Source: Mesonia sp. K7 (lineage in GTDB: Bacteria; Bacteroidota; Bacteroidia; Flavobacteriales; Flavobacteriaceae). Taken from it: a stretch of 64,000 nt of DNA. Position 1 is the first letter of the stretch. Every line of letters begins with the position of its first letter. The position numbers were made by a program, and so were the translations under genes. Below are positions 1 through 64,000 of this stretch, in pieces. The stretch covers positions 1-64,000 of the forward strand of contig NZ_QKQV01000003.1 of assembly GCF_003233725.1 (NCBI RefSeq). Direction: 5' to 3'. A model generated the notes under the pieces. It saw nothing but the letters and a program-made list of their open reading frames with translations, had not been told where the DNA came from and did not search any database.

Positions 1-54
1 AAATGCTTCGGAAAACTTACGTTGTTTCTTGATTAATTTTAAATTAGCTTTCAT
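1..54 (-). CDS. Start of an unidentified protein, cut by the window edge
   Basis: An ATG at 54-52 on the minus strand opens 18 codons that run off the left edge and begin MKANLKLIKKQRKFSEAF, a basic amphipathic stretch. It lies 18 nt past the stop of the truncated sensor gene and in the same frame, so it could be a separate downstream gene or the continuation of that reading frame past its TGA. Too little is visible to name a family. Confidence 0.3.
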   Translation of the reverse strand, partial: MKANLKLIKKQRKFSEAF

Positions 55-72
55 ATAAATTGACTTTAGTGG

Positions 73-435
73 TCAACCTATATCAGGGACGTACAAAACC
101 ACACCTTTCTCTACTAACTGCACACTATTAATCGCGACACTGGAGCTTAGAATTTTTTGTGCTACTTCTTCAAAGTTAACAGGATTTCCTTCATCATTTA
201 TGGTAAGCGCTAAGGTAAGTGCGGCTACATAACTATTTTTTAGCGCGTAATCTACATTTTGTTTGATCGAAGTAATCGTATTTTTTTCTCTTCGCTTTTC
301 TTCCTCTAAGCTTAAATTATAATCTTGGTATAGTATAAATGAAAACAATACCACTACTCCAATAAAAACCAAAAGACCAATTAATTTTGTTCTTTTATAG
401 AAACCAGATAGTATATGATTGATTTTTCTTTCCAT
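73..435 (-). pseudogene. Truncated membrane sensor protein (N-terminal CHASE-like fragment)
   Basis: The 120-residue product has a basic N-terminus, one membrane segment (about residues 17-35) and a short extracytoplasmic part with the pattern seen at the start of CHASE-type sensors in flavobacterial histidine kinases and cyclases (INSVQLVEKGVVLYV near the end). In those families this strand normally leads into the rest of the sensor and a cytoplasmic output domain. Here a TGA follows PDIG, so no output domain is present. The frame stays open beyond the TGA to the window edge. I read it as a truncated, probably non-functional sensor. A genuine small membrane protein is less likely. Confidence 0.55.
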
Positions 436-527
436 TTATACTTCTAAAGTTAAATCAAAATATATTATTCTAAATGATTTACTGATGATTTCTTAAAAAA
501 GAACTTTTCATTTTATTTAAATATCGC

Positions 528-559
528 TTGCTAAAAAAATTAGAATGTCAGTATATTTA
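528..559 (+). promoter_or_regulatory. Putative punA promoter
   Basis: TTG at 528-530, a 21-nt spacer, then TATATTTA at 552-559, a one-mismatch version of the Bacteroidota -7 box TAnnTTTG. The implied start of transcription lies just before the ATG at 577, which supports that codon over the TTG at 571. Confidence 0.5.
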
Positions 560-576
560 GACTAAAAAATTTGAAC

Positions 577-1386
577 ATGCTTCACGTCAAACAAACTACC
601 AAATACCTTCAAGAAAAAGGCTTTAAAGACCCAGAAATAGGAATTGTTTTAGGAACCGGGCTCGGAAAACTTATCGAAGAAGTAGAGGTTATCGAAGAAG
701 TAAGTTATAACCACATTCCACACTTTCCTACTGCAACTGTAGAATTCCATAAAGGAAAGCTTATTTACGGAAATCTCATGGGCAAAAAAGTAATCATTAT
801 GCAAGGTAGATTTCATTATTATGAAGGTTATAGCTTGCAAGATGTGACCTTCCCTATTCGTATTATGCATCGTTTAGGTATCAAAAAACTACTTATTTCT
901 AATGCTTCTGGAGCGATTAACCTCAACTATAAGAAAGGAGAACTCATGCTCATCGACGACCACATCAATTTACAAGGGGATTCTCCGTTGGCGTTTTTGG
1001 GTGTTTCGCAATTTGGCGAACGCTTTGTAGATATGAGTTGTCCTTATGATAAGGATATGAGTAAAAAATTAGTAGAAATAGCTCAAGGCGAAAACATTAG
1101 TTTACACAAAGGTGTTTACGTAGCTGTTGTTGGCCCACAATTAGAAACTCGAGCAGAATACCGTTATTTAAAACTTATTGGCGGTGATGCTGTTGGTATG
1201 AGCACCGTTCCTGAAGTGATTGTTGCCAACCATCTTGGTTTGCCTGTGGTTGCCGTTTCGGTGTTAACCGATGAATGTGACCCCGACAATCTAAAGCCTG
1301 TCGACATCAACGATATTATGAAAATGGCTGCGAAAGCAGAACCCAATATGATTAAGCTTTTTATAGGTTTAATCGCTACTTTCTAA
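577..1386 (+). CDS. punA: Purine nucleoside phosphorylase (PNP I type)
   Basis: This trimeric-type purine nucleoside phosphorylase cleaves inosine or guanosine with phosphate to give the free base and ribose 1-phosphate in cytoplasmic purine salvage. The 269 residues match the family's usual length. Visible motifs are the phosphate-binding loop GTGLG (26-30), GRFHYYEG (77-84), the block LLISNASGAIN, and the base-site stretch MSTVPEVIVANHLG. I start it at the ATG at 577; a TTG two codons upstream is possible but lies closer to the promoter. It is a single-gene unit with its own promoter and an intrinsic terminator directly after it. Confidence 0.93.
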   Translation: MLHVKQTTKYLQEKGFKDPEIGIVLGTGLGKLIEEVEVIEEVSYNHIPHFPTATVEFHKGKLIYGNLMGKKVIIMQGRFHYYEGYSLQDVTFPIRIMHRLGIKKLLISNASGAINLNYKKGELMLIDDHINLQGDSPLAFLGVSQFGERFVDMSCPYDKDMSKKLVEIAQGENISLHKGVYVAVVGPQLETRAEYRYLKLIGGDAVGMSTVPEVIVANHLGLPVVAVSVLTDECDPDNLKPVDINDIMKMAAKAEPNMIKLFIGLIATF

Positions 1387-1390
1387 AACA

Positions 1391-1418
1391 AAAAAGCACC
1401 TTCAATAGGTGCTTTTTT
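1391..1418 (+). terminator. Intrinsic terminator of punA, facing greA
   Basis: The inverted repeat AAAAAGCACCT / AGGTGCTTTTTT with a TCAAT loop starts 4 nt after the punA stop. A-runs and T-runs on both sides suit termination from either strand, so it can also serve convergent greA, which ends at 1438. Confidence 0.85.
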
Positions 1419-1437
1419 AGTCTTTTATAGTAAAAAA

Positions 1438-1911
1438 CTACCTGCTGATTTCTAAAATTTCAAAAGTGATTTTCCCGTTGGGTACTTCAATTTCGGCTTT
1501 TTCACCTACCTGTTTTCCTAACAAACCTTTTCCGATAGGAGAATCTACCGAAATTTTACCTGACTTTAAATCGGCTTCGCTTTGAGCGACCAATTTATAG
1601 GTCACTTCCATTTTATTCGCAAGGTTTTTTATTTTTACTGTACTGTGTATCAAAGCTTTGGTTGTATCTAATTGTGACTCATCTATTACTCTGGCGTTGG
1701 CAACTACTTCTTCCAGTTTCGAAATTTTCATCTCCAATAAACCTTGTGCTTCTTTTGCCGCATCATATTCGGCATTTTCACTCAAATCTCCTTTATCTCT
1801 AGCTTCTGCAATCGCTTGTGAAGCCTTTGGTCGCTCGACATCACGCAAGTGATCGAGCTCGTCTTTCAACTTTTTTAATCCTTCTGCGGTATAATAAGAT
1901 ACTTTACTCAT
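1438..1911 (-). CDS. greA: Transcription elongation factor GreA
   Basis: GreA rescues backtracked RNA polymerase by stimulating cleavage of the nascent RNA 3' end. The 157-residue protein has the two expected domains: an N-terminal antiparallel coiled coil (about 1-75) with the acidic tip in DKGDLSENAEYDAAKEAQ, and a C-terminal FKBP-like domain (about 80-157) with SPIGKGLLGKQVGE. I start it at the ATG at 1911 (MSKVSYYT); the frame extends 12 codons further but into the promoter and leader. It is monocistronic and convergent with punA. Its leader carries a strong inverted repeat, listed separately. Confidence 0.95.
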   Translation of the reverse strand: MSKVSYYTAEGLKKLKDELDHLRDVERPKASQAIAEARDKGDLSENAEYDAAKEAQGLLEMKISKLEEVVANARVIDESQLDTTKALIHSTVKIKNLANKMEVTYKLVAQSEADLKSGKISVDSPIGKGLLGKQVGEKAEIEVPNGKITFEILEISR

Positions 1912-1934
1912 AACATCATCGTTTATAATAACAA

Positions 1935-1976
1935 AAGAATCCCACAAAACTGGGATTCTTGATTACAACAAATATA
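1935..1976 (-). promoter_or_regulatory. greA promoter and 5'-leader stem-loop
   Basis: On the minus strand, TATATTTG (1976-1969) matches the Bacteroidota -7 box. About nine bases further is a perfect 10-bp stem, AAGAATCCCA / TGGGATTCTT (1960-1935), with a 6-nt loop, followed by a short T-rich run. The hairpin therefore forms almost at the 5' end of the transcript. It could be a stabilising 5' hairpin, an attenuator or an operator. Confidence 0.6.
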
Positions 1977-2028
1977 ATAAATTTTAAATTGCATCGCAAT
2001 TATTATTATTTTGCATAAAAATTTTCAG

Positions 2029-2466
2029 ATGAAAAAGCTTATTTTTTTCTTTTCCTTACTAGGAATTTTGACCGCCTGTAGCAACGACGATAACGTAAAC
2101 CAAAATCCTAATTTGTTAGATGTAAACGTCAACTATTTTGTGGATATGAATTTACCGCAGTTCAATGCGCTTAACTTTCCTTCTAACCCTGTTTATATAG
2201 GTAATCAAGGAAACGGAGGAATCTATGTGATGAATACGGGACCCAATCAGTTTGTCGCTTGGGATGCTGCAGATCCCAATCACCCTTTTACCAACGAATG
2301 CCCGACTATGGAACTCGATGGCATACAAGTAACTTGTGCATGTGAGGGAAACACTTACGAGCTTTTTACAGGTAATTTTATGGAAAGTGAAAACGAATTG
2401 CAATATACGCTTTGGGCTTATCGCGTTACGGTAAACGGTAACAATACATTGCAAATAACTAATTAA
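2029..2466 (+). CDS. Lipoprotein with a degenerate Rieske-like domain
   Basis: The 145-residue protein starts with a lipoprotein signal ending in LTAC (Cys17), followed by SNDD, so it should be lipidated and exported. The C-terminal half has the spacing of a Rieske fold (NECPT, then TCACEGNTYELF, then a closing strand with VTVNGNNTLQITN). The two ligand pairs, normally C-x-H and C-x-x-H, read C-P-T and C-A-C-E, so both histidines are missing and a normal 2Fe-2S Rieske cluster is unlikely. I start it at the ATG at 2029; a TTG at 2011 overlaps the presumed promoter. It is divergent from greA and has its own terminator. Its function is unknown. Confidence 0.6.
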   Translation: MKKLIFFFSLLGILTACSNDDNVNQNPNLLDVNVNYFVDMNLPQFNALNFPSNPVYIGNQGNGGIYVMNTGPNQFVAWDAADPNHPFTNECPTMELDGIQVTCACEGNTYELFTGNFMESENELQYTLWAYRVTVNGNNTLQITN

Positions 2467-2493
2467 AAAAGAGGCTCGCTTGAACCTCTTTTT
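2465..2493. terminator. Bidirectional terminator between convergent genes
   Basis: The stem AAAAAGAGG / CCTCTTTTT with a 10-nt loop begins at the lipoprotein stop codon and lies 22 nt past the end of the TonB receptor gene on the other strand. A- and T-runs flank both sides. Confidence 0.8.
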
Positions 2494-2514
2494 AATATAA
2501 GTTTTACATATAGC

Positions 2515-4911
2515 TTAAAACTTTAAGGTTACCCCCAGCAAAAAGTTTCTCGTGGCTTGTGGGTAATAACCTGTTCCTTCTATTGTTGTGACTGTTCCTG
2601 GATTGGTAAAGTCATCATCATAACTAAAATAATAACCGTTACTTACATATTCTTCACTAAAAATATTATTCACCAGGCCTGTAAAAACGATTTCACTGAA
2701 AAGTTGGGAAGTTTTTAAGGTATACTGTACATTAAAATCGTTAACGAAATAAGCATCTAATTTTGAAGTTTCAGATTCAATATTACTCATGTATTGTTCC
2801 CCTACATATTTACTCAATAGGTTAAGGCTTAAATTTTCTAAGGGCTTGTAGGTAAAAATATTTCCTGCGACAACACTTGGTGAAAAAGAAATATCGGTAT
2901 CGCCAAAGTTTTGCAGTTCACCATTAAAATTAGATTTAAAATCCCTGTTTTTGTTTTGGCTTAAAGCTATATTAGGTCTTACCGTAAATTTCTCCGAAAT
3001 GTTATAAACCGCATCTATTTCCAATCCTAAACGATAGCTATTTCCACTGTTTTTTCTAATTTGGGCACCTTCCTCATCGATCTCTCCAGTAAGCACCAAT
3101 TGGTTTTCGTAGTTCATATAATAAAGGTTGGTGTTTAACTGAAATTTTTCCTTTTTCAGACGATACCCCAATTCATAATCTAGGAGTTGCTCTTCAGAAG
3201 GGGCTTCTTCTCCATTTTCAAAAGCATCTTCATAATCAGACCTGCTTGGTTCGCGATGAGCTACAGCTACAGAAGCGTATAACTGATTTTGGTTATTGAT
3301 TTGATAAGTTAAACCTCCTTTGGGGTTAAAGAAAGTAAAACTATCGTCGATAGGGAAATTTGACACCTCCTGTGTAGGACCTTCAGCTTCATAATTGATC
3401 GTTCTAATTTGTAAATCACCAAACGCCATGAGCTTTTCAGAAATAGCAAACGTAGCTTTTCCGTAAAGATTAAAATCAGTTTTTTTGGCATTGTTAAAAT
3501 AATAAGGTTCGTACGGTTCGTTATTTTGAGCAAACCTTGTGTAAATCACATCACCAAAGTGATCGCCATCATATTTGTTCCAGCCACCACCAAAAACAGC
3601 GTCTAATTTATCGTTTTTGTAGTTAACACTAAAAACGGTTCCGTAAAAATGATTGTCTAACCAACTTCTATTCACAAGGTCTGAAGTGGTTACTTCTTCT
3701 CCGTTTGCGGTGAAATTTTGCATTCCGTATTCTTCTAAAGTAGCATCTTCCTGAAACTCTTCGTAATAACCTCTTCCTCGTGTATAATGAAAAGCCAAAT
3801 TGGTGGACCAGTTATTATCTAATCTCTGGTTCCATAGCAATTGGTAATGGTCTTGTTGGTAATTGTCAGTTTGGTTGTCATAAAAAAGTTCATTCCCTGC
3901 TTCATCGGTGTAAACTCCAGCTGGATTATAGGTTCTATCTTCTTCTAATTGATCACCATCTATACCATACCAAGCTTGATACGTGCGTTCTTTCCCGCTA
4001 AACATAATCGCTTTAATCAAAGTATTATCGGCAATATAATTACCTTGTACGAAATACGATTTTAAATCGGATTCTGCGCGGTCGATATAACCATCACTTT
4101 TGATAAGCGAACCTCGACCCGAAAACTCAAAATGATTATTGATCAATCCTGTACTGAATTTTGCCGTGTGTTTCCTAGTGTTATACGAACCAAAAGAGTT
4201 GGCAATTTCAGCGGAAGCTTCTTTTTGGTATTCATCGGTCTGAATGTTTAAACTCGCACCAAAAGCTCCTGCTCCGTTGGTAGAAGTTCCCACACCACGT
4301 TGCAACTGAATGTTTTCTACCGAAGAGGCAAAATCTCCCAAATTTACCCAAAAACTACCTTGGCTTTCAGAGTCATTATACGGAATACCGTTAATGGTCA
4401 CGTTGGTTCTCGTCGCATCGCTTCCGCGAACACGAATGCCAGTATAACCAACGCCGTTTCCGGCATCGGTTGTGGTCACTACCGAAGGCAAATAATTCAT
4501 CAAAACGGGAATATCCTGCCCGAGGTTTCGCTCTTCTATTTCTTCTTTGGTAAGATTACTGTAAGTAATAGGCGAATCGGCATCTACCTTGATCGATGAC
4601 AAAAAGACTTCACCCAATTGCTCTTGAACATTTGATAAATCAACCATCAAATATACATCCTCAAATGCTTCTACGCTTACTGTTTTGGCATTTCCGTAGG
4701 TAAATTTAAGGTTGTAATTTCCTGGAAGAACATCCAGTTTAAAATTTCCATCAAGATCGGTAATCGTACCTTGATTGGTTTCTAGAACTTCTACCGAAAC
4801 ATTCGGTAACTTTTTTCCGTCTTGAATAACTGTTCCGGAAATCGTGATTTTGTCTTGTGCAAAGACGAGTGTCGTCAAGAAAAGCGACACCACAAATAAT
4901 ACGTTTTTCAT
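2515..4911 (-). CDS. TonB-dependent outer-membrane receptor under a TPP riboswitch (probable thiamine receptor)
   Basis: The 798-residue receptor has a signal peptide (1-18, ending VFAQ), a carboxypeptidase-like regulatory domain (about 22-95; TISGTVIQDGKKLPNVSV, then ITDLDGNFKLDVLPG), a plug domain (about 110-230; VRVRGSDATRTNVTINGIP) and a long beta-barrel ending in a terminal aromatic residue (GVTLKF). It should carry a substrate across the outer membrane using TonB energy. The sequence alone does not name the substrate. The TPP riboswitch and terminator directly upstream, and the YkoF-like and PnuC-type genes of the same strand nearby, point to thiamine or a thiamine precursor or phosphate. 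It is the last gene of the cluster. Confidence 0.85.
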   Translation of the reverse strand: MKNVLFVVSLFLTTLVFAQDKITISGTVIQDGKKLPNVSVEVLETNQGTITDLDGNFKLDVLPGNYNLKFTYGNAKTVSVEAFEDVYLMVDLSNVQEQLGEVFLSSIKVDADSPITYSNLTKEEIEERNLGQDIPVLMNYLPSVVTTTDAGNGVGYTGIRVRGSDATRTNVTINGIPYNDSESQGSFWVNLGDFASSVENIQLQRGVGTSTNGAGAFGASLNIQTDEYQKEASAEIANSFGSYNTRKHTAKFSTGLINNHFEFSGRGSLIKSDGYIDRAESDLKSYFVQGNYIADNTLIKAIMFSGKERTYQAWYGIDGDQLEEDRTYNPAGVYTDEAGNELFYDNQTDNYQQDHYQLLWNQRLDNNWSTNLAFHYTRGRGYYEEFQEDATLEEYGMQNFTANGEEVTTSDLVNRSWLDNHFYGTVFSVNYKNDKLDAVFGGGWNKYDGDHFGDVIYTRFAQNNEPYEPYYFNNAKKTDFNLYGKATFAISEKLMAFGDLQIRTINYEAEGPTQEVSNFPIDDSFTFFNPKGGLTYQINNQNQLYASVAVAHREPSRSDYEDAFENGEEAPSEEQLLDYELGYRLKKEKFQLNTNLYYMNYENQLVLTGEIDEEGAQIRKNSGNSYRLGLEIDAVYNISEKFTVRPNIALSQNKNRDFKSNFNGELQNFGDTDISFSPSVVAGNIFTYKPLENLSLNLLSKYVGEQYMSNIESETSKLDAYFVNDFNVQYTLKTSQLFSEIVFTGLVNNIFSEEYVSNGYYFSYDDDFTNPGTVTTIEGTGYYPQATRNFLLGVTLKF

Positions 4912-4969
4912 TCGTAAAAAAATTTATACGAAATAAAAGGGGCGATTATTCTTTGGTTAAAAATTAAAT

Positions 4970-4999
4970 AAAAAAATCCTGTAGCATTTTGCATACAGG
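4970..4999 (-). terminator. Expression-platform terminator of the TPP riboswitch
   Basis: Minus-strand stem CCTGTA / TACAGG, extended by TGC / GC pairing around an AAAA-rich loop, followed by ATTTTTTTAT. It lies between the aptamer and the receptor ATG, where a riboswitch would cause premature termination when TPP is bound. Confidence 0.8.
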
Positions 5000-5024
5000 A
5001 GTACATACACACAAACCTATAGTT

Positions 5025-5143
5025 TGCATCATCCCTTGGCAGCATTACCCGCCCAGGTTCTTTGGGTATGATCTCAGCTTTTTTTAGTTTAGAATTCAGA
5101 ATTCTTTATTCAAAATTCCGTACTAAAATTAGCACCCCTTTGA
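5025..5143 (-). ncRNA. TPP (THI-box) riboswitch aptamer
   Basis: Read on the minus strand, the consensus elements occur in order: AGGGGTGCT (P1/P2 side, near 5140), CTGAGA (5077-5072), ATACCC, GAACCTGGGC (near 5060-5051), GGGTAATGCTGCC (5050-5038) and AAGGGAT (near 5037). The P3 arm is long and AT-rich (near 5080-5130), the region that varies in this family. The aptamer is followed by a terminator hairpin and then the TonB receptor gene. This is a standard thiamine-off arrangement: TPP binding should reduce receptor expression. Confidence 0.93.
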
Positions 5144-5152
5144 GATTTGCGG

Positions 5153-5160
5153 CAAATGTA
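5153..5160 (-). promoter_or_regulatory. -7 box of the riboswitch promoter
   Basis: TACATTTG followed by C on the minus strand matches the Bacteroidota -7 consensus and lies about 10 nt upstream of the aptamer. The receptor therefore appears to have its own promoter besides any read-through from arfB. No clear -33 TTG is present at the usual spacing. Confidence 0.55.
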
Positions 5161-5184
5161 AAAATTAATTTTTGATTGTTTTAC

Positions 5185-5589
5185 TTAAAGAAAGTCTTTT
5201 TTACGTCGTTCTTTCTTCTCTGCTTGTACCTTTTTGTCTTTTAAGCGTTTTAGCTTCTGATTTTTACTAGGTTGTGTTTTTTTTCGTTTTTTGGTGGGTT
5301 TTAAAGCTGAAAATAACAGTTTAAAAAATAATTCGGTAACGGTTTTTTTGTTTTTATGCTGACTTCGCGAAGCATCTGAACTCAACTGTAAAACACCTTT
5401 TTTTGAAATTCTGTTTTTGAGCCTCTGTTTGATTTTTTCTTTTTCATTCTCAGAAAATTCCGCTGTTGCGGAAACATCCCAATGTAAAATCACTTTGGTC
5501 TCCACTTTATTGACGTGTTGCCCTCCTGCTCCACCACTTAAAGCTGTGGTATAGTATATCTCTTTTTCTAAAGCTTCACGAGAAAACAC
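5185..5589 (-). CDS. arfB: Peptidyl-tRNA hydrolase ArfB (alternative ribosome rescue)
   Basis: ArfB frees ribosomes stalled without a stop codon by hydrolysing the peptidyl-tRNA. The 134-residue protein carries the release-factor GGQ motif in SGGAGGQHVNKVETKV (GGQ at 22-24) and the usual lysine- and arginine-rich C-terminal tail that enters the empty mRNA channel (about 100-134). It lacks the codon-recognition domains of full release factors. It starts 5 nt after DUF4301 ends, as the last gene of the operon that begins with the PPTase, and ends just upstream of the riboswitch promoter. Confidence 0.88.
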   Translation of the reverse strand: MFSREALEKEIYYTTALSGGAGGQHVNKVETKVILHWDVSATAEFSENEKEKIKQRLKNRISKKGVLQLSSDASRSQHKNKKTVTELFFKLLFSALKPTKKRKKTQPSKNQKLKRLKDKKVQAEKKERRKKDFL

Positions 5590-5594
5590 TTTCT

Positions 5595-7094
5595 TTAATT
5601 TTTATGACTCGATTTCAGTAAATCGTTTACTGTTTTTACTGGATTGAAAGTTGTTATGGGAACTTCTACAAAAATACTGTTCCATAATTCCATAGAACCA
5701 TTCCAAAGCCCAGGAAGTTCAAGTGCTTTTAAAACTTTACCTTTTTTAAACTTTTCGGAAATGAAATATTTATCGTGATTTACATAATTGACTAAGTCGA
5801 ACTTTTTACCTTTATAATCTTTAATACTACAAACAAGGTCTACTGGATTAAAATGTGTTGCCTGCTGCGCAATCTTGGCTTGCTCTGCGTCTTCTTTATG
5901 AATTTGTGCACTTTCTATGATTTGCAGCTTCGGAATTCCGTTTTGATCTTTTACCCAAAATGGTCCGCCACCAGGCTCTCCTTCATTTTTTACCATACCA
6001 CAAACCCGAAGTGGTCGGTTTAAAAAGTCGAATGCTTCTTTTACCGAAAATGATTTATCGATATTAAAATAAGTTTGTAATACTTCTTCTGCCTTAGCGA
6101 GACCTTCTAATTCATCCTTTTCTAATAAATGAAGCGCTTCAAAAATTTCGCCTTGAGCTTTAACCAATAAACCGCCTATTAACTTTTTGTAATAAACTAA
6201 AGTTGGAAAATTATAATCGTTAGAAACATTGTCGATGTTTTTGATAAAAACAATATCTTCTTGTAATTGATTGAGATTTTTTAAAAGGGCTCCGTGGCCA
6301 CCAGGTCGAAAAACAAGGTGATTATTGGACGTTCTAAAAGGCATGTTCTCTTTATTGACAGCAATGGTATTGCTATTGGAATCTTGCACCGAGAAACTTA
6401 CTTCAAAAGTATCATCTGAAAATTTTCGCTTGGCTTTTTCTACTGCAACTTTAAATTTTTCTAAGTGATTTGGTGCTACCGTAAAATGCAGTTTAGCAAT
6501 ATTTTCAGCTGATGCATAAGCTTTTGCTTCTTCAAAATGTCTTTCTAACGGAGTAATTTCTTCACCGTCTTTTTCTTGAAAAGGAATCAGGCCTTTAGGG
6601 GATTCGCCATAATTCAGGCCATTTTCCAATAACAAGTATTTTATAAAATGATAGGCTTTTTGTTCTTCTTCCATACCTGAAAAGCCTTCCATATTTTCTT
6701 CTAAAGCCTTGATGATTCTGTCTGAAAAGGGAAAATCTTGGTAGTTTTCTATAAAAAACTTGAGTTGGTAATTTCCTTTTTTTTCTAAAAAAGAATAAAG
6801 TTTTTCAACTTTTGGGTTGAAATTCTCTAACAAATAATACAATGGGCTAAACATTCTTGTTGCACCGCCGCTTGCAGGAACAAACTTAATTTTGCTATGT
6901 GTAGAGTTGTCAAAAACAGCAAGTAGGTCTTGTTCTTCGTCGCTCGAAAAAGAAAAGATACCGTCGTTTACGGTTGCATATCTTTCTAAATTAACGCAAG
7001 TAGTTCCTTTTTTAAATTTTTCTATCTGCGAATTGATTTCTTCTAAAGATATCTTTTTATTGTTTATTTGTTGTAGGTCATCATTTGTCCACAT
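5595..7094 (-). CDS. DUF4301 family protein
   Basis: This 499-residue cytoplasmic protein belongs to DUF4301, a Bacteroidota family with no established reaction. An early block, KFVPASGGATRMF (about 70-82), resembles the nucleotide-binding loop of sugar-nucleotidyltransferases (GxGTRM), and HLVFRPGGHGALLKNL (about 263-278) also looks like part of a phosphate- or nucleotide-handling site. An NTP-transferase-like function is inference. It overlaps the end of the NadR-like gene by 14 nt and is followed closely by arfB, so it is translationally coupled within the operon. Confidence 0.8.
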   Translation of the reverse strand: MWTNDDLQQINNKKISLEEINSQIEKFKKGTTCVNLERYATVNDGIFSFSSDEEQDLLAVFDNSTHSKIKFVPASGGATRMFSPLYYLLENFNPKVEKLYSFLEKKGNYQLKFFIENYQDFPFSDRIIKALEENMEGFSGMEEEQKAYHFIKYLLLENGLNYGESPKGLIPFQEKDGEEITPLERHFEEAKAYASAENIAKLHFTVAPNHLEKFKVAVEKAKRKFSDDTFEVSFSVQDSNSNTIAVNKENMPFRTSNNHLVFRPGGHGALLKNLNQLQEDIVFIKNIDNVSNDYNFPTLVYYKKLIGGLLVKAQGEIFEALHLLEKDELEGLAKAEEVLQTYFNIDKSFSVKEAFDFLNRPLRVCGMVKNEGEPGGGPFWVKDQNGIPKLQIIESAQIHKEDAEQAKIAQQATHFNPVDLVCSIKDYKGKKFDLVNYVNHDKYFISEKFKKGKVLKALELPGLWNGSMELWNSIFVEVPITTFNPVKTVNDLLKSSHKN

Positions 7095-7665
7095 CCATTT
7101 GAGGTTTTTCTAATAATTGTTCAACTATTGTGATTGCTTTTTTTAATCGTTGTTTTTTATTGCCTTCTAAAATAACATAATTTATGTTATCTGCATCTAA
7201 AGATGCCTTAAATAATTGAAGCATTTGCTCACGCTCATTGGGTTTGTCACGCAAATCGTCTGCTTCCCAAGGCACATCTATTTGGGTGAGAAAATATAAA
7301 TCGTAGTGATGTTTTTCGACACACTCTTTCAGTGCTTTGTTTTCAAAATTTTTAAAATAAGCTTTTCCATACTCATAAGTTTGTCGCACATTGGTATCAC
7401 AAAACAACACCCGATTGGCTTTTTTTGCCAACTCATTTTCTAACTTGATTTGCCCTTTGGCGATAGGAATTAAGTCTGAGATCTCACAAATTTTCTGCTC
7501 TTCATCCCACTTTTTTTGAAGGTACGCTCTAGAGTATTCCGGAACCCATTGGGTGTGAAAATGAACTGCCAATTCGCTGGCTAAAGTCGTCTTTCCGGTA
7601 GATTCTGGTCCGAAGAGAGCTATTTTTAAGCAGTTTGCAGGTTGTTGTTCAAGAGCTTTTTCCAT
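7081..7665 (-). CDS. NadR-like P-loop kinase, possibly a vitamin or nucleoside kinase
   Basis: The 194-residue AAA_28/NadR-type ATPase has a Walker A motif GPESTGKTT (19-27) and the blocks VPEYSRAYL and FCDTNVRQTYEYG that match the ribosylnicotinamide kinase domain of NadR. It lacks NadR's adenylyltransferase domain. Such kinases often sit beside PnuC-family permeases and trap the imported vitamin by phosphorylation. Here the preceding gene is the permease, with a 40-nt overlap. Because the locus also has a YkoF-like gene and a TPP-controlled receptor, the substrate may be thiamine rather than nicotinamide riboside; this is inference. Confidence 0.7.
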   Translation of the reverse strand: MEKALEQQPANCLKIALFGPESTGKTTLASELAVHFHTQWVPEYSRAYLQKKWDEEQKICEISDLIPIAKGQIKLENELAKKANRVLFCDTNVRQTYEYGKAYFKNFENKALKECVEKHHYDLYFLTQIDVPWEADDLRDKPNEREQMLQLFKASLDADNINYVILEGNKKQRLKKAITIVEQLLEKPQMDVDK

Positions 7666-8258
7666 GAGAAATATCCTAAAATGGCAATGATACTAAGAAA
7701 GATATAAAGAAAAGCACTAAAAGTTAATCCTTTATAAAAATAGAGAGGTACCGAAATAATATTGCCTATCATCAAGTAAATCCAATTTTCGATTTTTCTT
7801 TTGGCCAAAAGCCACATTCCCACAAAAAAGAAAGCAGTGGTAATAATATCGACATAAGAAACCCAAGTTTCCCATTTTTCAAAAAGCTCATAAACGAGAC
7901 TAATAAAAACAATTGCTCCTATAAAAATACCTGTCATGATTTTTTTGTCTGCATTTACTACAGTTGAAATTGGCGTCACGTGTACTTCATCAACTTTTCT
8001 TGTCCAGATATACCAACCGTAGATACTCATTGCAAAGTAATAGGCATTGATGATCATATCGCCAAGAAGGTTATAAAAATATAAAATATAGACAAAAATT
8101 ATGGTGCTGATAATACCTGTTGGATAAACCAGTACACTATTTTTTTTGGAATAAAGCACACTTAAAACAGCAAAAAAAACGCCTAAGAGTTCTAAAACAA
8201 CCAGATGTGTTTCTATACCTTTATATTGTCCGAAAAGCCAATCAAAAATGTGGCTCAT
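7626..8258 (-). CDS. pnuT: PnuC-family vitamin permease (PnuT-like, probable thiamine uptake)
   Basis: The 210-residue inner-membrane protein has about seven hydrophobic segments and the PnuC-family signatures YGWYIW (near 80-85), KIENWIYLMIGNIISVPLYFYKG (split by conserved W, N and PLY) and a C-terminal GYFSW. PnuC proteins carry nicotinamide riboside, and the PnuT branch carries thiamine. The YkoF-like gene overlapping its start by 17 nt and the TPP-controlled TonB receptor downstream favour PnuT. The NadR-like kinase gene overlaps its end. Substrate assignment rests on context. Confidence 0.75.
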   Translation of the reverse strand: MSHIFDWLFGQYKGIETHLVVLELLGVFFAVLSVLYSKKNSVLVYPTGIISTIIFVYILYFYNLLGDMIINAYYFAMSIYGWYIWTRKVDEVHVTPISTVVNADKKIMTGIFIGAIVFISLVYELFEKWETWVSYVDIITTAFFFVGMWLLAKRKIENWIYLMIGNIISVPLYFYKGLTFSAFLYIFLSIIAILGYFSWKKLLNNNLQTA

Positions 8259-8502
8259 AATCGCTTCTATCTGATTTTACAATTTTCATGTACATCAATC
8301 CTCTTTCTACCGAGTTAAGTGCAACCTCAATCTCTTTGTTCAATAATTGCATCACTTTTTGGTAATCGCCATATACTTGTGTACTCAGTGGGTTTTCTTT
8401 GATTTCAAAACCCGAAGCCCGTAAAGCTTTTATAAAATTGATGATTGCCGGTTCGTAATTATCTTGAATCGGCGTAAACGTAAGTTCTACAGAAATTTTC
8501 AT
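8242..8502 (-). CDS. YkoF/MTH1187-like small vitamin-binding protein
   Basis: The 86-residue protein resembles the thiamine/HMP-binding YkoF family and related DUF77 proteins: a ferredoxin-like fold starting with a strand MKISVELTFTPIQ, a helix ending in ALRASGFEIKENPLSTQVYGDY, and a helix plus strand ending VERGLMYMKIVKSDRS. It appears to be one half-unit compared with the duplicated YkoF of Bacillus. I start it at the ATG at 8502 (MKISVELT); a longer frame to 8538 would overlap the PPTase gene. It begins 8 nt after that gene and overlaps the permease start. A thiamine-related role fits the locus, but the family call is by eye. Confidence 0.6.
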   Translation of the reverse strand: MKISVELTFTPIQDNYEPAIINFIKALRASGFEIKENPLSTQVYGDYQKVMQLLNKEIEVALNSVERGLMYMKIVKSDRSDYEPHF

Positions 8503-8510
8503 AAGGAAAT

Positions 8511-9143
8511 TTATTTTTGGGGTAAAGCGTAGCCACAAGTAAAACCATCAAACTCTATAAAATAGATATTGAAGTATTCTATTTTACCATGATAGTTGAC
8601 CCTTGCGGTGGTTTTTTGGTCTTCAAAATTAAAATCTTCAACATTAATGTGGTGTAAAAACAACAACCCAGGAATATTCACATACTTATAGATAGACTCC
8701 TTGGCACACCAAACAATCGTGAGTTTTCTTTTTACCGCATCTTCATTAGCTAAAGTTTTATATTCTTCTATAGGGGTAAATTTATGGGCTATTTTTAGAA
8801 TTTTATCCCGTTGTTTTTCGATATCAATTCCTACGGGTTTATCGCTTACAATTATTCCTGAAAAGGTAAACGAATGCGTAATGGAAATAAATTTTCCGTC
8901 ACTTAAATGCGGTTTTCCAGAATCGTCATAACTCAAATCGCCATCACCATAACCCGCTTCTGCCAACAAATGCCTAATGCTCATAAAACCTCTTCGGTGC
9001 AAATCAGACTTCATGTTATTTACCCGATCGGCACAATAAGAAGTAAGTTCTACATTTTTAGAGAGCGCTTCATAACTTTCTTCTATTTTCCAAATCAGCA
9101 CTTTAGTGGCATTATCAACTGTTATAGTTTTGTAAAGTGGCAT
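8511..9143 (-). CDS. 4'-phosphopantetheinyl transferase
   Basis: This Sfp-type enzyme moves phosphopantetheine from CoA to the serine of carrier proteins. The 210-residue protein shows the magnesium- and CoA-binding motifs GIDIEKQRDKI (about 105-115) and WCAKESIYK (about 145-153), with ISITHS just before them, as in Sfp-type enzymes. It is the first gene of the minus-strand operon and is divergent from ahcY, an arrangement I recall from other flavobacteria. No dedicated carrier protein is visible in the window, so its partner is unknown. Confidence 0.88.
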   Translation of the reverse strand: MPLYKTITVDNATKVLIWKIEESYEALSKNVELTSYCADRVNNMKSDLHRRGFMSIRHLLAEAGYGDGDLSYDDSGKPHLSDGKFISITHSFTFSGIIVSDKPVGIDIEKQRDKILKIAHKFTPIEEYKTLANEDAVKRKLTIVWCAKESIYKYVNIPGLLFLHHINVEDFNFEDQKTTARVNYHGKIEYFNIYFIEFDGFTCGYALPQK

Positions 9144-9164
9144 AAATTTCTTTAAATATTTATG

Positions 9165-9203
9165 TATTTTTGCAGTCTGTAAGAAAAATAAATTTTTCAG
9201 ACT
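9165..9203 (+). promoter_or_regulatory. ahcY promoter and inverted repeat at its start
   Basis: TATTTTTG followed by C (9165-9172) is a perfect -7 box. It is followed at once by the inverted repeat AGTCTG / CAGACT (9174-9179 and 9198-9203), with AAAAA / TTTTT between the arms. The repeat covers the predicted transcription start, so it could be an operator or a 5'-terminal RNA hairpin. Confidence 0.55.
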
Positions 9204-9231
9204 AAAACATTAATCATTCAAATATACTAAT

Positions 9232-10548
9232 ATGTCTATTAAAACAATGCCTTATATTCCATATAAAGTAAAAGATATTTCGCTAGCAAGCTGGGGAAGA
9301 AAAGAAATTGAGTTAGCTGAAGCTGAAATGCCAGGTTTAATGGCAATTCGCGAAGAATATAAAAACGAACAACCGCTTAAAGGTGCTCGGATTGCTGGAT
9401 GTTTGCATATGACCATTCAGACAGCGGTACTTATCGAAACCCTTGTAGAATTAGGTGCAGAAGTAACTTGGAGTTCTTGTAATATTTTCTCTACACAAGA
9501 CCAAGCTGCTGCTGCAATCGCTGAAGCGGGAATTCCAGTATATGCCTGGAAAGGAATGAACGAAGAAGAATTTGACTGGTGTATCGAGCAAACTTTATTT
9601 TTCGGCGAAGACCGTCAACCACTCAACATGATTTTAGATGATGGTGGTGATTTAACCAATATGGTTCTTGATAAGTATCCGGAATTGGCAAGCGGCATCA
9701 AGGGTCTTTCAGAAGAAACGACAACGGGAGTTCACCGTTTGTACGAGCGTATGAAAAACGGAACACTTCCAATGCCAGCCATTAATGTGAATGATTCGGT
9801 GACCAAATCTAAGTTTGATAATAAGTATGGCTGTCGCGAAAGTGCAGTTGATGCCATTAGAAGAGCAACCGACGTGATGCTTGCCGGAAAACGCGTGGTC
9901 GTTTGTGGTTATGGTGATGTGGGTAAAGGTACCGCGGCTTCGTTTAGAGGTGCTGGTTCTATTGTGACGGTAACCGAAATTGACCCTATTTGTGCGTTGC
10001 AAGCCGCCATGGATGGTTTTGAAGTGAAAAAACTCGAAACTGTGTTACCAAAAGCAGATATCGTAATCACCACTACCGGAAATAAAGACATCGTTCGTGG
10101 CGAGCATTTTGAGGCGATGAAAGACAAAACCATTGTTTGTAACATTGGTCATTTTGATAACGAAATTGATGTGGCTTGGTTGAAAAACAATCACGGCAGC
10201 ACTAAAGTGGAAATCAAACCACAAGTAGATAAATATACCGTTAACGGAAACGACATCATTTTACTTGCTGAAGGTCGTTTGGTCAACTTAGGTTGTGCAA
10301 CGGGTCACCCAAGCTTTGTGATGAGTAACTCGTTTACCAACCAAACTTTAGCCCAAATCGAACTTTGGAAAAACACCGATCAATATGAAAACAAAGTGTA
10401 TATGCTGCCAAAACATCTCGATGAGAAAGTAGCAAAATTACACTTAGAAAAAATAGGTGTAGAACTAACCGAACTTTCTCAAGAACAAGCAGAATATATT
10501 GGTGTAGAGGTAGAAGGCCCGTTTAAGCCAGAGTATTACCGCTACTAA
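9232..10548 (+). CDS. ahcY: Adenosylhomocysteinase (S-adenosylhomocysteine hydrolase)
   Basis: AhcY hydrolyses S-adenosylhomocysteine to adenosine and homocysteine, clearing the inhibitory product of methyltransferases. The 438-residue protein has the NAD-binding motif GYGDVGKG, the substrate-domain blocks [16 protein letters not shown] and [11 protein letters not shown], and the conserved C-terminus FKPEYYRY used in tetramer NAD binding. It is a single-gene unit with a clear promoter and terminator. A methyltransferase gene follows, but the terminator between them argues against co-regulation. Confidence 0.97.
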
Positions 10549-10575
10549 TTTTTTTGCTTCAAGCGGATAAAATAT

Positions 10576-10606
10576 AAAAAACCCTCGCAATTGTGAGGGT
10601 TTTTTT
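10576..10606 (+). terminator. Intrinsic terminator of ahcY
   Basis: AAAAACCCTC / GAGGGTTTTTTT with an 8-nt loop, 28 nt after the ahcY stop. It separates ahcY from the restriction-modification module. Confidence 0.88.
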
Positions 10607-10643
10607 GTTGATAAGTATTTTAGATAATTTAAAATGTATGATT

Positions 10644-10686
10644 TAAATTTGTAACCATATAGAAAGATATATAATATGGTTACAAA
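10644..10686 (+). promoter_or_regulatory. Methyltransferase promoter overlapped by a perfect 13-bp inverted repeat
   Basis: TAAATTTG (10644-10651) is a perfect Bacteroidota -7 box. The left arm TTTGTAACCATAT (10648-10660) covers half of that box, and the right arm ATATGGTTACAAA (10674-10686) contains the start codon (10676-10678). The arms are exact reverse complements separated by 13 nt. The site has the architecture of an autoregulatory operator for the HTH domain at the N-terminus of the enzyme encoded downstream. Confidence 0.75.
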
Positions 10687-11947
10687 ATCTATTTACTCGA
10701 TTTCGGAAGCAGCTGAAATTTTAAACAAAAACCCTGAAACACTAAGAAGATGGGATAATGAAGGGAAATTGAAAGCCGTAAGAGAACCTATGAGTAATTA
10801 TAGAACTTACAAAAAAGAGCAATTAGAGGTTTTCCCTGAATTTAAAAATTATTTTAAGAAAATTGACGAAGGAAATTTTGTAACTCCTTTTAAAGATTAT
10901 TCTGTAATGGAACTGTTTGCTGGAGCGGGTGGCTTAGCTATTGGTCTCGAAAAAGCAGGTTTAAATTGTAAAGCTCTTAATGAAATCGATAAATGGGCTT
11001 GTCAAACCCTTCGTAAAAACAGACCTAATTGGAACGTTTTAGAAGGCGACATTAAAGATTTGGATTTTTCTACATATCAAAATAAAATTGATGTTGTTAC
11101 AGGCGGATTTCCTTGCCAAGCTTTCAGCTATGCAGGCAAAAAACTAGGATTTCAAGATGCTCGTGGTACACTTTTTTACGAGTTTGCTCGTGCTGTAAAA
11201 GAGATTCAACCTAAAATCTGTATCGGCGAAAATGTAAAAGGTCTTCTCAATCATGATAATGGTCGCACCTTAAAAGGTATGATTTCTATTTTAGACGAAA
11301 TTGGCTACCGCGTTGTTTCGCCTGTCGAGGTTCTTAAAGCCATACATTATAATGTACCACAAAAAAGGGAAAGGCTTATTTTGGTTGCCATAAAAAAAGA
11401 TATTGATGTTGATTATACCTATCCTAAACCTTTTTCTGAGGTGTATACCTTAAAAGATGCCTTAAAAAAAGGTTCTTTATTTGATAAAAATGTTCCTAAA
11501 TCTAAAGGTTCGACTTATCCAGAACACAAAAAGAAAGTCTTAGAGTTGGTTCCGCCAAAAGGCTACTGGCGTGATTTACCGCTTGAAATCCAAAAAGAAT
11601 ATATGCAAAAAAGTTTTTATCTGGGTGGCGGAAAAACCGGTATGGCAAGACGTATTGGCTGGGATGAACCTTGCCTAACCCTAACTTGCAGTCCTGCTCA
11701 AAAACAAACTGAGCGTTGCCACCCTGATGAAACCAGACCTTTTACCGTGAGGGAATATGCCCGAATTCAGACCTTTCCCGATGAATGGAAGTTTGAAGGC
11801 TCAGTTTCCCAACAATACAAACAAATTGGAAATGCTGTACCCGTAAATCTCGCAAAGGAAATTGGATATTCTATAATTTCTTTTCTTAATAAAACTGAAA
11901 TACAAAAAAAGAAGTATCAAGTTTCTCTTTCGGAAAATCCTTTGTAG
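10676..11947 (+). CDS. HTH-fused DNA cytosine-5 methyltransferase of a type II restriction system
   Basis: The 423-residue protein has two parts. Residues 1-60 form a MerR/excisionase-type winged helix-turn-helix (SISEAAEILNKNPETLRRWDNEGKL). Residues 75-415 form a C5-methyltransferase with the SAM motif FAGAGG (81-86), catalytic PCQ (146-148), ENV (185-187), QKRERL and the late motif QIGNAVP. It should methylate the inner cytosine of the site cut by the adjacent endonuclease, probably a GGWCC- or GGNCC-like sequence judging from that partner. The HTH and the inverted repeat at its own start codon suggest it represses itself. Its 3' end overlaps the convergent endonuclease gene by 31 nt. Confidence 0.93.
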   Translation: MVTKSIYSISEAAEILNKNPETLRRWDNEGKLKAVREPMSNYRTYKKEQLEVFPEFKNYFKKIDEGNFVTPFKDYSVMELFAGAGGLAIGLEKAGLNCKALNEIDKWACQTLRKNRPNWNVLEGDIKDLDFSTYQNKIDVVTGGFPCQAFSYAGKKLGFQDARGTLFYEFARAVKEIQPKICIGENVKGLLNHDNGRTLKGMISILDEIGYRVVSPVEVLKAIHYNVPQKRERLILVAIKKDIDVDYTYPKPFSEVYTLKDALKKGSLFDKNVPKSKGSTYPEHKKKVLELVPPKGYWRDLPLEIQKEYMQKSFYLGGGKTGMARRIGWDEPCLTLTCSPAQKQTERCHPDETRPFTVREYARIQTFPDEWKFEGSVSQQYKQIGNAVPVNLAKEIGYSIISFLNKTEIQKKKYQVSLSENPL

Positions 11948-12693
11948 TAATAGAAGTTTTGAAAAGTAATTTCATCTAATAAATTTCTGTTCGATTTTTG
12001 CGCATCCGCAGAAATATCAGATAAAATATCGTGTTGCTTCGTTTTTGTTGATTCAATTATTTTAAGAAAGTCATTGATTGCTATAGGTAGAGCTTGATAT
12101 AGTTTCAATAGAGCATTACCATCACCTGTCAATAAACTGTAAAATTGATCTCCTGAAACAATATAAACTCTACTGTGACTGTATTCTTTTCGGTTAATAA
12201 TTCCCTCCCATTTTTTAAGAAAGCTCTTTTTTGCTAAAATCTGTACCAAGTAACATTTAGCTTGACGATTGTCATCGGCAAAACGAGCTAATTTCTGAAA
12301 AGCACTTTCTGCCGAACTACTATTCATCGTATTGTGCTTGTTTTTGATTTCCGCAAAAAGTGAGTCATCATCAGCCTTTACATCATAACCAGCGTGTTTT
12401 GCACTAGAAAACCCTTCAATACCACCCAGTATTTCTTCATGAAAAGTCCCAATCGCATTATTTACCGATTTGTCAACTTGTCGAGACATTTCGAGTTTAA
12501 TCAATTCTTCTTCTGAAAGCTCATTAAATTTAGAATCAAAAGTAAGTTTAAAAGTATCTACCTTATTTTTATAAAACTTGGCTTTGGTAAATTCCCTTTT
12601 GGCTTCCAAATACGACTGATACAGGTTAGATATACATTGCAATAGGTGCTCATCGCTCACAAAATCAACATACTTATTTTTAGATTGGTTCAT
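11917..12693 (-). CDS. Type II restriction endonuclease, Eco47II-like
   Basis: The 258-residue protein matches the Eco47II/Sau96I-type restriction enzyme family. The central block has IGTFHEEILGGIEG (81-94) followed by AGYDVKADDDSLFAEIKNKHNTMNS (split here: E115 and K117 lie in AEIKNKHNT), the PD-(D/E)xK-type active site. Known members cut GGWCC or GGNCC; which one applies here cannot be read off. It is convergent with the methyltransferase, overlapping 31 nt, and divergent from the vsr-like gene by 24 nt. No separate controller protein is present. Confidence 0.85.
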   Translation of the reverse strand: MNQSKNKYVDFVSDEHLLQCISNLYQSYLEAKREFTKAKFYKNKVDTFKLTFDSKFNELSEEELIKLEMSRQVDKSVNNAIGTFHEEILGGIEGFSSAKHAGYDVKADDDSLFAEIKNKHNTMNSSSAESAFQKLARFADDNRQAKCYLVQILAKKSFLKKWEGIINRKEYSHSRVYIVSGDQFYSLLTGDGNALLKLYQALPIAINDFLKIIESTKTKQHDILSDISADAQKSNRNLLDEITFQNFYYYKGFSERET

Positions 12694-12717
12694 TAAATTC
12701 TTATTTTTATTACAATT

Positions 12718-13188
12718 ATGCCTTACGAAGATAAGAAAATAAAAGTACCTCGTTTTGAGGAGTCGGCTGGGTTTTATACCACCAAAAAACGCTCAAAAAT
12801 AATGAGCAAAATTCGTAGCAAAAACACGAAGCCCGAATTAATTTTTCGTAAGGCTTTGTGGAAAAAAGGAGTGAGGTATAGATTAAACAACAAGCTTCCG
12901 GGGAAACCAGATATTTCCATCAAGAAGTACCGATTAGCTATATTTATAGATGGTGAGTTTTGGCATGGTCATAATTGGGAAGAACGTAAAAAAAACATCA
13001 AAAGCAATAGTCGTTTTTGGATTCCTAAGATTGAGCGTAACATGCAACGTGATCGAGAAGTAAACCTCCAATTGGAAAGAATGGACTATAGGGTCTTTAG
13101 GTTTTGGAGCCATGAAATAAAAAACAACCTCAACCAATGCATCAGTGATGTTCTCACCTATATTGAAACAGGAAGGAATGACTGGTAA
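12718..13188 (+). CDS. vsr: Very short patch repair endonuclease (Vsr)
   Basis: Vsr nicks beside T:G mismatches that arise when a methylated cytosine deaminates, and so protects sites of a C5-methyltransferase from mutation. The 156-residue protein has the family blocks KRSKIMSKIRSKNTKPE, RYRLNNKLPGKPDI (catalytic Asp) and LAIFIDGEFWHGHNW, ending with a strand YRVFRFWSHEI. The family zinc-binding cysteines are not evident: the FWHGC position reads FWHGH. It completes the module and should act on the same site as the methyltransferase. A near-consensus -7 box, TATTTTTA (12702-12709), lies just upstream. Confidence 0.92.
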   Translation: MPYEDKKIKVPRFEESAGFYTTKKRSKIMSKIRSKNTKPELIFRKALWKKGVRYRLNNKLPGKPDISIKKYRLAIFIDGEFWHGHNWEERKKNIKSNSRFWIPKIERNMQRDREVNLQLERMDYRVFRFWSHEIKNNLNQCISDVLTYIETGRNDW

Positions 13189-13195
13189 ACAAAAA

Positions 13196-13223
13196 AAACC
13201 CTTTCAGTTTTCTGAAAGGGTTT
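13196..13223. terminator. Bidirectional terminator between vsr and rpmA
   Basis: A perfect 12-bp stem, AAACCCTTTCAG / CTGAAAGGGTTT, with a TTTT loop, between the convergent stop codons. An A-run precedes it, so it works well as a minus-strand terminator; the T-run on the plus strand is short. Confidence 0.85.
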
Positions 13224-13247
13224 AAATATCAAAAAATCTATAATTTC

Positions 13248-13508
13248 TTAAGCTTCAAAAGGCTCTATAGAAACGTATGATTTGTTGTTCTTTTTCTTTT
13301 CAAACTTTACAATACCATCTACTTTGGCATGTAAGGTATGATCTTTACCTGCATATACATTCTCTCCTGGATTGTGTGCAGTTCCTCTTTGTCTTACAAT
13401 GATATTTCCTGCCACAGCAGCCTGACCACCAAAAATCTTAACTCCTAAGCGTTTCGATTCTGATTCTCTACCGTTTTTAGAACTACCAACTCCTTTTTTG
13501 TGAGCCAT
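13248..13508 (-). CDS. rpmA: 50S ribosomal protein L27
   Basis: L27 reaches the peptidyl-transferase centre and stabilises tRNA. The 86-residue protein shows [20 protein letters not shown] at the N-terminus and the signature [20 protein letters not shown]. There is no cleavable N-terminal extension of the Firmicutes type. It follows rplU by 37 nt on the same strand in the conserved rplU-rpmA pair. Confidence 0.97.
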
Positions 13509-13545
13509 GGTTTTAAGGTTTTAAATTATTAATATAAGAAGTAAA

Positions 13546-14202
13546 TTATTTTTTAATTCCTCCGTCTAATTCGTCTTGTAATTTTTCTAATTCTTCCCAC
13601 TTACCATCAGCAGCTAATTGTGCTTGCTCTGGCCAAGTGTCTGTAACTAAATGAGCTAATCTCGAACTTGCTTCTGTTAAAATCTCACTTAGTTTTTCTG
13701 CTTTGGTTTTTGCTACTTTTGCAAAAGTTTCTAAACCAGCATCGGTTAATGCTTCTGCAGCTTTAGGACCTACACCTTCGATTTTAGTTAAATCGTCACC
13801 TTTTTTAGTTGACTTTTTAGTTTCTTTCTTAGGTTCTGCTTTTTTGGTTTCAGCTTTAGCTGATTCTTTTTTAGCAGGTTTTTTCTTACCATCTACAGAA
13901 ATATCTTCAATTACGATTTCTGTAAGGTACTGACGGTGACCATTCTTTACGCGATAGCCTTTACGTCTTTTCTTTTTGAAAACTATTACCTTATCACCTT
14001 TTAAGTGACGTGTAATTTTGGCTCCAACAAGAGCTCCTTCTATAGCTGGGGCGCCAAGTGTAACGTTATCACCATCTCCAGTAAGTAATACTTTATCGAA
14101 AGATACTGTATCACCTTCTTTACCTGACAAACGATGTACGAAAACTTTTTGGTCTTTCGCAACTTTAAATTGCTGCCCTGCTATCTCTACAATTGCATAC
14201 AT
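13546..14202 (-). CDS. rplU: 50S ribosomal protein L21 with a C-terminal helix-hairpin-helix extension
   Basis: Residues 1 to about 103 are a normal bacterial L21 ([19 protein letters not shown] to [15 protein letters not shown]). The protein then continues to 218 residues: a lysine-, alanine- and glutamate-rich linker (about 110-137), then [21 protein letters not shown] with further helices that match a helix-hairpin-helix fold, ending in an acidic tail. L21 is normally about 103 residues, so the tail doubles it. I recall similar extended L21 proteins in other flavobacteria. Its role is unknown. It is the first gene of the rplU-rpmA operon. Confidence 0.95.
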
Positions 14203-14238
14203 AGCTTAAATAATTAAAATTTATTTTAAAAATGGATG

Positions 14239-14268
14239 CAAATATACTTTCTTTTTTTGTATTTACAA
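14239..14268 (-). promoter_or_regulatory. rplU-rpmA promoter
   Basis: On the minus strand TTG (14268-14266), a 19-nt spacer and TATATTTG plus C (14246-14239) make a near-perfect Bacteroidota promoter. The leader to the rplU ATG is only about 33 nt, too short for an obvious autoregulatory structure. Confidence 0.75.
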
Positions 14269-14286
14269 ATAATAGTTTGCAGAAAA

Positions 14287-14757
14287 TCAAGAAGTTCTCG
14301 TTTGGTTTTTAATAGGGGTGGTATTCCATGAATCTTTCATAAGTTGCATGTATGCCAAAGTTAGCACTAAGGTTGTACAAAAGCCCATTACAGCTACCAC
14401 AAAAAGCAACAAGCCTAAAGATTCAGAATATTCGTTTTCCCAGGTAGATAGTATTTCTGTAGCAAAATCGGGGTTAAAATGGGAAGCGTAAACACCAAAG
14501 AATGCCGTAAAAATGAGTGTCGCTAAAAACCCACAGATCAAGCCTGCGAGAAACCCTTTTTGATACTTGTATTTTTTTCCTTTATATCTTTTATAATCTC
14601 TTATACAGAAATATAAGCCAATTGCCATAATCAATCCGTTGAAAATACTAAAAGCAGGATATTTACTCAATCCAAAAACAGAAAGCAATAAAAAATAAGC
14701 AATTAAGGCAATCGCAATAAAAAGTGCGTACTTTACTTGAATGGCATTTATTTTCAT
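14287..14757 (-). CDS. DUF4199 membrane protein
   Basis: The 156-residue protein has four predicted membrane segments (about 10-27, 37-52, 68-90 and 113-137) and matches DUF4199, a Bacteroidota family of unknown function. It is transcribed in the same direction as rplU but upstream of the rplU promoter, so it may be its own unit. No catalytic motif is visible. Confidence 0.75.
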   Translation of the reverse strand: MKINAIQVKYALFIAIALIAYFLLLSVFGLSKYPAFSIFNGLIMAIGLYFCIRDYKRYKGKKYKYQKGFLAGLICGFLATLIFTAFFGVYASHFNPDFATEILSTWENEYSESLGLLLFVVAVMGFCTTLVLTLAYMQLMKDSWNTTPIKNQTRTS

Positions 14758-14881
14758 AACAAATTAATTTTAGTATATAAATTTCGCTAAAAAACATGCA
14801 TTTCAATATTAAAACGATGTTAATTTTCTTTTAGATCGAATTTTCACTTCATCGGATTTCACAAAAAAAAACAAGCTAAGT

Positions 14882-14901
14882 GTAACAAAATGTTACCTTT
14901 G
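14882..14901 (+). promoter_or_regulatory. Promoter of the M16 peptidase pair, with a small inverted repeat
   Basis: TACCTTTG (14894-14901) is a perfect -7 box. The 6-bp inverted repeat GTAACA / TGTTAC (14882-14896, AAA between) overlaps its first bases, so a regulator binding there would block the promoter. Confidence 0.5.
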
Positions 14902-14937
14902 TAGTCCAACTAATAGAATAATTAAAAAACAAAAACA

Positions 14938-16266
14938 ATGTTGAAAAAAATTGGTTTAGCTGCAATTACACTACTTGCAACTTCTGGAATTTTTGCCCAG
15001 CAAGTTGAATTTACAGCGTATGAATTAGGTAACGGGCTTGACGTTATCTTACACCAAGACAATACTGCTCCTGTAGTAACTGTAGGTGTAATGTACCACG
15101 TTGGTGCAAAAGACGAAGCACCAGGAAGATCTGGTTTTGCTCACTTTTTTGAGCACTTACTTTTTGAAGGTACCGAAAATATCGCAAGAGGTGAATGGTT
15201 TAATATTGTTGCCGCTAATGGCGGAAGCAATAACGCCAATACCACTCAAGACAGAACCTATTATTACGAAGTTTTCCCTTCAAACAATTTAGAATTAGGA
15301 TTATGGATGGAGTCTGAAAGAATGCTACACCCTGTAATCAACCAAATTGGTGTTGATACACAAAACGAAGTCGTAAAAGAAGAAAAACGTACACGTATAG
15401 ATAATGCCCCTTACGGAAAAATAATTTATGGTACCGGAATTGGCCCTTATATGTTTGACAAGCATCCTTATAAAAATTCTGTCATTGGTACGATGGAAGA
15501 CCTTGATGCTGCTAAGTTAGAGGAGTTCAAAGCATTTTTCAAAAAATATTACGGCCCAAACAATGCTACGCTTGTGATTACAGGTGATTTTCAAGAGAAA
15601 GAGACCAAAAAACTTATCAACGATTACTTTGCAGGCATTCCAAAAGGCCCTGAAGTAGCTAGAGTAAACATCAAAGAAGAACCAATCACAGAAACTATTG
15701 TTGCAACAGAATACGATAGCAACATCCAGATTCCTGCAAAACTTTTTGTATACAGAACTCCTTCTATGAAAGAAAGAGATGCGTATGTTCTAGATATGAT
15801 TTCTTCGTTATTAACTGGAGGAAAAAGTTCGCGTATGTATAAAAAAATGGTAGATGAGGACAAAGAAGCGCTTCAGGTTTTAGCTTTCCCACGATCACAA
15901 GAAGACTACGGAACTTATGTAATGGGAGCTTTAGCAATGGGAGACACTCCTTTAGAAAATCTAGCAGAATCTATGGATGAGGAGATCAAAAAACTTCAAA
16001 CAGAATTAATCTCCGAAGAAGAACACCAAAAATTACAAAACCAGTTTGAGAATAACTACGTAAACTCCAACAGCAGCATGCAAGGTATTGCTTCTTCTTT
16101 GGCAACCTATCATGTACTATACGGTGATGTAAATCTTATTAATGATGAGATCAAAATATACCGAAGCATTACCAGAGAAGACATTAAAAGGGTAGCCAAC
16201 AAATACCTTAATCCAAATCAAAGGTTAGAATTAGATTATTTACCAACAAAAGATGGTGAACAATAA
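14938..16266 (+). CDS. Secreted M16B zinc peptidase, catalytic subunit
   Basis: The 442-residue protein has a signal peptide (1-20, ending IFAQ) and an M16 fold with the inverted zinc motif HFFEH (69-73) and a downstream glutamate in NEVVKEEKRTRID, so it should be active in the periplasm or be exported. M16B enzymes of this size work as heterodimers with an inactive partner, which the next gene supplies. The next ATG lies 17 nt after the stop, so the two genes form an operon. The substrate is not evident. Confidence 0.88.
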   Translation: MLKKIGLAAITLLATSGIFAQQVEFTAYELGNGLDVILHQDNTAPVVTVGVMYHVGAKDEAPGRSGFAHFFEHLLFEGTENIARGEWFNIVAANGGSNNANTTQDRTYYYEVFPSNNLELGLWMESERMLHPVINQIGVDTQNEVVKEEKRTRIDNAPYGKIIYGTGIGPYMFDKHPYKNSVIGTMEDLDAAKLEEFKAFFKKYYGPNNATLVITGDFQEKETKKLINDYFAGIPKGPEVARVNIKEEPITETIVATEYDSNIQIPAKLFVYRTPSMKERDAYVLDMISSLLTGGKSSRMYKKMVDEDKEALQVLAFPRSQEDYGTYVMGALAMGDTPLENLAESMDEEIKKLQTELISEEEHQKLQNQFENNYVNSNSSMQGIASSLATYHVLYGDVNLINDEIKIYRSITREDIKRVANKYLNPNQRLELDYLPTKDGEQ

Positions 16267-16282
16267 TAAATCAAAAAATAGC

Positions 16283-18358
16283 ATGACAATGAAATTCAAA
16301 ATATTATCAATGATTATGATTTGCTTCATTTTCTTAGGAGCTGAAGCACAAATCGATCGATCTAAACAACCACAATCAGGGCCTGCACCAAAAATAAACT
16401 TAGGTAAGCCCGAAACTTTTACTTTAGATAACGGTATAAAAGTATTGGTAGTAGAAAACCACAAACTACCCAGAGTGAGAGCAAGTCTTATTATCGACAA
16501 CAAACCTCATTCATCAGGAAGCAAAGTTGGTGTAAAGTCACTTTACAGCGCAATGATGGGTAATGGTACAACTACAAAAACCAAAGACGAGTTTAACGAA
16601 CGTGTAGATTTCTTAGGGGCAAATGTAGGTTACGGAACCAATAGCGCTTATGCAAGTTCATTAAGCAAGTTTTTCCCAGAAGTTTTCGGCTTAATGGTCG
16701 ATGGTTTGATCAACCCAAGATTTGAAGAAGAAGAGTTTACCAAAGAAAAAGATCGTGCAATCGAAGGCATTAAAGCCGAAGAGAAAAGTGCTAGTTCTAT
16801 TGCAAGCAATGTAAGTAGTCTTTTGGCTTACGGTAAAAATCACCCTTACGGGGAATTTCCTACCAAAGAAAGTGTGGAAGGAATTACTTTAAATGATGTA
16901 AAAAACTATTACAACACTTATATCACTCCAAAAAACACATATTTGGTGGTTGTTGGAGATATCAAGGAAAAAGAAGTAAAAAAGCTTGCTGAAAAAGTTT
17001 TAGGAGAATGGCAAGCTGGAGCTCCTCCAGTAACAACAATCCCTAATGTTCCTGCTGTTCAGTACACACAAATCAATTTTATTGATGTACCTAACGCTGT
17101 ACAAAGCGAGATGACTGTTCAAAACACAGTCAACCTAAAAATGGCTGACGAAGATTATTTCCCTATGTTGGTAACCAACCAAATTTTAGGAGGTAGTTTT
17201 GGTAGTTATTTAAATATGAACTTAAGAGAAGCCCACGGGTATACTTATGGTGCAAGATCTTATACTGGAAATGATAAATATACAGCTAGCCGTTTCTCTG
17301 CTGGAGCAAGTGTAAGAAATGCCGTTACCGACAGTGCGATTGTAGAAACTTTAAAAGAGATCAACCGAATCAAGACCGAAAAAGTATCTTTTGAAGACTT
17401 AAATAATGCTAAAAATAAATTTGCCGGTGATTTCGTATTAAGACTAGAAAGCCCTTCTACGATTGCCAATTATGCACTGAATATTGAGACAGAAGATCTT
17501 CCAAAAGATTTCTACCAAAAATTCTTACAAAAAATAAATACGGTAACTCAAGAAGATATTCTAAGAGTGGCTAACAAATACTATAAAACCGATAACATGC
17601 AAATTGTTGTAGCTGGTAAAGGTAGTGAAGTAGCCGAAAACTTAGAAAACATCACCTATAACGGAAAGAAAATTCCGGTGTTGTATTTTGACAAGGAAGG
17701 GAACAAAATCGCAAAACCAGAATACAACAAAGCTGTACCAGAAGGTGTGACTGTAAAAACCGTTTATGACAACTACGTCAAAGCCATTGGCGGAAAAGAT
17801 GCTGCAGAAAAAGTGAAAACAGTTTCTATGAAAGGTATTGCAACCGTACAAGGAATGACCCTTAATTTTGAAAGAAAAAGCACTTCTGCTGGAAAATCTT
17901 TGGAACTTGTTACCATGAATGGAATGACATTACAAAAAGACGTTTTTGATGGTACCAAAGGTTACAAGGAAGCACAAGGACAAAGAATGGATTATACTGC
18001 CGAAGAAATAAAAGAAGCCAAAGAAGACACTGAGATTATCAATGAACTTTCTATTCCTGCAGATGCTAAGCTAACAGGTATTGAAAAAGTAGAAGGTGAA
18101 GATGCTTACGTTGTACAAATAGATGAAGACACCAAAAAATATTACAGCGTAAATACCGGATTATTAGTAAAAACTTCCAAAACAATAGCTGCTGGTGGTC
18201 AGACCATGGAGAATTCTACATACGTTAGTGACTACAAAGAAGTAAAAGGTGTAAAATTTCCACACACTGTTAAAGTAAGTATGGGACCTCAACTTATAGA
18301 TATTAAGATGAATGAAGTAAAAGTAAACGAAGGCGTTACTGACGGAGATTTCAAATAA
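16283..18358 (+). CDS. M16 peptidase-like inactive partner with a C-terminal LolA-like domain
   Basis: Starting at the ATG at 16283, the protein is 691 residues. It has a signal peptide (to about 23) and a two-domain M16 core. At the zinc-motif position the HxxEH is absent (VGVKSLYSAMMGNGT), while the R/Y region GYTYGARSYTGN that M16B partners supply is present. Residues from about 470 to the end form an additional beta-rich domain resembling LolA-like or DUF4292-type lipid-handling folds. It likely completes the active site of the preceding peptidase. A start six bases further on (16289) is equally possible. Confidence 0.82.
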   Translation: MTMKFKILSMIMICFIFLGAEAQIDRSKQPQSGPAPKINLGKPETFTLDNGIKVLVVENHKLPRVRASLIIDNKPHSSGSKVGVKSLYSAMMGNGTTTKTKDEFNERVDFLGANVGYGTNSAYASSLSKFFPEVFGLMVDGLINPRFEEEEFTKEKDRAIEGIKAEEKSASSIASNVSSLLAYGKNHPYGEFPTKESVEGITLNDVKNYYNTYITPKNTYLVVVGDIKEKEVKKLAEKVLGEWQAGAPPVTTIPNVPAVQYTQINFIDVPNAVQSEMTVQNTVNLKMADEDYFPMLVTNQILGGSFGSYLNMNLREAHGYTYGARSYTGNDKYTASRFSAGASVRNAVTDSAIVETLKEINRIKTEKVSFEDLNNAKNKFAGDFVLRLESPSTIANYALNIETEDLPKDFYQKFLQKINTVTQEDILRVANKYYKTDNMQIVVAGKGSEVAENLENITYNGKKIPVLYFDKEGNKIAKPEYNKAVPEGVTVKTVYDNYVKAIGGKDAAEKVKTVSMKGIATVQGMTLNFERKSTSAGKSLELVTMNGMTLQKDVFDGTKGYKEAQGQRMDYTAEEIKEAKEDTEIINELSIPADAKLTGIEKVEGEDAYVVQIDEDTKKYYSVNTGLLVKTSKTIAAGGQTMENSTYVSDYKEVKGVKFPHTVKVSMGPQLIDIKMNEVKVNEGVTDGDFK

Positions 18359-18375
18359 TTCTCTACTTCCCTAAA

Positions 18376-19311
18376 TTATTCCAAAACCGATTTTGTTACT
18401 ACAGAATCGGTTTTTTTCTTTCTTTTTTTGTTGGCATAATAAACACCTACAAAAATCAATAAGCCAGAAAGTAATTGCCAAAAATTTAGGTTTTCGCCAT
18501 CTAAAAAGCCCCAGATTAAAGCTACCACAGGAATCAAATAAGTGACTGAAGTAGAAAAAACCGGGGTTGAGATTTGCACCAATCTGTTAAAAAGGATTTT
18601 GGCAATTCCAGTTCCGATAACGGCCAAGATCAAGATATACCACATCGAAGTTTGCGCTGCTGGGTCTAATAATACTTCTTCAGAAAAAAAACCGGAGAAA
18701 ACTAGTACCATTAGTGCCGGAACGAATAAAACCGTAAAGCATCCTACGGTAATGCTCAAGGCAGGAATATCATGTAAATAATTTTTAATCACATGTACGT
18801 TTATCGCATACATCGAAGTCGCAATGAGTGGTAAAATCGCATACCAATAATTTTGTCCTTCGTTAAAGGTTGCTCCACTTACAATCAATAAAATAGAACC
18901 TATCAACCCGATAATAACTCCGGTAATCTGTTTGTCGGTAGAAACCGTTTTAAACAGTAAAAAGCCAAAAATCACTGATAAAATAGGAACCGTAGAGTTC
19001 AAGATAGAAACAATCGCGCTATCGATTTCCAATTCCGCGAAAGCGAACAAAAAAGCAGGAAAAAAAGTACCTATAGCCGCAGAAATAGAAATCCATTTCC
19101 AGTGGTGCTTTTTGATTTTAAACACACTTTTAAAACCAATAATAAATAGAAAAAGAGCGGCAAAAGTGGTTCGTAATGCCCCGAGTTGAATTGGTGTAAG
19201 CCCAACCAAACCCTTTTTGATAAGGATAAAAGAAGTACCCCAAACCAAAGCCAAACCAATAAGGTAAATCCACTTGAGATTAGAATTTTGCATCGCCTTT
19301 CTTTTTTGCAA
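18376..19311 (-). CDS. EamA-family (DMT superfamily) membrane exporter
   Basis: The 311-residue protein has ten predicted membrane segments arranged as two EamA repeats, with the typical repeat starts LALVWGTSFILIKKGL (near 18) and a second unit beginning near 165. DMT transporters of this type usually export amino acids or small metabolites; the substrate cannot be read from sequence. The start could also be the second ATG at 19293. The last codons contain the terminator of the convergent M16 operon. Confidence 0.85.
   Translation of the reverse strand: MQKRKAMQNSNLKWIYLIGLALVWGTSFILIKKGLVGLTPIQLGALRTTFAALFLFIIGFKSVFKIKKHHWKWISISAAIGTFFPAFLFAFAELEIDSAIVSILNSTVPILSVIFGFLLFKTVSTDKQITGVIIGLIGSILLIVSGATFNEGQNYWYAILPLIATSMYAINVHVIKNYLHDIPALSITVGCFTVLFVPALMVLVFSGFFSEEVLLDPAAQTSMWYILILAVIGTGIAKILFNRLVQISTPVFSTSVTYLIPVVALIWGFLDGENLNFWQLLSGLLIFVGVYYANKKRKKKTDSVVTKSVLE
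18383..18417 (+). terminator. Terminator of the M16 operon inside the end of the EamA gene
   Basis: AAAACCGATT / AATCGGTTTT with a 14-nt loop and a T-run, starting 24 nt after the M16 partner's stop and lying within the last codons of the convergent EamA gene. Confidence 0.75.
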
Positions 19312-19380
19312 AATTGAGATTAAATTTTAGCTTAACCTAAGAAAAAAGATGAATAAAAATGATTTAAAAATAAGAGAAAT

Positions 19381-19947
19381 TTATTTCCACTTAATGGTTT
19401 CTATCAAGTGGCGCATGTCATTTTTGAGGTAAGCTGCAGCGGGTAAAATCGAGTCGAAATTGGGTTTGGCATCAAAATAAATAGAGCCCGTCAGAAAATG
19501 TTTGATGCTATCGGTTACGTAAAACTGTGCCTGTGAAGCGGCATTTCCCTTTACTTCGTACAACATTCCGTAGGTTTTATTTTCATCGTTGACGTACAAA
19601 TCACCTTCTATTTCGTCGGCTTTTACTGTATGCTCCAACGGTAATTTTTGACCATCGATAATCAGCTCTTTTAGGTTATCGGTAATAGGTTTGTAAGTGA
19701 TAAAAATTGTTCCATTGATGCTGGGATACTCCAGGTTTACCCAACAAGCCTGTTTTGTTTTGGCATCTTTTAAAATCACATTTTTATTAACTTCGAAAGT
19801 GTATGGGCAAAAAGTAAGCGGCAACTCTTTGTAGCTTGCTTCTTCATAATTTAAAGCCAAATAGGCCTTGGGTTTGGGTTGCAGACTTTCTTCGCAACTT
19901 ACAAAACCAATTATCGACAATAAAATAAACAGCAAACGGGTTTTCAT
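19381..19947 (-). CDS. gldD: Gliding motility lipoprotein GldD
   Basis: GldD is required for gliding in Flavobacterium johnsoniae and is linked to the type IX secretion/gliding apparatus. The 188-residue protein has a lipobox (IIGFVSCEES, Cys near 19) and the family segments PLTFCPYTFEVNKN and ACWVNLEYPSINGTIFITYKPI. It overlaps the end of gldE by one base (TAATG), so the two are translationally coupled. The order mutY-ssb-gldE-gldD is conserved in gliding flavobacteria. Confidence 0.93.
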   Translation of the reverse strand: MKTRLLFILLSIIGFVSCEESLQPKPKAYLALNYEEASYKELPLTFCPYTFEVNKNVILKDAKTKQACWVNLEYPSINGTIFITYKPITDNLKELIIDGQKLPLEHTVKADEIEGDLYVNDENKTYGMLYEVKGNAASQAQFYVTDSIKHFLTGSIYFDAKPNFDSILPAAAYLKNDMRHLIETIKWK

Positions 19948-21263
19948 TAAGCTATGGTAAGTTTTACTTGTTTTATTCTTTTACTTTCTACCGCTTCAAT
20001 CACAAAAGTAAAATTTTCTACGACAATCTTTTGTCCTCTTCTAGGGAAAAGTCCAGACATTTCTAATAGAAAACCAGCTAAGGTTTCTGCATCTCCTCTA
20101 TTATCTTCTATAAAATCTATTTCTTCTCGGTTAAGAACACGATAAAAATCTTTAATCGGTGTTTTTCCTTCAAACACATAATTGTTGTCATCTAATTTTG
20201 AATATACAAGGGATTCGTCATCAAACTCATCACTAATGTCGCCCACAATTTCTTCGATAATATCTTCTAACGAAATGATTCCGCTGGTACCACCGTATTC
20301 ATCGACCACAATTGCAAGGTGATTTTTCTTTTCGTTGAAATCGTTGAGCAAATCATCTAATTTTTTGTTTTCAGGTATAAAATAAGCCTCACGGATAAGA
20401 CCTTGCCAATTAAATTCTTCTTTATTGAGGTGCGGAAGCAAATCTTTGATGTACAAAATCCCTTTGATGTTATCAATACTTTCTTCAAACACGGGAATTC
20501 TAGAATAGCCTTGTTCTACAATTACTGCAATGACTTCTTTAAAAGCTTGTTGAATGTTGATTGCAAAAACATCCATTCGGTTTTTCATTACTTCGCGCGT
20601 TTCGGTATTTCCGAAGGTGACAATTCCCTGTAATATTTTTTGTTCTTCTTTGGTGGTATCTTCTTCGCTCGTGAGTTCTAAGGCGTGTGAAAGCTGGTCG
20701 ACACTCAAATTAGATTTTTGCTTGCCTAACCTATTATGAATTAAAATCGTGATGTAACGCATCGGTAAACTAAAAACACTCAAAAATTTATCTAAAAAAC
20801 TTAACGGATAAGCCATCATGTGCGAAAAAGCAATTTTGTTTCGGTTGGCATAGATTTTCGGCAAAATTTCGCCGAAGAGCAAAATGAGAAAGGTAACGAC
20901 CACCACCTCAAAAACAAAGCGTAAATTGATTCCGAAAACGATGATTTCTAAAGACGAAAACAACGAATCACCTAACGAATCAAACAATAATACAATGGCA
21001 ATGTTCACAAAATTGTTGGCTACCAAAATGGTTGCCAATAGCTTTTTGGGTCGGTCGAGTAATCGAATAAGTATTTTCTGCTGCGGACTCTGTTTACTTT
21101 CTTCTGCCTCAAAGTCTGTTGGCGTGAGCGAAAACAATGCTACTTCTGAACCTGAAATAAGCGCCGAACAAGCCAATAACAAAACAAGTACTACTATAGT
21201 TGCGACCTCGTATGAACCTATCGCTAAAAAATGTAAGAATAAAAAGGAAGGATCAGGATCCAA
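19947..21263 (-). CDS. gldE: Gliding-associated CNNM/CorC-like membrane protein GldE
   Basis: The 438-residue protein has an N-terminal DUF21/CNNM membrane domain with about four helices (to about 200), a pair of CBS domains (about 220-340; GILYIKDLLPHL and VVDEYGGTSGIISLEDI) and a C-terminal CorC_HlyC transporter-associated domain. GldE is known to compensate for partial loss of GldD in F. johnsoniae. The CNNM/CorC relationship suggests cation handling, but the role in gliding is unknown. It lies 21 nt downstream of ssb and is coupled to gldD. Confidence 0.93.
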   Translation of the reverse strand: MDPDPSFLFLHFLAIGSYEVATIVVLVLLLACSALISGSEVALFSLTPTDFEAEESKQSPQQKILIRLLDRPKKLLATILVANNFVNIAIVLLFDSLGDSLFSSLEIIVFGINLRFVFEVVVVTFLILLFGEILPKIYANRNKIAFSHMMAYPLSFLDKFLSVFSLPMRYITILIHNRLGKQKSNLSVDQLSHALELTSEEDTTKEEQKILQGIVTFGNTETREVMKNRMDVFAINIQQAFKEVIAVIVEQGYSRIPVFEESIDNIKGILYIKDLLPHLNKEEFNWQGLIREAYFIPENKKLDDLLNDFNEKKNHLAIVVDEYGGTSGIISLEDIIEEIVGDISDEFDDESLVYSKLDDNNYVFEGKTPIKDFYRVLNREEIDFIEDNRGDAETLAGFLLEMSGLFPRRGQKIVVENFTFVIEAVESKRIKQVKLTIA

Positions 21264-21284
21264 AGGCTAAAAATTTAATTCAAC

Positions 21285-21728
21285 TTAAAAGGGTAAATCA
21301 TCGTCGTCTTCCTGTACGTCAGGAGCCTGATAATTCTCATTATTATTAGAAGCTTGTTGGTTTTGTGGTGTAGAAGCTCCGCTTTGATCTTTTGGTGTTA
21401 AAAACGTAAAATCGGTACATTGTATCTCGGTAGAGTACCTATCGTTGCCATTCTCATCTGTCCATTTTCTAGTTTTTATACGGCCTTCTATATATACTTT
21501 ATCTCCTTTTTTAAGGTATTTTTCACAAATTTCCGCACCTTTATTTCGCACTACAATATTGTGCCACTCGGTATTGCTCACACGCTCACCAGAAGTTTTG
21601 TTTACGTACTCTTCGTTGGTTGCCAACGGAAATCTACCAATGCAACCTCCTCCTTCAAAATAATGCATTTTTACTTCGTCTCCTGTGTGCCCAATCAGCA
21701 TCACTTTATTTAATGTACCACTTGCCAT
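21285..21728 (-). CDS. ssb: Single-stranded DNA-binding protein
   Basis: SSB coats single-stranded DNA in replication, recombination and repair and recruits partners through its tail. The 147-residue protein has the OB fold (about 1-110; NKVMLIGHTGDEVKMHYFEGG, then NTEWHNIVVRNKGAEICEKYLKKGDKVYIEGR), a glutamine/asparagine-rich linker and the acidic tip DDDDLPF. It lies between mutY and gldE on one strand. Confidence 0.96.
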   Translation of the reverse strand: MASGTLNKVMLIGHTGDEVKMHYFEGGGCIGRFPLATNEEYVNKTSGERVSNTEWHNIVVRNKGAEICEKYLKKGDKVYIEGRIKTRKWTDENGNDRYSTEIQCTDFTFLTPKDQSGASTPQNQQASNNNENYQAPDVQEDDDDLPF

Positions 21729-21762
21729 AATTATATATTTTAGTAAAAATAATCAAAAAGAA

Positions 21763-22821
21763 TTAGCTGTAAAAATTGTAGGTTTCCAAAAACTTATGAA
21801 TCACAATTGGCACGGCAAAATCATTTACACGTTTATACTTTACTGGTATAAATTTTTGTGAAAAACCTTTAAAATCATCGACTTCGATTTTCCAAAAATT
21901 TACCCATAATTTACGGTGCGAAAGTACATGTTTTATGGGTTTTTCATGCTGTAACTCAATACTTTTTACAAGTAATTTAGGGTTTTGCTGGCGCATATAT
22001 TCTTTAATGTCACTTTCGTGGAAAATTTGTTGTTCACTTTCGTATAAAGGAAACTGGAATAAATTTCGCCAAATACCTTTTTGTTCGCGTTTCTCTAATA
22101 AAACTTCCTCATGTTGGTTTTTAAAAATCAGGAAATTAAAATGCTTTTCCAGCACTTTTGTTTTTTTGAGTTTTACGGGAAGTTCTGTAATTTTATCCAA
22201 TTGAAAGGCTTTGCAGTCTTTTACCAACGGACAAACTTGGCAATCGGGGTTTTTGGGAGTACATTGCCGTGCACCAAATTCCATAATGGCTTGGTTATAG
22301 ATTGCAGGTTGGGCCTTGTCAAGTTGCCCCTCTGCCTTTTGTTTGAAGATTTTTATTCCTTCCGTACTATTTATAGGAATATCAATTCCGAAATAGCGAC
22401 TCAAAACACGATAAACATTTCCATCGACCACAGCAACTGGCTCACCATAACAAAAAGAAGCAATCGCACTTGCGGTGTAATCACCAACACCTTTGAGCTT
22501 TTTTAAATCAAGATAATTATCTGGAAACCTGCCTCCGTTTTCTGCAATTTGTTTTGCCGTAAAATGTAGGTTTCTAGCTCGGGAGTAATACCCCAAACCT
22601 TGCCAAAGTTTTAAAACTTTATCTTCTTTTGCTTGGGCGAGTTCAAAAACAGTAGGGAAGTTTTTAATAAATTTTTTATAATAAGGTAAACCTTGAGCAA
22701 CGCGAGTTTGCTGCAACATAATTTCGCTAAGCCATATATTATAAGGCTCCTTGGTTTTCCGCCAAGGTAAATCCCGAGCGTTTTCTCGATACCAAAAGAT
22801 GATTTGTTGTGAAAATTTCAT
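21763..22821 (-). CDS. mutY: A/G-specific adenine glycosylase MutY
   Basis: MutY removes adenine mispaired with 8-oxoguanine or guanine. From the ATG at 22821 (MKFSQQIIFWY) it is 352 residues. Motifs are the helix-hairpin-helix LKGVGDYTASAIASF, the catalytic Asp in AVVDGNVYRVLSRY, the iron-sulfur cysteines in ARQCTPKNPDCQVCPLVKDC and a C-terminal NUDIX-like domain (about 230-352) that recognises 8-oxoG. A longer frame beginning with TTG at 22836 is less likely. First gene of the mutY-ssb-gldE-gldD unit and divergent from the HU gene. Confidence 0.95.
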   Translation of the reverse strand: MKFSQQIIFWYRENARDLPWRKTKEPYNIWLSEIMLQQTRVAQGLPYYKKFIKNFPTVFELAQAKEDKVLKLWQGLGYYSRARNLHFTAKQIAENGGRFPDNYLDLKKLKGVGDYTASAIASFCYGEPVAVVDGNVYRVLSRYFGIDIPINSTEGIKIFKQKAEGQLDKAQPAIYNQAIMEFGARQCTPKNPDCQVCPLVKDCKAFQLDKITELPVKLKKTKVLEKHFNFLIFKNQHEEVLLEKREQKGIWRNLFQFPLYESEQQIFHESDIKEYMRQQNPKLLVKSIELQHEKPIKHVLSHRKLWVNFWKIEVDDFKGFSQKFIPVKYKRVNDFAVPIVIHKFLETYNFYS

Positions 22822-22881
22822 AAAAACAAGTTGCAAATATCGAACAATTTCTATACTTGGTTATTATTTAAACATTTAGAG

Positions 22882-22913
22882 TTGTTTGATTGGGAATTTA
22901 ATTGCTATATTTG
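22882..22913 (+). promoter_or_regulatory. Promoter of the HU-like gene
   Basis: TATATTTG plus C (22906-22913) with TTG at 22882-22884 (21-nt spacer) and another TTG at 22886-22888 (17-nt spacer): a near-perfect Bacteroidota promoter. Confidence 0.75.
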
Positions 22914-22954
22914 CACCCTCGAAAATAATAACTTTATATTAAAATAACACTATA

Positions 22955-23245
22955 ATGACAAAAGCAGATATTGTAGCCAATATTTCAGAGAAATTAGGTA
23001 TCGAAAAAGGTGATGTTCAAGCTACTATTGAGTCTTTTATGGACGAAGTAAAAACTTCATTAGAAGGCGGAGACAATGTTTACCTAAGAGGTTTTGGAAG
23101 TTTTATTATTAAAACTCGTGCAGAAAAAACAGGAAGAAATATTTCTAAGAATACAACTATTAAGATTCCTGCGCACAATATTCCGGCATTTAAACCTGCA
23201 AAAGTTTTTGTTGAAGGAGTAAAGACAAACGTAGAAGTAAAATAA
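22955..23245 (+). CDS. HU-family DNA-binding protein
   Basis: A histone-like protein of 96 residues that bends and compacts DNA. It starts MTKADIVANISEKLGIEKGDV and carries the family signature GFGSFIIKTRAEKTGRNISKNTTIKIPAHNIPAFKPAK (read in parts), including the IPA beta-arm tip. Whether it is HU-like or IHF-like cannot be decided by eye. It is followed by a tiny basic gene in what looks like the same transcript, which ends at a strong hairpin. Confidence 0.93.
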   Translation: MTKADIVANISEKLGIEKGDVQATIESFMDEVKTSLEGGDNVYLRGFGSFIIKTRAEKTGRNISKNTTIKIPAHNIPAFKPAKVFVEGVKTNVEVK

Positions 23246-23273
23246 TTTAATAACTTAATAAAAACACTATCAT

Positions 23274-23366
23274 ATGCCAAGTGGTAAAAAAAGAAAAAGA
23301 CATAAGGTAGCTACTCACAAGCGTAAAAAGAGAAGAAGAGCTAACCGTCACAAGAAGAAAAAGTAA
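23274..23366 (+). CDS. Tiny highly basic protein, possibly ribosome-associated
   Basis: A 30-codon frame starting ATG CCA AGT GGT encodes MPSGKKRKRHKVATHKRKKR followed by a basic tail (RRANRHKKKK). Over half the residues are lysine or arginine, as in the smallest ribosomal proteins. I recall near-identical sequences between the HU and RNase G genes of other flavobacteria, and a bTHX-like or other ribosomal role is likely but unproven. It starts 28 nt after the HU stop, and its last codons form the left arm of the terminator. Confidence 0.75.
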   Translation: MPSGKKRKRHKVATHKRKKRRRANRHKKKK

Positions 23367-23386
23367 TTCTAGGAATTACTTTTTCT
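23356..23386 (+). terminator. Terminator overlapping the stop of the small basic gene
   Basis: Perfect 14-bp stem AGAAAAAGTAATTC / GAATTACTTTTTCT with a 3-nt loop (TAG). The left arm includes the TAA stop codon (23364-23366). It separates the HU-small-protein unit from RNase G. Confidence 0.75.
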
Positions 23387-23520
23387 GTTCAATACGTTCA
23401 TTGAAATTGAAACTATCACCGTATAGTTTCGCCGGGAGTTTTACAAAAACCCTGTGAAAAATATTGTTTAATCCATCTGTATACGAAAATTATACGGATA
23501 AAAATCTATAAGCAAGAATT

Positions 23521-25059
23521 ATGGATAAAGAACTCATTATCAGATCAAATTCTGCTGCTATTGATTTTGCCTTATTAAAAGATGGAAAACTAATCGAATT
23601 ACACAAAGAAGACGAAGATAACAACTTCTCTGTTGGCGATATTTTTATTGCCAAAATAAGAAAAGTGGTTCCTGGTCTCAACGCAGCCTTCGTAAATGTT
23701 GGCTACGAGAAAGATGGTTTTTTACACTATCATGACCTAGGACCAAAAATCGCCTCTTTGATCAAATTCACCAAACGTGTAAGCACAGGTAAAGCAAAAG
23801 ATTTTTCTTTAAAGAATTTCAAATTTGAAGAAGACATCTCTAAAGACGGAAGTGTAAACGACGTCTTAAAATCAAATCAGTCTATACTAGTACAAGTAGT
23901 AAAAGAACCTATTTCTACCAAAGGCCCAAGAATAAGCAGTGAGCTTTCTTTTGCTGGAAGGTATATTGTTTTAGTTCCTTTTTCCAATCGTATTTCTATT
24001 TCACAAAAAATAGAAGAGAAAGAAGAAAAAGACAGACTAAAACGCTTGGTAAAAAGCATTAGACCAAAAGGTTTTGGTATCATTGTACGTACCGTAGCTG
24101 AAGGCAAAAAAGTAGCAGACCTCGACAAAGATCTTCAAAATTTGATGAATCGTTGGACGAGTATGTGTAAAAAACTTTATAAAGCATCACATCCTACCAA
24201 AGTGATGGGAGAATTAAGTCGTGCAAACTCTATTATTAGAGATATGTTTAACGATAGTTTCTCTGCCATCCATGTAGATGACGAAACTTTATACACACAA
24301 ATCACAGACTACATCGGAGAGATTGCTCCGCAAAAAGAATCAATCGTAAAACATTATCAATCTAAAGTTCCGATTTTTGAAAAATTTGGAATCGAAAGGC
24401 AAATCAAAACCGCATTTGGTAAAACCGTATCTATGAGTAAAGGTGCATATTTGGTGATTGAACATACCGAAGCCATGCACGTAATCGATGTAAATAGCGG
24501 AAACCGAAGCAACAAAGAAAAAAGCCAAGAGAACACCGCTTTAGAAGTCAACCTTATCAGCGCTAGTGAAGTAGCTAGACAACTGAGACTTCGTGATATG
24601 GGTGGTATTATCGTGGTCGATTTTATAGATATGAACCATGCCGATAATCGCAAAAAACTTTACGATCACTTACGTAACGAAATGAGCGATGACCGTGCAA
24701 AACATAAAATCTTGCCACCAACAAAATTCGGACTTGTACAGATTACAAGACAACGAGTAAGACCAGAAATGAATATCAAAACCCGCGAGGTAAATCCAAA
24801 CGGCCAAGGTGAAATTGAAGCACCGATTGTTTTGGTAGATAAAATAAATACCGATCTGCTCAAAATCATAAAAAAAGATCATAAAAAGATCTCTATAACA
24901 GCTCATCCTTTTGTGGCTGCATTCTTAACAAAAGGAATTCCATCACCCAGAAGCAAATGGTTTTTTGACCATAAACGCTGGGTAAAAGTCTTACCAAGAG
25001 ACGCTTACACGTATTTAGAATATCATTTTCATGATAAAGACGGAAATGTAATTTTATAA
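23521..25059 (+). CDS. rng: Ribonuclease G/E family endoribonuclease
   Basis: RNase G/E processes rRNA and mRNA. The 512-residue protein starts with MDKELIIRSNS and has an S1 RNA-binding domain (about 38-125; VGDIFIAKIRKVVPGLNAAFVNVG), an RNase H-like 5' sensor domain and the catalytic DNase I-like region with aspartates in AMHVIDVNSGNRS and GGIIVVDFIDM. The zinc-link CPxC motif of E. coli RNase E/G is absent: that segment reads KTREVNPNGQGEIEAPI. The protein ends soon after, without the RNase E scaffold tail. Single gene with its own terminator. Confidence 0.93.
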   Translation: MDKELIIRSNSAAIDFALLKDGKLIELHKEDEDNNFSVGDIFIAKIRKVVPGLNAAFVNVGYEKDGFLHYHDLGPKIASLIKFTKRVSTGKAKDFSLKNFKFEEDISKDGSVNDVLKSNQSILVQVVKEPISTKGPRISSELSFAGRYIVLVPFSNRISISQKIEEKEEKDRLKRLVKSIRPKGFGIIVRTVAEGKKVADLDKDLQNLMNRWTSMCKKLYKASHPTKVMGELSRANSIIRDMFNDSFSAIHVDDETLYTQITDYIGEIAPQKESIVKHYQSKVPIFEKFGIERQIKTAFGKTVSMSKGAYLVIEHTEAMHVIDVNSGNRSNKEKSQENTALEVNLISASEVARQLRLRDMGGIIVVDFIDMNHADNRKKLYDHLRNEMSDDRAKHKILPPTKFGLVQITRQRVRPEMNIKTREVNPNGQGEIEAPIVLVDKINTDLLKIIKKDHKKISITAHPFVAAFLTKGIPSPRSKWFFDHKRWVKVLPRDAYTYLEYHFHDKDGNVIL

Positions 25060-25061
25060 AA

Positions 25062-25105
25062 AAATAATCCCTGTAAATTTATTTTTGCAGGGATTTTTTA
25101 TTTTT
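25062..25105 (+). terminator. Intrinsic terminator of rng
   Basis: ATCCCTG / CAGGGAT stem with a 13-nt loop and a long T-run, starting 3 nt after the rng stop and ending just before recX. Confidence 0.85.
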
Positions 25106-25113
25106 ATACCCTT

Positions 25114-25590
25114 ATGAATTTGAGGCCTCAGAAATCTTACACCATAGAAGAAGCTACCCAAAAGCTCAAAAAATATTGTGCTTACCAAGAACGCTGTCAC
25201 CAAGAGGTCGAGAAAAAACTGAAAGATCTTCGTATCATTCCGCAAGGAAGAGCTAAAATCATTGCCGAACTTATTCAAGAAAACTACCTCAACGAAGAGC
25301 GCTTTGCAAAGGCTTTTGCGCGCGGAAAATTCCGTATTAAAAAATGGGGGAAATTCCGTATCAAAAGAGAATTAGAACAAAGGGAGATTTCTGTTTTTAA
25401 TATAAGATCTGCCTTAGCTGAAATATCTGAAGCCGCTTATGCGGAAACCCTAGAGGAACTTTTCCGAAAAAAAGTAAAAAACACCTCTGAAAATAACACC
25501 TACAAACTCAAAAAGAAAGTTGCTGATTATCTACTCTATCGAGGCTGGGAAAGCCATTTGGTTTACGAAAAATTACAGGAACTCGATTAG
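25114..25590 (+). CDS. recX: Regulatory protein RecX
   Basis: RecX modulates RecA by capping or destabilising its filaments. The 158-residue protein is helical and has the family blocks YCAYQERCHQEVEKKLKDL (near 22-40), LIQENYLNEERFAKAFARGKFRIKKWG (read in parts) and a second helical repeat. Its TAG stop overlaps the TAA of the convergent PepSY gene by two bases. recA is not in this window. Confidence 0.9.
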   Translation: MNLRPQKSYTIEEATQKLKKYCAYQERCHQEVEKKLKDLRIIPQGRAKIIAELIQENYLNEERFAKAFARGKFRIKKWGKFRIKRELEQREISVFNIRSALAEISEAAYAETLEELFRKKVKNTSENNTYKLKKKVADYLLYRGWESHLVYEKLQELD

Positions 25591-26771
25591 GGTTTCATTT
25601 TTCTTCCTTTATTCCACCACACTAGGAATCCGGTCACGGGCAAACTTGCACAAATCAAACTTATAAAAAAAGCCAAAAGTTTCCCTGCAAAACCAAACAC
25701 AGCACCAATATGTATGTCATAATTAAGCATACTAATCTTGTCTGCCAGCGCTGCATTTTTATACTCATCGCCTTTTACTCGATAACGTTTTAAAGTATAC
25801 CGATCGTAGAAATACTCATTACGATTGTAAAAAGAACCATGATCTTGATAAGCAATGATTTCAATAGCGTCATCTTCGTGATGTAATGTAGGAGACATGT
25901 AAAATCCACCTGCATTCATTTCTTGTTTACGAGTAAGGTACCAAGCTTTATCTAACGCCGATATACTATCGTTAAGAACTAATTCTGCCTTAGATACATC
26001 TGAGTGCGGGTGGCTATGCTCAGGTTTTTCTTGACCTCCTGAGGTTAGATAATATAAGCCATTTTCAAACCATTTAAAACTCCAAACCAATCCTGTTATG
26101 GCGATTACCATAGCTAACAATAAACTATAGAAACCTACTACATTATGTAAGTCATAATTTACCCGTTTAAACTTAGCTTTCCATTTAATTTTAAAACTCT
26201 TATCCCGATTGGACTTTTTCCAGTTTTTGGGCCACCACATAATCAACCCTGTAATAAGAAGCACTAAAAAAACCAGCGTGGCTATTCCCACAATAGGTCT
26301 TCCTATATCATAAGGCAACCATAAGGCACGATGTCCATCAATTATAAATCTGAAAAAATTAAACTCATCACCTCCTATAAGCTTCTGTTTTTTTATAAAC
26401 TCTCCTGTATAAGGATTTAAGAAAACTGCTGTGAAATGACGTTTGCCGTTTATACGTTCATTAAAGCCAACTGCTGCTGCTCCTTCTCTATTACTGTAGG
26501 TTAAACCTGAGGGTTTTATATCTGGCATGTAAATTTTTGCCGTATCTATTAACTGACTTGGCGGTACAAAATCTTTTTTTTGATCTTTCACAAAACGCCA
26601 AGGCTCCATTGCATCTTTGATTTCTTGTTCAAACGCATAAATACAACCTGTAATACTTACAATAAAAACAATAATCCCTGAACCCAATCCTAACCACAAA
26701 TGTAGCCAATCATTGAGTTTTCTTATGTTACTTTTCTTAGCTTTCTTTTTTGTGTTTTTATTTTTTGCCAT
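25587..26771 (-). CDS. PepSY-associated inner-membrane protein (XusC-like siderophore reductase)
   Basis: The 394-residue protein has four main membrane segments (about 30-50, 155-180, 210-235 and 365-390) and the PepSY-TM family pattern (LHLWLGLGSGIIVFIVSITGCIYAF; GLIMWWPKNWKK; DLHNVVGFYSLL), with conserved histidines near the membrane ends that could bind haem. Proteins of this family next to TonB-siderophore receptors reduce imported ferric-siderophore. It is the last gene of a TonB-receptor / DUF4374 / PepSY operon, the order of xusA-xusB-xusC in Bacteroides thetaiotaomicron. Role by family and context. Confidence 0.8.
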   Translation of the reverse strand: MAKNKNTKKKAKKSNIRKLNDWLHLWLGLGSGIIVFIVSITGCIYAFEQEIKDAMEPWRFVKDQKKDFVPPSQLIDTAKIYMPDIKPSGLTYSNREGAAAVGFNERINGKRHFTAVFLNPYTGEFIKKQKLIGGDEFNFFRFIIDGHRALWLPYDIGRPIVGIATLVFLVLLITGLIMWWPKNWKKSNRDKSFKIKWKAKFKRVNYDLHNVVGFYSLLLAMVIAITGLVWSFKWFENGLYYLTSGGQEKPEHSHPHSDVSKAELVLNDSISALDKAWYLTRKQEMNAGGFYMSPTLHHEDDAIEIIAYQDHGSFYNRNEYFYDRYTLKRYRVKGDEYKNAALADKISMLNYDIHIGAVFGFAGKLLAFFISLICASLPVTGFLVWWNKGRKMKP

Positions 26772-26783
26772 CAGATAAAAGAA

Positions 26784-26812
26784 AAATCAGCCTACCTTAA
26801 GTAAGCTGATTT
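26784..26812 (-). terminator. Hairpin with T-run between the DUF4374 and PepSY genes
   Basis: On the minus strand AAATCAGC / GCTGATTT is followed by TTTTTCTTTT, just upstream of the PepSY ATG. In an operon this can act as a partial terminator that lowers expression of the last gene. Its true effect is unknown. Confidence 0.55.
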
Positions 26813-26828
26813 AGGTAATTTAATTCTA

Positions 26829-28040
26829 TTAAAATTTAAAGAAACCAGCTACGAAACTTGCTTGAACTTTTGCTCCTTTTGTGGCCGTAAGTGTTCTTGT
26901 ATCCATTTCATAAACATAGATACCGTTGTCTTCTGGAATACATAAGTAAATATTATCTCCTTCTTGTAAAGCAGCAAGTCTTCTTCCGTTTCCTTTATGC
27001 TCTGGCACACCTTGAATAAAATCTACTGTTTGGGTCTCAAAATCGATTACTGCAGATTGCAGCGGGCCATCAGACCATCGTTCTTGTGTATCTCTTGTAG
27101 CTGTATTCATTTCGGCGAAAGCCTTGTTAGCCCCTAAAAACTTAAGGTGAGCTGTATTAAAGCCGCCCGAGGCTGCGACTATGTCAAAATAATAGTTTTG
27201 ATCAAACTCTGTTTCACCTGCGTTAATTCTTAAAACACCAGCCGGTTGGGTAGATTGACTAAAACCGTTTGCAGGATTAGAATGTGAAATCGCATAGACA
27301 TTCCCATCATTATCTTTTACCAAACCTGATTTAACATTAAATCCTCCTATTGGGCCAACACGGGTATCGGTAATGACTTTTTGAAACTCTAATTCTGGAT
27401 AAGAGAAAACAGCAACTTCTGCCTGATCTGTATAGTTAGTATCATATGTATTTGGGTCTGAAATATAATAGCTTAAAAATAACTCGTCTCCTCTAACAAC
27501 CATTCCGGAATAGGAAGGCCCTACCAAATTGGTAAATTCTGAAACCTGTACCACCTTTTCTTCAGTTACGGTGATGCTATTGCTGTTAAATTTTCTAAAT
27601 GTAATGATATCTGATGAAGAAGACATTGTTACTGAAACCAAAGTATTATCTCCTGCTTTTACCATATCTGAGAGACTATTTGAAAAAGAAACATCCCCTA
27701 CTTGATTTAAAGTACCATCTGGGTTTTGAGAAATAGCAACTACATTCACATCGTCTAATCCTCCTAGGCTATAAATGGTATTGTCAAAACCAACAAAATC
27801 GTAATAACCTGGTTGTTCTATTCCTTGACCTTGAGCGGTTAAAGTTCCTTCCATAATCTGCTCAAAGGGTACTGTGTAATAACTAAAATTGCCTTCTGTA
27901 CCTTGAATGGCCAGAGACAAAGCATAATCACCCCTACTTACAGGGTCGTTGTCCTCGTTATCATTACTACAAGAAATCATTGCAAATGATAAAAAAAGTA
28001 ACACTACTATTCGGTTAAGATTTAAATTTAATCTATTCAT
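26829..28040 (-). CDS. DUF4374 surface lipoprotein (XusB-like siderophore-binding protein)
   Basis: The 403-residue lipoprotein has a signal with lipobox FAMISC (Cys near 24) followed by SNDNEDND, an acidic run that acts as a surface-export signal in Bacteroidota. The rest is beta-rich, consistent with a propeller, and matches DUF4374, the family of XusB, which binds ferric siderophores at the cell surface in Bacteroides. It lies between the TonB receptor (29-nt gap) and the PepSY protein, which fits a receptor-binding-protein-reductase system. The siderophore is unknown. Confidence 0.8.
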   Translation of the reverse strand: MNRLNLNLNRIVVLLFLSFAMISCSNDNEDNDPVSRGDYALSLAIQGTEGNFSYYTVPFEQIMEGTLTAQGQGIEQPGYYDFVGFDNTIYSLGGLDDVNVVAISQNPDGTLNQVGDVSFSNSLSDMVKAGDNTLVSVTMSSSSDIITFRKFNSNSITVTEEKVVQVSEFTNLVGPSYSGMVVRGDELFLSYYISDPNTYDTNYTDQAEVAVFSYPELEFQKVITDTRVGPIGGFNVKSGLVKDNDGNVYAISHSNPANGFSQSTQPAGVLRINAGETEFDQNYYFDIVAASGGFNTAHLKFLGANKAFAEMNTATRDTQERWSDGPLQSAVIDFETQTVDFIQGVPEHKGNGRRLAALQEGDNIYLCIPEDNGIYVYEMDTRTLTATKGAKVQASFVAGFFKF

Positions 28041-28069
28041 TGTGTTTAATTTAATTATTGAATTTTTAA

Positions 28070-30460
28070 TTATATACTGTATCTTAATTTTAGGTAAAAG
28101 GCCCTACCTGGTTTTTGTAATCTAAATTTGTCGTATAATACTTCGTCAGTAATATTTCGGCATTCTAATGATATATTATATTTACCTTTATCAAAACTAT
28201 AGATGGCTTCTACACTGTGGGAAAGCTGCCGCGGAATTATAGCTTTACTGTCTGTATACCCATACCGTTCTGAACTTAGAAAATATTCTTCTGTAAAATT
28301 GAAGTAATAATTGAAATTGAAATTTGATTTTTCAACAAACAAGTCTTTAAAGTTTAGGCCCGCTACAACACTTCCAAATAAATAGGGTGTGTTTGGTATT
28401 CTAGCTCCTTTATTAAAATTTGGTTGAAAGCCAGAATAATCATTATAAATCAAATCTGCTTCATCGGTAATATTCTGGTAAGTAGCATTGGCACTTAGGT
28501 TAAAAAACTCTTTATACCTATACCCAAAATTTGCCTGTATTCCGTTAGCTTTTACTTCTGCAAGGTTGTCTTTTTTTGAAGTAGGTCCACTTACAGTTAC
28601 TATATCATAAATCAAATCTTTCGCCTCACGGTAAATATATGTAGCACCAAGTTCAATATGATTATCTTCTAAGATTTTAAAATTGTAGCTACCCCCAATA
28701 TTCAGGTTTTTGCTTTGTTCTGGTTTTAGATTTACATTGGGCACTATTGTTAAACCGTTTCCAAAAAATTCCTCTGCAGTAGGCAATCTAAAAGCATTCT
28801 CAAACGAAGTTTTAAACTGTAAATTTGGAGTGATAAAATAGGAGGAAGCAATACCATAACCATAATTATGGTTAGATATTTCTACCGCTTCAGTCGTTTC
28901 TATGGTGTTTCCTGAGCGTTGGCTTGATTCAACATTTAGGTGATAAGCTTTACCAAAAAAGGTAGTTGACCATTTTTTATTGAGCTGATATTTATAAGAC
29001 AATCCTAAGGTGTTTTTATGTAATCTTTTAGGAAGGAAGTACTGATTGATATCGGTGTTTACTTCATCAAATTCGTCTCTTTTAAAGTATTGGAAAGAAT
29101 GGTTAAACGCAAAAGAATGTTTTTCATTAAGTAAATAACTTAAGTTAAGCTGGTTGGCAAACTCATTATCGTCAAATTTTAATAGGTTTGCTTCTCCTAG
29201 TTCTGCATCTGTTTGAGATTCTGATGATAACTTTTCACCATACCAGTTGTAGCGAAAACCAACAAGGGTATCAATATTTTCTGTTTTAGTAATATTATAG
29301 GATGTGTTAAGACTAACATCTAAGCCTTCTGTAAATAAATCTCTTTTTTTATATTTTAAGGTTGGAATTATGGAATAGCTCTTGCTTTTTACAGCTCCAA
29401 AAACAGTTTCCATTGTTGCCCCTGTTTGTACATCTTTATTATCTCCAGATGTAATGACTCCAAATAAGATCTGATCTGCAAAACTCTTATCAATAAAACC
29501 TAACTCCAATTGAGCTGTTAAAGATTTATACGTATCATGAAAACGTTCTACTTCTACATTGTTTTCAATAACATTACCTAACTCATCCTTTATATTAACT
29601 AAGACATCATAGTTATTATCAGAATAATTGTAATTAGCATTACCTCTTACTGTAAAACCTGTAGTGTCGTTTGTAAAAGCTCCATTTACAGAAGCTCTGT
29701 GTGTATTAAAAGAACCATACGTGTAAGAAACATCCAAATATTCCTCTTTTTGATTGGTAATGATATTGACCGCTCCACCTAGAGCGTCGGTGCCTAACCA
29801 GATAGGTACTACACCATTATAAACATCGATACGTTCGATAGAATTGACAGGTATATTGCCTAAATTAAAAGAAGAACCAAAATTATCCATCGGGATACCG
29901 TTTAAGAAAAACTTTACTTGATTTCCTTTAAAGCCGTTAAGTGAAAAGGTATAATTTGAACCCAAACCGCCATCTTGAAGAATACGAACACTTGGTACTC
30001 GGTTTAATATTTGTTGAGCATCTACAGAACTATTTAATAATTCTTTGGTAGATACTGAAGTAACCGCATAGGCTTGCTCATTTATTTGACGAATTTTAGA
30101 TTTTCCTTGAAGAGTTACCTCATCAATTGCGAAGGTTTCTTCCACTAAAGTGAAATTTAAAATAATATCTTTATTTTTTATTTCAATTTCTCTGGTTTGG
30201 ACTTTATAACCCAATAAAGAGACTTCTATTATATGCCTCCCTTTCGAGATTCCTTCGATTTTATACTGACCTTGTTTATCGGTAGCAATGCCTATAAATT
30301 CATTTTTGAGTGTAATATTTACACCCTCTAATGGCTTATTGAGACCATCTACCACCAAACCGCTAATGCTTTGGGTATTTTGTGAGAAAGAGCTAAGATT
30401 ATGAAATACAACACACAAAAAGATAGTGTGAAAAACAAAAGATTTATATATCTGCCTCAA
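28070..30460 (-). CDS. TonB-dependent siderophore receptor (XusA-like)
   Basis: The 796-residue receptor begins at a TTG codon; no ATG occurs near the signal peptide (about 5-27, ending SSFSQ). Next come a carboxypeptidase-like domain (about 30-110; SISGLVVDGLNKPLEGV), a plug domain with VPSVRILQDGGLGSNYTFSLNG and a barrel ending LKLRYSI. It should move a ferric-siderophore across the outer membrane. It is followed by the DUF4374 and PepSY genes, and preceded by its own promoter and an AT-rich palindrome that could be a metal-regulator site. Confidence 0.85.
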   Translation of the reverse strand: MRQIYKSFVFHTIFLCVVFHNLSSFSQNTQSISGLVVDGLNKPLEGVNITLKNEFIGIATDKQGQYKIEGISKGRHIIEVSLLGYKVQTREIEIKNKDIILNFTLVEETFAIDEVTLQGKSKIRQINEQAYAVTSVSTKELLNSSVDAQQILNRVPSVRILQDGGLGSNYTFSLNGFKGNQVKFFLNGIPMDNFGSSFNLGNIPVNSIERIDVYNGVVPIWLGTDALGGAVNIITNQKEEYLDVSYTYGSFNTHRASVNGAFTNDTTGFTVRGNANYNYSDNNYDVLVNIKDELGNVIENNVEVERFHDTYKSLTAQLELGFIDKSFADQILFGVITSGDNKDVQTGATMETVFGAVKSKSYSIIPTLKYKKRDLFTEGLDVSLNTSYNITKTENIDTLVGFRYNWYGEKLSSESQTDAELGEANLLKFDDNEFANQLNLSYLLNEKHSFAFNHSFQYFKRDEFDEVNTDINQYFLPKRLHKNTLGLSYKYQLNKKWSTTFFGKAYHLNVESSQRSGNTIETTEAVEISNHNYGYGIASSYFITPNLQFKTSFENAFRLPTAEEFFGNGLTIVPNVNLKPEQSKNLNIGGSYNFKILEDNHIELGATYIYREAKDLIYDIVTVSGPTSKKDNLAEVKANGIQANFGYRYKEFFNLSANATYQNITDEADLIYNDYSGFQPNFNKGARIPNTPYLFGSVVAGLNFKDLFVEKSNFNFNYYFNFTEEYFLSSERYGYTDSKAIIPRQLSHSVEAIYSFDKGKYNISLECRNITDEVLYDKFRLQKPGRAFYLKLRYSI

Positions 30461-30462
30461 TT

Positions 30463-30503
30463 CTAAATTTATTTAGATTAATTATAGAATGACGGCAAAA
30501 ATA
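30463..30503 (-). promoter_or_regulatory. Promoter of the siderophore operon with a nearby palindrome
   Basis: On the minus strand TATTTTTG plus C (30503-30496) is a perfect -7 box. Between it and the start codon lies CTAAAT-TT-ATTTAG (30463-30476), an AT-rich near-palindrome of the general kind bound by iron regulators. A second palindrome, AGAATTATTCT, lies upstream near 30534. Confidence 0.45.
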
Positions 30504-30548
30504 AAAGATTTTTTAGAACTGGTAAAGTTTATTTAGAATTATTCTACC

Positions 30549-31418
30549 TTAATTTAAGATGTTTTTTTCGGTATTCTCGATGGCTTTTTTATTTTTATAT
30601 TTCATCCATTTTTCACCTTTCCATTTTTTCTGAAAATTATCGTAATGTCGCATGATGCCAATATTATAAATTGCTTTCATAAGGTGAATAGGCTTTTTAG
30701 GCATCGAACGCAAACTCATGGAAAAACCTGGTGTGAGATAAGTCATAAAATGCCAATATCCTTCGGGCATATATAAAGCATCCCCATGATTTAGAGATGT
30801 TTCGTAACCTTTAGCATATTTTAGGCCAGGAAATTTTTTAAAATCTGGTTTGTTGAAATTAATATCCTCAAGGGAAATCAAAGCATAGGGTACTTTGTAT
30901 AAAAATTTACTTTCAGAAGGAGGGTAAAGCACACAACGCTTTTTACCTTCAAAATGAAAATGTAAGATATTGGCGTAATCAATATCGTAATGCATAAAAA
31001 CACTCGAGTTTTCACCTCCGAAAAACAAAAATGGTAAGCCTTTTAAAAATCGTAAACCTAAGTCTGGATATTTAAAATCGTTTTGCAGCTGCGGTACTTC
31101 TTTTAGTAAACTATATAAAAAAATGCGATAATTTGTCGGCTTAGATTGTAAAAGATTGATGTAATCTTCCATCCGCATTTCTGCGTGCGGCTCATTAAAT
31201 TTATATTTGCTTGTTGTTGGCCTGTCGTCATACAAAGGCACAATTTTATTTTTAGCAATTTGTTTGATATAATCAAAATTCCATTTATGGTAGGCTGACC
31301 AATCTTTTGTCAAATTCTGTATGACCACAGGTGTTTGTGATTTTACATACTTATTGATAAAATCTTCTTTCGAAATTGAAGCAACGCGGTCAATTTCTTT
31401 TAGCTGAAGTTGATGCAT
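30549..31418 (-). CDS. JmjC/cupin_8 protein, second of a tandem pair
   Basis: A 289-residue JmjC-related cupin. This fold typically binds Fe(II) and 2-oxoglutarate and hydroxylates protein or small-molecule targets. The facial-triad candidates are HYD in SVFMHYDIDYANILHFHF and the later His in YMPEGYWHFMTYL; VLYPP precedes a likely 2-oxoglutarate Lys/Arg site. It is a clear paralogue of the preceding gene and starts one base after that gene's stop. The substrate is unknown. The siderophore receptor downstream has its own promoter, so any functional link is a guess. Confidence 0.75.
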   Translation of the reverse strand: MHQLQLKEIDRVASISKEDFINKYVKSQTPVVIQNLTKDWSAYHKWNFDYIKQIAKNKIVPLYDDRPTTSKYKFNEPHAEMRMEDYINLLQSKPTNYRIFLYSLLKEVPQLQNDFKYPDLGLRFLKGLPFLFFGGENSSVFMHYDIDYANILHFHFEGKKRCVLYPPSESKFLYKVPYALISLEDINFNKPDFKKFPGLKYAKGYETSLNHGDALYMPEGYWHFMTYLTPGFSMSLRSMPKKPIHLMKAIYNIGIMRHYDNFQKKWKGEKWMKYKNKKAIENTEKNILN

Positions 31419-31419
31419 A

Positions 31420-32301
31420 TTATTTCCTTTCTTCTATAGCTTTTTGGGCGTTGGAGATCGCTTTTTGATTTTTATAATCTATCCAAGATTGTCCTTTTAA
31501 TTTTCGCATAAGGTTGTCAAAAGGCATGGTAAAAGCAAGATTTTTAACAAATTGTAAAGTTTTGTTTAGCGATTTTGGGAAAGAACGCAAGGTAAGTGAA
31601 ACACATGGGGTTTGATAACGGATGTAATGCCAATATCCACTTGGAATATATAGCATTTCACCAGGTTTTAGTGTAACTTCATAACCTTCTGCATTTTTTA
31701 AAGCTGGGTATTTTTTATAATCAGGATAATCAAACTCTATTTCTTCTATAGAAACAATAGAGTACGGAACGTGATACAAAAGTCTTTTCTGCTCATGCGG
31801 AAACAGGATAATTTTTTTTTCTCCTATAAAATTGAAATGAAAATTATTAGCAAAATCAATGTCATAATGCAATAAAACTTTTCCATTTTCTCCTCCAAAA
31901 AACAATACAGGCAATTTTTTAAAAAATTTAACCCCCAAGTCAGGATATTTAAAATCTTCTTGAAGATTTGGTGCTTTTTTTAGAATATTAAAAAAGAATA
32001 TTCTTAGGTCTGTTGGCCCTTTTTTAAGAATATCAATATATGATTTAAGTGGTAAATGTTTTACAGGCTTCCTAGATGGCTCTTTTCCCTTAGCTGGATT
32101 ACTATTATAAAGCGGCACTACAACGTCTCCATAATTATTGGCAAAATAATCTAATGACCATTTTTGGTATGCCGGCCAGTCTTGAGTGAAATTTTCTACA
32201 ACGACAGGTTTCTCTTGTTTTAAGTAAAGCCTTATAAAATTCTCTTTTGATAGGTGTTTTACCCTAACAATTTGTTCATAGCTCACATGTTCTTTCGTCA
32301 T
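31420..32301 (-). CDS. JmjC/cupin_8 protein, first of a tandem pair
   Basis: From the ATG at 32301 (MTKEHVSYEQIVRV) the protein is 293 residues; this start aligns with its paralogue, and the longer frame to 32352 would run through the promoter region. The iron site candidates are HYD in VLLHYDIDFANNFHFNF and the His in YIPSGYWHYIRY. Sequence similarity to the next gene is strong along the full length (FKYPDLG, FFGGENG, VPYSIVSIEEI), so the two arose by tandem duplication. It has a possible -7 box, TAACTTTA, about 25 nt upstream. Function unknown. Confidence 0.75.
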   Translation of the reverse strand: MTKEHVSYEQIVRVKHLSKENFIRLYLKQEKPVVVENFTQDWPAYQKWSLDYFANNYGDVVVPLYNSNPAKGKEPSRKPVKHLPLKSYIDILKKGPTDLRIFFFNILKKAPNLQEDFKYPDLGVKFFKKLPVLFFGGENGKVLLHYDIDFANNFHFNFIGEKKIILFPHEQKRLLYHVPYSIVSIEEIEFDYPDYKKYPALKNAEGYEVTLKPGEMLYIPSGYWHYIRYQTPCVSLTLRSFPKSLNKTLQFVKNLAFTMPFDNLMRKLKGQSWIDYKNQKAISNAQKAIEERK

Positions 32302-32381
32302 TGTTATTGCTGTTAATGAGGTAAAGTTACAATATAGTTTAACTGTAAGCAATAAGAATAGCTATGATTAATAAAATTAAA

Positions 32382-32406
32382 AAAGGAGAGCTGTTATGCC
32401 TCCTTT
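32382..32406 (-). terminator. Second minus-strand terminator upstream of the cupin pair
   Basis: On the minus strand AAAGGAG / CTCCTTT with an 11-nt loop is followed by TTTTTAATTTT. It lies about 70 nt beyond the LamG terminator, with no gene between them. The remaining bases of 32302-32532 hold only AT-rich sequence. Confidence 0.45.
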
Positions 32407-32477
32407 ATCTATTATATAGTAAATTTTATTCTTTTCTGTCGTTCTTACTTAATTCCTTTTAAAAGAAATTGAAAAAT

Positions 32478-32510
32478 AAAAAGGGGCTATTTATATAAAT
32501 AGCCCCTTTT
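32478..32510 (-). terminator. Intrinsic terminator of the LamG gene
   Basis: Long perfect stem AAAGGGGCTATTT / AAATAGCCCCTTT with a TATA centre, followed on the minus strand by a T-run, 22 nt past the LamG stop codon. Confidence 0.88.
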
Positions 32511-32532
32511 CGTCTTGTTTTTTTATTAAAAG

Positions 32533-34272
32533 TTATTCTTTGATAACTTTGTAGGTTTTGGTCTCACCATTTGTGTTAACTTCTACTAAGAAAACACCTG
32601 AACCAGACAATCTAGCAGTATCTACTTGTGCATTTAAAGCATTAGGTTGTGTCTCTAAAACTTTTTGCCCTAATAAATTATAAACTTTAACTGTCTGAAT
32701 TGTTTGTCTTGCTTCCAAGAACAATACATTCTTCACAGGGTTAGGGTATAACACAACCTCGGTAAGTTTATTTTGATTTACTGCAACAGTGTTCTCAATC
32801 ATGATATCATCAATAGCATTTGCATGTCCGAAATTATTTATTCCTTCAAAAGCTAATTGATAAGTAGCAGAAGGATTAGGTAAAACAATGGTTTCTTGTG
32901 TCCAAGAATTTACTGCCGAATTAAGATCTGCTAATTCTACCCACGCATCTTGTTCGCTTATTCTATAATAAACCTTCATGGTATTGTAATCTCCTTGGAA
33001 ATCTTCTTGAACATAATAAAAGCTTAGTTTAGGATTGTTTAAAGCAGATAAATCTAATACTGGACTTACAAATTTAGTGACAGGATCACCAGTTCCAGTT
33101 TGGCTTACATATAAAAGGTTTTTACTTCCGTTATATGCGGTGGTAATATTTCCTGAATTAGTTCCCTCTGCAAGAGTCCAATCTGCAGTACCAACCTCAT
33201 AAATCTGTGTCCAACAGCTTAAGGTGTTACTGTCATCCTCAAAAGTTTCGACAAACGGATAATTAGTCACTACAGTTGCAGCACAAGGCAATACAAAATC
33301 AAAACAATCTGATACTATTGTACAACCATTGGCAGTAACTTCTACGGCATAGCTTCCGCTACTAGTAGGTGTAAAGTCCTGATTGGTTTCATTGGTAATA
33401 GGGCTATTCCCATTATTACAATCTAACCACTGATAAGTTGCACCCGCTTCAGCTACTGATAATGTGCTATCACTATTGGTAAGTGAAATTGTGGTGTCTA
33501 GACTTGAAGATATAGTGGCTCCAGTCACAAAGTTTGATGTTGTTCCCGTTAATGCAAAATCGTTTAAAACTCCTACATAATTATTTCCTGAGCTATCAAT
33601 AATACTAGTCAGAGTTGAGTTATCGGCAGCTGGAATACCATCTTCAAACTTAAAATATGCTTTTAGAGAAGTGGGGATATTGCATATTTCAGCGTTCATA
33701 GTATTTTGAATTTCAGTTTGCGTTCTAGCTACATCCCAAACTCTAAGTTCATCTATTGTTCCTGAGAAAAAACCTCCAAAAGAAGGATTGATCCTTCTTC
33801 CTATAATTAAATCTGTATTTGCTGTTGTATTTAAAGTAGTGCTAATGTCAGCTTCTGTATCTAAAACACCGTCTACGTATAACTTATACTTGTTAGCACT
33901 TAAGGTTGGGTCGTAGGTTACTGCTACGTGATGCCAAGCACCATCGTTTACATTTACAGAACCGTTAAAACCACCTCCTTTTATCTCTATTCTTATGACA
34001 TCATTAGTTCCAGAGGCATTTAAGCGAAAAGTAAAACGTTGTCCGTTTACAGCTTCACTTCCCCAAGTAGCAATAATCTGTTCATTATTATTACTTTCTG
34101 TTTTCACCCAAGCTTCAACCGTTCGGGCGTTATCGCCTAAAACTCCTGCATAATCAGTTTGAACATAATCATCTGTGCTATCAAAATGTAATCCTGTTTG
34201 AGCTTTTAGCGAACTGCACACCATTAAACTAGCACAGAACAATCCGCATAGGTTTAGTAATCTTTTTTTCAT
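32533..34272 (-). CDS. Secreted LamG-domain protein with a type IX sorting signal
   Basis: The 579-residue protein has a signal peptide (to about 24, SSLKAQ), a LamG/concanavalin-like domain (about 28-195; ARTVEAWVKTESNNNEQ, GAWHHVAVTYDP, IDELRVWDVARTQTEIQ), a short Ig-like segment (about 255-325), a MAM-like jelly roll (about 335-495; WTQIYEVGTADW) and a type A T9SS C-terminal domain (about 505-579; VVLYPNPVKNVLFLEA, VYNLLGQKV, GVFLVEVNTNGETKTYKVIKE). It should leave the cell by the type IX system or be anchored on the surface, possibly as an adhesin or carbohydrate-binding protein. No catalytic domain is seen. Confidence 0.85.
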   Translation of the reverse strand: MKKRLLNLCGLFCASLMVCSSLKAQTGLHFDSTDDYVQTDYAGVLGDNARTVEAWVKTESNNNEQIIATWGSEAVNGQRFTFRLNASGTNDVIRIEIKGGGFNGSVNVNDGAWHHVAVTYDPTLSANKYKLYVDGVLDTEADISTTLNTTANTDLIIGRRINPSFGGFFSGTIDELRVWDVARTQTEIQNTMNAEICNIPTSLKAYFKFEDGIPAADNSTLTSIIDSSGNNYVGVLNDFALTGTTSNFVTGATISSSLDTTISLTNSDSTLSVAEAGATYQWLDCNNGNSPITNETNQDFTPTSSGSYAVEVTANGCTIVSDCFDFVLPCAATVVTNYPFVETFEDDSNTLSCWTQIYEVGTADWTLAEGTNSGNITTAYNGSKNLLYVSQTGTGDPVTKFVSPVLDLSALNNPKLSFYYVQEDFQGDYNTMKVYYRISEQDAWVELADLNSAVNSWTQETIVLPNPSATYQLAFEGINNFGHANAIDDIMIENTVAVNQNKLTEVVLYPNPVKNVLFLEARQTIQTVKVYNLLGQKVLETQPNALNAQVDTARLSGSGVFLVEVNTNGETKTYKVIKE

Positions 34273-34415
34273 AAAATTTAGTTTATATTAATCATTATAC
34301 TTTTTTTTTGATCGAAAATCATAAAACCTATTAACTTCTTGCATGATTTCCGCGAATAAATATAAATCATGAAGCTTTTCAGTAAATAAATTGCTTAATT
34401 AAAAAACACTCACGC

Positions 34416-34423
34416 CAAATATA
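34416..34423 (-). promoter_or_regulatory. Candidate -7 box upstream of the LamG gene
   Basis: TATATTTG plus G on the minus strand matches the -7 box. The implied leader to the LamG ATG is about 135 nt. The rest of 34273-34471 is AT-rich, with no clear gene or structure. Confidence 0.4.
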
Positions 34424-34471
34424 TTAACACTCTTTTTTTTATAATGTATTTGTTTTCAGAATATTAAATCA

Positions 34472-36094
34472 TCAGCTCAATGAGCGTAAGTAAGTTGAAA
34501 CGTTTACTTTTTTATTGGTAAGAAGGAGTTTTTTTCGGAGCCTAGTCCGTGAATTTTCAATCGATTTAAAAGACATTCCTGTAAGTTTTGCAATTTCTTT
34601 GGTTGAGAAGTCCAAGAAAAGTAAGATACATAAGCGCCTATCTTTAGGACTGAGTTTTGGGTGTTTTTCTGCTAAATTTTTAAAAAAGGATTGGTGTACT
34701 TGTGCAAAGCCTATCTCAAACTCTTTCCAAACATCTGGATTGAGGTCACGTTCTAATTTTTTCATAACTTGAGCAATCAGAAGCTGGGTTTCTTTCTTGA
34801 CGGCCTTTCGTTTTAATATTTTCAAGTCATCTAAAACTGAAGTAATGGCGTTTGCTTTATGAGCTTCTACCATGGTTTTACTCACCAGTTCACTGTTTTT
34901 TTGATCTAATGTAGACGTTAACTCTTTATTTTTTGAAGTGATGAGTTCTCGCTCAATTCTATTATAAGCTATCTTATTTCTATACTTCACCAAAACCAAC
35001 GCAAGTGCCAACAAAATACAGATAAGCCCCAAGAAAACCATAAAATATTTTGATTGGCTTTTCTCTGCTTGCAATTCACGTAAAGCTAATTTAGACTTGT
35101 ACTCTTCTTGTAGTTTTATACGCTCTACATTTACAGCTTGTTTTTCCAATTGTAGACTATCGCGTATTTTGTTATACAACTCAAAATAAGTTGCAGCTTC
35201 TTCATAATCCTGCTTGTTTAAATTGGCTTTATAAAGGATTTCAATAGCATCTTGGTAATTGATGGAATATATTTTGTTCTTAAATCCTTCAATCGCTTTT
35301 TTTGCATAAAATATAGCTGAATCATGCTGTTTTTCATTTAAATAAAAGTCTGAAACATAACCGTTTACTAGAGCTTCTACACTTTTATCTTCTACTTTTT
35401 TTGCTATATCAAGCGCTTTATCGTAATATTCCTTTGCTTTTTTTGCTGCCGTACTGTCTTTTTCGTACATCGCCTTTCCGATATTGGTATTTAGGTAGGC
35501 CGCAATCATGTTATTATTTAATTTTTTGCTGATCTCTAAAGAGCGGTGGTAATAAGCTAAGGAAGAATCTATATTCTTTTTTAGATACAAAGTCCCCATA
35601 TTGATAAGAATACTTGCATATTGCAACGAGTCTTTATTCTTAAAGCTCTTGTGGTAACGAAATGCTTTATTGAAATAATAAGTGGCTTTTTCTATATTTT
35701 CGAGACGGGCATAAATAATCGCTAGATTGTTCTGTATCGAAATCTGTTGTGCTAAATTTTCGGTGCTTTTGTAAATTTCTTCTGCTTTCAAGTAATATTC
35801 CAAAGCAACATCAATCACATCTTTAGCATAATACATTCTAGCTGTAGTTACATAAACAGAAGCCAATCGTTCTATGTTAGACAAGCTCTTTGCTTCTTTT
35901 TCTGCAAGTTCGATATACTTTAAAGCTTTGTCCCAATCTTCAAACATAAGGTCAAGAGCTATCTGCTTTCTTAAGTCTATTCTTTTTTCAACATCTATAG
36001 TAGTGTTTAAGCTATCTTGTAGTTTATCTACCTTATGTTGACCCCATATTAGGTTACAAGCGAAGAAGAAAAATATGAATAGGTATTTATTCAT
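34472..36094 (-). CDS. TPR sensor-type protein with a LuxR-like HTH domain
   Basis: The 540-residue protein has a signal peptide (ending NLIWGQ), TPR repeats (about 35-300; LEYYLKAEEIYKSTE, TYYFNKAFRYHKS), one membrane helix (about 345-365; YFMVFLGLICILLALALVLV), a coiled coil and a C-terminal LuxR-type HTH (about 475-535; LSPKDRRLCILLFLDFSTKEIAKLTGMSFKSIENSRTRLRKK read in parts). Such TPR-TM-HTH proteins in Bacteroidota are thought to pass periplasmic signals to DNA. It precedes the LamG gene on the same strand, so it may control it. The regulon is unknown. Confidence 0.82.
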   Translation of the reverse strand: MNKYLFIFFFFACNLIWGQHKVDKLQDSLNTTIDVEKRIDLRKQIALDLMFEDWDKALKYIELAEKEAKSLSNIERLASVYVTTARMYYAKDVIDVALEYYLKAEEIYKSTENLAQQISIQNNLAIIYARLENIEKATYYFNKAFRYHKSFKNKDSLQYASILINMGTLYLKKNIDSSLAYYHRSLEISKKLNNNMIAAYLNTNIGKAMYEKDSTAAKKAKEYYDKALDIAKKVEDKSVEALVNGYVSDFYLNEKQHDSAIFYAKKAIEGFKNKIYSINYQDAIEILYKANLNKQDYEEAATYFELYNKIRDSLQLEKQAVNVERIKLQEEYKSKLALRELQAEKSQSKYFMVFLGLICILLALALVLVKYRNKIAYNRIERELITSKNKELTSTLDQKNSELVSKTMVEAHKANAITSVLDDLKILKRKAVKKETQLLIAQVMKKLERDLNPDVWKEFEIGFAQVHQSFFKNLAEKHPKLSPKDRRLCILLFLDFSTKEIAKLTGMSFKSIENSRTRLRKKLLLTNKKVNVSTYLRSLS

Positions 36095-36170
36095 ACATAA
36101 AACAGTTGATAAATTAATTCTTAAAGTTAAAACTTAAAAAGAAACCAAGCAAATATGGCTTGTTGCAACA

Positions 36171-36197
36171 AAAAACCAAGCTAAAAGCGCTTGGTTT
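36171..36197 (-). terminator. Intrinsic terminator of bioB
   Basis: On the minus strand AAACCAAGC / GCTTGGTTT is followed by TTTTTTG, 26 nt past the bioB stop. A second copy of AAACCAAGC lies near 36142, inside the short gap before the TPR gene. Confidence 0.8.
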
Positions 36198-36222
36198 AAA
36201 AAAATATATATTTAGTTTTTTA

Positions 36223-37311
36223 TTAAGCTTTTACTTTCTTTCCTTGTGCCTCTAGGTTACGCTCAATTTGGTGTGCTGGTCTTGACCATTTTGGCTTTTC
36301 TCCCAAAGAAGTTAATTGAGATTCTGCAGCTTCGACTGTTCTTGGTTGCGCATGTTTCTCAAAAGGTTTTTGCACATCTAGACCTAATTGCTTAAACATT
36401 TCCATATCTTCATTTACATCAGGGTTTGGAGTCGTCAACAATTTATCTCCAGCAAAGATAGAGTTCGCTCCTGCGAAAAAGCACATCGCCTGCCCTTCTC
36501 TACTCATTTGTGTTCTACCGGCAGAAAGCCTTACCTGTGTTTTTGGCATGACAATTCTTGTGGTTGCAACCATTCTTATCATATCCCAAATCGGCACTGT
36601 TTGCTGTTCTTCCAATGGAGTTCCTTCAACAGCTACCAAAGCATTGATGGGTACCGATTCTGGTTGTGGGTTTAATCTTGCTAAGGCTACCAACATTCCT
36701 GCACGGTCTGCTTCGCTTTCGCCCATTCCGATAATTCCGCCACTACAAACGGTTACATTGGTTTTTCTAACGTTGTCTAAAGTTTTTAAACGATCTTCAT
36801 AACCTCGCGTAGAGATTACCTCTTTATAATATTCTTCTGAGGTATCAAGATTGTGGTTGTAAGCATACAAACCGGCTTCTTCCAGGCGTTTTGCTTGGTT
36901 TTCGGTAAGCATTCCTAAAGTACAACAAACTTCCATATCTAGTTTATTGATGGTACGCACCATCTCCAAAACATTGTCAAATTCAGGACCATCTTTTACA
37001 TTTCGCCAAGCCGCTCCCATACAAACTCTAGAGCTTCCAGAAGATTTTGCTCTTAAGGCTTGTGCTTTTACTTGCTGTACAGACATCAATTCATTTCCTT
37101 CCAGATCAGTGTGATACCTAGCCGCTTGAGGACAATAGCCACAATCTTCGGGACAACCACCGGTTTTAATCGAAAGTAGCGTAGAAACTTGCACCTTATT
37201 TGGGTCGTGATACTCACGATGTACAGTTGCTGCTTCGTACAATAACTGCATCAAAGGCTTGTTATAGATTGCTAAAATTTCCTCTTTCGTCCAGTGATGT
37301 TTGATCTTCAT
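36223..37311 (-). CDS. bioB: Biotin synthase BioB
   Basis: A radical-SAM enzyme that inserts sulfur into dethiobiotin, the last step to biotin. The 362-residue protein has the 4Fe-4S motif in GGCPEDCGYCPQ (C53, C57, C60) and the family blocks VCMGAAWRNVKDG, YNHNLDTSEEYY, CSGGIIGMGES and AGRTQMSREGQ, which holds an Arg near the 2Fe-2S cluster. It follows the ketoacyl-synthase gene by 62 nt and ends at a strong terminator. The KS-bioB pair probably has its own promoter downstream of the bioA terminators. Confidence 0.97.
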   Translation of the reverse strand: MKIKHHWTKEEILAIYNKPLMQLLYEAATVHREYHDPNKVQVSTLLSIKTGGCPEDCGYCPQAARYHTDLEGNELMSVQQVKAQALRAKSSGSSRVCMGAAWRNVKDGPEFDNVLEMVRTINKLDMEVCCTLGMLTENQAKRLEEAGLYAYNHNLDTSEEYYKEVISTRGYEDRLKTLDNVRKTNVTVCSGGIIGMGESEADRAGMLVALARLNPQPESVPINALVAVEGTPLEEQQTVPIWDMIRMVATTRIVMPKTQVRLSAGRTQMSREGQAMCFFAGANSIFAGDKLLTTPNPDVNEDMEMFKQLGLDVQKPFEKHAQPRTVEAAESQLTSLGEKPKWSRPAHQIERNLEAQGKKVKA

Positions 37312-37373
37312 AATGATAAAGGTTAAGAGTTCAAAAATAAGAAATGTAATGTATTTTCTGAGAAGATTTGCTA

Positions 37374-38540
37374 TTATTTTGAAATAATGATGCTCACGGC
37401 ATTTCCGCCAAAACCAACAGAATTCACCATTACCGACTTTATTTCTTTCACTTCCGTGGAATTTTCATACAACGGATTTTCTAAAAACCGATTGTTTTTT
37501 AACATTAAAACAGCCATTTCCAAACTCATCATTCCCGAAGAGCCAAAGGTATGGCCAATTAAATATTTATTGGAAGTCAACAACGGTAGGTTATCTTTTC
37601 CATATACTTTTTGTAAGGCTTCAAGTTCAGATGAGTCACCTTTTACAGTTCCTGGTGCGTGCATCACTACCGCATCTACTTTTTTAAGATTTGCCATCTT
37701 TAAAGCGTTTGTCATTGATCTCTGTAAACAAACTGCATCTCTTGATATGGAAACACTGTGCTTTAAAGCTTCGTTAGCATAACCGAAACCAATAATTTCA
37801 GCAAGGCTATTTTCTGATTTTTGATTGGCCAATGCCATACAAGCAGCAGCTTCGCCTAGAATCATCGTGTTCTTCTTCTTCGAAAAATCTAAACTTTTAT
37901 TGGGGTAAGTTTCTTCTAAATTAAAATTGGCATACAGTTTTAAAGCTTTCATCTGAGCGATGGTAAACTTGGTTAACGGCGCTTCACTTCCACCCGCCAA
38001 AAAATAATCGGTTAAACCCGATCTTATCCAGGCAATCGCATTCAGAACACTATGCATCGCACTCGAACAAGTAATCGAATGGCTGATTTCTGGACCATTT
38101 GCCATCAAGTCTTGCATCACCCACGAAGAAATATTTCCTAATGTAGTGGTTGGTGAAGCTTGCGTGCTTACTTTTCCTGTTGCTAAATATTCTTGTACAT
38201 AGTTTTCAAACAATTGTGTTGCCCCACGAGAAGACCCAATATTTACTCCAAAATTTTGATGATTCCAGTTTGCTTTTTTAAGGGTTTCTCGGGCAGCAAA
38301 TATGGCTAACAAAGCGGTCCTATCAAGTGTCGTGTATGCTTTGCTTTCTTTTGAAATGCTGTTTAAGAGCTCATTGCCTTGCTCACTAATTGGAGAAATA
38401 AATTCGCGTTCTTTACCTTGAATTTTCTGCTGACAGAATAAAGGCTTTTGTCGAAGATAAGATTGAAAAACTTCTTTCTCATGAACGCCCAATGCAGAAA
38501 CTGAGCTAATCGCATCGATATATATTGGGGATGAAATCAA
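37374..38540 (-). CDS. Beta-ketoacyl-ACP synthase-like enzyme in the biotin locus
   Basis: The 388-residue KAS I/II-type enzyme has the active-site triad: Cys in HSITCSSAMHSVL, His in VMHAPGTVKGDS and His in LIGHTFGSSGMMSLEMAV. It starts at a TTG codon (38540); the next ATG is far inside the conserved core. A condensing enzyme between bioA and bioB may help build the pimeloyl chain for biotin, since neither bioC nor bioH occurs here. Alternatively it has a separate lipid role. The fold call is solid; the pathway role is inference. Confidence 0.8.
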   Translation of the reverse strand: MISSPIYIDAISSVSALGVHEKEVFQSYLRQKPLFCQQKIQGKEREFISPISEQGNELLNSISKESKAYTTLDRTALLAIFAARETLKKANWNHQNFGVNIGSSRGATQLFENYVQEYLATGKVSTQASPTTTLGNISSWVMQDLMANGPEISHSITCSSAMHSVLNAIAWIRSGLTDYFLAGGSEAPLTKFTIAQMKALKLYANFNLEETYPNKSLDFSKKKNTMILGEAAACMALANQKSENSLAEIIGFGYANEALKHSVSISRDAVCLQRSMTNALKMANLKKVDAVVMHAPGTVKGDSSELEALQKVYGKDNLPLLTSNKYLIGHTFGSSGMMSLEMAVLMLKNNRFLENPLYENSTEVKEIKSVMVNSVGFGGNAVSIIISK

Positions 38541-38557
38541 ATTGGTTTTTTAATTGT

Positions 38558-38565
38558 CAAAAATA
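38558..38565 (-). promoter_or_regulatory. -7 box of the ketoacyl synthase-bioB unit
   Basis: TATTTTTG on the minus strand, a perfect -7 box, formed by the T-run that ends the preceding terminator. The leader to the TTG start is about 14 nt. Confidence 0.5.
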
Positions 38566-38570
38566 AAAAA

Positions 38571-38624
38571 AGCTCTGGTAAAACCCAGAGCTTAGTTTAA
38601 AAATTAGGTTACCCCATTCCTAAT
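38571..38624 (-). terminator. Two tandem terminators after bioA
   Basis: On the minus strand, ATTAGG / CCTAAT followed by TTTTT (38624-38598) and then AGCTCTGG / CCAGAGCT followed by TTTTTTTATTTTT (38592-38571). They lie 70-130 nt past the bioA stop and before the ketoacyl synthase, so transcription of the bioF-bioA unit is probably cut here. Confidence 0.7.
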
Positions 38625-38696
38625 CTTTAATTGAAACAAATTTCCTTCTTACAATATTACTTAAAAAAGTTAATATTTTAAGGAAAAAAAGATAAT

Positions 38697-39974
38697 TTAT
38701 ATATCTTCTAAATAATTATTCAAAAATTTTTCTATTACATTGTAAATATCAAGCATTTCAGAAGATTTTATCACGTAAGGAGCTAAAATATAAATGGTGT
38801 TTCCTAGAGGTCTTAAATAAATACCTTTATCAAGGAAAAAATGATATATTTTGTTTCTGAAATTTCCGTACCGCGAAAATTCGGTTGCCAAGTCTATGGC
38901 TAAGATGATACCAGTTTGTCTTACTGATTTTACATTTTTATGGTGTTCTATCGTTTTCGCGAAAGCTTGATGCCAACCTATAATAGCTTGAATATTCTGT
39001 TGAATTTCGTCTGAAAGTAACAAATCTATCGCCGCAGAAGCCACTTTACACGCCAACGGATTGGCTGTATAAGTATGCCCGTGGAATAAGCCTTTAGCAA
39101 TATCTTGGTCGTAAAAAGCTTCGAAAATTTGCTGAGAACAAGTCGTTGCACCCATCGGCAACATGCCTGCCGTTAAAGCTTTAGATAAGCATATCACATC
39201 GGGTTTGGTCATCATATGATCAGAAGCAAAATTTTTACCTGTCTTCCCAAAACCTGTCATTACTTCATCGGCAATCAAGACCATCTCTTTTGCTTTACAA
39301 AAAGCCAGGATTTTATCAAGATGTTCGGCTTTGTGCATTTGCATGGCGGCTGCTCCTTGCACCAAAGGCTCGTAAATAAAACCTGCAATTGGCGTTTCTT
39401 GATGAATATGTTCAATCTGTTGTTTTATTTCATCAATATTTTCATCGGTTGGCACCGGAATTCTTTTAACATCTATAAAATGTTGTTCGAAAGCACCGTT
39501 ATAAACCGATAGTCCAGAAACCGACATCGCTCCAAAAGTATCTCCGTGAAAACCATTTTCGAAAGCCAACATGGTCGTTCGTTTATTTCCCAAGTTAAAA
39601 TGGTATTGCAAGGCCATTTTAATACCAATTTCTGTTGCCGTTGAACCGTTATCGTTAAAAAAGACTTTGGATTGACCTTCTGGTAAAATAGCTATCAGTT
39701 TTTCTGCTAGTCCTACCGCGGGTTGATGTGTAAACCCCGCAAAAACTACCTGATCTAATTGTTGAACTTGTTGCTGTATAGCTTCGACTATTTTTGGATG
39801 ACAATGTCCATAAACAGCCGTGTACCAAGATGAAATTCCGTCGATATATTTTTTGCCGTTTACATCTTCTAAATAAACTCCTTGAGCAGATTTTATAGGC
39901 AATATAGGCTGCTCGTGCTGGTGTTGCGTAAGTGGATGCCAAATGTATTTATGGTCTTTTTCTATTAAACTCAT
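38697..39974 (-). CDS. bioA: Adenosylmethionine-8-amino-7-oxononanoate aminotransferase BioA
   Basis: BioA transfers an amino group from SAM to KAPA, giving DAPA. The 425-residue class-III PLP aminotransferase shows the family start SLIEKDHKYIWHPLTQH, the PLP pocket block VLIADEVMTGFGKTG and the lysine region VICLSKALTAGMLPMG. It overlaps the end of bioD by 4 nt (ATGA), so both are translationally coupled. Two terminators follow it. Confidence 0.95.
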   Translation of the reverse strand: MSLIEKDHKYIWHPLTQHQHEQPILPIKSAQGVYLEDVNGKKYIDGISSWYTAVYGHCHPKIVEAIQQQVQQLDQVVFAGFTHQPAVGLAEKLIAILPEGQSKVFFNDNGSTATEIGIKMALQYHFNLGNKRTTMLAFENGFHGDTFGAMSVSGLSVYNGAFEQHFIDVKRIPVPTDENIDEIKQQIEHIHQETPIAGFIYEPLVQGAAAMQMHKAEHLDKILAFCKAKEMVLIADEVMTGFGKTGKNFASDHMMTKPDVICLSKALTAGMLPMGATTCSQQIFEAFYDQDIAKGLFHGHTYTANPLACKVASAAIDLLLSDEIQQNIQAIIGWHQAFAKTIEHHKNVKSVRQTGIILAIDLATEFSRYGNFRNKIYHFFLDKGIYLRPLGNTIYILAPYVIKSSEMLDIYNVIEKFLNNYLEDI

Positions 39975-40594
39975 ACCAGTTTTTTTAGCGCCTTTTGGAA
40001 TTTATCTGCGTAATATTTAACCACGTTGTTATCAAAATAAGGTTCGTCATCTATTCTTCCCAAGACAGGGACACCACTCATTTTTTGGATGATATTTTCG
40101 GTGGTTGGTGTTTCTTTTCCGTTAAAAATAATTCCAGCGACAGCGAAACCTCTGCTCTTTAGCGCTTCAATCGTGAGTAAAGTGTGATTGATACTTCCCA
40201 GATAATGTCTAGAAACCACAATAATTTTATCCTCTTTGTGTATCAAATCGGCAATGGTTTCGGTGTTATTGATCGGAACAAGCAAACCGCCAGCACCTTC
40301 AATCACAAGGGTGTTTTTGGTCTTTGGGCGTGAGATTTTACTAGCTTTTATTGCCACGTTATCTATTTCCGCGGAAGCGTGAGGACTCATAGGCGTATGA
40401 AGTTCAACAGCACTTTCGTGGAATTGAGACGTGTTGTTGCTCACTAATTTTCGCACTTTGTGCGTGTCTGTATTGTCTAAATCGCCCGCTTGAATAGGTT
40501 TAAAATAATCCGCCTTGAGCGACTCGACCACAATAGCCGAAGTGATGGTTTTTCCTATTTCGGTACCTATTCCGGTAATGAAAATATTAGTCAT
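39971..40594 (-). CDS. bioD: Dethiobiotin synthetase BioD
   Basis: BioD closes the ureido ring of dethiobiotin from DAPA, CO2 and ATP. From the ATG at 40594 (MTNIFITGIGTEIGKT) it is 207 residues, with the modified P-loop GTEIGKT, the block VIEGAGGLLVPIN and an ATP-site loop near SRHYLGSINHT. A longer frame to 40663 would run 23 codons into the DUF2007 gene and is not needed. It overlaps that gene by 8 nt and bioA by 4 nt. Confidence 0.92.
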   Translation of the reverse strand: MTNIFITGIGTEIGKTITSAIVVESLKADYFKPIQAGDLDNTDTHKVRKLVSNNTSQFHESAVELHTPMSPHASAEIDNVAIKASKISRPKTKNTLVIEGAGGLLVPINNTETIADLIHKEDKIIVVSRHYLGSINHTLLTIEALKSRGFAVAGIIFNGKETPTTENIIQKMSGVPVLGRIDDEPYFDNNVVKYYADKFQKALKKLV

Positions 40595-41003
40595 TGGTAT
40601 TGAATTTTTTACCGCATTCTTCACACGTATAATCGTGACGCGTGTACAAAGGCAAAACAACAAAAATTATCGCGATTAAGTAAGCGATCATCGATTTAAA
40701 ATCTTTGATATTCGAGTAAAAATTCACCTTTTTGCTACTACAATTAGGACATTGGATAGTGTTTCCGTCGTCATCAAGATTTTGCTGACTCACTTGATCT
40801 AAAATAAATCTCGCCTTGAGCTTTTGTTCTTCTGGAACTTGCAATTGTACGCCACCAATGGCATTGCTAATAAGCGGATCTGTATCTATCGTGTATTGAT
40901 TAAGGATCTTTGCCTCGATATTTTCTGCTTCGAGGCGTCCTTTGTAAATCTGAGCTTCGGTAGAATAAGTAAATCGAGCTACCGTCACGTACTTTTTGGT
41001 CAT
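40587..41003 (-). CDS. DUF2007 and zinc-ribbon membrane protein inside the biotin operon
   Basis: The 138-residue protein has a DUF2007 domain (about 1-75; VTVARFTYSTEAQIYKGRLEAE), then CPNCSSKKVNF (zinc-ribbon half, about 84-94), one membrane helix (about 103-122) and a second pair of cysteines CEECGKKF near the end. DUF2007 is a predicted signalling or regulatory domain with no established role. It overlaps bioF by 4 nt and bioD by 8 nt, so it is translated as part of the biotin operon. No link to the pathway is known to me. Confidence 0.78.
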   Translation of the reverse strand: MTKKYVTVARFTYSTEAQIYKGRLEAENIEAKILNQYTIDTDPLISNAIGGVQLQVPEEQKLKARFILDQVSQQNLDDDGNTIQCPNCSSKKVNFYSNIKDFKSMIAYLIAIIFVVLPLYTRHDYTCEECGKKFNTND

Positions 41004-42142
41004 AAATTACTGGAAATTACATCGAGTAAGGTATCAATTTCTTGCGAAGTATTAAAGCTATGCAAACAAATTCTAATGCGCTCTTTTCCTTGTGGAACGG
41101 TAGGCGAAAGTATGGCTTTTACCATCATATCTTGAGCTTGTATTTGCTCGGCGAGGTTTCTGGCTTGTTCATTTCCAGGAATAATAAAAGATTGTATTGC
41201 GGAATTACTTTCGATAAATTTGTTTGTCAAACCTTTTTTTGAAACGGATTTTTTGAAATAAGAAATATTTTCTTTCAGTTTTATAAGTGCATCGGTTTTT
41301 CCCAACTCTTGATAAGCCGCCGAGATCACGGTCAAGTGATGTGGTGGCAAAGCGGTCGTATAGATAAAGCTGCGAGCAAAATTAATCAAGTAATCTCTTA
41401 ATTCTTTATTGCCAAGAATTACGGCTCCGTGACATCCCAATGCTTTCCCATACGTTATTACACGGGCAAAAACCTGATTTTGTAAATTTAACTTTTGTAC
41501 CAAGCCAACGCCATTTCTTCCATAAACACCAAGTGCATGTGCTTCGTCGATAATTAAATAGACTTGATTTGCTAAACAGGTTTTTACTAAAGTTTCTAAC
41601 GGAGCTTGATCACCATCCATCGAGAAAACAGATTCGGTCACTACATAAATTGTTTCAGATTGGGGTTTGAATTTAGATATTTTAGATTCTAAATCTTTAG
41701 TATTGTTGTGTTTGAATTTGTAGGCTTTTGCATTCGAAAGCAAAATTCCGTCACGAATAGAAGCATGCGAAAGTTCGTCGTATAAAATCACATCATTTTT
41801 CTGAGGCACACAAGAAAGCAGCCCTAAATTAGCCGTATAACCCGAATTGAAGATAAGAGCAGATTCTTCTTGGTGAAAATTGGCGATCTGTTGTTCTACT
41901 TTTTCATAAAAAGCAGAGTTTCCAGAAATGAGTCGCGATCCAGTTGCCCCGAGTGTTTCTATTTTTTCCTGTTGAAGGATTTGTTCGGCTCGATCAGCAA
42001 TCTTTTTATTTTTTGAAAAACCGAGGTAATCGTTAGAATAAAAATCGATAACTTCTCTTTTAGAGACAGAGAGTGTCCGAAAAGCTTTATTTTGCTTTCT
42101 TTCTTTGAGTTTACTCTGCAATGATTGAGGTAGTTCCTTCAT
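41000..42142 (-). CDS. bioF: 8-amino-7-oxononanoate synthase BioF
   Basis: BioF condenses pimeloyl-ACP or -CoA with alanine to KAPA, using PLP. The 380-residue protein shows FYSNDYLGFSKNKKIAD (substrate side), the block LIIDEAHALGVYGRNGVGLV and the PLP lysine region ARVITYGKALGCHGA. It starts the coupled series bioF-DUF2007-bioD-bioA. BioF-type and other alpha-oxoamine synthases resemble one another, but the biotin context makes the call firm. Confidence 0.92.
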   Translation of the reverse strand: MKELPQSLQSKLKERKQNKAFRTLSVSKREVIDFYSNDYLGFSKNKKIADRAEQILQQEKIETLGATGSRLISGNSAFYEKVEQQIANFHQEESALIFNSGYTANLGLLSCVPQKNDVILYDELSHASIRDGILLSNAKAYKFKHNNTKDLESKISKFKPQSETIYVVTESVFSMDGDQAPLETLVKTCLANQVYLIIDEAHALGVYGRNGVGLVQKLNLQNQVFARVITYGKALGCHGAVILGNKELRDYLINFARSFIYTTALPPHHLTVISAAYQELGKTDALIKLKENISYFKKSVSKKGLTNKFIESNSAIQSFIIPGNEQARNLAEQIQAQDMMVKAILSPTVPQGKERIRICLHSFNTSQEIDTLLDVISSNL

Positions 42143-42150
42143 AGACTTTT

Positions 42151-42158
42151 CAAAAGTA
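42151..42158 (-). promoter_or_regulatory. -7 box of the bioF operon
   Basis: TACTTTTG on the minus strand matches TAnnTTTG and lies 8 nt upstream of the bioF ATG, so the transcript would be nearly leaderless. A 12-bp AT palindrome, TAAAATATTTTA (42176-42187), lies in the -30 region and might be an operator or chance. Confidence 0.5.
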
Positions 42159-42203
42159 AGATAAATCTATCGAAGTAAAATATTTTATAATACCTATAAT
42201 AAG

Positions 42204-42231
42204 AAAAGGCTGATTAAAAAATCAGCCTTTT
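42204..42231 (-). terminator. Intrinsic terminator of atpC
   Basis: Stem AAAAGGCTGATT / AATCAGCCTTTT with a 4-nt loop, 22 nt past the atpC stop on the minus strand, separating ATP synthase genes from the biotin operon. Confidence 0.85.
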
Positions 42232-42253
42232 AAATATATATTTCGATTAAAAT

Positions 42254-42535
42254 TTAGTCTGCTAAAACAATTGCCTTGTTATTGCTAAACTCCAATACAC
42301 CACCTTTAATCATAAACTCTAAGCGACCGTCTTCACCTTTGGTAAATAAAGTCTTTGTTTCTTCTTCAAGAACTAAATTACCTGCGTCGATTTTCACTTT
42401 CCCTTCTTCTAAAACAGAAACGATAGGAGCGTGATTTTCTAACATCTGAAACTCACCTTCTACTCCAGGCACAGCCACAGAAGTTACTTGGGCGCTTAAG
42501 ATTACTTTTTCAGGGGTTACGATTTCTAATTGCAT
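42254..42535 (-). CDS. atpC: ATP synthase epsilon subunit (short form)
   Basis: From the ATG at 42535 (MQLEIVTPEKVILS) the protein is 93 residues: the N-terminal beta-sandwich of the epsilon subunit that joins the rotor stalk (TSVAVPGVEGEFQMLENHAPIVSVL). The usual C-terminal helical hairpin that inhibits the enzyme is missing, a known short form in Bacteroidota. A longer frame upstream runs into a 7-nt tandem repeat and is rejected. It follows atpD, without the rest of the operon nearby, as is usual in this phylum. Confidence 0.93.
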   Translation of the reverse strand: MQLEIVTPEKVILSAQVTSVAVPGVEGEFQMLENHAPIVSVLEEGKVKIDAGNLVLEEETKTLFTKGEDGRLEFMIKGGVLEFSNNKAIVLAD

Positions 42536-42549
42536 ATGTTTATAGTATT

Positions 42550-42574
42550 GAGATGTGAGATGTGAGATGTGAGA
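42550..42574. repeat. Tandem 7-nt repeat between atpD and atpC
   Basis: GAGATGT occurs three times in a row (42550-42570), followed by GAGA. AT-rich sequence with a near-reverse partner (TATCTCAAATCT) lies just after. It sits in the intergenic gap of 76 nt. Confidence 0.8.
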
Positions 42575-42611
42575 CAATCTGATATCTCAAATCTAATCCC
42601 TCCTTTCTATT

Positions 42612-44126
<1,515 letters not shown>

Positions 44127-44156
44127 CTAGTGTATTTATATTGTTTTGTTATATAC

Positions 44157-44184
44157 AAAAAAAGCACCCGCTTTTTTCGGGTGC
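44157..44184 (-). terminator. Intrinsic terminator of glmS
   Basis: On the minus strand GCACCCG / CGGGTGC with a 7-nt loop and a long T-run (TTTTTTTG), about 55 nt past the glmS stop. Confidence 0.87.
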
Positions 44185-44238
44185 AAAGATATGCTTTTTT
44201 ATAAAACTTTTTTAATTTATTTTTAGAAAAAATATTTC

Positions 44239-46086
44239 TTATTCTACTGTAACTGATTTTGCTAGGTTTCTAGGCTGATCGACATTTTTACCTAACATGA
44301 CCGCAATGTGGTAAGAAAGCAATTGCAAAGGAATCGTGGTTAACAATGGCGTAAAAGCTTCGATGGTATCTGGCACTTCTATTACATAGTCTGCCAAATT
44401 TCGAACGTTTTCGTCTCCTTCTGTTACAATAGCAATAATTTTTCCTTTACGCGATTTGATTTCCTCGATGTTACTTACTACTTTTTGGTAATGTCCTTTT
44501 TTGGTTGCAATCACAACTACGGGCATTTTTTCGTCGATCAAAGCAATTGGGCCGTGCTTCATTTCTGCAGCTGGGTAACCTTCTGCATGGATATAAGAAA
44601 TTTCTTTTAGCTTTAAAGCACCTTCTAAAGCCACAGGAAAGTTAAACCCTCTACCGAGGTATAAAAAATTTGCAGAGCTCATATATTTTTCTGCTACTTG
44701 TTTGATATGCTCATTAGAGTTTAGTGCTTTTTCTACCTTTTCAGGGATTAAAGCCAACTCTGATAAGTGATGTTGGTAATCAGGTTTACTGATATTTCCT
44801 TTTGCTTTAGCTATTTTTAATGCTATTAATGAAAGAATGGTTATCTGTGTGGTAAAAGCTTTGGTGGATGCCACACCAATTTCTGGACCCGCATGAGTAT
44901 ATGCTCCAGCATGCGTTTCGCGGGAAATCGAAGAACCAACGACGTTACAAACCCCAAAAACAAAGGCTCCGTTTTGCTTAGCTAATTTAATAGCTGCCAT
45001 CGTGTCTGCAGTCTCACCAGATTGGGAGATAGCAATGACAATATCGTCTTTATAAATTATAGGATTTCGATAAATAAATTCGGATGCATATTCTACTTCT
45101 ACCGGAATTCTGGTGTATTCTTCAAAAATGTATTCTGCTACCAAACCTGCGTGCCAAGAAGTTCCACAAGCAACTACAATAATTCTTTTGGCGTTTAAGA
45201 ACTTTTCGATGTTATCATCTACACCAGCCATCCTAATAATGCCTTTATCTACAAGCATTCTTCCACGATAAGTATCTGTAATCGCTCTTGGTTGCTCGTA
45301 GATTTCTTTCAACATAAAATGGTCGTAATTTCCTTTTTCGATCTGCTCTAAGTTCATCTGTAACTCTTGCACGTAAGGATCGACCATTTTATCACCTTGT
45401 ATTTTTCTAATCTTTACTTCTTCGCCTGTCCTGATAATTGCCATTTCGCCATCTTCCAAATAAATTGCTTTTTGGGTAAATTCTATAAATGGTGATGCAT
45501 CGGAAGCAATAAAAAACTCTTCTTCACCAATACCAATCGCGAGTGGACTTCCTAAACGAGCCACTACTATTTCATTTGGTTTTTGCTTGTCAAAAACAGC
45601 AATTGCATAAGCACCAACCACTTGATTTAAAGCTATTTGAACTGCCTTACCGAGCTTTATGTTTTCTTTTTTCTGTACGTCTTCAATTAAGTTAACTAAT
45701 ACTTCCGTATCAGTCTCTGACTTAAAAGAGTAACCTCTAGAGATCAACTCCTTGCGAAGGCTGTCGTAATTTTCGATAATTCCGTTATGAATAATCACTA
45801 GATTACCAGAATTGGAATAATGCGGATGTGAATTGACATCGTTTGGCACACCGTGAGTTGCCCATCTCGTATGGCCAATCCCAATACTCCCTTTGGTTAT
45901 ATTTTCATTTTCAGACTTGGTTTTTAAATCTGCTACTTTACCTTTGGTTTTACAGACATTCAAATTAGATCCGTCGTACAAGGCAATACCTGCACTATCG
46001 TAACCTCTATATTCGAGACGTTGCAATCCTTTTATCACAATAGGGTAAGCTTCTCTATGACCTATATAACCTACAATTCCGCACAT
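44239..46086 (-). CDS. glmS: Glutamine-fructose-6-phosphate aminotransferase GlmS
   Basis: GlmS makes glucosamine 6-phosphate from fructose 6-phosphate and glutamine, the entry to cell-wall and LPS amino sugars. The 615-residue protein has the N-terminal nucleophile Cys2 (MCGIVGYIG), a GATase domain with GIGHTRWATHG, two SIS domains (VACGTSWHAGLVAEYI and ISQSGETADTMAAIK) and the C-terminal KSVTVE. It is the third gene of a GT5-DUF4270-glmS unit. No glmS ribozyme is seen; the gap to DUF4270 is only 6 nt. Confidence 0.98.
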   Translation of the reverse strand: MCGIVGYIGHREAYPIVIKGLQRLEYRGYDSAGIALYDGSNLNVCKTKGKVADLKTKSENENITKGSIGIGHTRWATHGVPNDVNSHPHYSNSGNLVIIHNGIIENYDSLRKELISRGYSFKSETDTEVLVNLIEDVQKKENIKLGKAVQIALNQVVGAYAIAVFDKQKPNEIVVARLGSPLAIGIGEEEFFIASDASPFIEFTQKAIYLEDGEMAIIRTGEEVKIRKIQGDKMVDPYVQELQMNLEQIEKGNYDHFMLKEIYEQPRAITDTYRGRMLVDKGIIRMAGVDDNIEKFLNAKRIIVVACGTSWHAGLVAEYIFEEYTRIPVEVEYASEFIYRNPIIYKDDIVIAISQSGETADTMAAIKLAKQNGAFVFGVCNVVGSSISRETHAGAYTHAGPEIGVASTKAFTTQITILSLIALKIAKAKGNISKPDYQHHLSELALIPEKVEKALNSNEHIKQVAEKYMSSANFLYLGRGFNFPVALEGALKLKEISYIHAEGYPAAEMKHGPIALIDEKMPVVVIATKKGHYQKVVSNIEEIKSRKGKIIAIVTEGDENVRNLADYVIEVPDTIEAFTPLLTTIPLQLLSYHIAVMLGKNVDQPRNLAKSVTVE

Positions 46087-46092
46087 AGTTTA

Positions 46093-47613
46093 TTAATTAG
46101 ATTCTGTGTAATGAATATTTAGTTTTAATCTTTTTTCATCTATAGCATTTACACCATAGAAAACACTTCCTTTAGGTGTCAACACCGATGGTGAAGGGGC
46201 AATATTTAGAGTGTCTACACCTTGCAACTTTAATGAAGAAGGGTTAAAAATGTTTACATTATTCGTCACTACAACTCCCAACTTTAAACCCAATGAATCT
46301 TGATTACTAATAACATCTGCGATTACATTTGTAATCCTGACTTTGTAGGCATCTGTTTCTTCATCATATTTCCCAAGATGGATAACCCTCGACAAGTTTG
46401 GATTATTATCATTTAGTGTTAAGTCTAAATTGTAATCTCTTAAAACTCTTTCATTTTGAAGGTCATAAATAAATAATCGGTTAGGTAAATCATCATCTAC
46501 ATTTACCACATCACGATTTACATAAAACGTAAGATTAGCGTCGTTTACTAACCAGTTTAGTTCTTGAATAGAGTCTAATTGAGTTTCGTCCGTAAAAATA
46601 TCTATAACTGCCATCGAGCCTTGCAAACCTTTAAGGTATATATTATTATCAAAAGAAGTTGGAATTGTTGTTTCCACCGTATTGATAATATTTCCTGAAA
46701 AATTTAAGGAGAATTCTCTTTTCCTAAAATCATCATCTTCATCTACAGGATCTGTAGTTCTGTAATAAATAGTTATGTTAGCTTCACCTCCCTTTAGGTT
46801 AAGTAAACTCAAAGAATTGGTGATTTTTCCTTCTTGGTTGATTGGCTTTAAATAAATTCCTCTGAAGTAATTTTTAAAATTACTTGAACTTAACAGCTCT
46901 GCTCCACCTTCTTTATCAAAGATTAATTGTTTAAAATAATCCTTAGGCAGATGTATTCTTGCCCTAGGGGATTTAGTTACTAAAGTTGTATCACCTTGCG
47001 TGTCAAACTCGTAGTACGAAACTTCTTTATTATTAGGAATAAATCCCGTTACCGTAGTTATCGGGTTTGCTTCTAAATGATTTTCAAATTCTACTCCTTG
47101 ATTGGTATAATATTTTTGAGCGTTATAGTTATCATCTGGATCTTGATCCCTTAATAGATAATTCGATCTATAAATCTCAAAATCCAACGGTTCCTCTGTA
47201 TAAACTGAGTCTAATTCGTAAATAATACCATTTTCATCTTGACTCACAGCTCTAGAGAAATAAGGTAATGTCATCACTACACTATCGATAACTGGCTCTG
47301 GGCCAAATTCTGGATTTAGTGTTTCTAAACTCATTTGAGAAAGAACACTCACTGTCGCTTGCCCATATACCTCATCGTAATAATAACCTAAATTATAGGC
47401 TGTCAAATTATTTGATTGTATTTTTTCAATCACAGAAGAATAAGCATTGATCTTGCTATTGCTAAATAATTTTGTACTGAAATTATTGTTATCTACCAAA
47501 TCACTACCAACATCACTAAAATCGTTTTCACAAGAAAACATACCAACGATAGCTATACAAAGAATCGCAAACGGAGTTACTTTTTTCATCAATTTTTTAT
47601 TGTTCTTCATCAA
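46093..47613 (-). CDS. DUF4270 lipoprotein
   Basis: The 506-residue protein has a lipobox (VGMFSC, Cys near 28) followed by ENDFSDVGSD and a beta-rich body, matching DUF4270, a Bacteroidota family of unknown role. The start could be either of two adjacent ATG codons. It overlaps the upstream glycosyltransferase gene by 17 nt and is followed by glmS after 6 nt. The conserved grouping with a glycosyltransferase and glmS suggests a link to cell-surface sugar, but this is a guess. Confidence 0.75.
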   Translation of the reverse strand: MMKNNKKLMKKVTPFAILCIAIVGMFSCENDFSDVGSDLVDNNNFSTKLFSNSKINAYSSVIEKIQSNNLTAYNLGYYYDEVYGQATVSVLSQMSLETLNPEFGPEPVIDSVVMTLPYFSRAVSQDENGIIYELDSVYTEEPLDFEIYRSNYLLRDQDPDDNYNAQKYYTNQGVEFENHLEANPITTVTGFIPNNKEVSYYEFDTQGDTTLVTKSPRARIHLPKDYFKQLIFDKEGGAELLSSSNFKNYFRGIYLKPINQEGKITNSLSLLNLKGGEANITIYYRTTDPVDEDDDFRKREFSLNFSGNIINTVETTIPTSFDNNIYLKGLQGSMAVIDIFTDETQLDSIQELNWLVNDANLTFYVNRDVVNVDDDLPNRLFIYDLQNERVLRDYNLDLTLNDNNPNLSRVIHLGKYDEETDAYKVRITNVIADVISNQDSLGLKLGVVVTNNVNIFNPSSLKLQGVDTLNIAPSPSVLTPKGSVFYGVNAIDEKRLKLNIHYTESN

Positions 47614-48415
47614 GTACTTTTGTTAAATAAAAATCTTGGTAAGCCTGAGAAAACTCTTCCAAGGATTTGTAGCCTAAAACCGGCTTTTTTAATTGATCAA
47701 TATATTTATCTAAACTTTTAGGCAGTTCTTCACTTCCTTTAACTATCGCATCTGAATTATCAATCGCCAATTTCATCAGGTTTTCGTAATTAGGTTTTGC
47801 AATCACCTCTACTTTATCTTCGTCTAAACCATCAAACAAAATTTTCTTCTGCGTATCACTATCTAAAGTACCTTCAAAACCTTGATTGTAGATCGAAGTG
47901 ACAATTTTAGATTCTTTAAAAAGCGGTTCGTTTCCGTAATAATTTCGCAAGTACAGTGGCAGAAGTGATGCCAACCAACCGTGAACATGGATAATATCTG
48001 GAGACCAGTTCAGTTTTTTTACCGTTTCGATCACACCTTTTGCAAAGAAAATTGCACGTTCGTCGTTGTCAGAAAACAACTTACCGTCTTCATCGGTAAG
48101 CGTAGCTTTTCTTTTAAAATAATCTTCGTTATCGATAAAATAAACCTGCATTCTTTCTTTAGGAACCGAAGCTACTTTTATAATCAACGGCATGTCTAAG
48201 TCGTTAATTACCAAATTCATCCCCGATAAACGTATCACTTCGTGCAACTGATGTCTTCTCTCGTTGATGTTTCCAAACCTCGGCATAAAAATTCTGATCT
48301 GTCCGCCTTGGCTATTCACCATTCTCGGAGCTTCAAACGACATCGATGATATTTCTGTCTCTGGTAGGTAAGGAATTACTTCTGACGATACATACAAGAT
48401 ACGCTTATCTTTCAT
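47597..48415 (-). CDS. GT5-type glycosyltransferase fragment-length protein (glycogen/starch synthase N-domain)
   Basis: The 272-residue protein resembles only the N-terminal catalytic half of glycogen/starch synthases: RILYVSSEVIPYLPETEISSM at the start, then VIETVKKLNWSPDIIHVHGWLASLLPLYLRNY (read in parts) and FKESKIVTSIYNQGFEG. Full synthases are about 480 residues with a second ADP-glucose-binding domain that is absent here. I recall the short form as typical of flavobacteria, so it is probably not a truncation. Synthase activity is doubtful. It opens the GT5-DUF4270-glmS unit. Confidence 0.72.
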   Translation of the reverse strand: MKDKRILYVSSEVIPYLPETEISSMSFEAPRMVNSQGGQIRIFMPRFGNINERRHQLHEVIRLSGMNLVINDLDMPLIIKVASVPKERMQVYFIDNEDYFKRKATLTDEDGKLFSDNDERAIFFAKGVIETVKKLNWSPDIIHVHGWLASLLPLYLRNYYGNEPLFKESKIVTSIYNQGFEGTLDSDTQKKILFDGLDEDKVEVIAKPNYENLMKLAIDNSDAIVKGSEELPKSLDKYIDQLKKPVLGYKSLEEFSQAYQDFYLTKVLDEEQ

Positions 48416-48456
48416 AAAAGTTTTGCTTTCAATTATTAATAACGATAAAAAACACG

Positions 48457-48464
48457 CAAAATTA
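48457..48464 (-). promoter_or_regulatory. -7 box of the GT5-DUF4270-glmS unit
   Basis: TAATTTTG plus C on the minus strand matches TAnnTTTG, about 40 nt upstream of the GT5 ATG. The divergent panC gene has the same octamer at 48496-48503. Confidence 0.55.
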
Positions 48465-48495
48465 CAAAATTTTATGCAGTTACACAGTAATATAT

Positions 48496-48503
48496 TAATT
48501 TTG
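48496..48503 (+). promoter_or_regulatory. -7 box of panC
   Basis: TAATTTTG plus C is a perfect -7 match. The implied transcription start is about 15 nt before the TTG at 48525, which supports that codon as the panC start. Confidence 0.6.
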
Positions 48504-48524
48504 CCCCACTTAAATTTTAGTTAA

Positions 48525-49373
48525 TTGGAAGTTTTTCACCAACAAAAAGCTTTAAAAAGCTATCTTAACGACAAACGAGAGAACAATACCATTGGGTTTG
48601 TTCCGACGATGGGAGCACTGCACAACGGTCATTTATCACTAGTAGAAGAAGCCTATAAGCAGTGTGACTTGGTGGTAGTGAGTATTTTTGTTAACCCTAC
48701 ACAATTCGATAATCCTGAAGATTTAGAAAAATACCCAAAAACTTTACAAAAAGATAAAGAGCTCTTAGAGGAAAGCTTTCGCGAAATTATCATTTACGCT
48801 CCTGCAGTTGTTGATGTCTATCCTGAAAAAGTAGTTTCTCAACAGTTTGATTTTGGTGAACTCGAAACCAAAATGGAAGGTAAGTACAGAAGCGGACATT
48901 TTGACGGTGTCGGAACTATCGTTAAAAAACTCTTTGAAATTGTAGAACCACACAAAGCCTTCTTCGGAAAGAAAGATTACCAACAATACCTCATCATCAA
49001 AAAACTGGTTGAAGTCACCAAATTACCCGTAGAAATTATCGGTTGCCCCATCAAAAGGGAAGAAAACGGTTTGGCAAGGAGTTCGCGCAACGAGCGACTA
49101 AGCTCTACTGAAAGAAAAGAAGCCACTTTTATCTACCAGACCTTACAACAAGTAAAAAGTGAGTTTGGCATAAAATCTGCAAAAGAGATAATAGAAAATG
49201 TTAAAAAAGCGTTTGAAAAGCACCAAATATTTGAATTAGAATATTTTGAAATTGCAAACGCAGAAAATTTAAATCCGCTGGTAAGCAAACCAAAAAAGAA
49301 TACTAAATATCGTGCTTTTATTGCAGCATATCTTGGTAAAATAAGATTGATCGACAATATTGCACTCAACTAA
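48525..49373 (+). CDS. panC: Pantothenate synthetase PanC
   Basis: PanC joins pantoate and beta-alanine to give pantothenate, using ATP. The 282-residue protein starts at TTG (48525) with [13 protein letters not shown]; no ATG lies before the conserved core. Motifs are the signature [14 protein letters not shown] (nucleotide site), [10 protein letters not shown] and [13 protein letters not shown], with the late basic loop [10 protein letters not shown]. It is followed by panD after 11 nt; the two supply the CoA pathway. Confidence 0.96.
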
Positions 49374-49384
49374 AAAATCAGAAA

Positions 49385-49735
49385 ATGCAAGTAACGGTTG
49401 TAAAATCAAAAATTCACCGCGTAAAAGTAACAGGGGCAGATCTTAATTATATCGGAAGTATCACCATTGACGAAGACTTGATGGACGCTGCTAACATTCT
49501 TGAAGGCGAAAAAATACAGGTGGTTAACAACGACAATGGCGAGCGATTAGAAACCTACGTGATTCCTGGACCTCGAAATTCGGGTGAAATCACTTTAAAC
49601 GGAGCTGCCGCCAGAAAAGTTTCTGTGGGAGACACGCTTATTTTAATGACTTTTGCGATGATGGATTACGAAGAAGCAAAAACTTTTAAGCCTGCTGTTG
49701 TTTTTCCTAACGAAGCTACCAACAAACTGAACTAA
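49385..49735 (+). CDS. panD: Aspartate 1-decarboxylase PanD
   Basis: PanD makes beta-alanine from aspartate with a pyruvoyl group formed by self-cleavage. The 116-residue proenzyme shows the cleavage site G24-S25 in [15 protein letters not shown], with conserved Arg and Tyr in the family positions ([22 protein letters not shown]). Cleavage may need an accessory factor; none is seen here. It directly follows panC. Confidence 0.96.
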
Positions 49736-49740
49736 TTTCT

Positions 49741-50709
49741 TTGAACAAAAAGAAAATCATAAAACTTCTTAAGGTTGTACTCCCAATTTTACTGGGAGTT
49801 TTTTTCATCTATTTATCTTTCTCCAGCTCGACACCTCAAGAAAGAGAAGAACTCTGGCAAAACATTCTTAACGCAAAACCTTTTTTTATAGGTTTATCGC
49901 TACTTTGTGGGTTTCTTTCGCATTTATCTCGTGCCTATCGCTGGAAATATCTGTTAGAACCTCTAGGTTATCAAATCAAATTTCGGAATAGTTTTATGGC
50001 AGTTATGAGTGCTTATTTAGCTAATTTAGGCATTCCTCGTTCTGGCGAAGTGCTACGTGCCGCAACGATTACTACTTACGAAAATATTCCTTTCGAAAAA
50101 AACTTTGGCACCATTATCTCCGAAAGAATGATCGATTTGGTGATGTTACTTCTTATCGTAGGCATCACGCTTTTATGGCAAACTGAAACATTACTACAAG
50201 TTTTCGAAACCTATCAAATCAATCCACTTTTTACCTTCGGAGCACTCATTATTTTGATTGCTTTAGGAGTATTATTTCTGAAACTCATCAAAAACTCAAC
50301 ACATCCGTTATTACAAAAAATAAAAAAGCTTGGCAGCGGAATTTTAAAAGGTATCAAAAGTGTTTTAAAATTAAAACATAAAGTTGCTTTCTTTTTACAT
50401 ACTATTTTTATCTGGACGATGTACATTACCATGTTTTTTCTGATAAAGTTTGCTGTTCCAGGAGCAGAAGAAATACCTTTTGCTGCCATTATGGTGGCTT
50501 TTGTCGTCGGTTCTTTTGCGATTTCGATCACCAATGGTGGTATTGGCGTTTATCCTGTGGCTATCGGAGCAGTTTTACTCCTATACGGAATCCCAAAACA
50601 AACGGGCGAAGCTTTTGGTTGGGTGATTTGGGGTTCGCAAACTTTGCTTAATATTGTTTTGGGTGGTTTATCTATGCTTTTGTTACCTATTTTAAATAGA
50701 AAAAAGTAA
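49741..50709 (+). CDS. Flippase-like membrane protein (LPG synthase TM-domain family, UPF0104)
   Basis: The 322-residue protein has about eight membrane segments and matches the lysylphosphatidylglycerol-synthase membrane-domain family (LSHLSRAYRWKYLLEPLG, NLGIPRSGEVLRAATITTYE, SITNGGIGVYPVAIGAVLL). The soluble aminoacyl-transferase domain is absent, so it probably moves or shields lipids. It begins with TTG 5 nt after panD, as in the panC-panD-UPF0104 order common in flavobacteria. Confidence 0.8.
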   Translation: MNKKKIIKLLKVVLPILLGVFFIYLSFSSSTPQEREELWQNILNAKPFFIGLSLLCGFLSHLSRAYRWKYLLEPLGYQIKFRNSFMAVMSAYLANLGIPRSGEVLRAATITTYENIPFEKNFGTIISERMIDLVMLLLIVGITLLWQTETLLQVFETYQINPLFTFGALIILIALGVLFLKLIKNSTHPLLQKIKKLGSGILKGIKSVLKLKHKVAFFLHTIFIWTMYITMFFLIKFAVPGAEEIPFAAIMVAFVVGSFAISITNGGIGVYPVAIGAVLLLYGIPKQTGEAFGWVIWGSQTLLNIVLGGLSMLLLPILNRKK

Positions 50710-50738
50710 ATTTAGCATGGTTTGTATTAGATATAAAA

Positions 50739-51152
50739 ATGGAAGAAATCTTTAAAAAAATCGAGGCAAACCTAAAATATAGCTTACCCATAGGTTTTCT
50801 ATGTATATTTCTCTTTATAACCGGCATATTATTTCATAGGCTTTCTACAGTTGATAAAACTTTAAGAAAGCCTGATAAAATTGATTTGCTTGTAGATGAT
50901 GTATTTGAAAATAAAGGTTTCCTTACTTTTAACGATAGTATTGTAGTTTCTATGAATACTACAAACATAAATAACCCCAAACAAAAAATCGGGTATTTAA
51001 ATCAACCGTTTCGGATTATAAAAAAGGCTCATGATGATACCATAAAAATTATTAAAGATGCCGATACCTTATATTTTAAATTAATTGATCCAGATGAATA
51101 TGACCCTAACGACCCAAGCATTAAAGAAGCTTTACAACACCTGTTTCAATAA
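50739..51152 (+). CDS. Hypothetical protein with one membrane helix
   Basis: The 137-residue protein has a membrane helix (about 14-34) and a soluble, beta-leaning remainder (DKIDLLVDDVFENKGFLTFND; IGYLNQPFRIIKKAHDDT). No family is recognised. It follows the flippase-like gene by 29 nt with no terminator between, so it may share that transcript. It opens a small accessory group between the pan genes and radA, all lower in GC than their neighbours. Confidence 0.6.
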   Translation: MEEIFKKIEANLKYSLPIGFLCIFLFITGILFHRLSTVDKTLRKPDKIDLLVDDVFENKGFLTFNDSIVVSMNTTNINNPKQKIGYLNQPFRIIKKAHDDTIKIIKDADTLYFKLIDPDEYDPNDPSIKEALQHLFQ

Positions 51153-51222
51153 AACATCCAAGTTATCTCTATATTCTGGACACTTTAATTTATATAATAA
51201 CTATATTCTTTAAATCGTTTAT

Positions 51223-51504
51223 ATGTATATAAAGCTATTTTTCATCTTTCTCATTCCCTTATTATTCTCCTGTAGCAATACTGCTATAGAAAATTTTGAA
51301 GATTTAAAAAAAATAGAAATTGGCATGTCGTTAGAGACTGCCAAATCAAAAATGAGGCATCAACCAGAAAAGGTAGAAACGGCTGTTTGGGATTCTACTA
51401 AATATGTTTATTATTATAAATCACCTGCTTTTGCAGCAGATTACTATAAAATAATTGTTTCAAAAAAAGATAGTTTAGTATCAGGAATTGATTATGGAGA
51501 ATAA
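51223..51504 (+). CDS. Small BamE/SmpA-like lipoprotein
   Basis: The 93-residue protein has a lipobox (PLLFSC, Cys near 17) and a fold pattern like BamE/OmlA: a helix with LKKIEIGMSLETAKSKM, then DSTKYVYYYKSPAFAADYYKI. BamE itself is part of the outer-membrane insertion machine, but this small copy is not the standard gene, so the match indicates a fold only. Its last codons overlap the ATG of a short broken gene. Confidence 0.55.
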   Translation: MYIKLFFIFLIPLLFSCSNTAIENFEDLKKIEIGMSLETAKSKMRHQPEKVETAVWDSTKYVYYYKSPAFAADYYKIIVSKKDSLVSGIDYGE

Positions 51505-51621
51505 TAATAATTTTACATATAAAATATTCATTTTATTGACCTTTCTTTTTGCGTAGTAGGCTACTCAAAAAAGGAAGAAAAGAAAGACTTAGACTTGATA
51601 ATTCTAAATGAAGAAATTTAA
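51494..51621 (+). pseudogene. Short frameshifted remnant of an exported protein gene
   Basis: ATG at 51494 gives MENNNNFTYKIFILLTFLFA and then TAG. In the next frame the sequence continues as FCVVGYSKKEEKKDLDLIIL to a stop at 51621, so a one-base shift would join a hydrophobic signal-like segment to a charged tail. This reads as the start of a gene lost to a frameshift. It overlaps the next gene's start, and no further homology is visible. Confidence 0.4.
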
Positions 51622-52081
51622 AGAAACATATAATTCATTTTTCAAATGGTCAGGCTTAACAGAAAGTGAATTTATTGAAGGAAAGAGTCCGAAAAATCAA
51701 AAAATATCACCTCAAACTGAATGGACATCTCATTTTCCTTTAATGAATTTATTATTTAGTGAGGTTAAAGGAGAACTAATTACAGCAAATGGAAAGCACG
51801 AAAAACCTTTCTTAGAGAAATTGTTGTTATGTATTTTGATTGATGAAGAAGGCGAAAGCATAGCAGATTTACTATTTGAATATCTAAATAAAAGTGATAT
51901 TCTCTTTTTATCTAATTTATCTTTAGAGAAAAAACTATTTGATGCTCAACGACAACTTATTGTTAGGATTTACGAAAATAATCTTGATGAAAGTTTTATA
52001 GGTTTATTTGAAAAGGAAACTACTTTTAAATACATCAAAGATTACATTTCTGATTATGTTAGGAAAAAAGAAGAACTTTAA
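51608..52081 (+). CDS. Hypothetical soluble protein
   Basis: The 157-residue protein is helical and acidic, starting MKKFKETYNSFFKWSGLTES, with no signal peptide, membrane segment or known catalytic motif. I do not recognise a family; the size and helical make-up would suit an immunity-type or adaptor protein, but no toxin partner is visible. It precedes radA by 46 nt, but radA has its own -7 box. Confidence 0.55.
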   Translation: MKKFKETYNSFFKWSGLTESEFIEGKSPKNQKISPQTEWTSHFPLMNLLFSEVKGELITANGKHEKPFLEKLLLCILIDEEGESIADLLFEYLNKSDILFLSNLSLEKKLFDAQRQLIVRIYENNLDESFIGLFEKETTFKYIKDYISDYVRKKEEL

Positions 52082-52096
52082 TTTCATCAAATTCCC

Positions 52097-52122
52097 TAAA
52101 TTTGATTTCGTTTAAAACGAAA
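52097..52122 (+). promoter_or_regulatory. radA promoter with an inverted repeat at the start
   Basis: TAAATTTG (52097-52104) is a perfect -7 box. A perfect 8-bp inverted repeat, TTTCGTTT / AAACGAAA (52106-52122, one-base loop), immediately follows and covers the predicted transcription start. Confidence 0.5.
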
Positions 52123-52127
52123 AATCA

Positions 52128-53495
52128 ATGGCTACTTCCAAAACCACTTATTTTTGTCAGAATTGCGGGACACAACACGCCAAATGGCAAGGGCAATGTT
52201 CATCTTGCAAAGAATGGAACACCTTGGTTGAGGAAGTCATCCAAAAAAAATCTAAAACCGATTGGCAAGGCGATTATTCAAATTCTAAAACCAAAATCAA
52301 TCCGAAACCTATTGCCATACAAGACATCACCTACGAAAAAACGCAACGCTACAAAACCGTAAGCAAAGAGTTTAACCGTGTGCTCGGCGGCGGAATTGTT
52401 CCTGGCTCGTTGATTTTATTGGGCGGTGAACCTGGTATCGGGAAAAGTACGTTGCTTCTGCAAATCGCTTTAAAAATTAAGTACAAAACGCTATATGTTT
52501 CGGGCGAAGAAAGTTTACAGCAAATCAAAATGCGAGCCGATCGTATTTTCAAAGACTCGAAAAACTGTTTTATCCTTTCGGAAACCAACACGCAAAACAT
52601 ATTTCAGCAGATTGAGAAAACCGCACCCGAATTGCTTATTGTCGATTCCATACAAACCCTACACACCAATTACATCGAGAGTTCACCAGGAAGCGTTTCG
52701 CAAATCAAAGCTTGTACAGCAGAACTTATCAAGTTTGCCAAACAGACGAATATTCCTGTCATTTTGATTGGTCATATCAACAAAGAAGGCAGCATCGCTG
52801 GTCCAAAAGTATTAGAACATATGGTCGATGTGGTATTGCAATTTGAAGGCGACCGCAACCATATGTATCGTATTTTGCGTTCGCACAAAAACCGTTTTGG
52901 TTCGACACACGAACTCGGAATTTATGAAATGCAAGGCGAAGGCTTACGCGAAATATTAAACCCTTCGGAAATTCTGATTTCCAACAAAAATACCGATCTC
53001 AGCGGAACGGCTATTGCTTCAACTCTCGAAGGGATGCGTACTTTGATGGTCGAAATTCAAGCCTTGGTCAGCACCGCTGTTTACGGAACTCCACAACGTT
53101 CTACCACGGGTTACAACTCCAAAAGATTGAATATGATTCTTGCGGTGCTGGAAAAACGAGCAGGTTTTAAACTCGGTGCCAAAGATGTTTTTCTGAATAT
53201 CACCGGTGGAATTTCGGTTGATGACCCTGCAATCGATTTAGCAGTGGTTGCCGCTATACTGTCGTCAAACGAAGATATTACCATCGAAAAGAATATCTGT
53301 TTTGCAGGTGAAGTAGGTTTAACAGGCGAGATTAGACCCGTCACCAAGATCGAGCAACGTATCCTCGAAGCCGAAAAATTGGGTTTCGAAAAAATGGTCA
53401 TTTCTTCTCACAGCAAAATAAACGCTGGTAAATATAGCATCGCTATCGAAAAAGTGACCAAAATAGAAGAAGTGGTCAGTATTCTTTTTGGGTGA
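52128..53495 (+). CDS. radA: DNA repair protein RadA
   Basis: RadA (Sms) is a RecA-like motor that branches recombination intermediates. The 455-residue protein has an N-terminal zinc finger with cysteines 10, 13, 24 and 27 (CQNCGTQHAKWQGQCSSC), the Walker A loop GGEPGIGKSTLL, the RadA signature KNRFG in HKNRFGSTHELGIYEM and a C-terminal Lon-protease-like domain (about 300-455; DDPAIDLAVVAAILSS). Its start is ATG at 52128 behind a perfect -7 box. Confidence 0.97.
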   Translation: MATSKTTYFCQNCGTQHAKWQGQCSSCKEWNTLVEEVIQKKSKTDWQGDYSNSKTKINPKPIAIQDITYEKTQRYKTVSKEFNRVLGGGIVPGSLILLGGEPGIGKSTLLLQIALKIKYKTLYVSGEESLQQIKMRADRIFKDSKNCFILSETNTQNIFQQIEKTAPELLIVDSIQTLHTNYIESSPGSVSQIKACTAELIKFAKQTNIPVILIGHINKEGSIAGPKVLEHMVDVVLQFEGDRNHMYRILRSHKNRFGSTHELGIYEMQGEGLREILNPSEILISNKNTDLSGTAIASTLEGMRTLMVEIQALVSTAVYGTPQRSTTGYNSKRLNMILAVLEKRAGFKLGAKDVFLNITGGISVDDPAIDLAVVAAILSSNEDITIEKNICFAGEVGLTGEIRPVTKIEQRILEAEKLGFEKMVISSHSKINAGKYSIAIEKVTKIEEVVSILFG

Positions 53496-53505
53496 TTGCT
53501 AAGTC

Positions 53506-53592
53506 AACCTGTCCGGATAGTTATCGGGATTGTTTCAGGTTCTCATAATAATTTAAAAGATGAGATTCTGAAATAAATTCAGAATGACGTTT
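53506..53592. repeat. Intergenic stem-loop elements after radA
   Basis: Two structures fill the gap: AACCTG / CAGGTT (53506-53541) with an inner imperfect stem around CCGGATA / TATCGGG, and ATTCTGAA / TTCAGAAT (53565-53585) followed by GACG and a T-run. The second can terminate radA. Both have the look of repetitive palindromic elements found between flavobacterial genes, but I cannot count copies here. Confidence 0.55.
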
Positions 53593-53622
53593 TTTTATTT
53601 TTTTATGCGGTATCAAATAACT

Positions 53623-54654
53623 CTATCTCCTATCATCACCCACTTCTTCTGCAGCTCTAGCTTCTTCGGCAGCTCGATCAATATCAAAACTACCACCTTC
53701 GTCACTTAATAAACGAGAAATTTCATCGTATTTTGGAGTAAGAATCACTTCTATTCTTCTATTCTTGGCTTTTCCTTCGGCAGTTTCGTTGGTCGCAATT
53801 GGGTAATATTCTCCTCTTCCTGCGGCTGTTAGCTGACGCGGATTTATATTTTTATTGGCCTCTAATAAATTGACAATCGCTGTTGCTCTTTTGGTTGATA
53901 GATCCCAATTATCAGTCAAAGCTCCGCTTCCACCGTAAGGCACATTGTCGGTATGGCCTTCTATCAAAACATTGATATCTCTGTTTTCTGCCAACACATA
54001 ACCTAATTGTTTTACGGCTTGTTTACCTTGCTCGCCGACCGTCCAGCTTCCAGAATCAAACAAGAGCTTGTTTTCCATAGAAACATAAACTTTACCGTCT
54101 TTGGTGTGAACGGTCAAGCCTTTACCTTCAAAATTAGACATCGCGCTCGAAATGCTGTTTTTTAAGTCCTGCATTTTCTGCTCTTTTGCCACGATAGAGT
54201 TTTCTAATTCTTTGATACGTTGGGTTTGCCTCGCAATACTTTGTTGCATTTCTGTAAGTCTCGCTTGTTCTTCTGCAATTTTTTTCTGCTTTTCTTCTAA
54301 CTCTGCAATAAGCCTTCTGTTTTGAGCCGAATTTTCTTGCATTGTACTCGAACTGTTTTGCTCTAAAGCATCATAAGAATGCTTTAATCGTTCTATAGTT
54401 TGTGATAAAGCTGCATTTTCTTGCTCCAGTTGTTGGTTTCTATTATTCACATCTGCTAACCTATCTGAAAGTTCGTTTATTTCAAGGTTACTATCATTAC
54501 CTTTATTTCGGTATTGATCCAGTTCGTTTTCTAAATTGTTTCTTTCCGCTTTAAGCTCATTATATTTGTTTTCTAAATTGGCAAATTCTTTTGCCGGAAC
54601 GCAAGACATCATCAATGCAAAAGCAGCGATTATTGGTAATAATTTTAATTTCAT
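53623..54654 (-). CDS. OmpA-family lipoprotein with a coiled coil
   Basis: The 343-residue lipoprotein has a lipobox (LMMSC, Cys near 18), a long coiled coil (about 25-170; FANLENKYNELKAERNNLENE) and an OmpA/MotB peptidoglycan-binding domain (about 190-315; LLFDSGSWTV, NVLIEGHTDNVPYG, LSTKRATAIVNLLE and GRGEYYPIATNETAEGKAKNRRIEV). It should link the outer membrane to peptidoglycan. It follows xth by one base on the same strand. Confidence 0.85.
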   Translation of the reverse strand: MKLKLLPIIAAFALMMSCVPAKEFANLENKYNELKAERNNLENELDQYRNKGNDSNLEINELSDRLADVNNRNQQLEQENAALSQTIERLKHSYDALEQNSSSTMQENSAQNRRLIAELEEKQKKIAEEQARLTEMQQSIARQTQRIKELENSIVAKEQKMQDLKNSISSAMSNFEGKGLTVHTKDGKVYVSMENKLLFDSGSWTVGEQGKQAVKQLGYVLAENRDINVLIEGHTDNVPYGGSGALTDNWDLSTKRATAIVNLLEANKNINPRQLTAAGRGEYYPIATNETAEGKAKNRRIEVILTPKYDEISRLLSDEGGSFDIDRAAEEARAAEEVGDDRR

Positions 54655-54655
54655 T

Positions 54656-55423
54656 TTAGTTTAAGTTTAGTTCTAGTAAAATAGGACAATGGTCACTATG
54701 ATAAGCCTCTGGTAAAATAACGGCTCTTTTTATATTTTCTTGTAAAGGCTCGCTCACCATGTGATAATCGATGCGCCACCCTTTATTATTAGCCCTAGCA
54801 TTGGCACGATAACTCCACCACGAGTAGGCTACTGTTTCTGGATTTTGATTTCTGAAGGTATCTACAAACCCCGAATTGATAAATTTACTCAACCATTCGC
54901 GTTCGATGGGTAAAAACCCAGATACGTTTTTTAACCGAACAGGATCGTGAATGTCTATAGGTTCATGACAAATATTAAAATCACCACAGACCACCAAATT
55001 GGGATGCGTCTGACGTAAAATGCTGGTATAATTTAGGAAATCGTCCATATACATCAGTTTGTGTTCGAGACGGTTGCTATTGGTTCCTGAAGGTAAATAC
55101 AAACTCATCACCGATACATCGTCAAAATCGGCCCTGATATTTCGACCTTCAAAATCCATATAATCGATGCCGGTTCCGTAATGCACATTTTTTGGCTTGA
55201 TTTTACTTAAAATGGCAACCCCGCTATAGCCTTTTTTTTGTGCCGGATACCAATAATTGTAATGGTAACCCAACTCATGAAAAACACTTTCGTCAAACTG
55301 TTCGGGAGTAGCTTTAATCTCCTGCAAACAAACTACGTCTGCTTTGACGTAAGAAAGCCATTCGAGCAAATCTTTTCGCAAAGCAGCACGTATTCCGTTG
55401 ACATTGTAAGAAACTATAACCAT
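54656..55423 (-). CDS. xth: Exodeoxyribonuclease III (AP endonuclease)
   Basis: ExoIII cuts at abasic sites and degrades 3' ends of duplex DNA. The 255-residue protein shows the family motifs: YNVNGIRAA (Asn7), LQEIKAT (Glu34), GDFNICHEPIDIHDP and the terminal HSDHCPILLELNL with catalytic Asp-His. The OmpA-like gene starts one base after its stop. First gene of the pair, divergent from the large outer-membrane protein. Confidence 0.95.
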   Translation of the reverse strand: MVIVSYNVNGIRAALRKDLLEWLSYVKADVVCLQEIKATPEQFDESVFHELGYHYNYWYPAQKKGYSGVAILSKIKPKNVHYGTGIDYMDFEGRNIRADFDDVSVMSLYLPSGTNSNRLEHKLMYMDDFLNYTSILRQTHPNLVVCGDFNICHEPIDIHDPVRLKNVSGFLPIEREWLSKFINSGFVDTFRNQNPETVAYSWWSYRANARANNKGWRIDYHMVSEPLQENIKRAVILPEAYHSDHCPILLELNLN

Positions 55424-55531
55424 CTTGTCGTTTTACACAAAAATAGAATTTTGAATGTTTTATAGAAGTATAATCCTTAAAATTTCATTTTAAATGATAA
55501 AATATTTTATAAAAGCAGTAGTTTTAAACGC

Positions 55532-58500
55532 ATGCGAGCTTTACTATTGATAGCATTTTTATTCTTCTCTTTCAGTCTGTTGGGACAAACCAATCCTAAC
55601 ATGATAGAGAAAAAATTGGCTGTAAAAGACACCATTTTGATTGATAGCGTAAGTATCAATCCGAGTGATTTTAGGCTGTTCAACCTCAAAAACGAAGCAA
55701 TAGACACGACACTTTATCAAGTAAATTTTGCAAAAAGTTATTTAATTATAAAAGATAGCATCATAAATAGCCTCGATTCGCTCAAAGTAGTTTACCGAAA
55801 ATACCCTGATTTTTTGACCAAACGTTATTTTCAGTTTGATGAATCCCGTATTGTTAACAGCAACAATTTGATTAATCGTATTTACCAACTGGAAAACAAC
55901 CAAAACCAACCCAAAGTGGTTCCCTTTGATGGATTGACCACCAGCGGAAACATCTCTCGCGGAGTCACCGTAGGAAGTAACCAGAATGCCGTTTTAAATT
56001 CAGAACTCGATTTACAAATCTCTGGAATGCTTAGCGAAAAAGTAGGTCTACGTGCCTCTCTACAAGATGCTAACGTACCCGTACAACAGAATGGTTATAC
56101 CCAGAATCTCAACGAATTTGATCAGATTTTTATTGAATTATACAGTGATAACTGGAAAATACGAGCTGGTGATGTTGATCTCGAGCAACGGAATTCGTAC
56201 TTTGGAAACTTTACCAAAAAAGTACAAGGCTTATCGATGATGGGAACATTTAATCCCGAAGGAAATTCTACCGATGTTTTTGCTGCTGGAGCCTTGGTGC
56301 GTGGTGTATTTACCCGAAATGAGTTCACCGCACAAGAAGGAAACCAGGGTCCATATAAACTTACTGGGCCCAATGGCGAGGTATTTGTATTGATTGTTTC
56401 GGGTAGCGAATCTGTTTTTGTAAACGGAATTCGCCTAGAACGTGGCGAAAACAACGATTATATTATTGATTACAATGCAGGAGAAATTATTTTTAACCCT
56501 ACCTTTCCGATCACCTCTGAAATGCGAATTGTAATTGAGTTTCAATATGCCGATCGCAATTACTCGCGACTGGTGGCAACTGGCGGAGCCAAACATCACA
56601 ACGAAGATTTTGAAATAGGTGCTTTTGTCTATTCTGAAAATGACATTAAAAATCAACCTTTACAACAAAACCTTAACGAAACACAAGCACAAATCTTATC
56701 GAACGCTGGTGACGATGAAACACAAATGATTGCTCCCAGTGCGGTAGAAGACACTTACGATGAAAACAAAATCTTGTACCGAAAAGAAATCATCAACGGT
56801 CAGGAAGCTTTTGTGTATTCCAACAATCCGGAAGACGAGTTGTTTCAGGTACGCTTTACCGAAGTAGGTCAAGGCAATGGAGATTATATCTTGAGCAGCA
56901 ACAATGCGATTGCCCGTATTTACAGTTATGTTGCTCCTGTAAATGGAGTTCAACAGGGAAATTACGCTCCCATCATTAGGCTTTTTGCACCTACCAAATT
57001 GCAAATGGCTGTGGTACACGGAAAATACAATCCTTCTGAAAAAACCCATATAGGTTTTGAGTTTGCAGGTAGTCATTTTGACCAAAACCTTTTTTCTGAT
57101 CTTGACGATACCAATAATAATGGTTTTGCCGGAAGAATTACAGGAGATCAACGGGTGGTGCAATTTGCCGATAGTTCGCAGATCAATCTTTTCGGAAATT
57201 TCAATTACTTAGATAACAGCTTTCAATCGGTTGAACGATTGTTTAATGTGGAGTTTAACCGTGATTGGAATATCGCTGTCACGCCAACAGGCAACCAACG
57301 TTATATCCAGGCTGGAGTCAATTATATCATTCCCCGAAAGGGAAATGTGACTTACCAGTTTGAAAATTTAGATTATTCAGAAAGCTACGATGGGATTCGA
57401 CATTTGCTCAATTCCGCCTTGAGCTTTAAGAAATTTCGCGTAAGCACCAACAACAGTTTTCTAAAGAGTAATTCTACCCTGTATGAAAACTATTTTTTAC
57501 GGTCTTATTTTAACGCTGTTTACGATTTCGGAAAAGTTTGGACAGGCAGTCGATTTTCCCATGAAAACAATTTGCAGGAAGATAAAAATACACAAGCGTT
57601 AACGCCTTTGAGTCAACGATTTTCGAGCTATGAAGTTTATACCGGAATTGGCGATAGCACAGCGGTATTTACTGAAGTGGGCTATCGCTATCGGGTGAAT
57701 GATAGTTTGCGGAACAACCAATTGCAACGGGTTAATTATTCGAATAATTACTACGTAAAATCGCAGCTCATCCAAAATGAAAACACAAAACTTTTGCTGT
57801 TTGCTAATTTGCGAAAATTAAAAAGTGAACTTGAAAGTGTTGACGATGAAACTTCACTTAATTCCCGAATTTTGTACAACCAATTTTTGTTTGACAAAGT
57901 GCTTTCGCTAAATACTTCTTACGAAACCAACAGCGGACAAATTGCGATGCAAGAGTTTACTTACGTGGAAGTAAACCCGGGTGAAGGCCAATACACTTGG
58001 AACGATTATAATAACGATGGCATCCAGCAGTTGGATGAATTTGAAATTGCTCCTTTTCCTGACCAAGCGAAGTATGTTCGGGTTTTGTTACCCAATCAGG
58101 TTTTTGTAAAAACACACCAGAATAAATTTAGTCAAATTCTAACGCTCAATTTTATGCAGTTGAGTGATGACAAACCTTTAAACAAGTTTTTAAAACATTT
58201 TTACAACCAGACTTCTTACCTCATCGATAAAAAAGTAGAACGTGAAGGCGAAAAAATAGATCTCAACCCTTTTGATGACAGCGATAACGAATTGGGTGCG
58301 AATCTAAGTTTTAGAAACAGTTTGTTTTACAATCGTGGGAAACAGCATTACAGCACGACCTACAGTTACATCAGTACACGCATCAAAAACTTGCTTTCTA
58401 CCGGTTTACAAGAAAACGACCTCGAAAGCCACCAAGTGCAATTTAACCACAAAATACAAGAGAGTTGGCTCATACAGCTCAACAACCAACTGACGGAAAA

Positions 58501-58939
58501 CAACAGTACTTCCGAAAATTTTGAACAACGAAATTACCAAATCGAGAGTTTTCTTATCAACCCGAAACTCTCTTATTTAGCAGGCAGAAACACCAGAATT
58601 GATGTGTTCTACCAACTGCAAGAACAAAACAATGTTTTGGGCGCAGAATTGTTATCCCAACAAAAATTGGGAGCTGGTTTTAACTTTGCCAACGAACAAA
58701 AACACAGTATCAACGGAGAGTTCAATTATATCGTCAATGACTTTATAGGAAATGCATTTTCGCCCGTGGCTTATCAGATGTTACAAGGTTTACAGCCTGA
58801 CAAAAACTATACGTGGTCACTTTTGCTACAGAAAAAAATTACCACTTACCTCGATCTTAACCTAGCCTATTACGGTAGAAAAAGCGAAAACACTAATACG
58901 ATACATACTGGCAATGTGCAGTTAAGGGCTTATTTTTAG
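55532..58939 (+). CDS. Very large predicted outer-membrane beta-barrel protein
   Basis: The 1135-residue protein has a signal peptide (ending LLGQ, near 19) and a beta-rich, polar sequence over most of its length, with alternating strands and short turns (SGNISRGVTVGSN, LDLQISGMLSEKVGLRASL, LRAGDVDLEQRNSYFG-like strand pairs). It ends in a strand with a terminal aromatic residue (VQLRAYF), as for outer-membrane barrels. It lacks the plug or regulatory domains of TonB receptors. I recall large uncharacterised flavobacterial proteins of this kind, but no name. Single gene with its own upstream region. Confidence 0.65.
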   Translation: MRALLLIAFLFFSFSLLGQTNPNMIEKKLAVKDTILIDSVSINPSDFRLFNLKNEAIDTTLYQVNFAKSYLIIKDSIINSLDSLKVVYRKYPDFLTKRYFQFDESRIVNSNNLINRIYQLENNQNQPKVVPFDGLTTSGNISRGVTVGSNQNAVLNSELDLQISGMLSEKVGLRASLQDANVPVQQNGYTQNLNEFDQIFIELYSDNWKIRAGDVDLEQRNSYFGNFTKKVQGLSMMGTFNPEGNSTDVFAAGALVRGVFTRNEFTAQEGNQGPYKLTGPNGEVFVLIVSGSESVFVNGIRLERGENNDYIIDYNAGEIIFNPTFPITSEMRIVIEFQYADRNYSRLVATGGAKHHNEDFEIGAFVYSENDIKNQPLQQNLNETQAQILSNAGDDETQMIAPSAVEDTYDENKILYRKEIINGQEAFVYSNNPEDELFQVRFTEVGQGNGDYILSSNNAIARIYSYVAPVNGVQQGNYAPIIRLFAPTKLQMAVVHGKYNPSEKTHIGFEFAGSHFDQNLFSDLDDTNNNGFAGRITGDQRVVQFADSSQINLFGNFNYLDNSFQSVERLFNVEFNRDWNIAVTPTGNQRYIQAGVNYIIPRKGNVTYQFENLDYSESYDGIRHLLNSALSFKKFRVSTNNSFLKSNSTLYENYFLRSYFNAVYDFGKVWTGSRFSHENNLQEDKNTQALTPLSQRFSSYEVYTGIGDSTAVFTEVGYRYRVNDSLRNNQLQRVNYSNNYYVKSQLIQNENTKLLLFANLRKLKSELESVDDETSLNSRILYNQFLFDKVLSLNTSYETNSGQIAMQEFTYVEVNPGEGQYTWNDYNNDGIQQLDEFEIAPFPDQAKYVRVLLPNQVFVKTHQNKFSQILTLNFMQLSDDKPLNKFLKHFYNQTSYLIDKKVEREGEKIDLNPFDDSDNELGANLSFRNSLFYNRGKQHYSTTYSYISTRIKNLLSTGLQENDLESHQVQFNHKIQESWLIQLNNQLTENNSTSENFEQRNYQIESFLINPKLSYLAGRNTRIDVFYQLQEQNNVLGAELLSQQKLGAGFNFANEQKHSINGEFNYIVNDFIGNAFSPVAYQMLQGLQPDKNYTWSLLLQKKITTYLDLNLAYYGRKSENTNTIHTGNVQLRAYF

Positions 58940-59024
58940 CATAAATTACACGTAACCAAAGCTTCATTTGCAATTTTGATTGGCTTAATCTATTTTTAAC
59001 AGAACTTTTTTGACCCACTATTTT

Positions 59025-60616
59025 ATGAAAAAACAACATTTCTCGAATTACCCCCCCTATCAATTTTTAAGCCAGATAGGCTAAAGTCACTACAAAGATT
59101 TACTCTTTTTATTATCCTCTCTATTTTATGTTTTGCCTGTTAGAAAGACGATTTTCTTGATGAAGATAAATCAAATTCGGCTACTTATTCTTCCGTAATC
59201 ACCAACTTATCTTATAAGGACTTAAAAAACGAAGGTTCTATTTTTGAAATCATTACCAGAATACAAGAAAAATCTAAGCTTTCTGGTCGTGGCGTATTTG
59301 ATGAAACTTTCCGAATGACCTTAGATACCACAAAAATCATAAAAGTAGAAGACAGCTTAAAACATTCTTATACCTTTCGGATCATAAATGACACCATAGA
59401 AAACAATATCACACAAAATCTAGTATTAAATTATAACAACCAAAATCATGAAGGAGGGTATTTTGCCTATATTTATGAATATCATATGAATGAAGATCAA
59501 GTAATAGAATTTCTTAGCGGTAATGCAGAAGAAATCAATTCCCTAACTACGCTATTTTATTACGATACAGACTATTCTCAAAATCAAGTTGAAGCAACTT
59601 TTGATGAAGATTGTTTTGAAACTATAACTATTATAGAAGCACAACCCTGTGAAACAGGATGTATGCCTGGGACTGGTTGTCCATGGGAGGGAGAACCCTA
59701 TGGACCTCAAGAAGCTGTTACGGTACAAGTTTTTAGTTTAGACTGTGGTGGCGGTGGCGGCGCAAGCGGGGTAAATCCTTGGACAAATTGGTACCCCCAT
59801 CACACTAGCGGTGGCACAAGCAACACCAATACTTACCCAGGAAATCCACCTGCCACCAACCCAGGTGAAGAACAACCCATTGGAAGTGATGATAACATTA
59901 TGACAGTGCCTATTTTTGATCTGACACCATATAAAGAAGAAGATTGTGTATTCTTAAATGAAGCCTTAAAAGAAGATGATGTAAAAGACGCCATAAACTA
60001 CCTAAAAACAAAAACAAGCGGAAAAATAGAGTATGGTTATAAAATTGAGTATAAATATAATAGTACAGAACAAAAATACCAACATTACCCAACGCTAAGT
60101 ACTTCATCGGCAAATGCTTTAACGGTAAACATAAAAATTGGAGGGCAAGTGCAAGGCGGGGCTCATAATCATCCTATTAAAGCGCAAGCTATACCCTCTT
60201 GGGTTGATTTAGACTGGCTACGAGATTGTGAAAGAGAAAACTCTAAACTTAATGATGGCAATGCATTCAGTATCGTAGTTGTTAAAGACCCTGATTCCAA
60301 TAATCCAAACAACAACATAACCTATGCGGTAACCATAAATGATTTCCATGCCTTATCTACCCAGATAGACTTTGAAAGAAACCAAAAAAAGGTGTTAAGA
60401 GAACCAGATGAGGATGATAAATTAAAAATAATAAATAAAAAATTTCAACAGAAATTTATCGATGTACAAGATGATTCTGAAGAACTGGAAAAGAGATTTT
60501 TACAAGTCTATGCTAATTATGGAATAAATCTCTATAAAAGAAACGATACAACAGATAATTGGGAAGAGGTTGTTATAGAAAATAATGTTGTTAAAAAAAA
60601 TCCCTGTTTAAACTAA
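59025..60616 (+). pseudogene. Lipoprotein gene broken by a stop codon after its lipobox
   Basis: The intact part from ATG 59315 encodes 433 residues with a glycine/cysteine-rich middle (CETGCMPGTGCPW; DCGGGGGASG) and a C-terminal domain with GGAHNHPIKAQ and DLDWLRDCE. Upstream in the same frame the sequence reads FTLFIILSILCFAC, a lipoprotein signal ending in Cys, then TAG (59141-59143), then KDDFLDEDKSNSATYSS and on into the open frame. The stop probably replaced Gln (CAG to TAG). In addition, the ATG at 59025 is out of frame and is separated from the signal by a run of seven C (59051-59057). Two lesions suggest a dead or phase-variable gene. Confidence 0.7.
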
Positions 60617-60628
60617 AAGCAATAAATT

Positions 60629-61225
60629 ATGAAAAAACTTAATATTATAATATTATCCCTTGTTTTTTTGATAAGTCTTTCTTGCAAGGCTCAAATTACG
60701 ATAAATATAGAAGATAATGATGGATCTGAAACACCCAACGTATATTATAAAGACACCAATAATCTTTTAGACCCTTTTGTGGGTACTTGGGTGTTTGATA
60801 ATGGCACCCAATATCTAAAAATAGTCTTCGAGAAAAAAACCATGGTCGATGCAGGTGATTACCATGAAGATTTATTGATTGGCGAATTTCAATACAAAGA
60901 AAATGGGGTAGAGCTGGTCAATACGCTAAGCAAACTTACCAACCCTTCTTTGCCTTATGTATATCACCACAGCATACATGGTAATTATATCAACACCTAT
61001 AAATACAGCCCTTTTAATGATTATACTACTGATGTATTTAGAATAGAATTAATTATGGGTGAACCTAATGGATATTCTAGTAACTTAGATGTAAGAATAG
61101 CTACTGTAAATGGGCAACCAGCCATTCAGATATTTAAGGCAGGAGGAATTAGAACTGTGCATGTAAATGATCCACCACCAGCGCCTATTATTCCAGATGG
61201 TTTTTATTTTTTGATGAAGCAATAA
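60629..61225 (+). CDS. DUF6705 family secreted protein
   Basis: The 198-residue protein has a signal that could be lipidated (LISLSCKAQ, Cys near 19) and matches DUF6705, a flavobacterial family of small lipocalin-like proteins; the early FVGTWVFDNGTQYLKIVF and closing FYFLMKQ are typical. It lies 12 nt after the broken lipoprotein gene and so was probably co-transcribed with it. Function unknown. Confidence 0.75.
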   Translation: MKKLNIIILSLVFLISLSCKAQITINIEDNDGSETPNVYYKDTNNLLDPFVGTWVFDNGTQYLKIVFEKKTMVDAGDYHEDLLIGEFQYKENGVELVNTLSKLTNPSLPYVYHHSIHGNYINTYKYSPFNDYTTDVFRIELIMGEPNGYSSNLDVRIATVNGQPAIQIFKAGGIRTVHVNDPPPAPIIPDGFYFLMKQ

Positions 61226-61250
61226 TAAAAATTCTCTACTTTTATACTAG

Positions 61251-61278
61251 CGGTAGGGTTAAAAACCTAACCGTTTTT
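61251..61278 (+). terminator. Intrinsic terminator of the DUF6705 gene
   Basis: CGGTAGG / CCTAACCG with one bulged base and a T-run (TTTTT), 26 nt past the stop. Confidence 0.7.
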
Positions 61279-61354
61279 GTTATGTATTAGGTTTACAGTA
61301 AACCATGTCTTCTGAAAGGAGGAATTACTAAACGAGCTTTAAAGAATTCATAAA

Positions 61355-61374
61355 ATTCCTGTGAAAACAGGAAT
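61355..61374. repeat. Intergenic palindrome
   Basis: ATTCCTGT / ACAGGAAT with a GAAA loop. It shares the ATTCCTG half with the glyQS terminator 25 nt further on, so both may come from one dispersed element type. Confidence 0.55.
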
Positions 61375-61390
61375 CTCTATATAGAAAGCT

Positions 61391-61417
61391 GAAAAAGATT
61401 CCTGCCTTCGCAGGAAT
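61391..61417 (-). terminator. Intrinsic terminator of glyQS
   Basis: On the minus strand ATTCCTGC / GCAGGAAT with a 4-nt loop, followed by CTTTTTC, directly after the glyQS stop. Confidence 0.75.
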
Positions 61418-61420
61418 TCT

Positions 61421-62959
61421 TTACCTCTTCATCCAAGTTTTAAAATCAATTTCTTGGGAAATGATTTCTTTTAATTCAGCTATCGCTACTCGTTTTTGTT
61501 CCATCGTGTCGCGGTGACGAATCGTAACGGTATGATCTTCTTTGGTTTGGTGATCTACCGTAATACAAAAAGGCGTTCCGTTGGCATCTTGCCTTCTATA
61601 ACGTCTTCCTACGGCATCTTTTTCGTCATAAATCACGTTAAAATCCCATTGTAAATCTTCTACAATCTGTTCGGCAATTTCTGGCAAACCATCTTTTTTC
61701 ACCAATGGGAAAATTGCTGCTTTGGTCGGAGCTAAAATCGCTGGAAGTTTTAAAACCGTTCTGGTATTACCATCTTCTAATGCCTCTTCTTGTAGAGAAC
61801 TAGAGAAAACTGCCAAAAACATACGGTCTAAACCAATCGAGGTTTCGATGACATAAGGCACATAATTTTTATTGAGCTCCGGATCGAAAAACTGTAATTT
61901 CTTACCCGAATGCTCTTCGTGTGCTTTTAAATCGAAATCTGTACGCGAGTGAATTCCTTCTAATTCTTTAAACCCGAATGGAAAATTAAATTCGATATCG
62001 GTTGCAGCATTGGCATAATGCGCCATCTTTTCGTGATCATGGAAGCGATAATTTTCTTCTCCTAATCCAAGCGAAGCGTGCCATTTCTGACGGGTTTCTT
62101 TCCAGTATTCAAACCATTTGAGTTCTTCTCCTGGACGCACAAAAAACTGCATTTCCATTTGTTCGAACTCACGTTGACGGAAAATAAACTGCCTCGCAAC
62201 GATTTCATTCCTAAAGGCTTTACCGATTTGAGCAATCCCAAATGGGATTTTCATACGACCTGTTTTCTGTACGTTGGCAAAGTTGACAAAAATACCCTGG
62301 GCAGTTTCTGGTCTAAGGTAAAGATCTGTAGCAGAATCCGCCGAAGCACCTAATTTAGTACCAAACATCAAGTTAAACTGCTTGACGTCGGTCCAGTTTT
62401 TAGAACCACTTTCGGGGCAAGCAATACCCAGTTCTTCTATCAAGGCTTTGACATCGGCAAGGTTTTCTGCGGTAAGAGAAGTCGCCAAACGCTCCATAAT
62501 GGTTTTTTGCTCTTCACGGTAACGTAATACTCTTGGGTTGGTCGTCACAAACTCTTCTTCGTTAAAAGCTTCCCCAAAACGCTTTTGGGCTTTATCGATC
62601 TCTTTTTGTGCTTTTTGATTGATTTTTTCTACATAATCTTCTACCAAAACATCAGCACGGTATCGTTTTTTGGAATCTTTGTTATCAATCAACGGATCAT
62701 TAAACGCATCGACGTGACCCGAAGCTTTCCAAGTGGTGGGGTGCATCAAAATAGCTGCATCTAAACCTACAATGTTTTGGTGCATTTGCACCATACTTTT
62801 CCACCAATAATTTTTGATGTTATTTTTGAGCTCGACACCGTTTTGACCGTAATCGTAAACGGCACTCAAGCCATCGTAAATTTCGCTTGACGAAAATATA
62901 TATCCATACTCTTTGGCATGGGATATCACTTGCTTAAAATTGTCTTGTTCTTTTGCCAT
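61421..62959 (-). CDS. glyQS: Glycine-tRNA ligase (homodimeric type)
   Basis: This ligase charges tRNA-Gly. The 512-residue class-II enzyme is of the eukaryote/archaea-like alpha2 type, as usual in Bacteroidota, and has motif 2 around GIAQIGKAFRNEIVARQFIFRQREFEQMEMQFF (read in parts), TAQGIFVNF and the motif-3 region VIETSIGLDRMFLAV, plus an anticodon-binding domain (about 400-512). An N-terminal insertion with DAAILMHPTTWKASGH is normal for this type. The -7 box TATTTTTG (62971-62964) lies 4 nt before the ATG, so the mRNA is probably leaderless. Confidence 0.97.
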   Translation of the reverse strand: MAKEQDNFKQVISHAKEYGYIFSSSEIYDGLSAVYDYGQNGVELKNNIKNYWWKSMVQMHQNIVGLDAAILMHPTTWKASGHVDAFNDPLIDNKDSKKRYRADVLVEDYVEKINQKAQKEIDKAQKRFGEAFNEEEFVTTNPRVLRYREEQKTIMERLATSLTAENLADVKALIEELGIACPESGSKNWTDVKQFNLMFGTKLGASADSATDLYLRPETAQGIFVNFANVQKTGRMKIPFGIAQIGKAFRNEIVARQFIFRQREFEQMEMQFFVRPGEELKWFEYWKETRQKWHASLGLGEENYRFHDHEKMAHYANAATDIEFNFPFGFKELEGIHSRTDFDLKAHEEHSGKKLQFFDPELNKNYVPYVIETSIGLDRMFLAVFSSSLQEEALEDGNTRTVLKLPAILAPTKAAIFPLVKKDGLPEIAEQIVEDLQWDFNVIYDEKDAVGRRYRRQDANGTPFCITVDHQTKEDHTVTIRHRDTMEQKRVAIAELKEIISQEIDFKTWMKR

Positions 62960-62963
62960 GCCG

Positions 62964-62971
62964 CAAAAATA
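62964..62971 (-). promoter_or_regulatory. -7 box of glyQS, implying a leaderless transcript
   Basis: TATTTTTG plus C on the minus strand is a perfect -7 match; the glyQS ATG begins 5 nt downstream, where transcription should start. Confidence 0.55.
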
Positions 62972-63011
62972 TAAATTATCGGGATTTTAAATGCGAAATT
63001 TTGTAGGATGT

Positions 63012-63893
63012 TTATTCTAAAGTAAAGGTTTGCGTTGCAATACTGCTTTCGCCTTCAAATATATTGATGATGTAATCGCCTTTTACCAAGTTTTCTTGAT
63101 TAACGACAAAAGAAATACAGGTTTCAATGGGTTTGTTTTGATAATCAACTTCAGTAGAAGCACTATAAATGAGTTGTTTTTCCCCGAAATTTTCCATTTT
63201 TCGCATACCCATCAAGTTATTTTTAGGATTGATGATTTGCATGTATAGCTTCTTTTTTCCTGTTTCTACAAACTCATTTCCTACCAACAAAAAGCATGAA
63301 CTTATCTCATTGGTACGTTTTAGACTTGATGTCGTAATAGGTTCTTGTTTTTGGTTTCCATAAATGCCAAAAACAGCCAAATTACTCAATTGTAATAAGG
63401 AAGCCTTTTTTACTTTTTCTTCGAGCTCTGTGTTTTTATTTTGCAGTGAATCTGATTTCTGCTGTGTGAGTTGTAATTCTGTCGAAGTGCTATCGATTAC
63501 TTTTTGTAATTGCTGATTTTCTGATTGCAAATTTTCTACTACTTTCTGAATTTTTACATTCTGCTGTTTTAGTAAATCTACTTGTATTTGGTAGCGTCTA
63601 AATTTGTCGGCAGTCATTTCCATCGTCTCTAGTGAATCTAACAAATTGGAAATACGCTGTTTTTCGGCAATTAAATCTTCTCGCAAAGATTTATTTTCGA
63701 CAATAATAGATTCGTATTTTTTCTCGAGTTGGTCTAATTCTTCCTTTAGTTTTTGCTTTTCGGAAGCGATAATTTTGCCATTTTCCTCGTTTTCTTGATA
63801 GATGAGATAAGAATAACCAACTGCCAAAATGAGAAACAGGGCTAAAATTCCCAAAAGGATTTTTAAAACTTTATAATCATTTTTTTCACTCAT
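63012..63893 (-). CDS. Membrane-anchored coiled-coil protein
   Basis: From the ATG at 63893 (MSEKNDYKVLKILLG) the protein is 293 residues: one membrane helix (about 11-32), a long coiled coil (about 40-165; LEKKYESIIVENKSLREDL) and a C-terminal beta-rich domain (about 170-293; LAVFGIYGNQKQEPITTSSLKRTNEI). No family name is recognised; I recall similar proteins beside glyS and comF in flavobacteria. It is transcribed toward glyQS and divergent from comF. Confidence 0.7.
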   Translation of the reverse strand: MSEKNDYKVLKILLGILALFLILAVGYSYLIYQENEENGKIIASEKQKLKEELDQLEKKYESIIVENKSLREDLIAEKQRISNLLDSLETMEMTADKFRRYQIQVDLLKQQNVKIQKVVENLQSENQQLQKVIDSTSTELQLTQQKSDSLQNKNTELEEKVKKASLLQLSNLAVFGIYGNQKQEPITTSSLKRTNEISSCFLLVGNEFVETGKKKLYMQIINPKNNLMGMRKMENFGEKQLIYSASTEVDYQNKPIETCISFVVNQENLVKGDYIINIFEGESSIATQTFTLE

Positions 63894-63944
63894 AATCAAG
63901 TATTTGAAAAAAAAATCTTTATCTTATATCCCAATAGCTAGGTT

Positions 63945-64000
63945 GTGCTTAAAGATTTATTTCAACTTTTCTTACCTCATCATTGTGCTTGTTGCCAAAC
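63945..64000 (+). CDS. comF: Start of ComF-like phosphoribosyltransferase, cut by the window edge
   Basis: From a GTG at 63945 the frame reads MLKDLFQLFLPHHCACCQ and runs off the right edge. The hydrophobic start followed by CxxC is the usual opening of ComF-family proteins, which take part in DNA uptake or use. Only the zinc-ribbon half is visible, so the call rests on 19 residues and on my memory of the glyS neighbourhood. Confidence 0.6.
   Translation, partial: MLKDLFQLFLPHHCACCQ

Follow-up and report, generated by a model that had tools for sequence, protein, structure and literature searches.

A predicted three-half-site operator at the start of a C5 DNA methyltransferase gene with an N-terminal MerR-type winged helix-turn-helix

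Methyltransferases that carry a fused repressor domain are treated as an accepted class, whose members include the helix-turn-helix (HTH)-fused autorepressor enzymes SsoII, Ecl18kI and EcoRII (PMC12707154, PMC3874152). The operator of M.SsoII has been placed at +7..+21 (PMC6100179, PMC3695355), while promoter competition has been described for Ecl18kI and antisense control for EcoRI and Eco29kI (PMC3874152). The MerR-like winged-HTH protein BldC recognises a G-C pair through Arg30 and, 4 bp away, an AT-rich minor groove through its wing (PMC5859096). The system examined here, in which an N-terminal HTH is fused to a C5 methyltransferase, fits the HTH-fused repressor class by its anatomy, and it offers a testable answer to the question of how restriction systems that lack a controller keep their methyltransferase in bounds when moving between hosts.

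The window, by which we mean the whole stretch of 64,000 nucleotides analysed from Mesonia sp. K7 (contig NZ_QKQV01000003.1), contains the following features at and around the module.

10576..10605, no strand assigned: terminator-like hairpin that lies between the module and the ahcY-like gene preceding it (15-nt arms 93% complementary; terminator-like site on the minus strand)
10644..10651, plus strand: -7 promoter box TAAATTTG, from sequence
10648..10660, minus strand: left arm, with half-site core GTAACC at 10651-10656 (GGTTAC on the minus strand)
10665..10670, plus strand: place of the lost middle half-site (AGATAT in the window; nGTT in 104 of 110 rows)
10674..10686, plus strand: right arm, with half-site core GGTTAC at 10678-10683, overlapping the start codon
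10676..11947, plus strand: C5 DNA methyltransferase gene with an N-terminal MerR-type winged HTH (423-aa product)
10694..10834, plus strand: HTH domain, residues 7-53 (PF13411, E 4.3e-08; model and fold search)
11917..12693, minus strand: Eco47II-family restriction endonuclease gene, convergent (PF09553, E 3e-78)
12718..13188, plus strand: Vsr mismatch endonuclease gene (PF03852, TIGR00632)

The HTH head is followed by a C5 methylase domain, whose Pfam match starts at residue 76, and the methyltransferase and endonuclease genes overlap tail to tail by 31 bp (11917-11947). With an Eco47II-family endonuclease adjoining a C5 methyltransferase, the module is of the Eco47II type of restriction-modification system, and a GGNCC specificity is presumed from the family. 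The Pfam match bears out the MerR-type HTH that an earlier note on this DNA had seen in the enzyme, and the module indeed contains no separate controller gene among open reading frames (ORFs) of at least 50 aa, as that note had also claimed. Within the first vsr codons, TATCTTCG (12726-12733, minus strand) comes near TAnnTTTG and is, by eye, a candidate -7 box of the divergent endonuclease gene. Elsewhere in the genome (contig C13 of G000, 21984-22976) lies a second C5 methyltransferase-like gene (L149), 35% identical and without a MerR-type head.

The left arm, TTTGTAACCATAT, is the exact reverse complement of the right arm, ATATGGTTACAAA, at 13/13 positions across a spacer of 13 bases, and the two arms fall on the -7 box and on the ATG at 10676, which lies inside the right one; on all of this the earlier description was accurate. 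Perfect repeats with arms of at least 13 bases and spacers of 3-30 occur twice in the window, at the methyltransferase start and at 23357, and not at all in six dinucleotide shuffles of it, while local shuffles of 10549-10760 gave a perfect repeat in 1 of 2000 trials. The inverted repeat at the methyltransferase start is real and beyond chance. The pattern GTAACCATAT-N5/20-ATATGGTTAC is found at a single place in the whole genome. The other perfect repeat of the window (23357-23385) reads GAAAAAGTAATTC-tag-GAATTACTTTTTC, with a 3-base loop.

Relatives were drawn from 397 genomes of the family, a contig collection (the best 80 of 288), 395 genomes of the phylum, viral contigs (5 loci) and plasmids (10 of 34 records), together with gammaproteobacterial groups of 321, 24 and 63 genomes around Marinicella litoralis and two matches in its class. 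The locus set does not include two phage records that matched in part. At 66% identity or more, and with the start reached, there were 120 loci, including three copies of the window's own (L001, L003, L131), and comparison over -60..+60 leaves 110 distinct loci, with the window among them. Fifteen loci set aside at this 110-row stage were counted again, where distinct, in the comparison of heads with elements described below (152 rows). A second match of the DNA search in the window's own genome (L002) is taken as chance, and its surroundings read by eye as nhaA-like.

In 109 of these 110 distinct relatives both a left TAACC and a right GGTTA core are found, the right core being GGTTA throughout except for GGGTA in L021; the lone exception is a viral contig (L132) in which no start codon is visible and a repeated stretch lies just upstream. 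All three half-sites are present in 104 of the 110, laid out as [GA]TAACC, 8 or 9 bases, nGTT, 9 bases and GGTTA (GGGTA in L021), with 9 bases between the left and middle half-sites in 79 of the 104 and 8 bases in 25. The middle half-site has been lost in the window and in L023, L076, L125 and L130. The outer arms pair as GTAACC/GGTTAT (82 of 109), GTAACC/GGTTAC (13), ATAACC/GGTTAT (13) and GTAACC/GGGTAT (1), the last arm base often breaking strict DNA symmetry, and perfect outer arms of at least 13 bases occur in only 4 of the 109 distinct rows (L001, which is the window, L004, L037 and L041). By this comparison the outer half-sites are the most conserved pair, perfect 13-bp arms are a local feature, and the repeat of the window reads as a worn variant of a conserved, putative operator. 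The 13-bp palindrome that the earlier note took as the unit does not survive as such, GGTTA half-sites being what is conserved instead; its picture of two arms stands for the outer pair and misses the middle half-site, which the window happens to have lost.

Information amounts to 1.69 bits per column in -7..+5, in the left half of the element, to 0.46 bits in the 38 upstream columns (composition by itself would give 0.32) and to 0.66 bits at the third positions of codons 6-45; the DNA immediately upstream of the element is unconserved. In 41 of 109 rows the first codon is TTG and the third is ATG, and GGTTA is retained both within codons 1-3 of an ATG start and ahead of a third-codon ATG. Since it is retained in both start-codon arrangements, GGTTA is evidently kept as DNA, not as protein. 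Across the 397 family genomes, TTTRTAACC-N8/9-nGTT-N9-GGTTA gave 28 matches in 27 genomes, 26 of them at the methyltransferase start and two elsewhere (G371, G196), and a reversed control pattern gave 7. The clade's gene is present in 29 of these genomes (a fragment in G041 counted), 26 of which carry the exact pattern; the window's genome (G000), G016 and G152 miss it through one worn half-site. In these genomes the three-half-site element is thus private to the methyltransferase gene.

In Flavobacterium johnsoniae the TAHHTTTG box is placed at -12..-5 (PMC6847099), and the placement is likewise in F. psychrophilum (PMC9723704). This register puts the predicted +1 at 10656 and therefore gives a 20-nt leader; on this numbering the left arm spans -8..+5 and the right arm +19..+31. 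TTTG is common to the left half-site and the -7 box. The 107 element-bearing rows from outside the Gammaproteobacteria have TAnnTTTG at -7, exactly in 92, at 5 of 6 positions in 12 and at fewer in 3. In the 12 gammaproteobacterial rows, which have the left and middle half-sites at a spacer of 8 (L043, L048, L137, L138, L153-L158, L161 and L167, of which L137 is the same gene as L048 and L167 a disrupted copy), the box is TATAAT-like, starts at -4 to -8 and matches at 6/6 positions in seven, 5/6 in three and 4/6 in two. Their third half-site lies 13 bp on in three rows (L043, L048, L137), 10 bp on in seven, and is absent in L138 and L155. A TTGATA/TATAAT promoter considered for L043 and L048 was dropped, the register check having placed the -10-like box at -8. 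Some 110 bases ahead of its start, L155 carries the left-middle half-site pair in duplicate. Between the phyla the promoter grammar changed, yet the element remained at nearly one register.

The element can also be set against the protein that follows it. With an intact MerR-type head defined by [LI]R[RI][WY] and YRx[YF], 152 distinct rows were compared; the element is present in 118 of the 122 rows with an intact head (window included) and in 1 of the 30 whose head is degenerate, unrelated or missing, that one being L167, an intact-type gene that has been disrupted (for 13 of the 30 the start was extrapolated, the match having begun no earlier than residue 35). Shuffled upstream regions contained the element in 94 of 30400 cases. 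The earlier proposal was to be abandoned if relatives with the same HTH lacked a palindrome at this position, and it is the element, not its lack, that the intact-head rows display. The four intact heads without it are L132, L139, L159 and L160; by eye, L139 has an imperfect palindrome of another layout upstream, and the upstream DNA of L159 and L160 looks coding, as the end of another methyltransferase. Two methyltransferases fused to another HTH type (L146, L147) are without the element. On a tree from which the fragment L145 and the window's short copy L001 were dropped, leaving 150 of the 152 rows, the element label needs 6 changes, compared to a mean of 29.4 in shuffles, the tree being a quick one under a plain model with long-branch warnings; independent head/element pairs on supported branches number 3, which is too few to test the link. 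Head and element are thus associated mostly through one inheritance. When 17 variable operator features were searched for co-variation, the HTH residues (37 of 208 columns) held 0-3 of the ten best columns per feature, with no clear enrichment over other residues; the length of the spacer (8 or 9 bases) follows residues 57 and 311 without exception, a sign of phylogeny.

As to the fold of the head, a model of residues 4-74 built from 54 sequences (mean pLDDT 82.1) fits MerR-class domains. The best match in a fold search was RacA (E 1.6e-3; none reached 0.001), BldC chains lay on the model at an rmsd of 1.1-1.7 A over 46-50 columns (E 2.3e-3 to 1.4e-2), and a profile of the head alignment found MerR regulators (3qao, E 6.3e-07) and BldC (6amk, E 3.8e-4), such that Pfam, fold search and profile agree on a winged HTH of this class. 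Residues T22, R24, D27, R36, P38, Y42, R43 and Y45 (enzyme numbering) are invariant in the 54 heads. After the wing the model has one short helix, of low confidence at its end, and what follows the head is the C5 methylase domain rather than the C-terminal coiled coil and effector domain of a MerR regulator. MerR regulators have their operator between the -35 and -10 boxes. The element described here begins at the -7 box and extends downstream, lying as a putative operator over the -7 box, the predicted +1 and the start codon of the methyltransferase's own gene.

Taken together, the comparison makes it very probable that this site is the operator of a DNA methyltransferase that represses its own promoter through an N-terminal winged HTH of the MerR/BldC type. 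The self-repression suggested in the earlier note is in this respect well supported, even though the perfect palindrome on which it was founded is not the conserved unit. The winged-HTH heads of the enzyme would bind GGTTA-type half-sites, and since these extend from the -7 box over the transcription start to the start codon, their occupation would block RNA polymerase. In a new cell, where the enzyme is absent, the methyltransferase gene would be fully transcribed, and as the enzyme accumulates transcription would drop to a set level. The unequal spacings of the half-sites may favour heads that are separately tethered over one rigid dimer, and their GG-N4-AAA layout fits a BldC-type reading.

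An operator at the endonuclease gene itself was considered and rejected, half-site hexamers being found at the endonuclease start (-70..+30) in only 3 of 56 loci (L090, L101, L111), where starts are approximate if the match began inside the protein and L001, L057 and L131 have no upstream sequence. Because the endonuclease promoter carries no such site, any effect on restriction, the methylation-first timing suggested by the earlier note included, would have to be indirect. Of the 56 Eco47II-like loci, three of which are copies of the window's, 52 are convergent, and 45 of these 52 overlap tail to tail by 12-31 bp. At the other 64 loci (counts not deduplicated), the nearest ORF of at least 110 aa downstream of the methyltransferase gene runs convergently in 52, with an overlap in 43 of them, and co-directionally in 5; no such ORF was found in 7. 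Four of these downstream ORFs were classified: the convergent ones of L005 and L014 are of the EcoO109I type and the co-directional ones of L073 and L105 of the TdeIII type, so that at least two endonuclease families, TdeIII not among them, share the convergent overlap. With the genes tail to tail and overlapping, early transcription of the methyltransferase gene would run antisense into the endonuclease gene and could hold down the endonuclease until self-repression sets in. We regard this antisense restraint as a possibility somewhat short of an even chance. More tentative again is the notion of a two-gene establishment timer without a controller, which would combine the MerR-type head, a portable three-half-site operator working on two unrelated promoter grammars (TAnnTTTG of Bacteroidota and TATAAT of proteobacteria), the antisense brake and a convergent endonuclease gene of one or the other of two families. 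If the antisense step were true, the gene order itself would be part of the timer. An operator fixed in place while the promoter grammar changed would explain the module's self-regulation after transfer. The interest of the system rests on its breadth, the class of its head, an operator that crosses phyla and the convergent overlap.

Other explanations of the repeat must be weighed against autorepression. The two arms could form an RNA hairpin that regulates translation by hiding the start codon. Strong folding is expected of a transcript that includes both arms (z -4.34), and the last arm base varies in a way that G-U pairing in RNA would permit, ATAACC/GGTTAC never being seen in the 109 rows, though about 1.6 rows of that kind are all that would be expected without pairing. 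However, the left arm overlaps the conserved -7 box, such that no more than 5 of its 13 bases are contained in the transcript predicted from 10656; the leader from that position has no unusual fold (z -0.77), and the middle half-site, which has the same orientation as the right one, has no role in a hairpin. As a main reading we reject it, the leader fold in particular making it very improbable. It is also improbable, if marginally less so, that some other regulator of the host binds the element. That the enzyme itself binds is a prediction, which leaves room for such a regulator, yet in the 397 genomes 26 of the 28 matches are at the methyltransferase gene, the element is retained in hosts of two phyla, and it is missing in 29 of the 30 rows without an intact head.

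Conservation might, in turn, reflect nothing other than promoter and translation-start signals, given that a -7 box and A-rich starts are conserved in Bacteroidota and an A at -3 favours initiation (PMC6847099). The GGTT cores belong to neither signal, though, the element persists beside a TATAAT-like box in Gammaproteobacteria, and GGTTA is retained whether inside codons 1-3 or before a third-codon ATG, leaving this account highly unlikely. Finally, methylation of a recognition site within the promoter could control the gene, as is known in other restriction systems (PMC12707154). The presumed recognition sequence GGNCC is absent from -120..+30 in all 118 intact-head rows that have the element, which makes such control unlikely, and we give it a negligible chance. 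Over the same interval GGNCC occurs in 0 of 122 rows with an intact head vs 2 of 30 rows without one. In the window as a whole it is found 39 times, where about 63 would be expected from composition (CCNGG 46, CGNCG 47, GCNGC 101). Two plasmid relatives (L113, L114), with a degenerate head and divergent endonuclease and methyltransferase genes, carry a GGNCC site (GGACC) between those genes; for them, control by methylation is possible.

Autorepression by the fused head, as the preferred reading, can now be compared to described systems. The enzyme shares with M.SsoII and M.Ecl18kI the fusion of an N-terminal HTH to a C5 methyltransferase, and its promoter carries, as theirs do, an inverted repeat, here the predicted operator. 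Their N-domains resemble C proteins, whereas the head here is of the MerR class by Pfam and fold; their operator is one 15-bp repeat, AGGACAAATTGTCCT, whereas the clade has three GGTTA half-sites; and their methyltransferase and endonuclease genes are divergent, with competing promoters and that repeat between them, whereas here the endonuclease gene is convergent and overlapping, in the window as in most Eco47II-like loci. As head, site and gene order all differ, the system is not SsoII-like. M.EcoRII, too, carries a fused repressor domain, through which its own gene is repressed and that of the endonuclease is not (PMC12707154); its repression depends on methylated sites. RptR similarly occupies three short sites in an array over a restriction promoter, but is a separate repressor of another fold that acts on TAGCTA direct repeats in a Type I system (PMC12255303). 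BldC is the closest fold among short DNA-bound domains (6amk, 6ama) and likewise lacks a coiled coil; it binds 9-bp direct repeats head to tail, unlike the one inverted and two direct half-sites found here, with periods of 13 or 10. A literature search of a limited collection found no MerR-type head regulating a C5 methyltransferase gene. Relative to the known class, what appears to be new is the combination of a MerR-class head, a predicted operator of three half-sites and an endonuclease gene that overlaps tail to tail.
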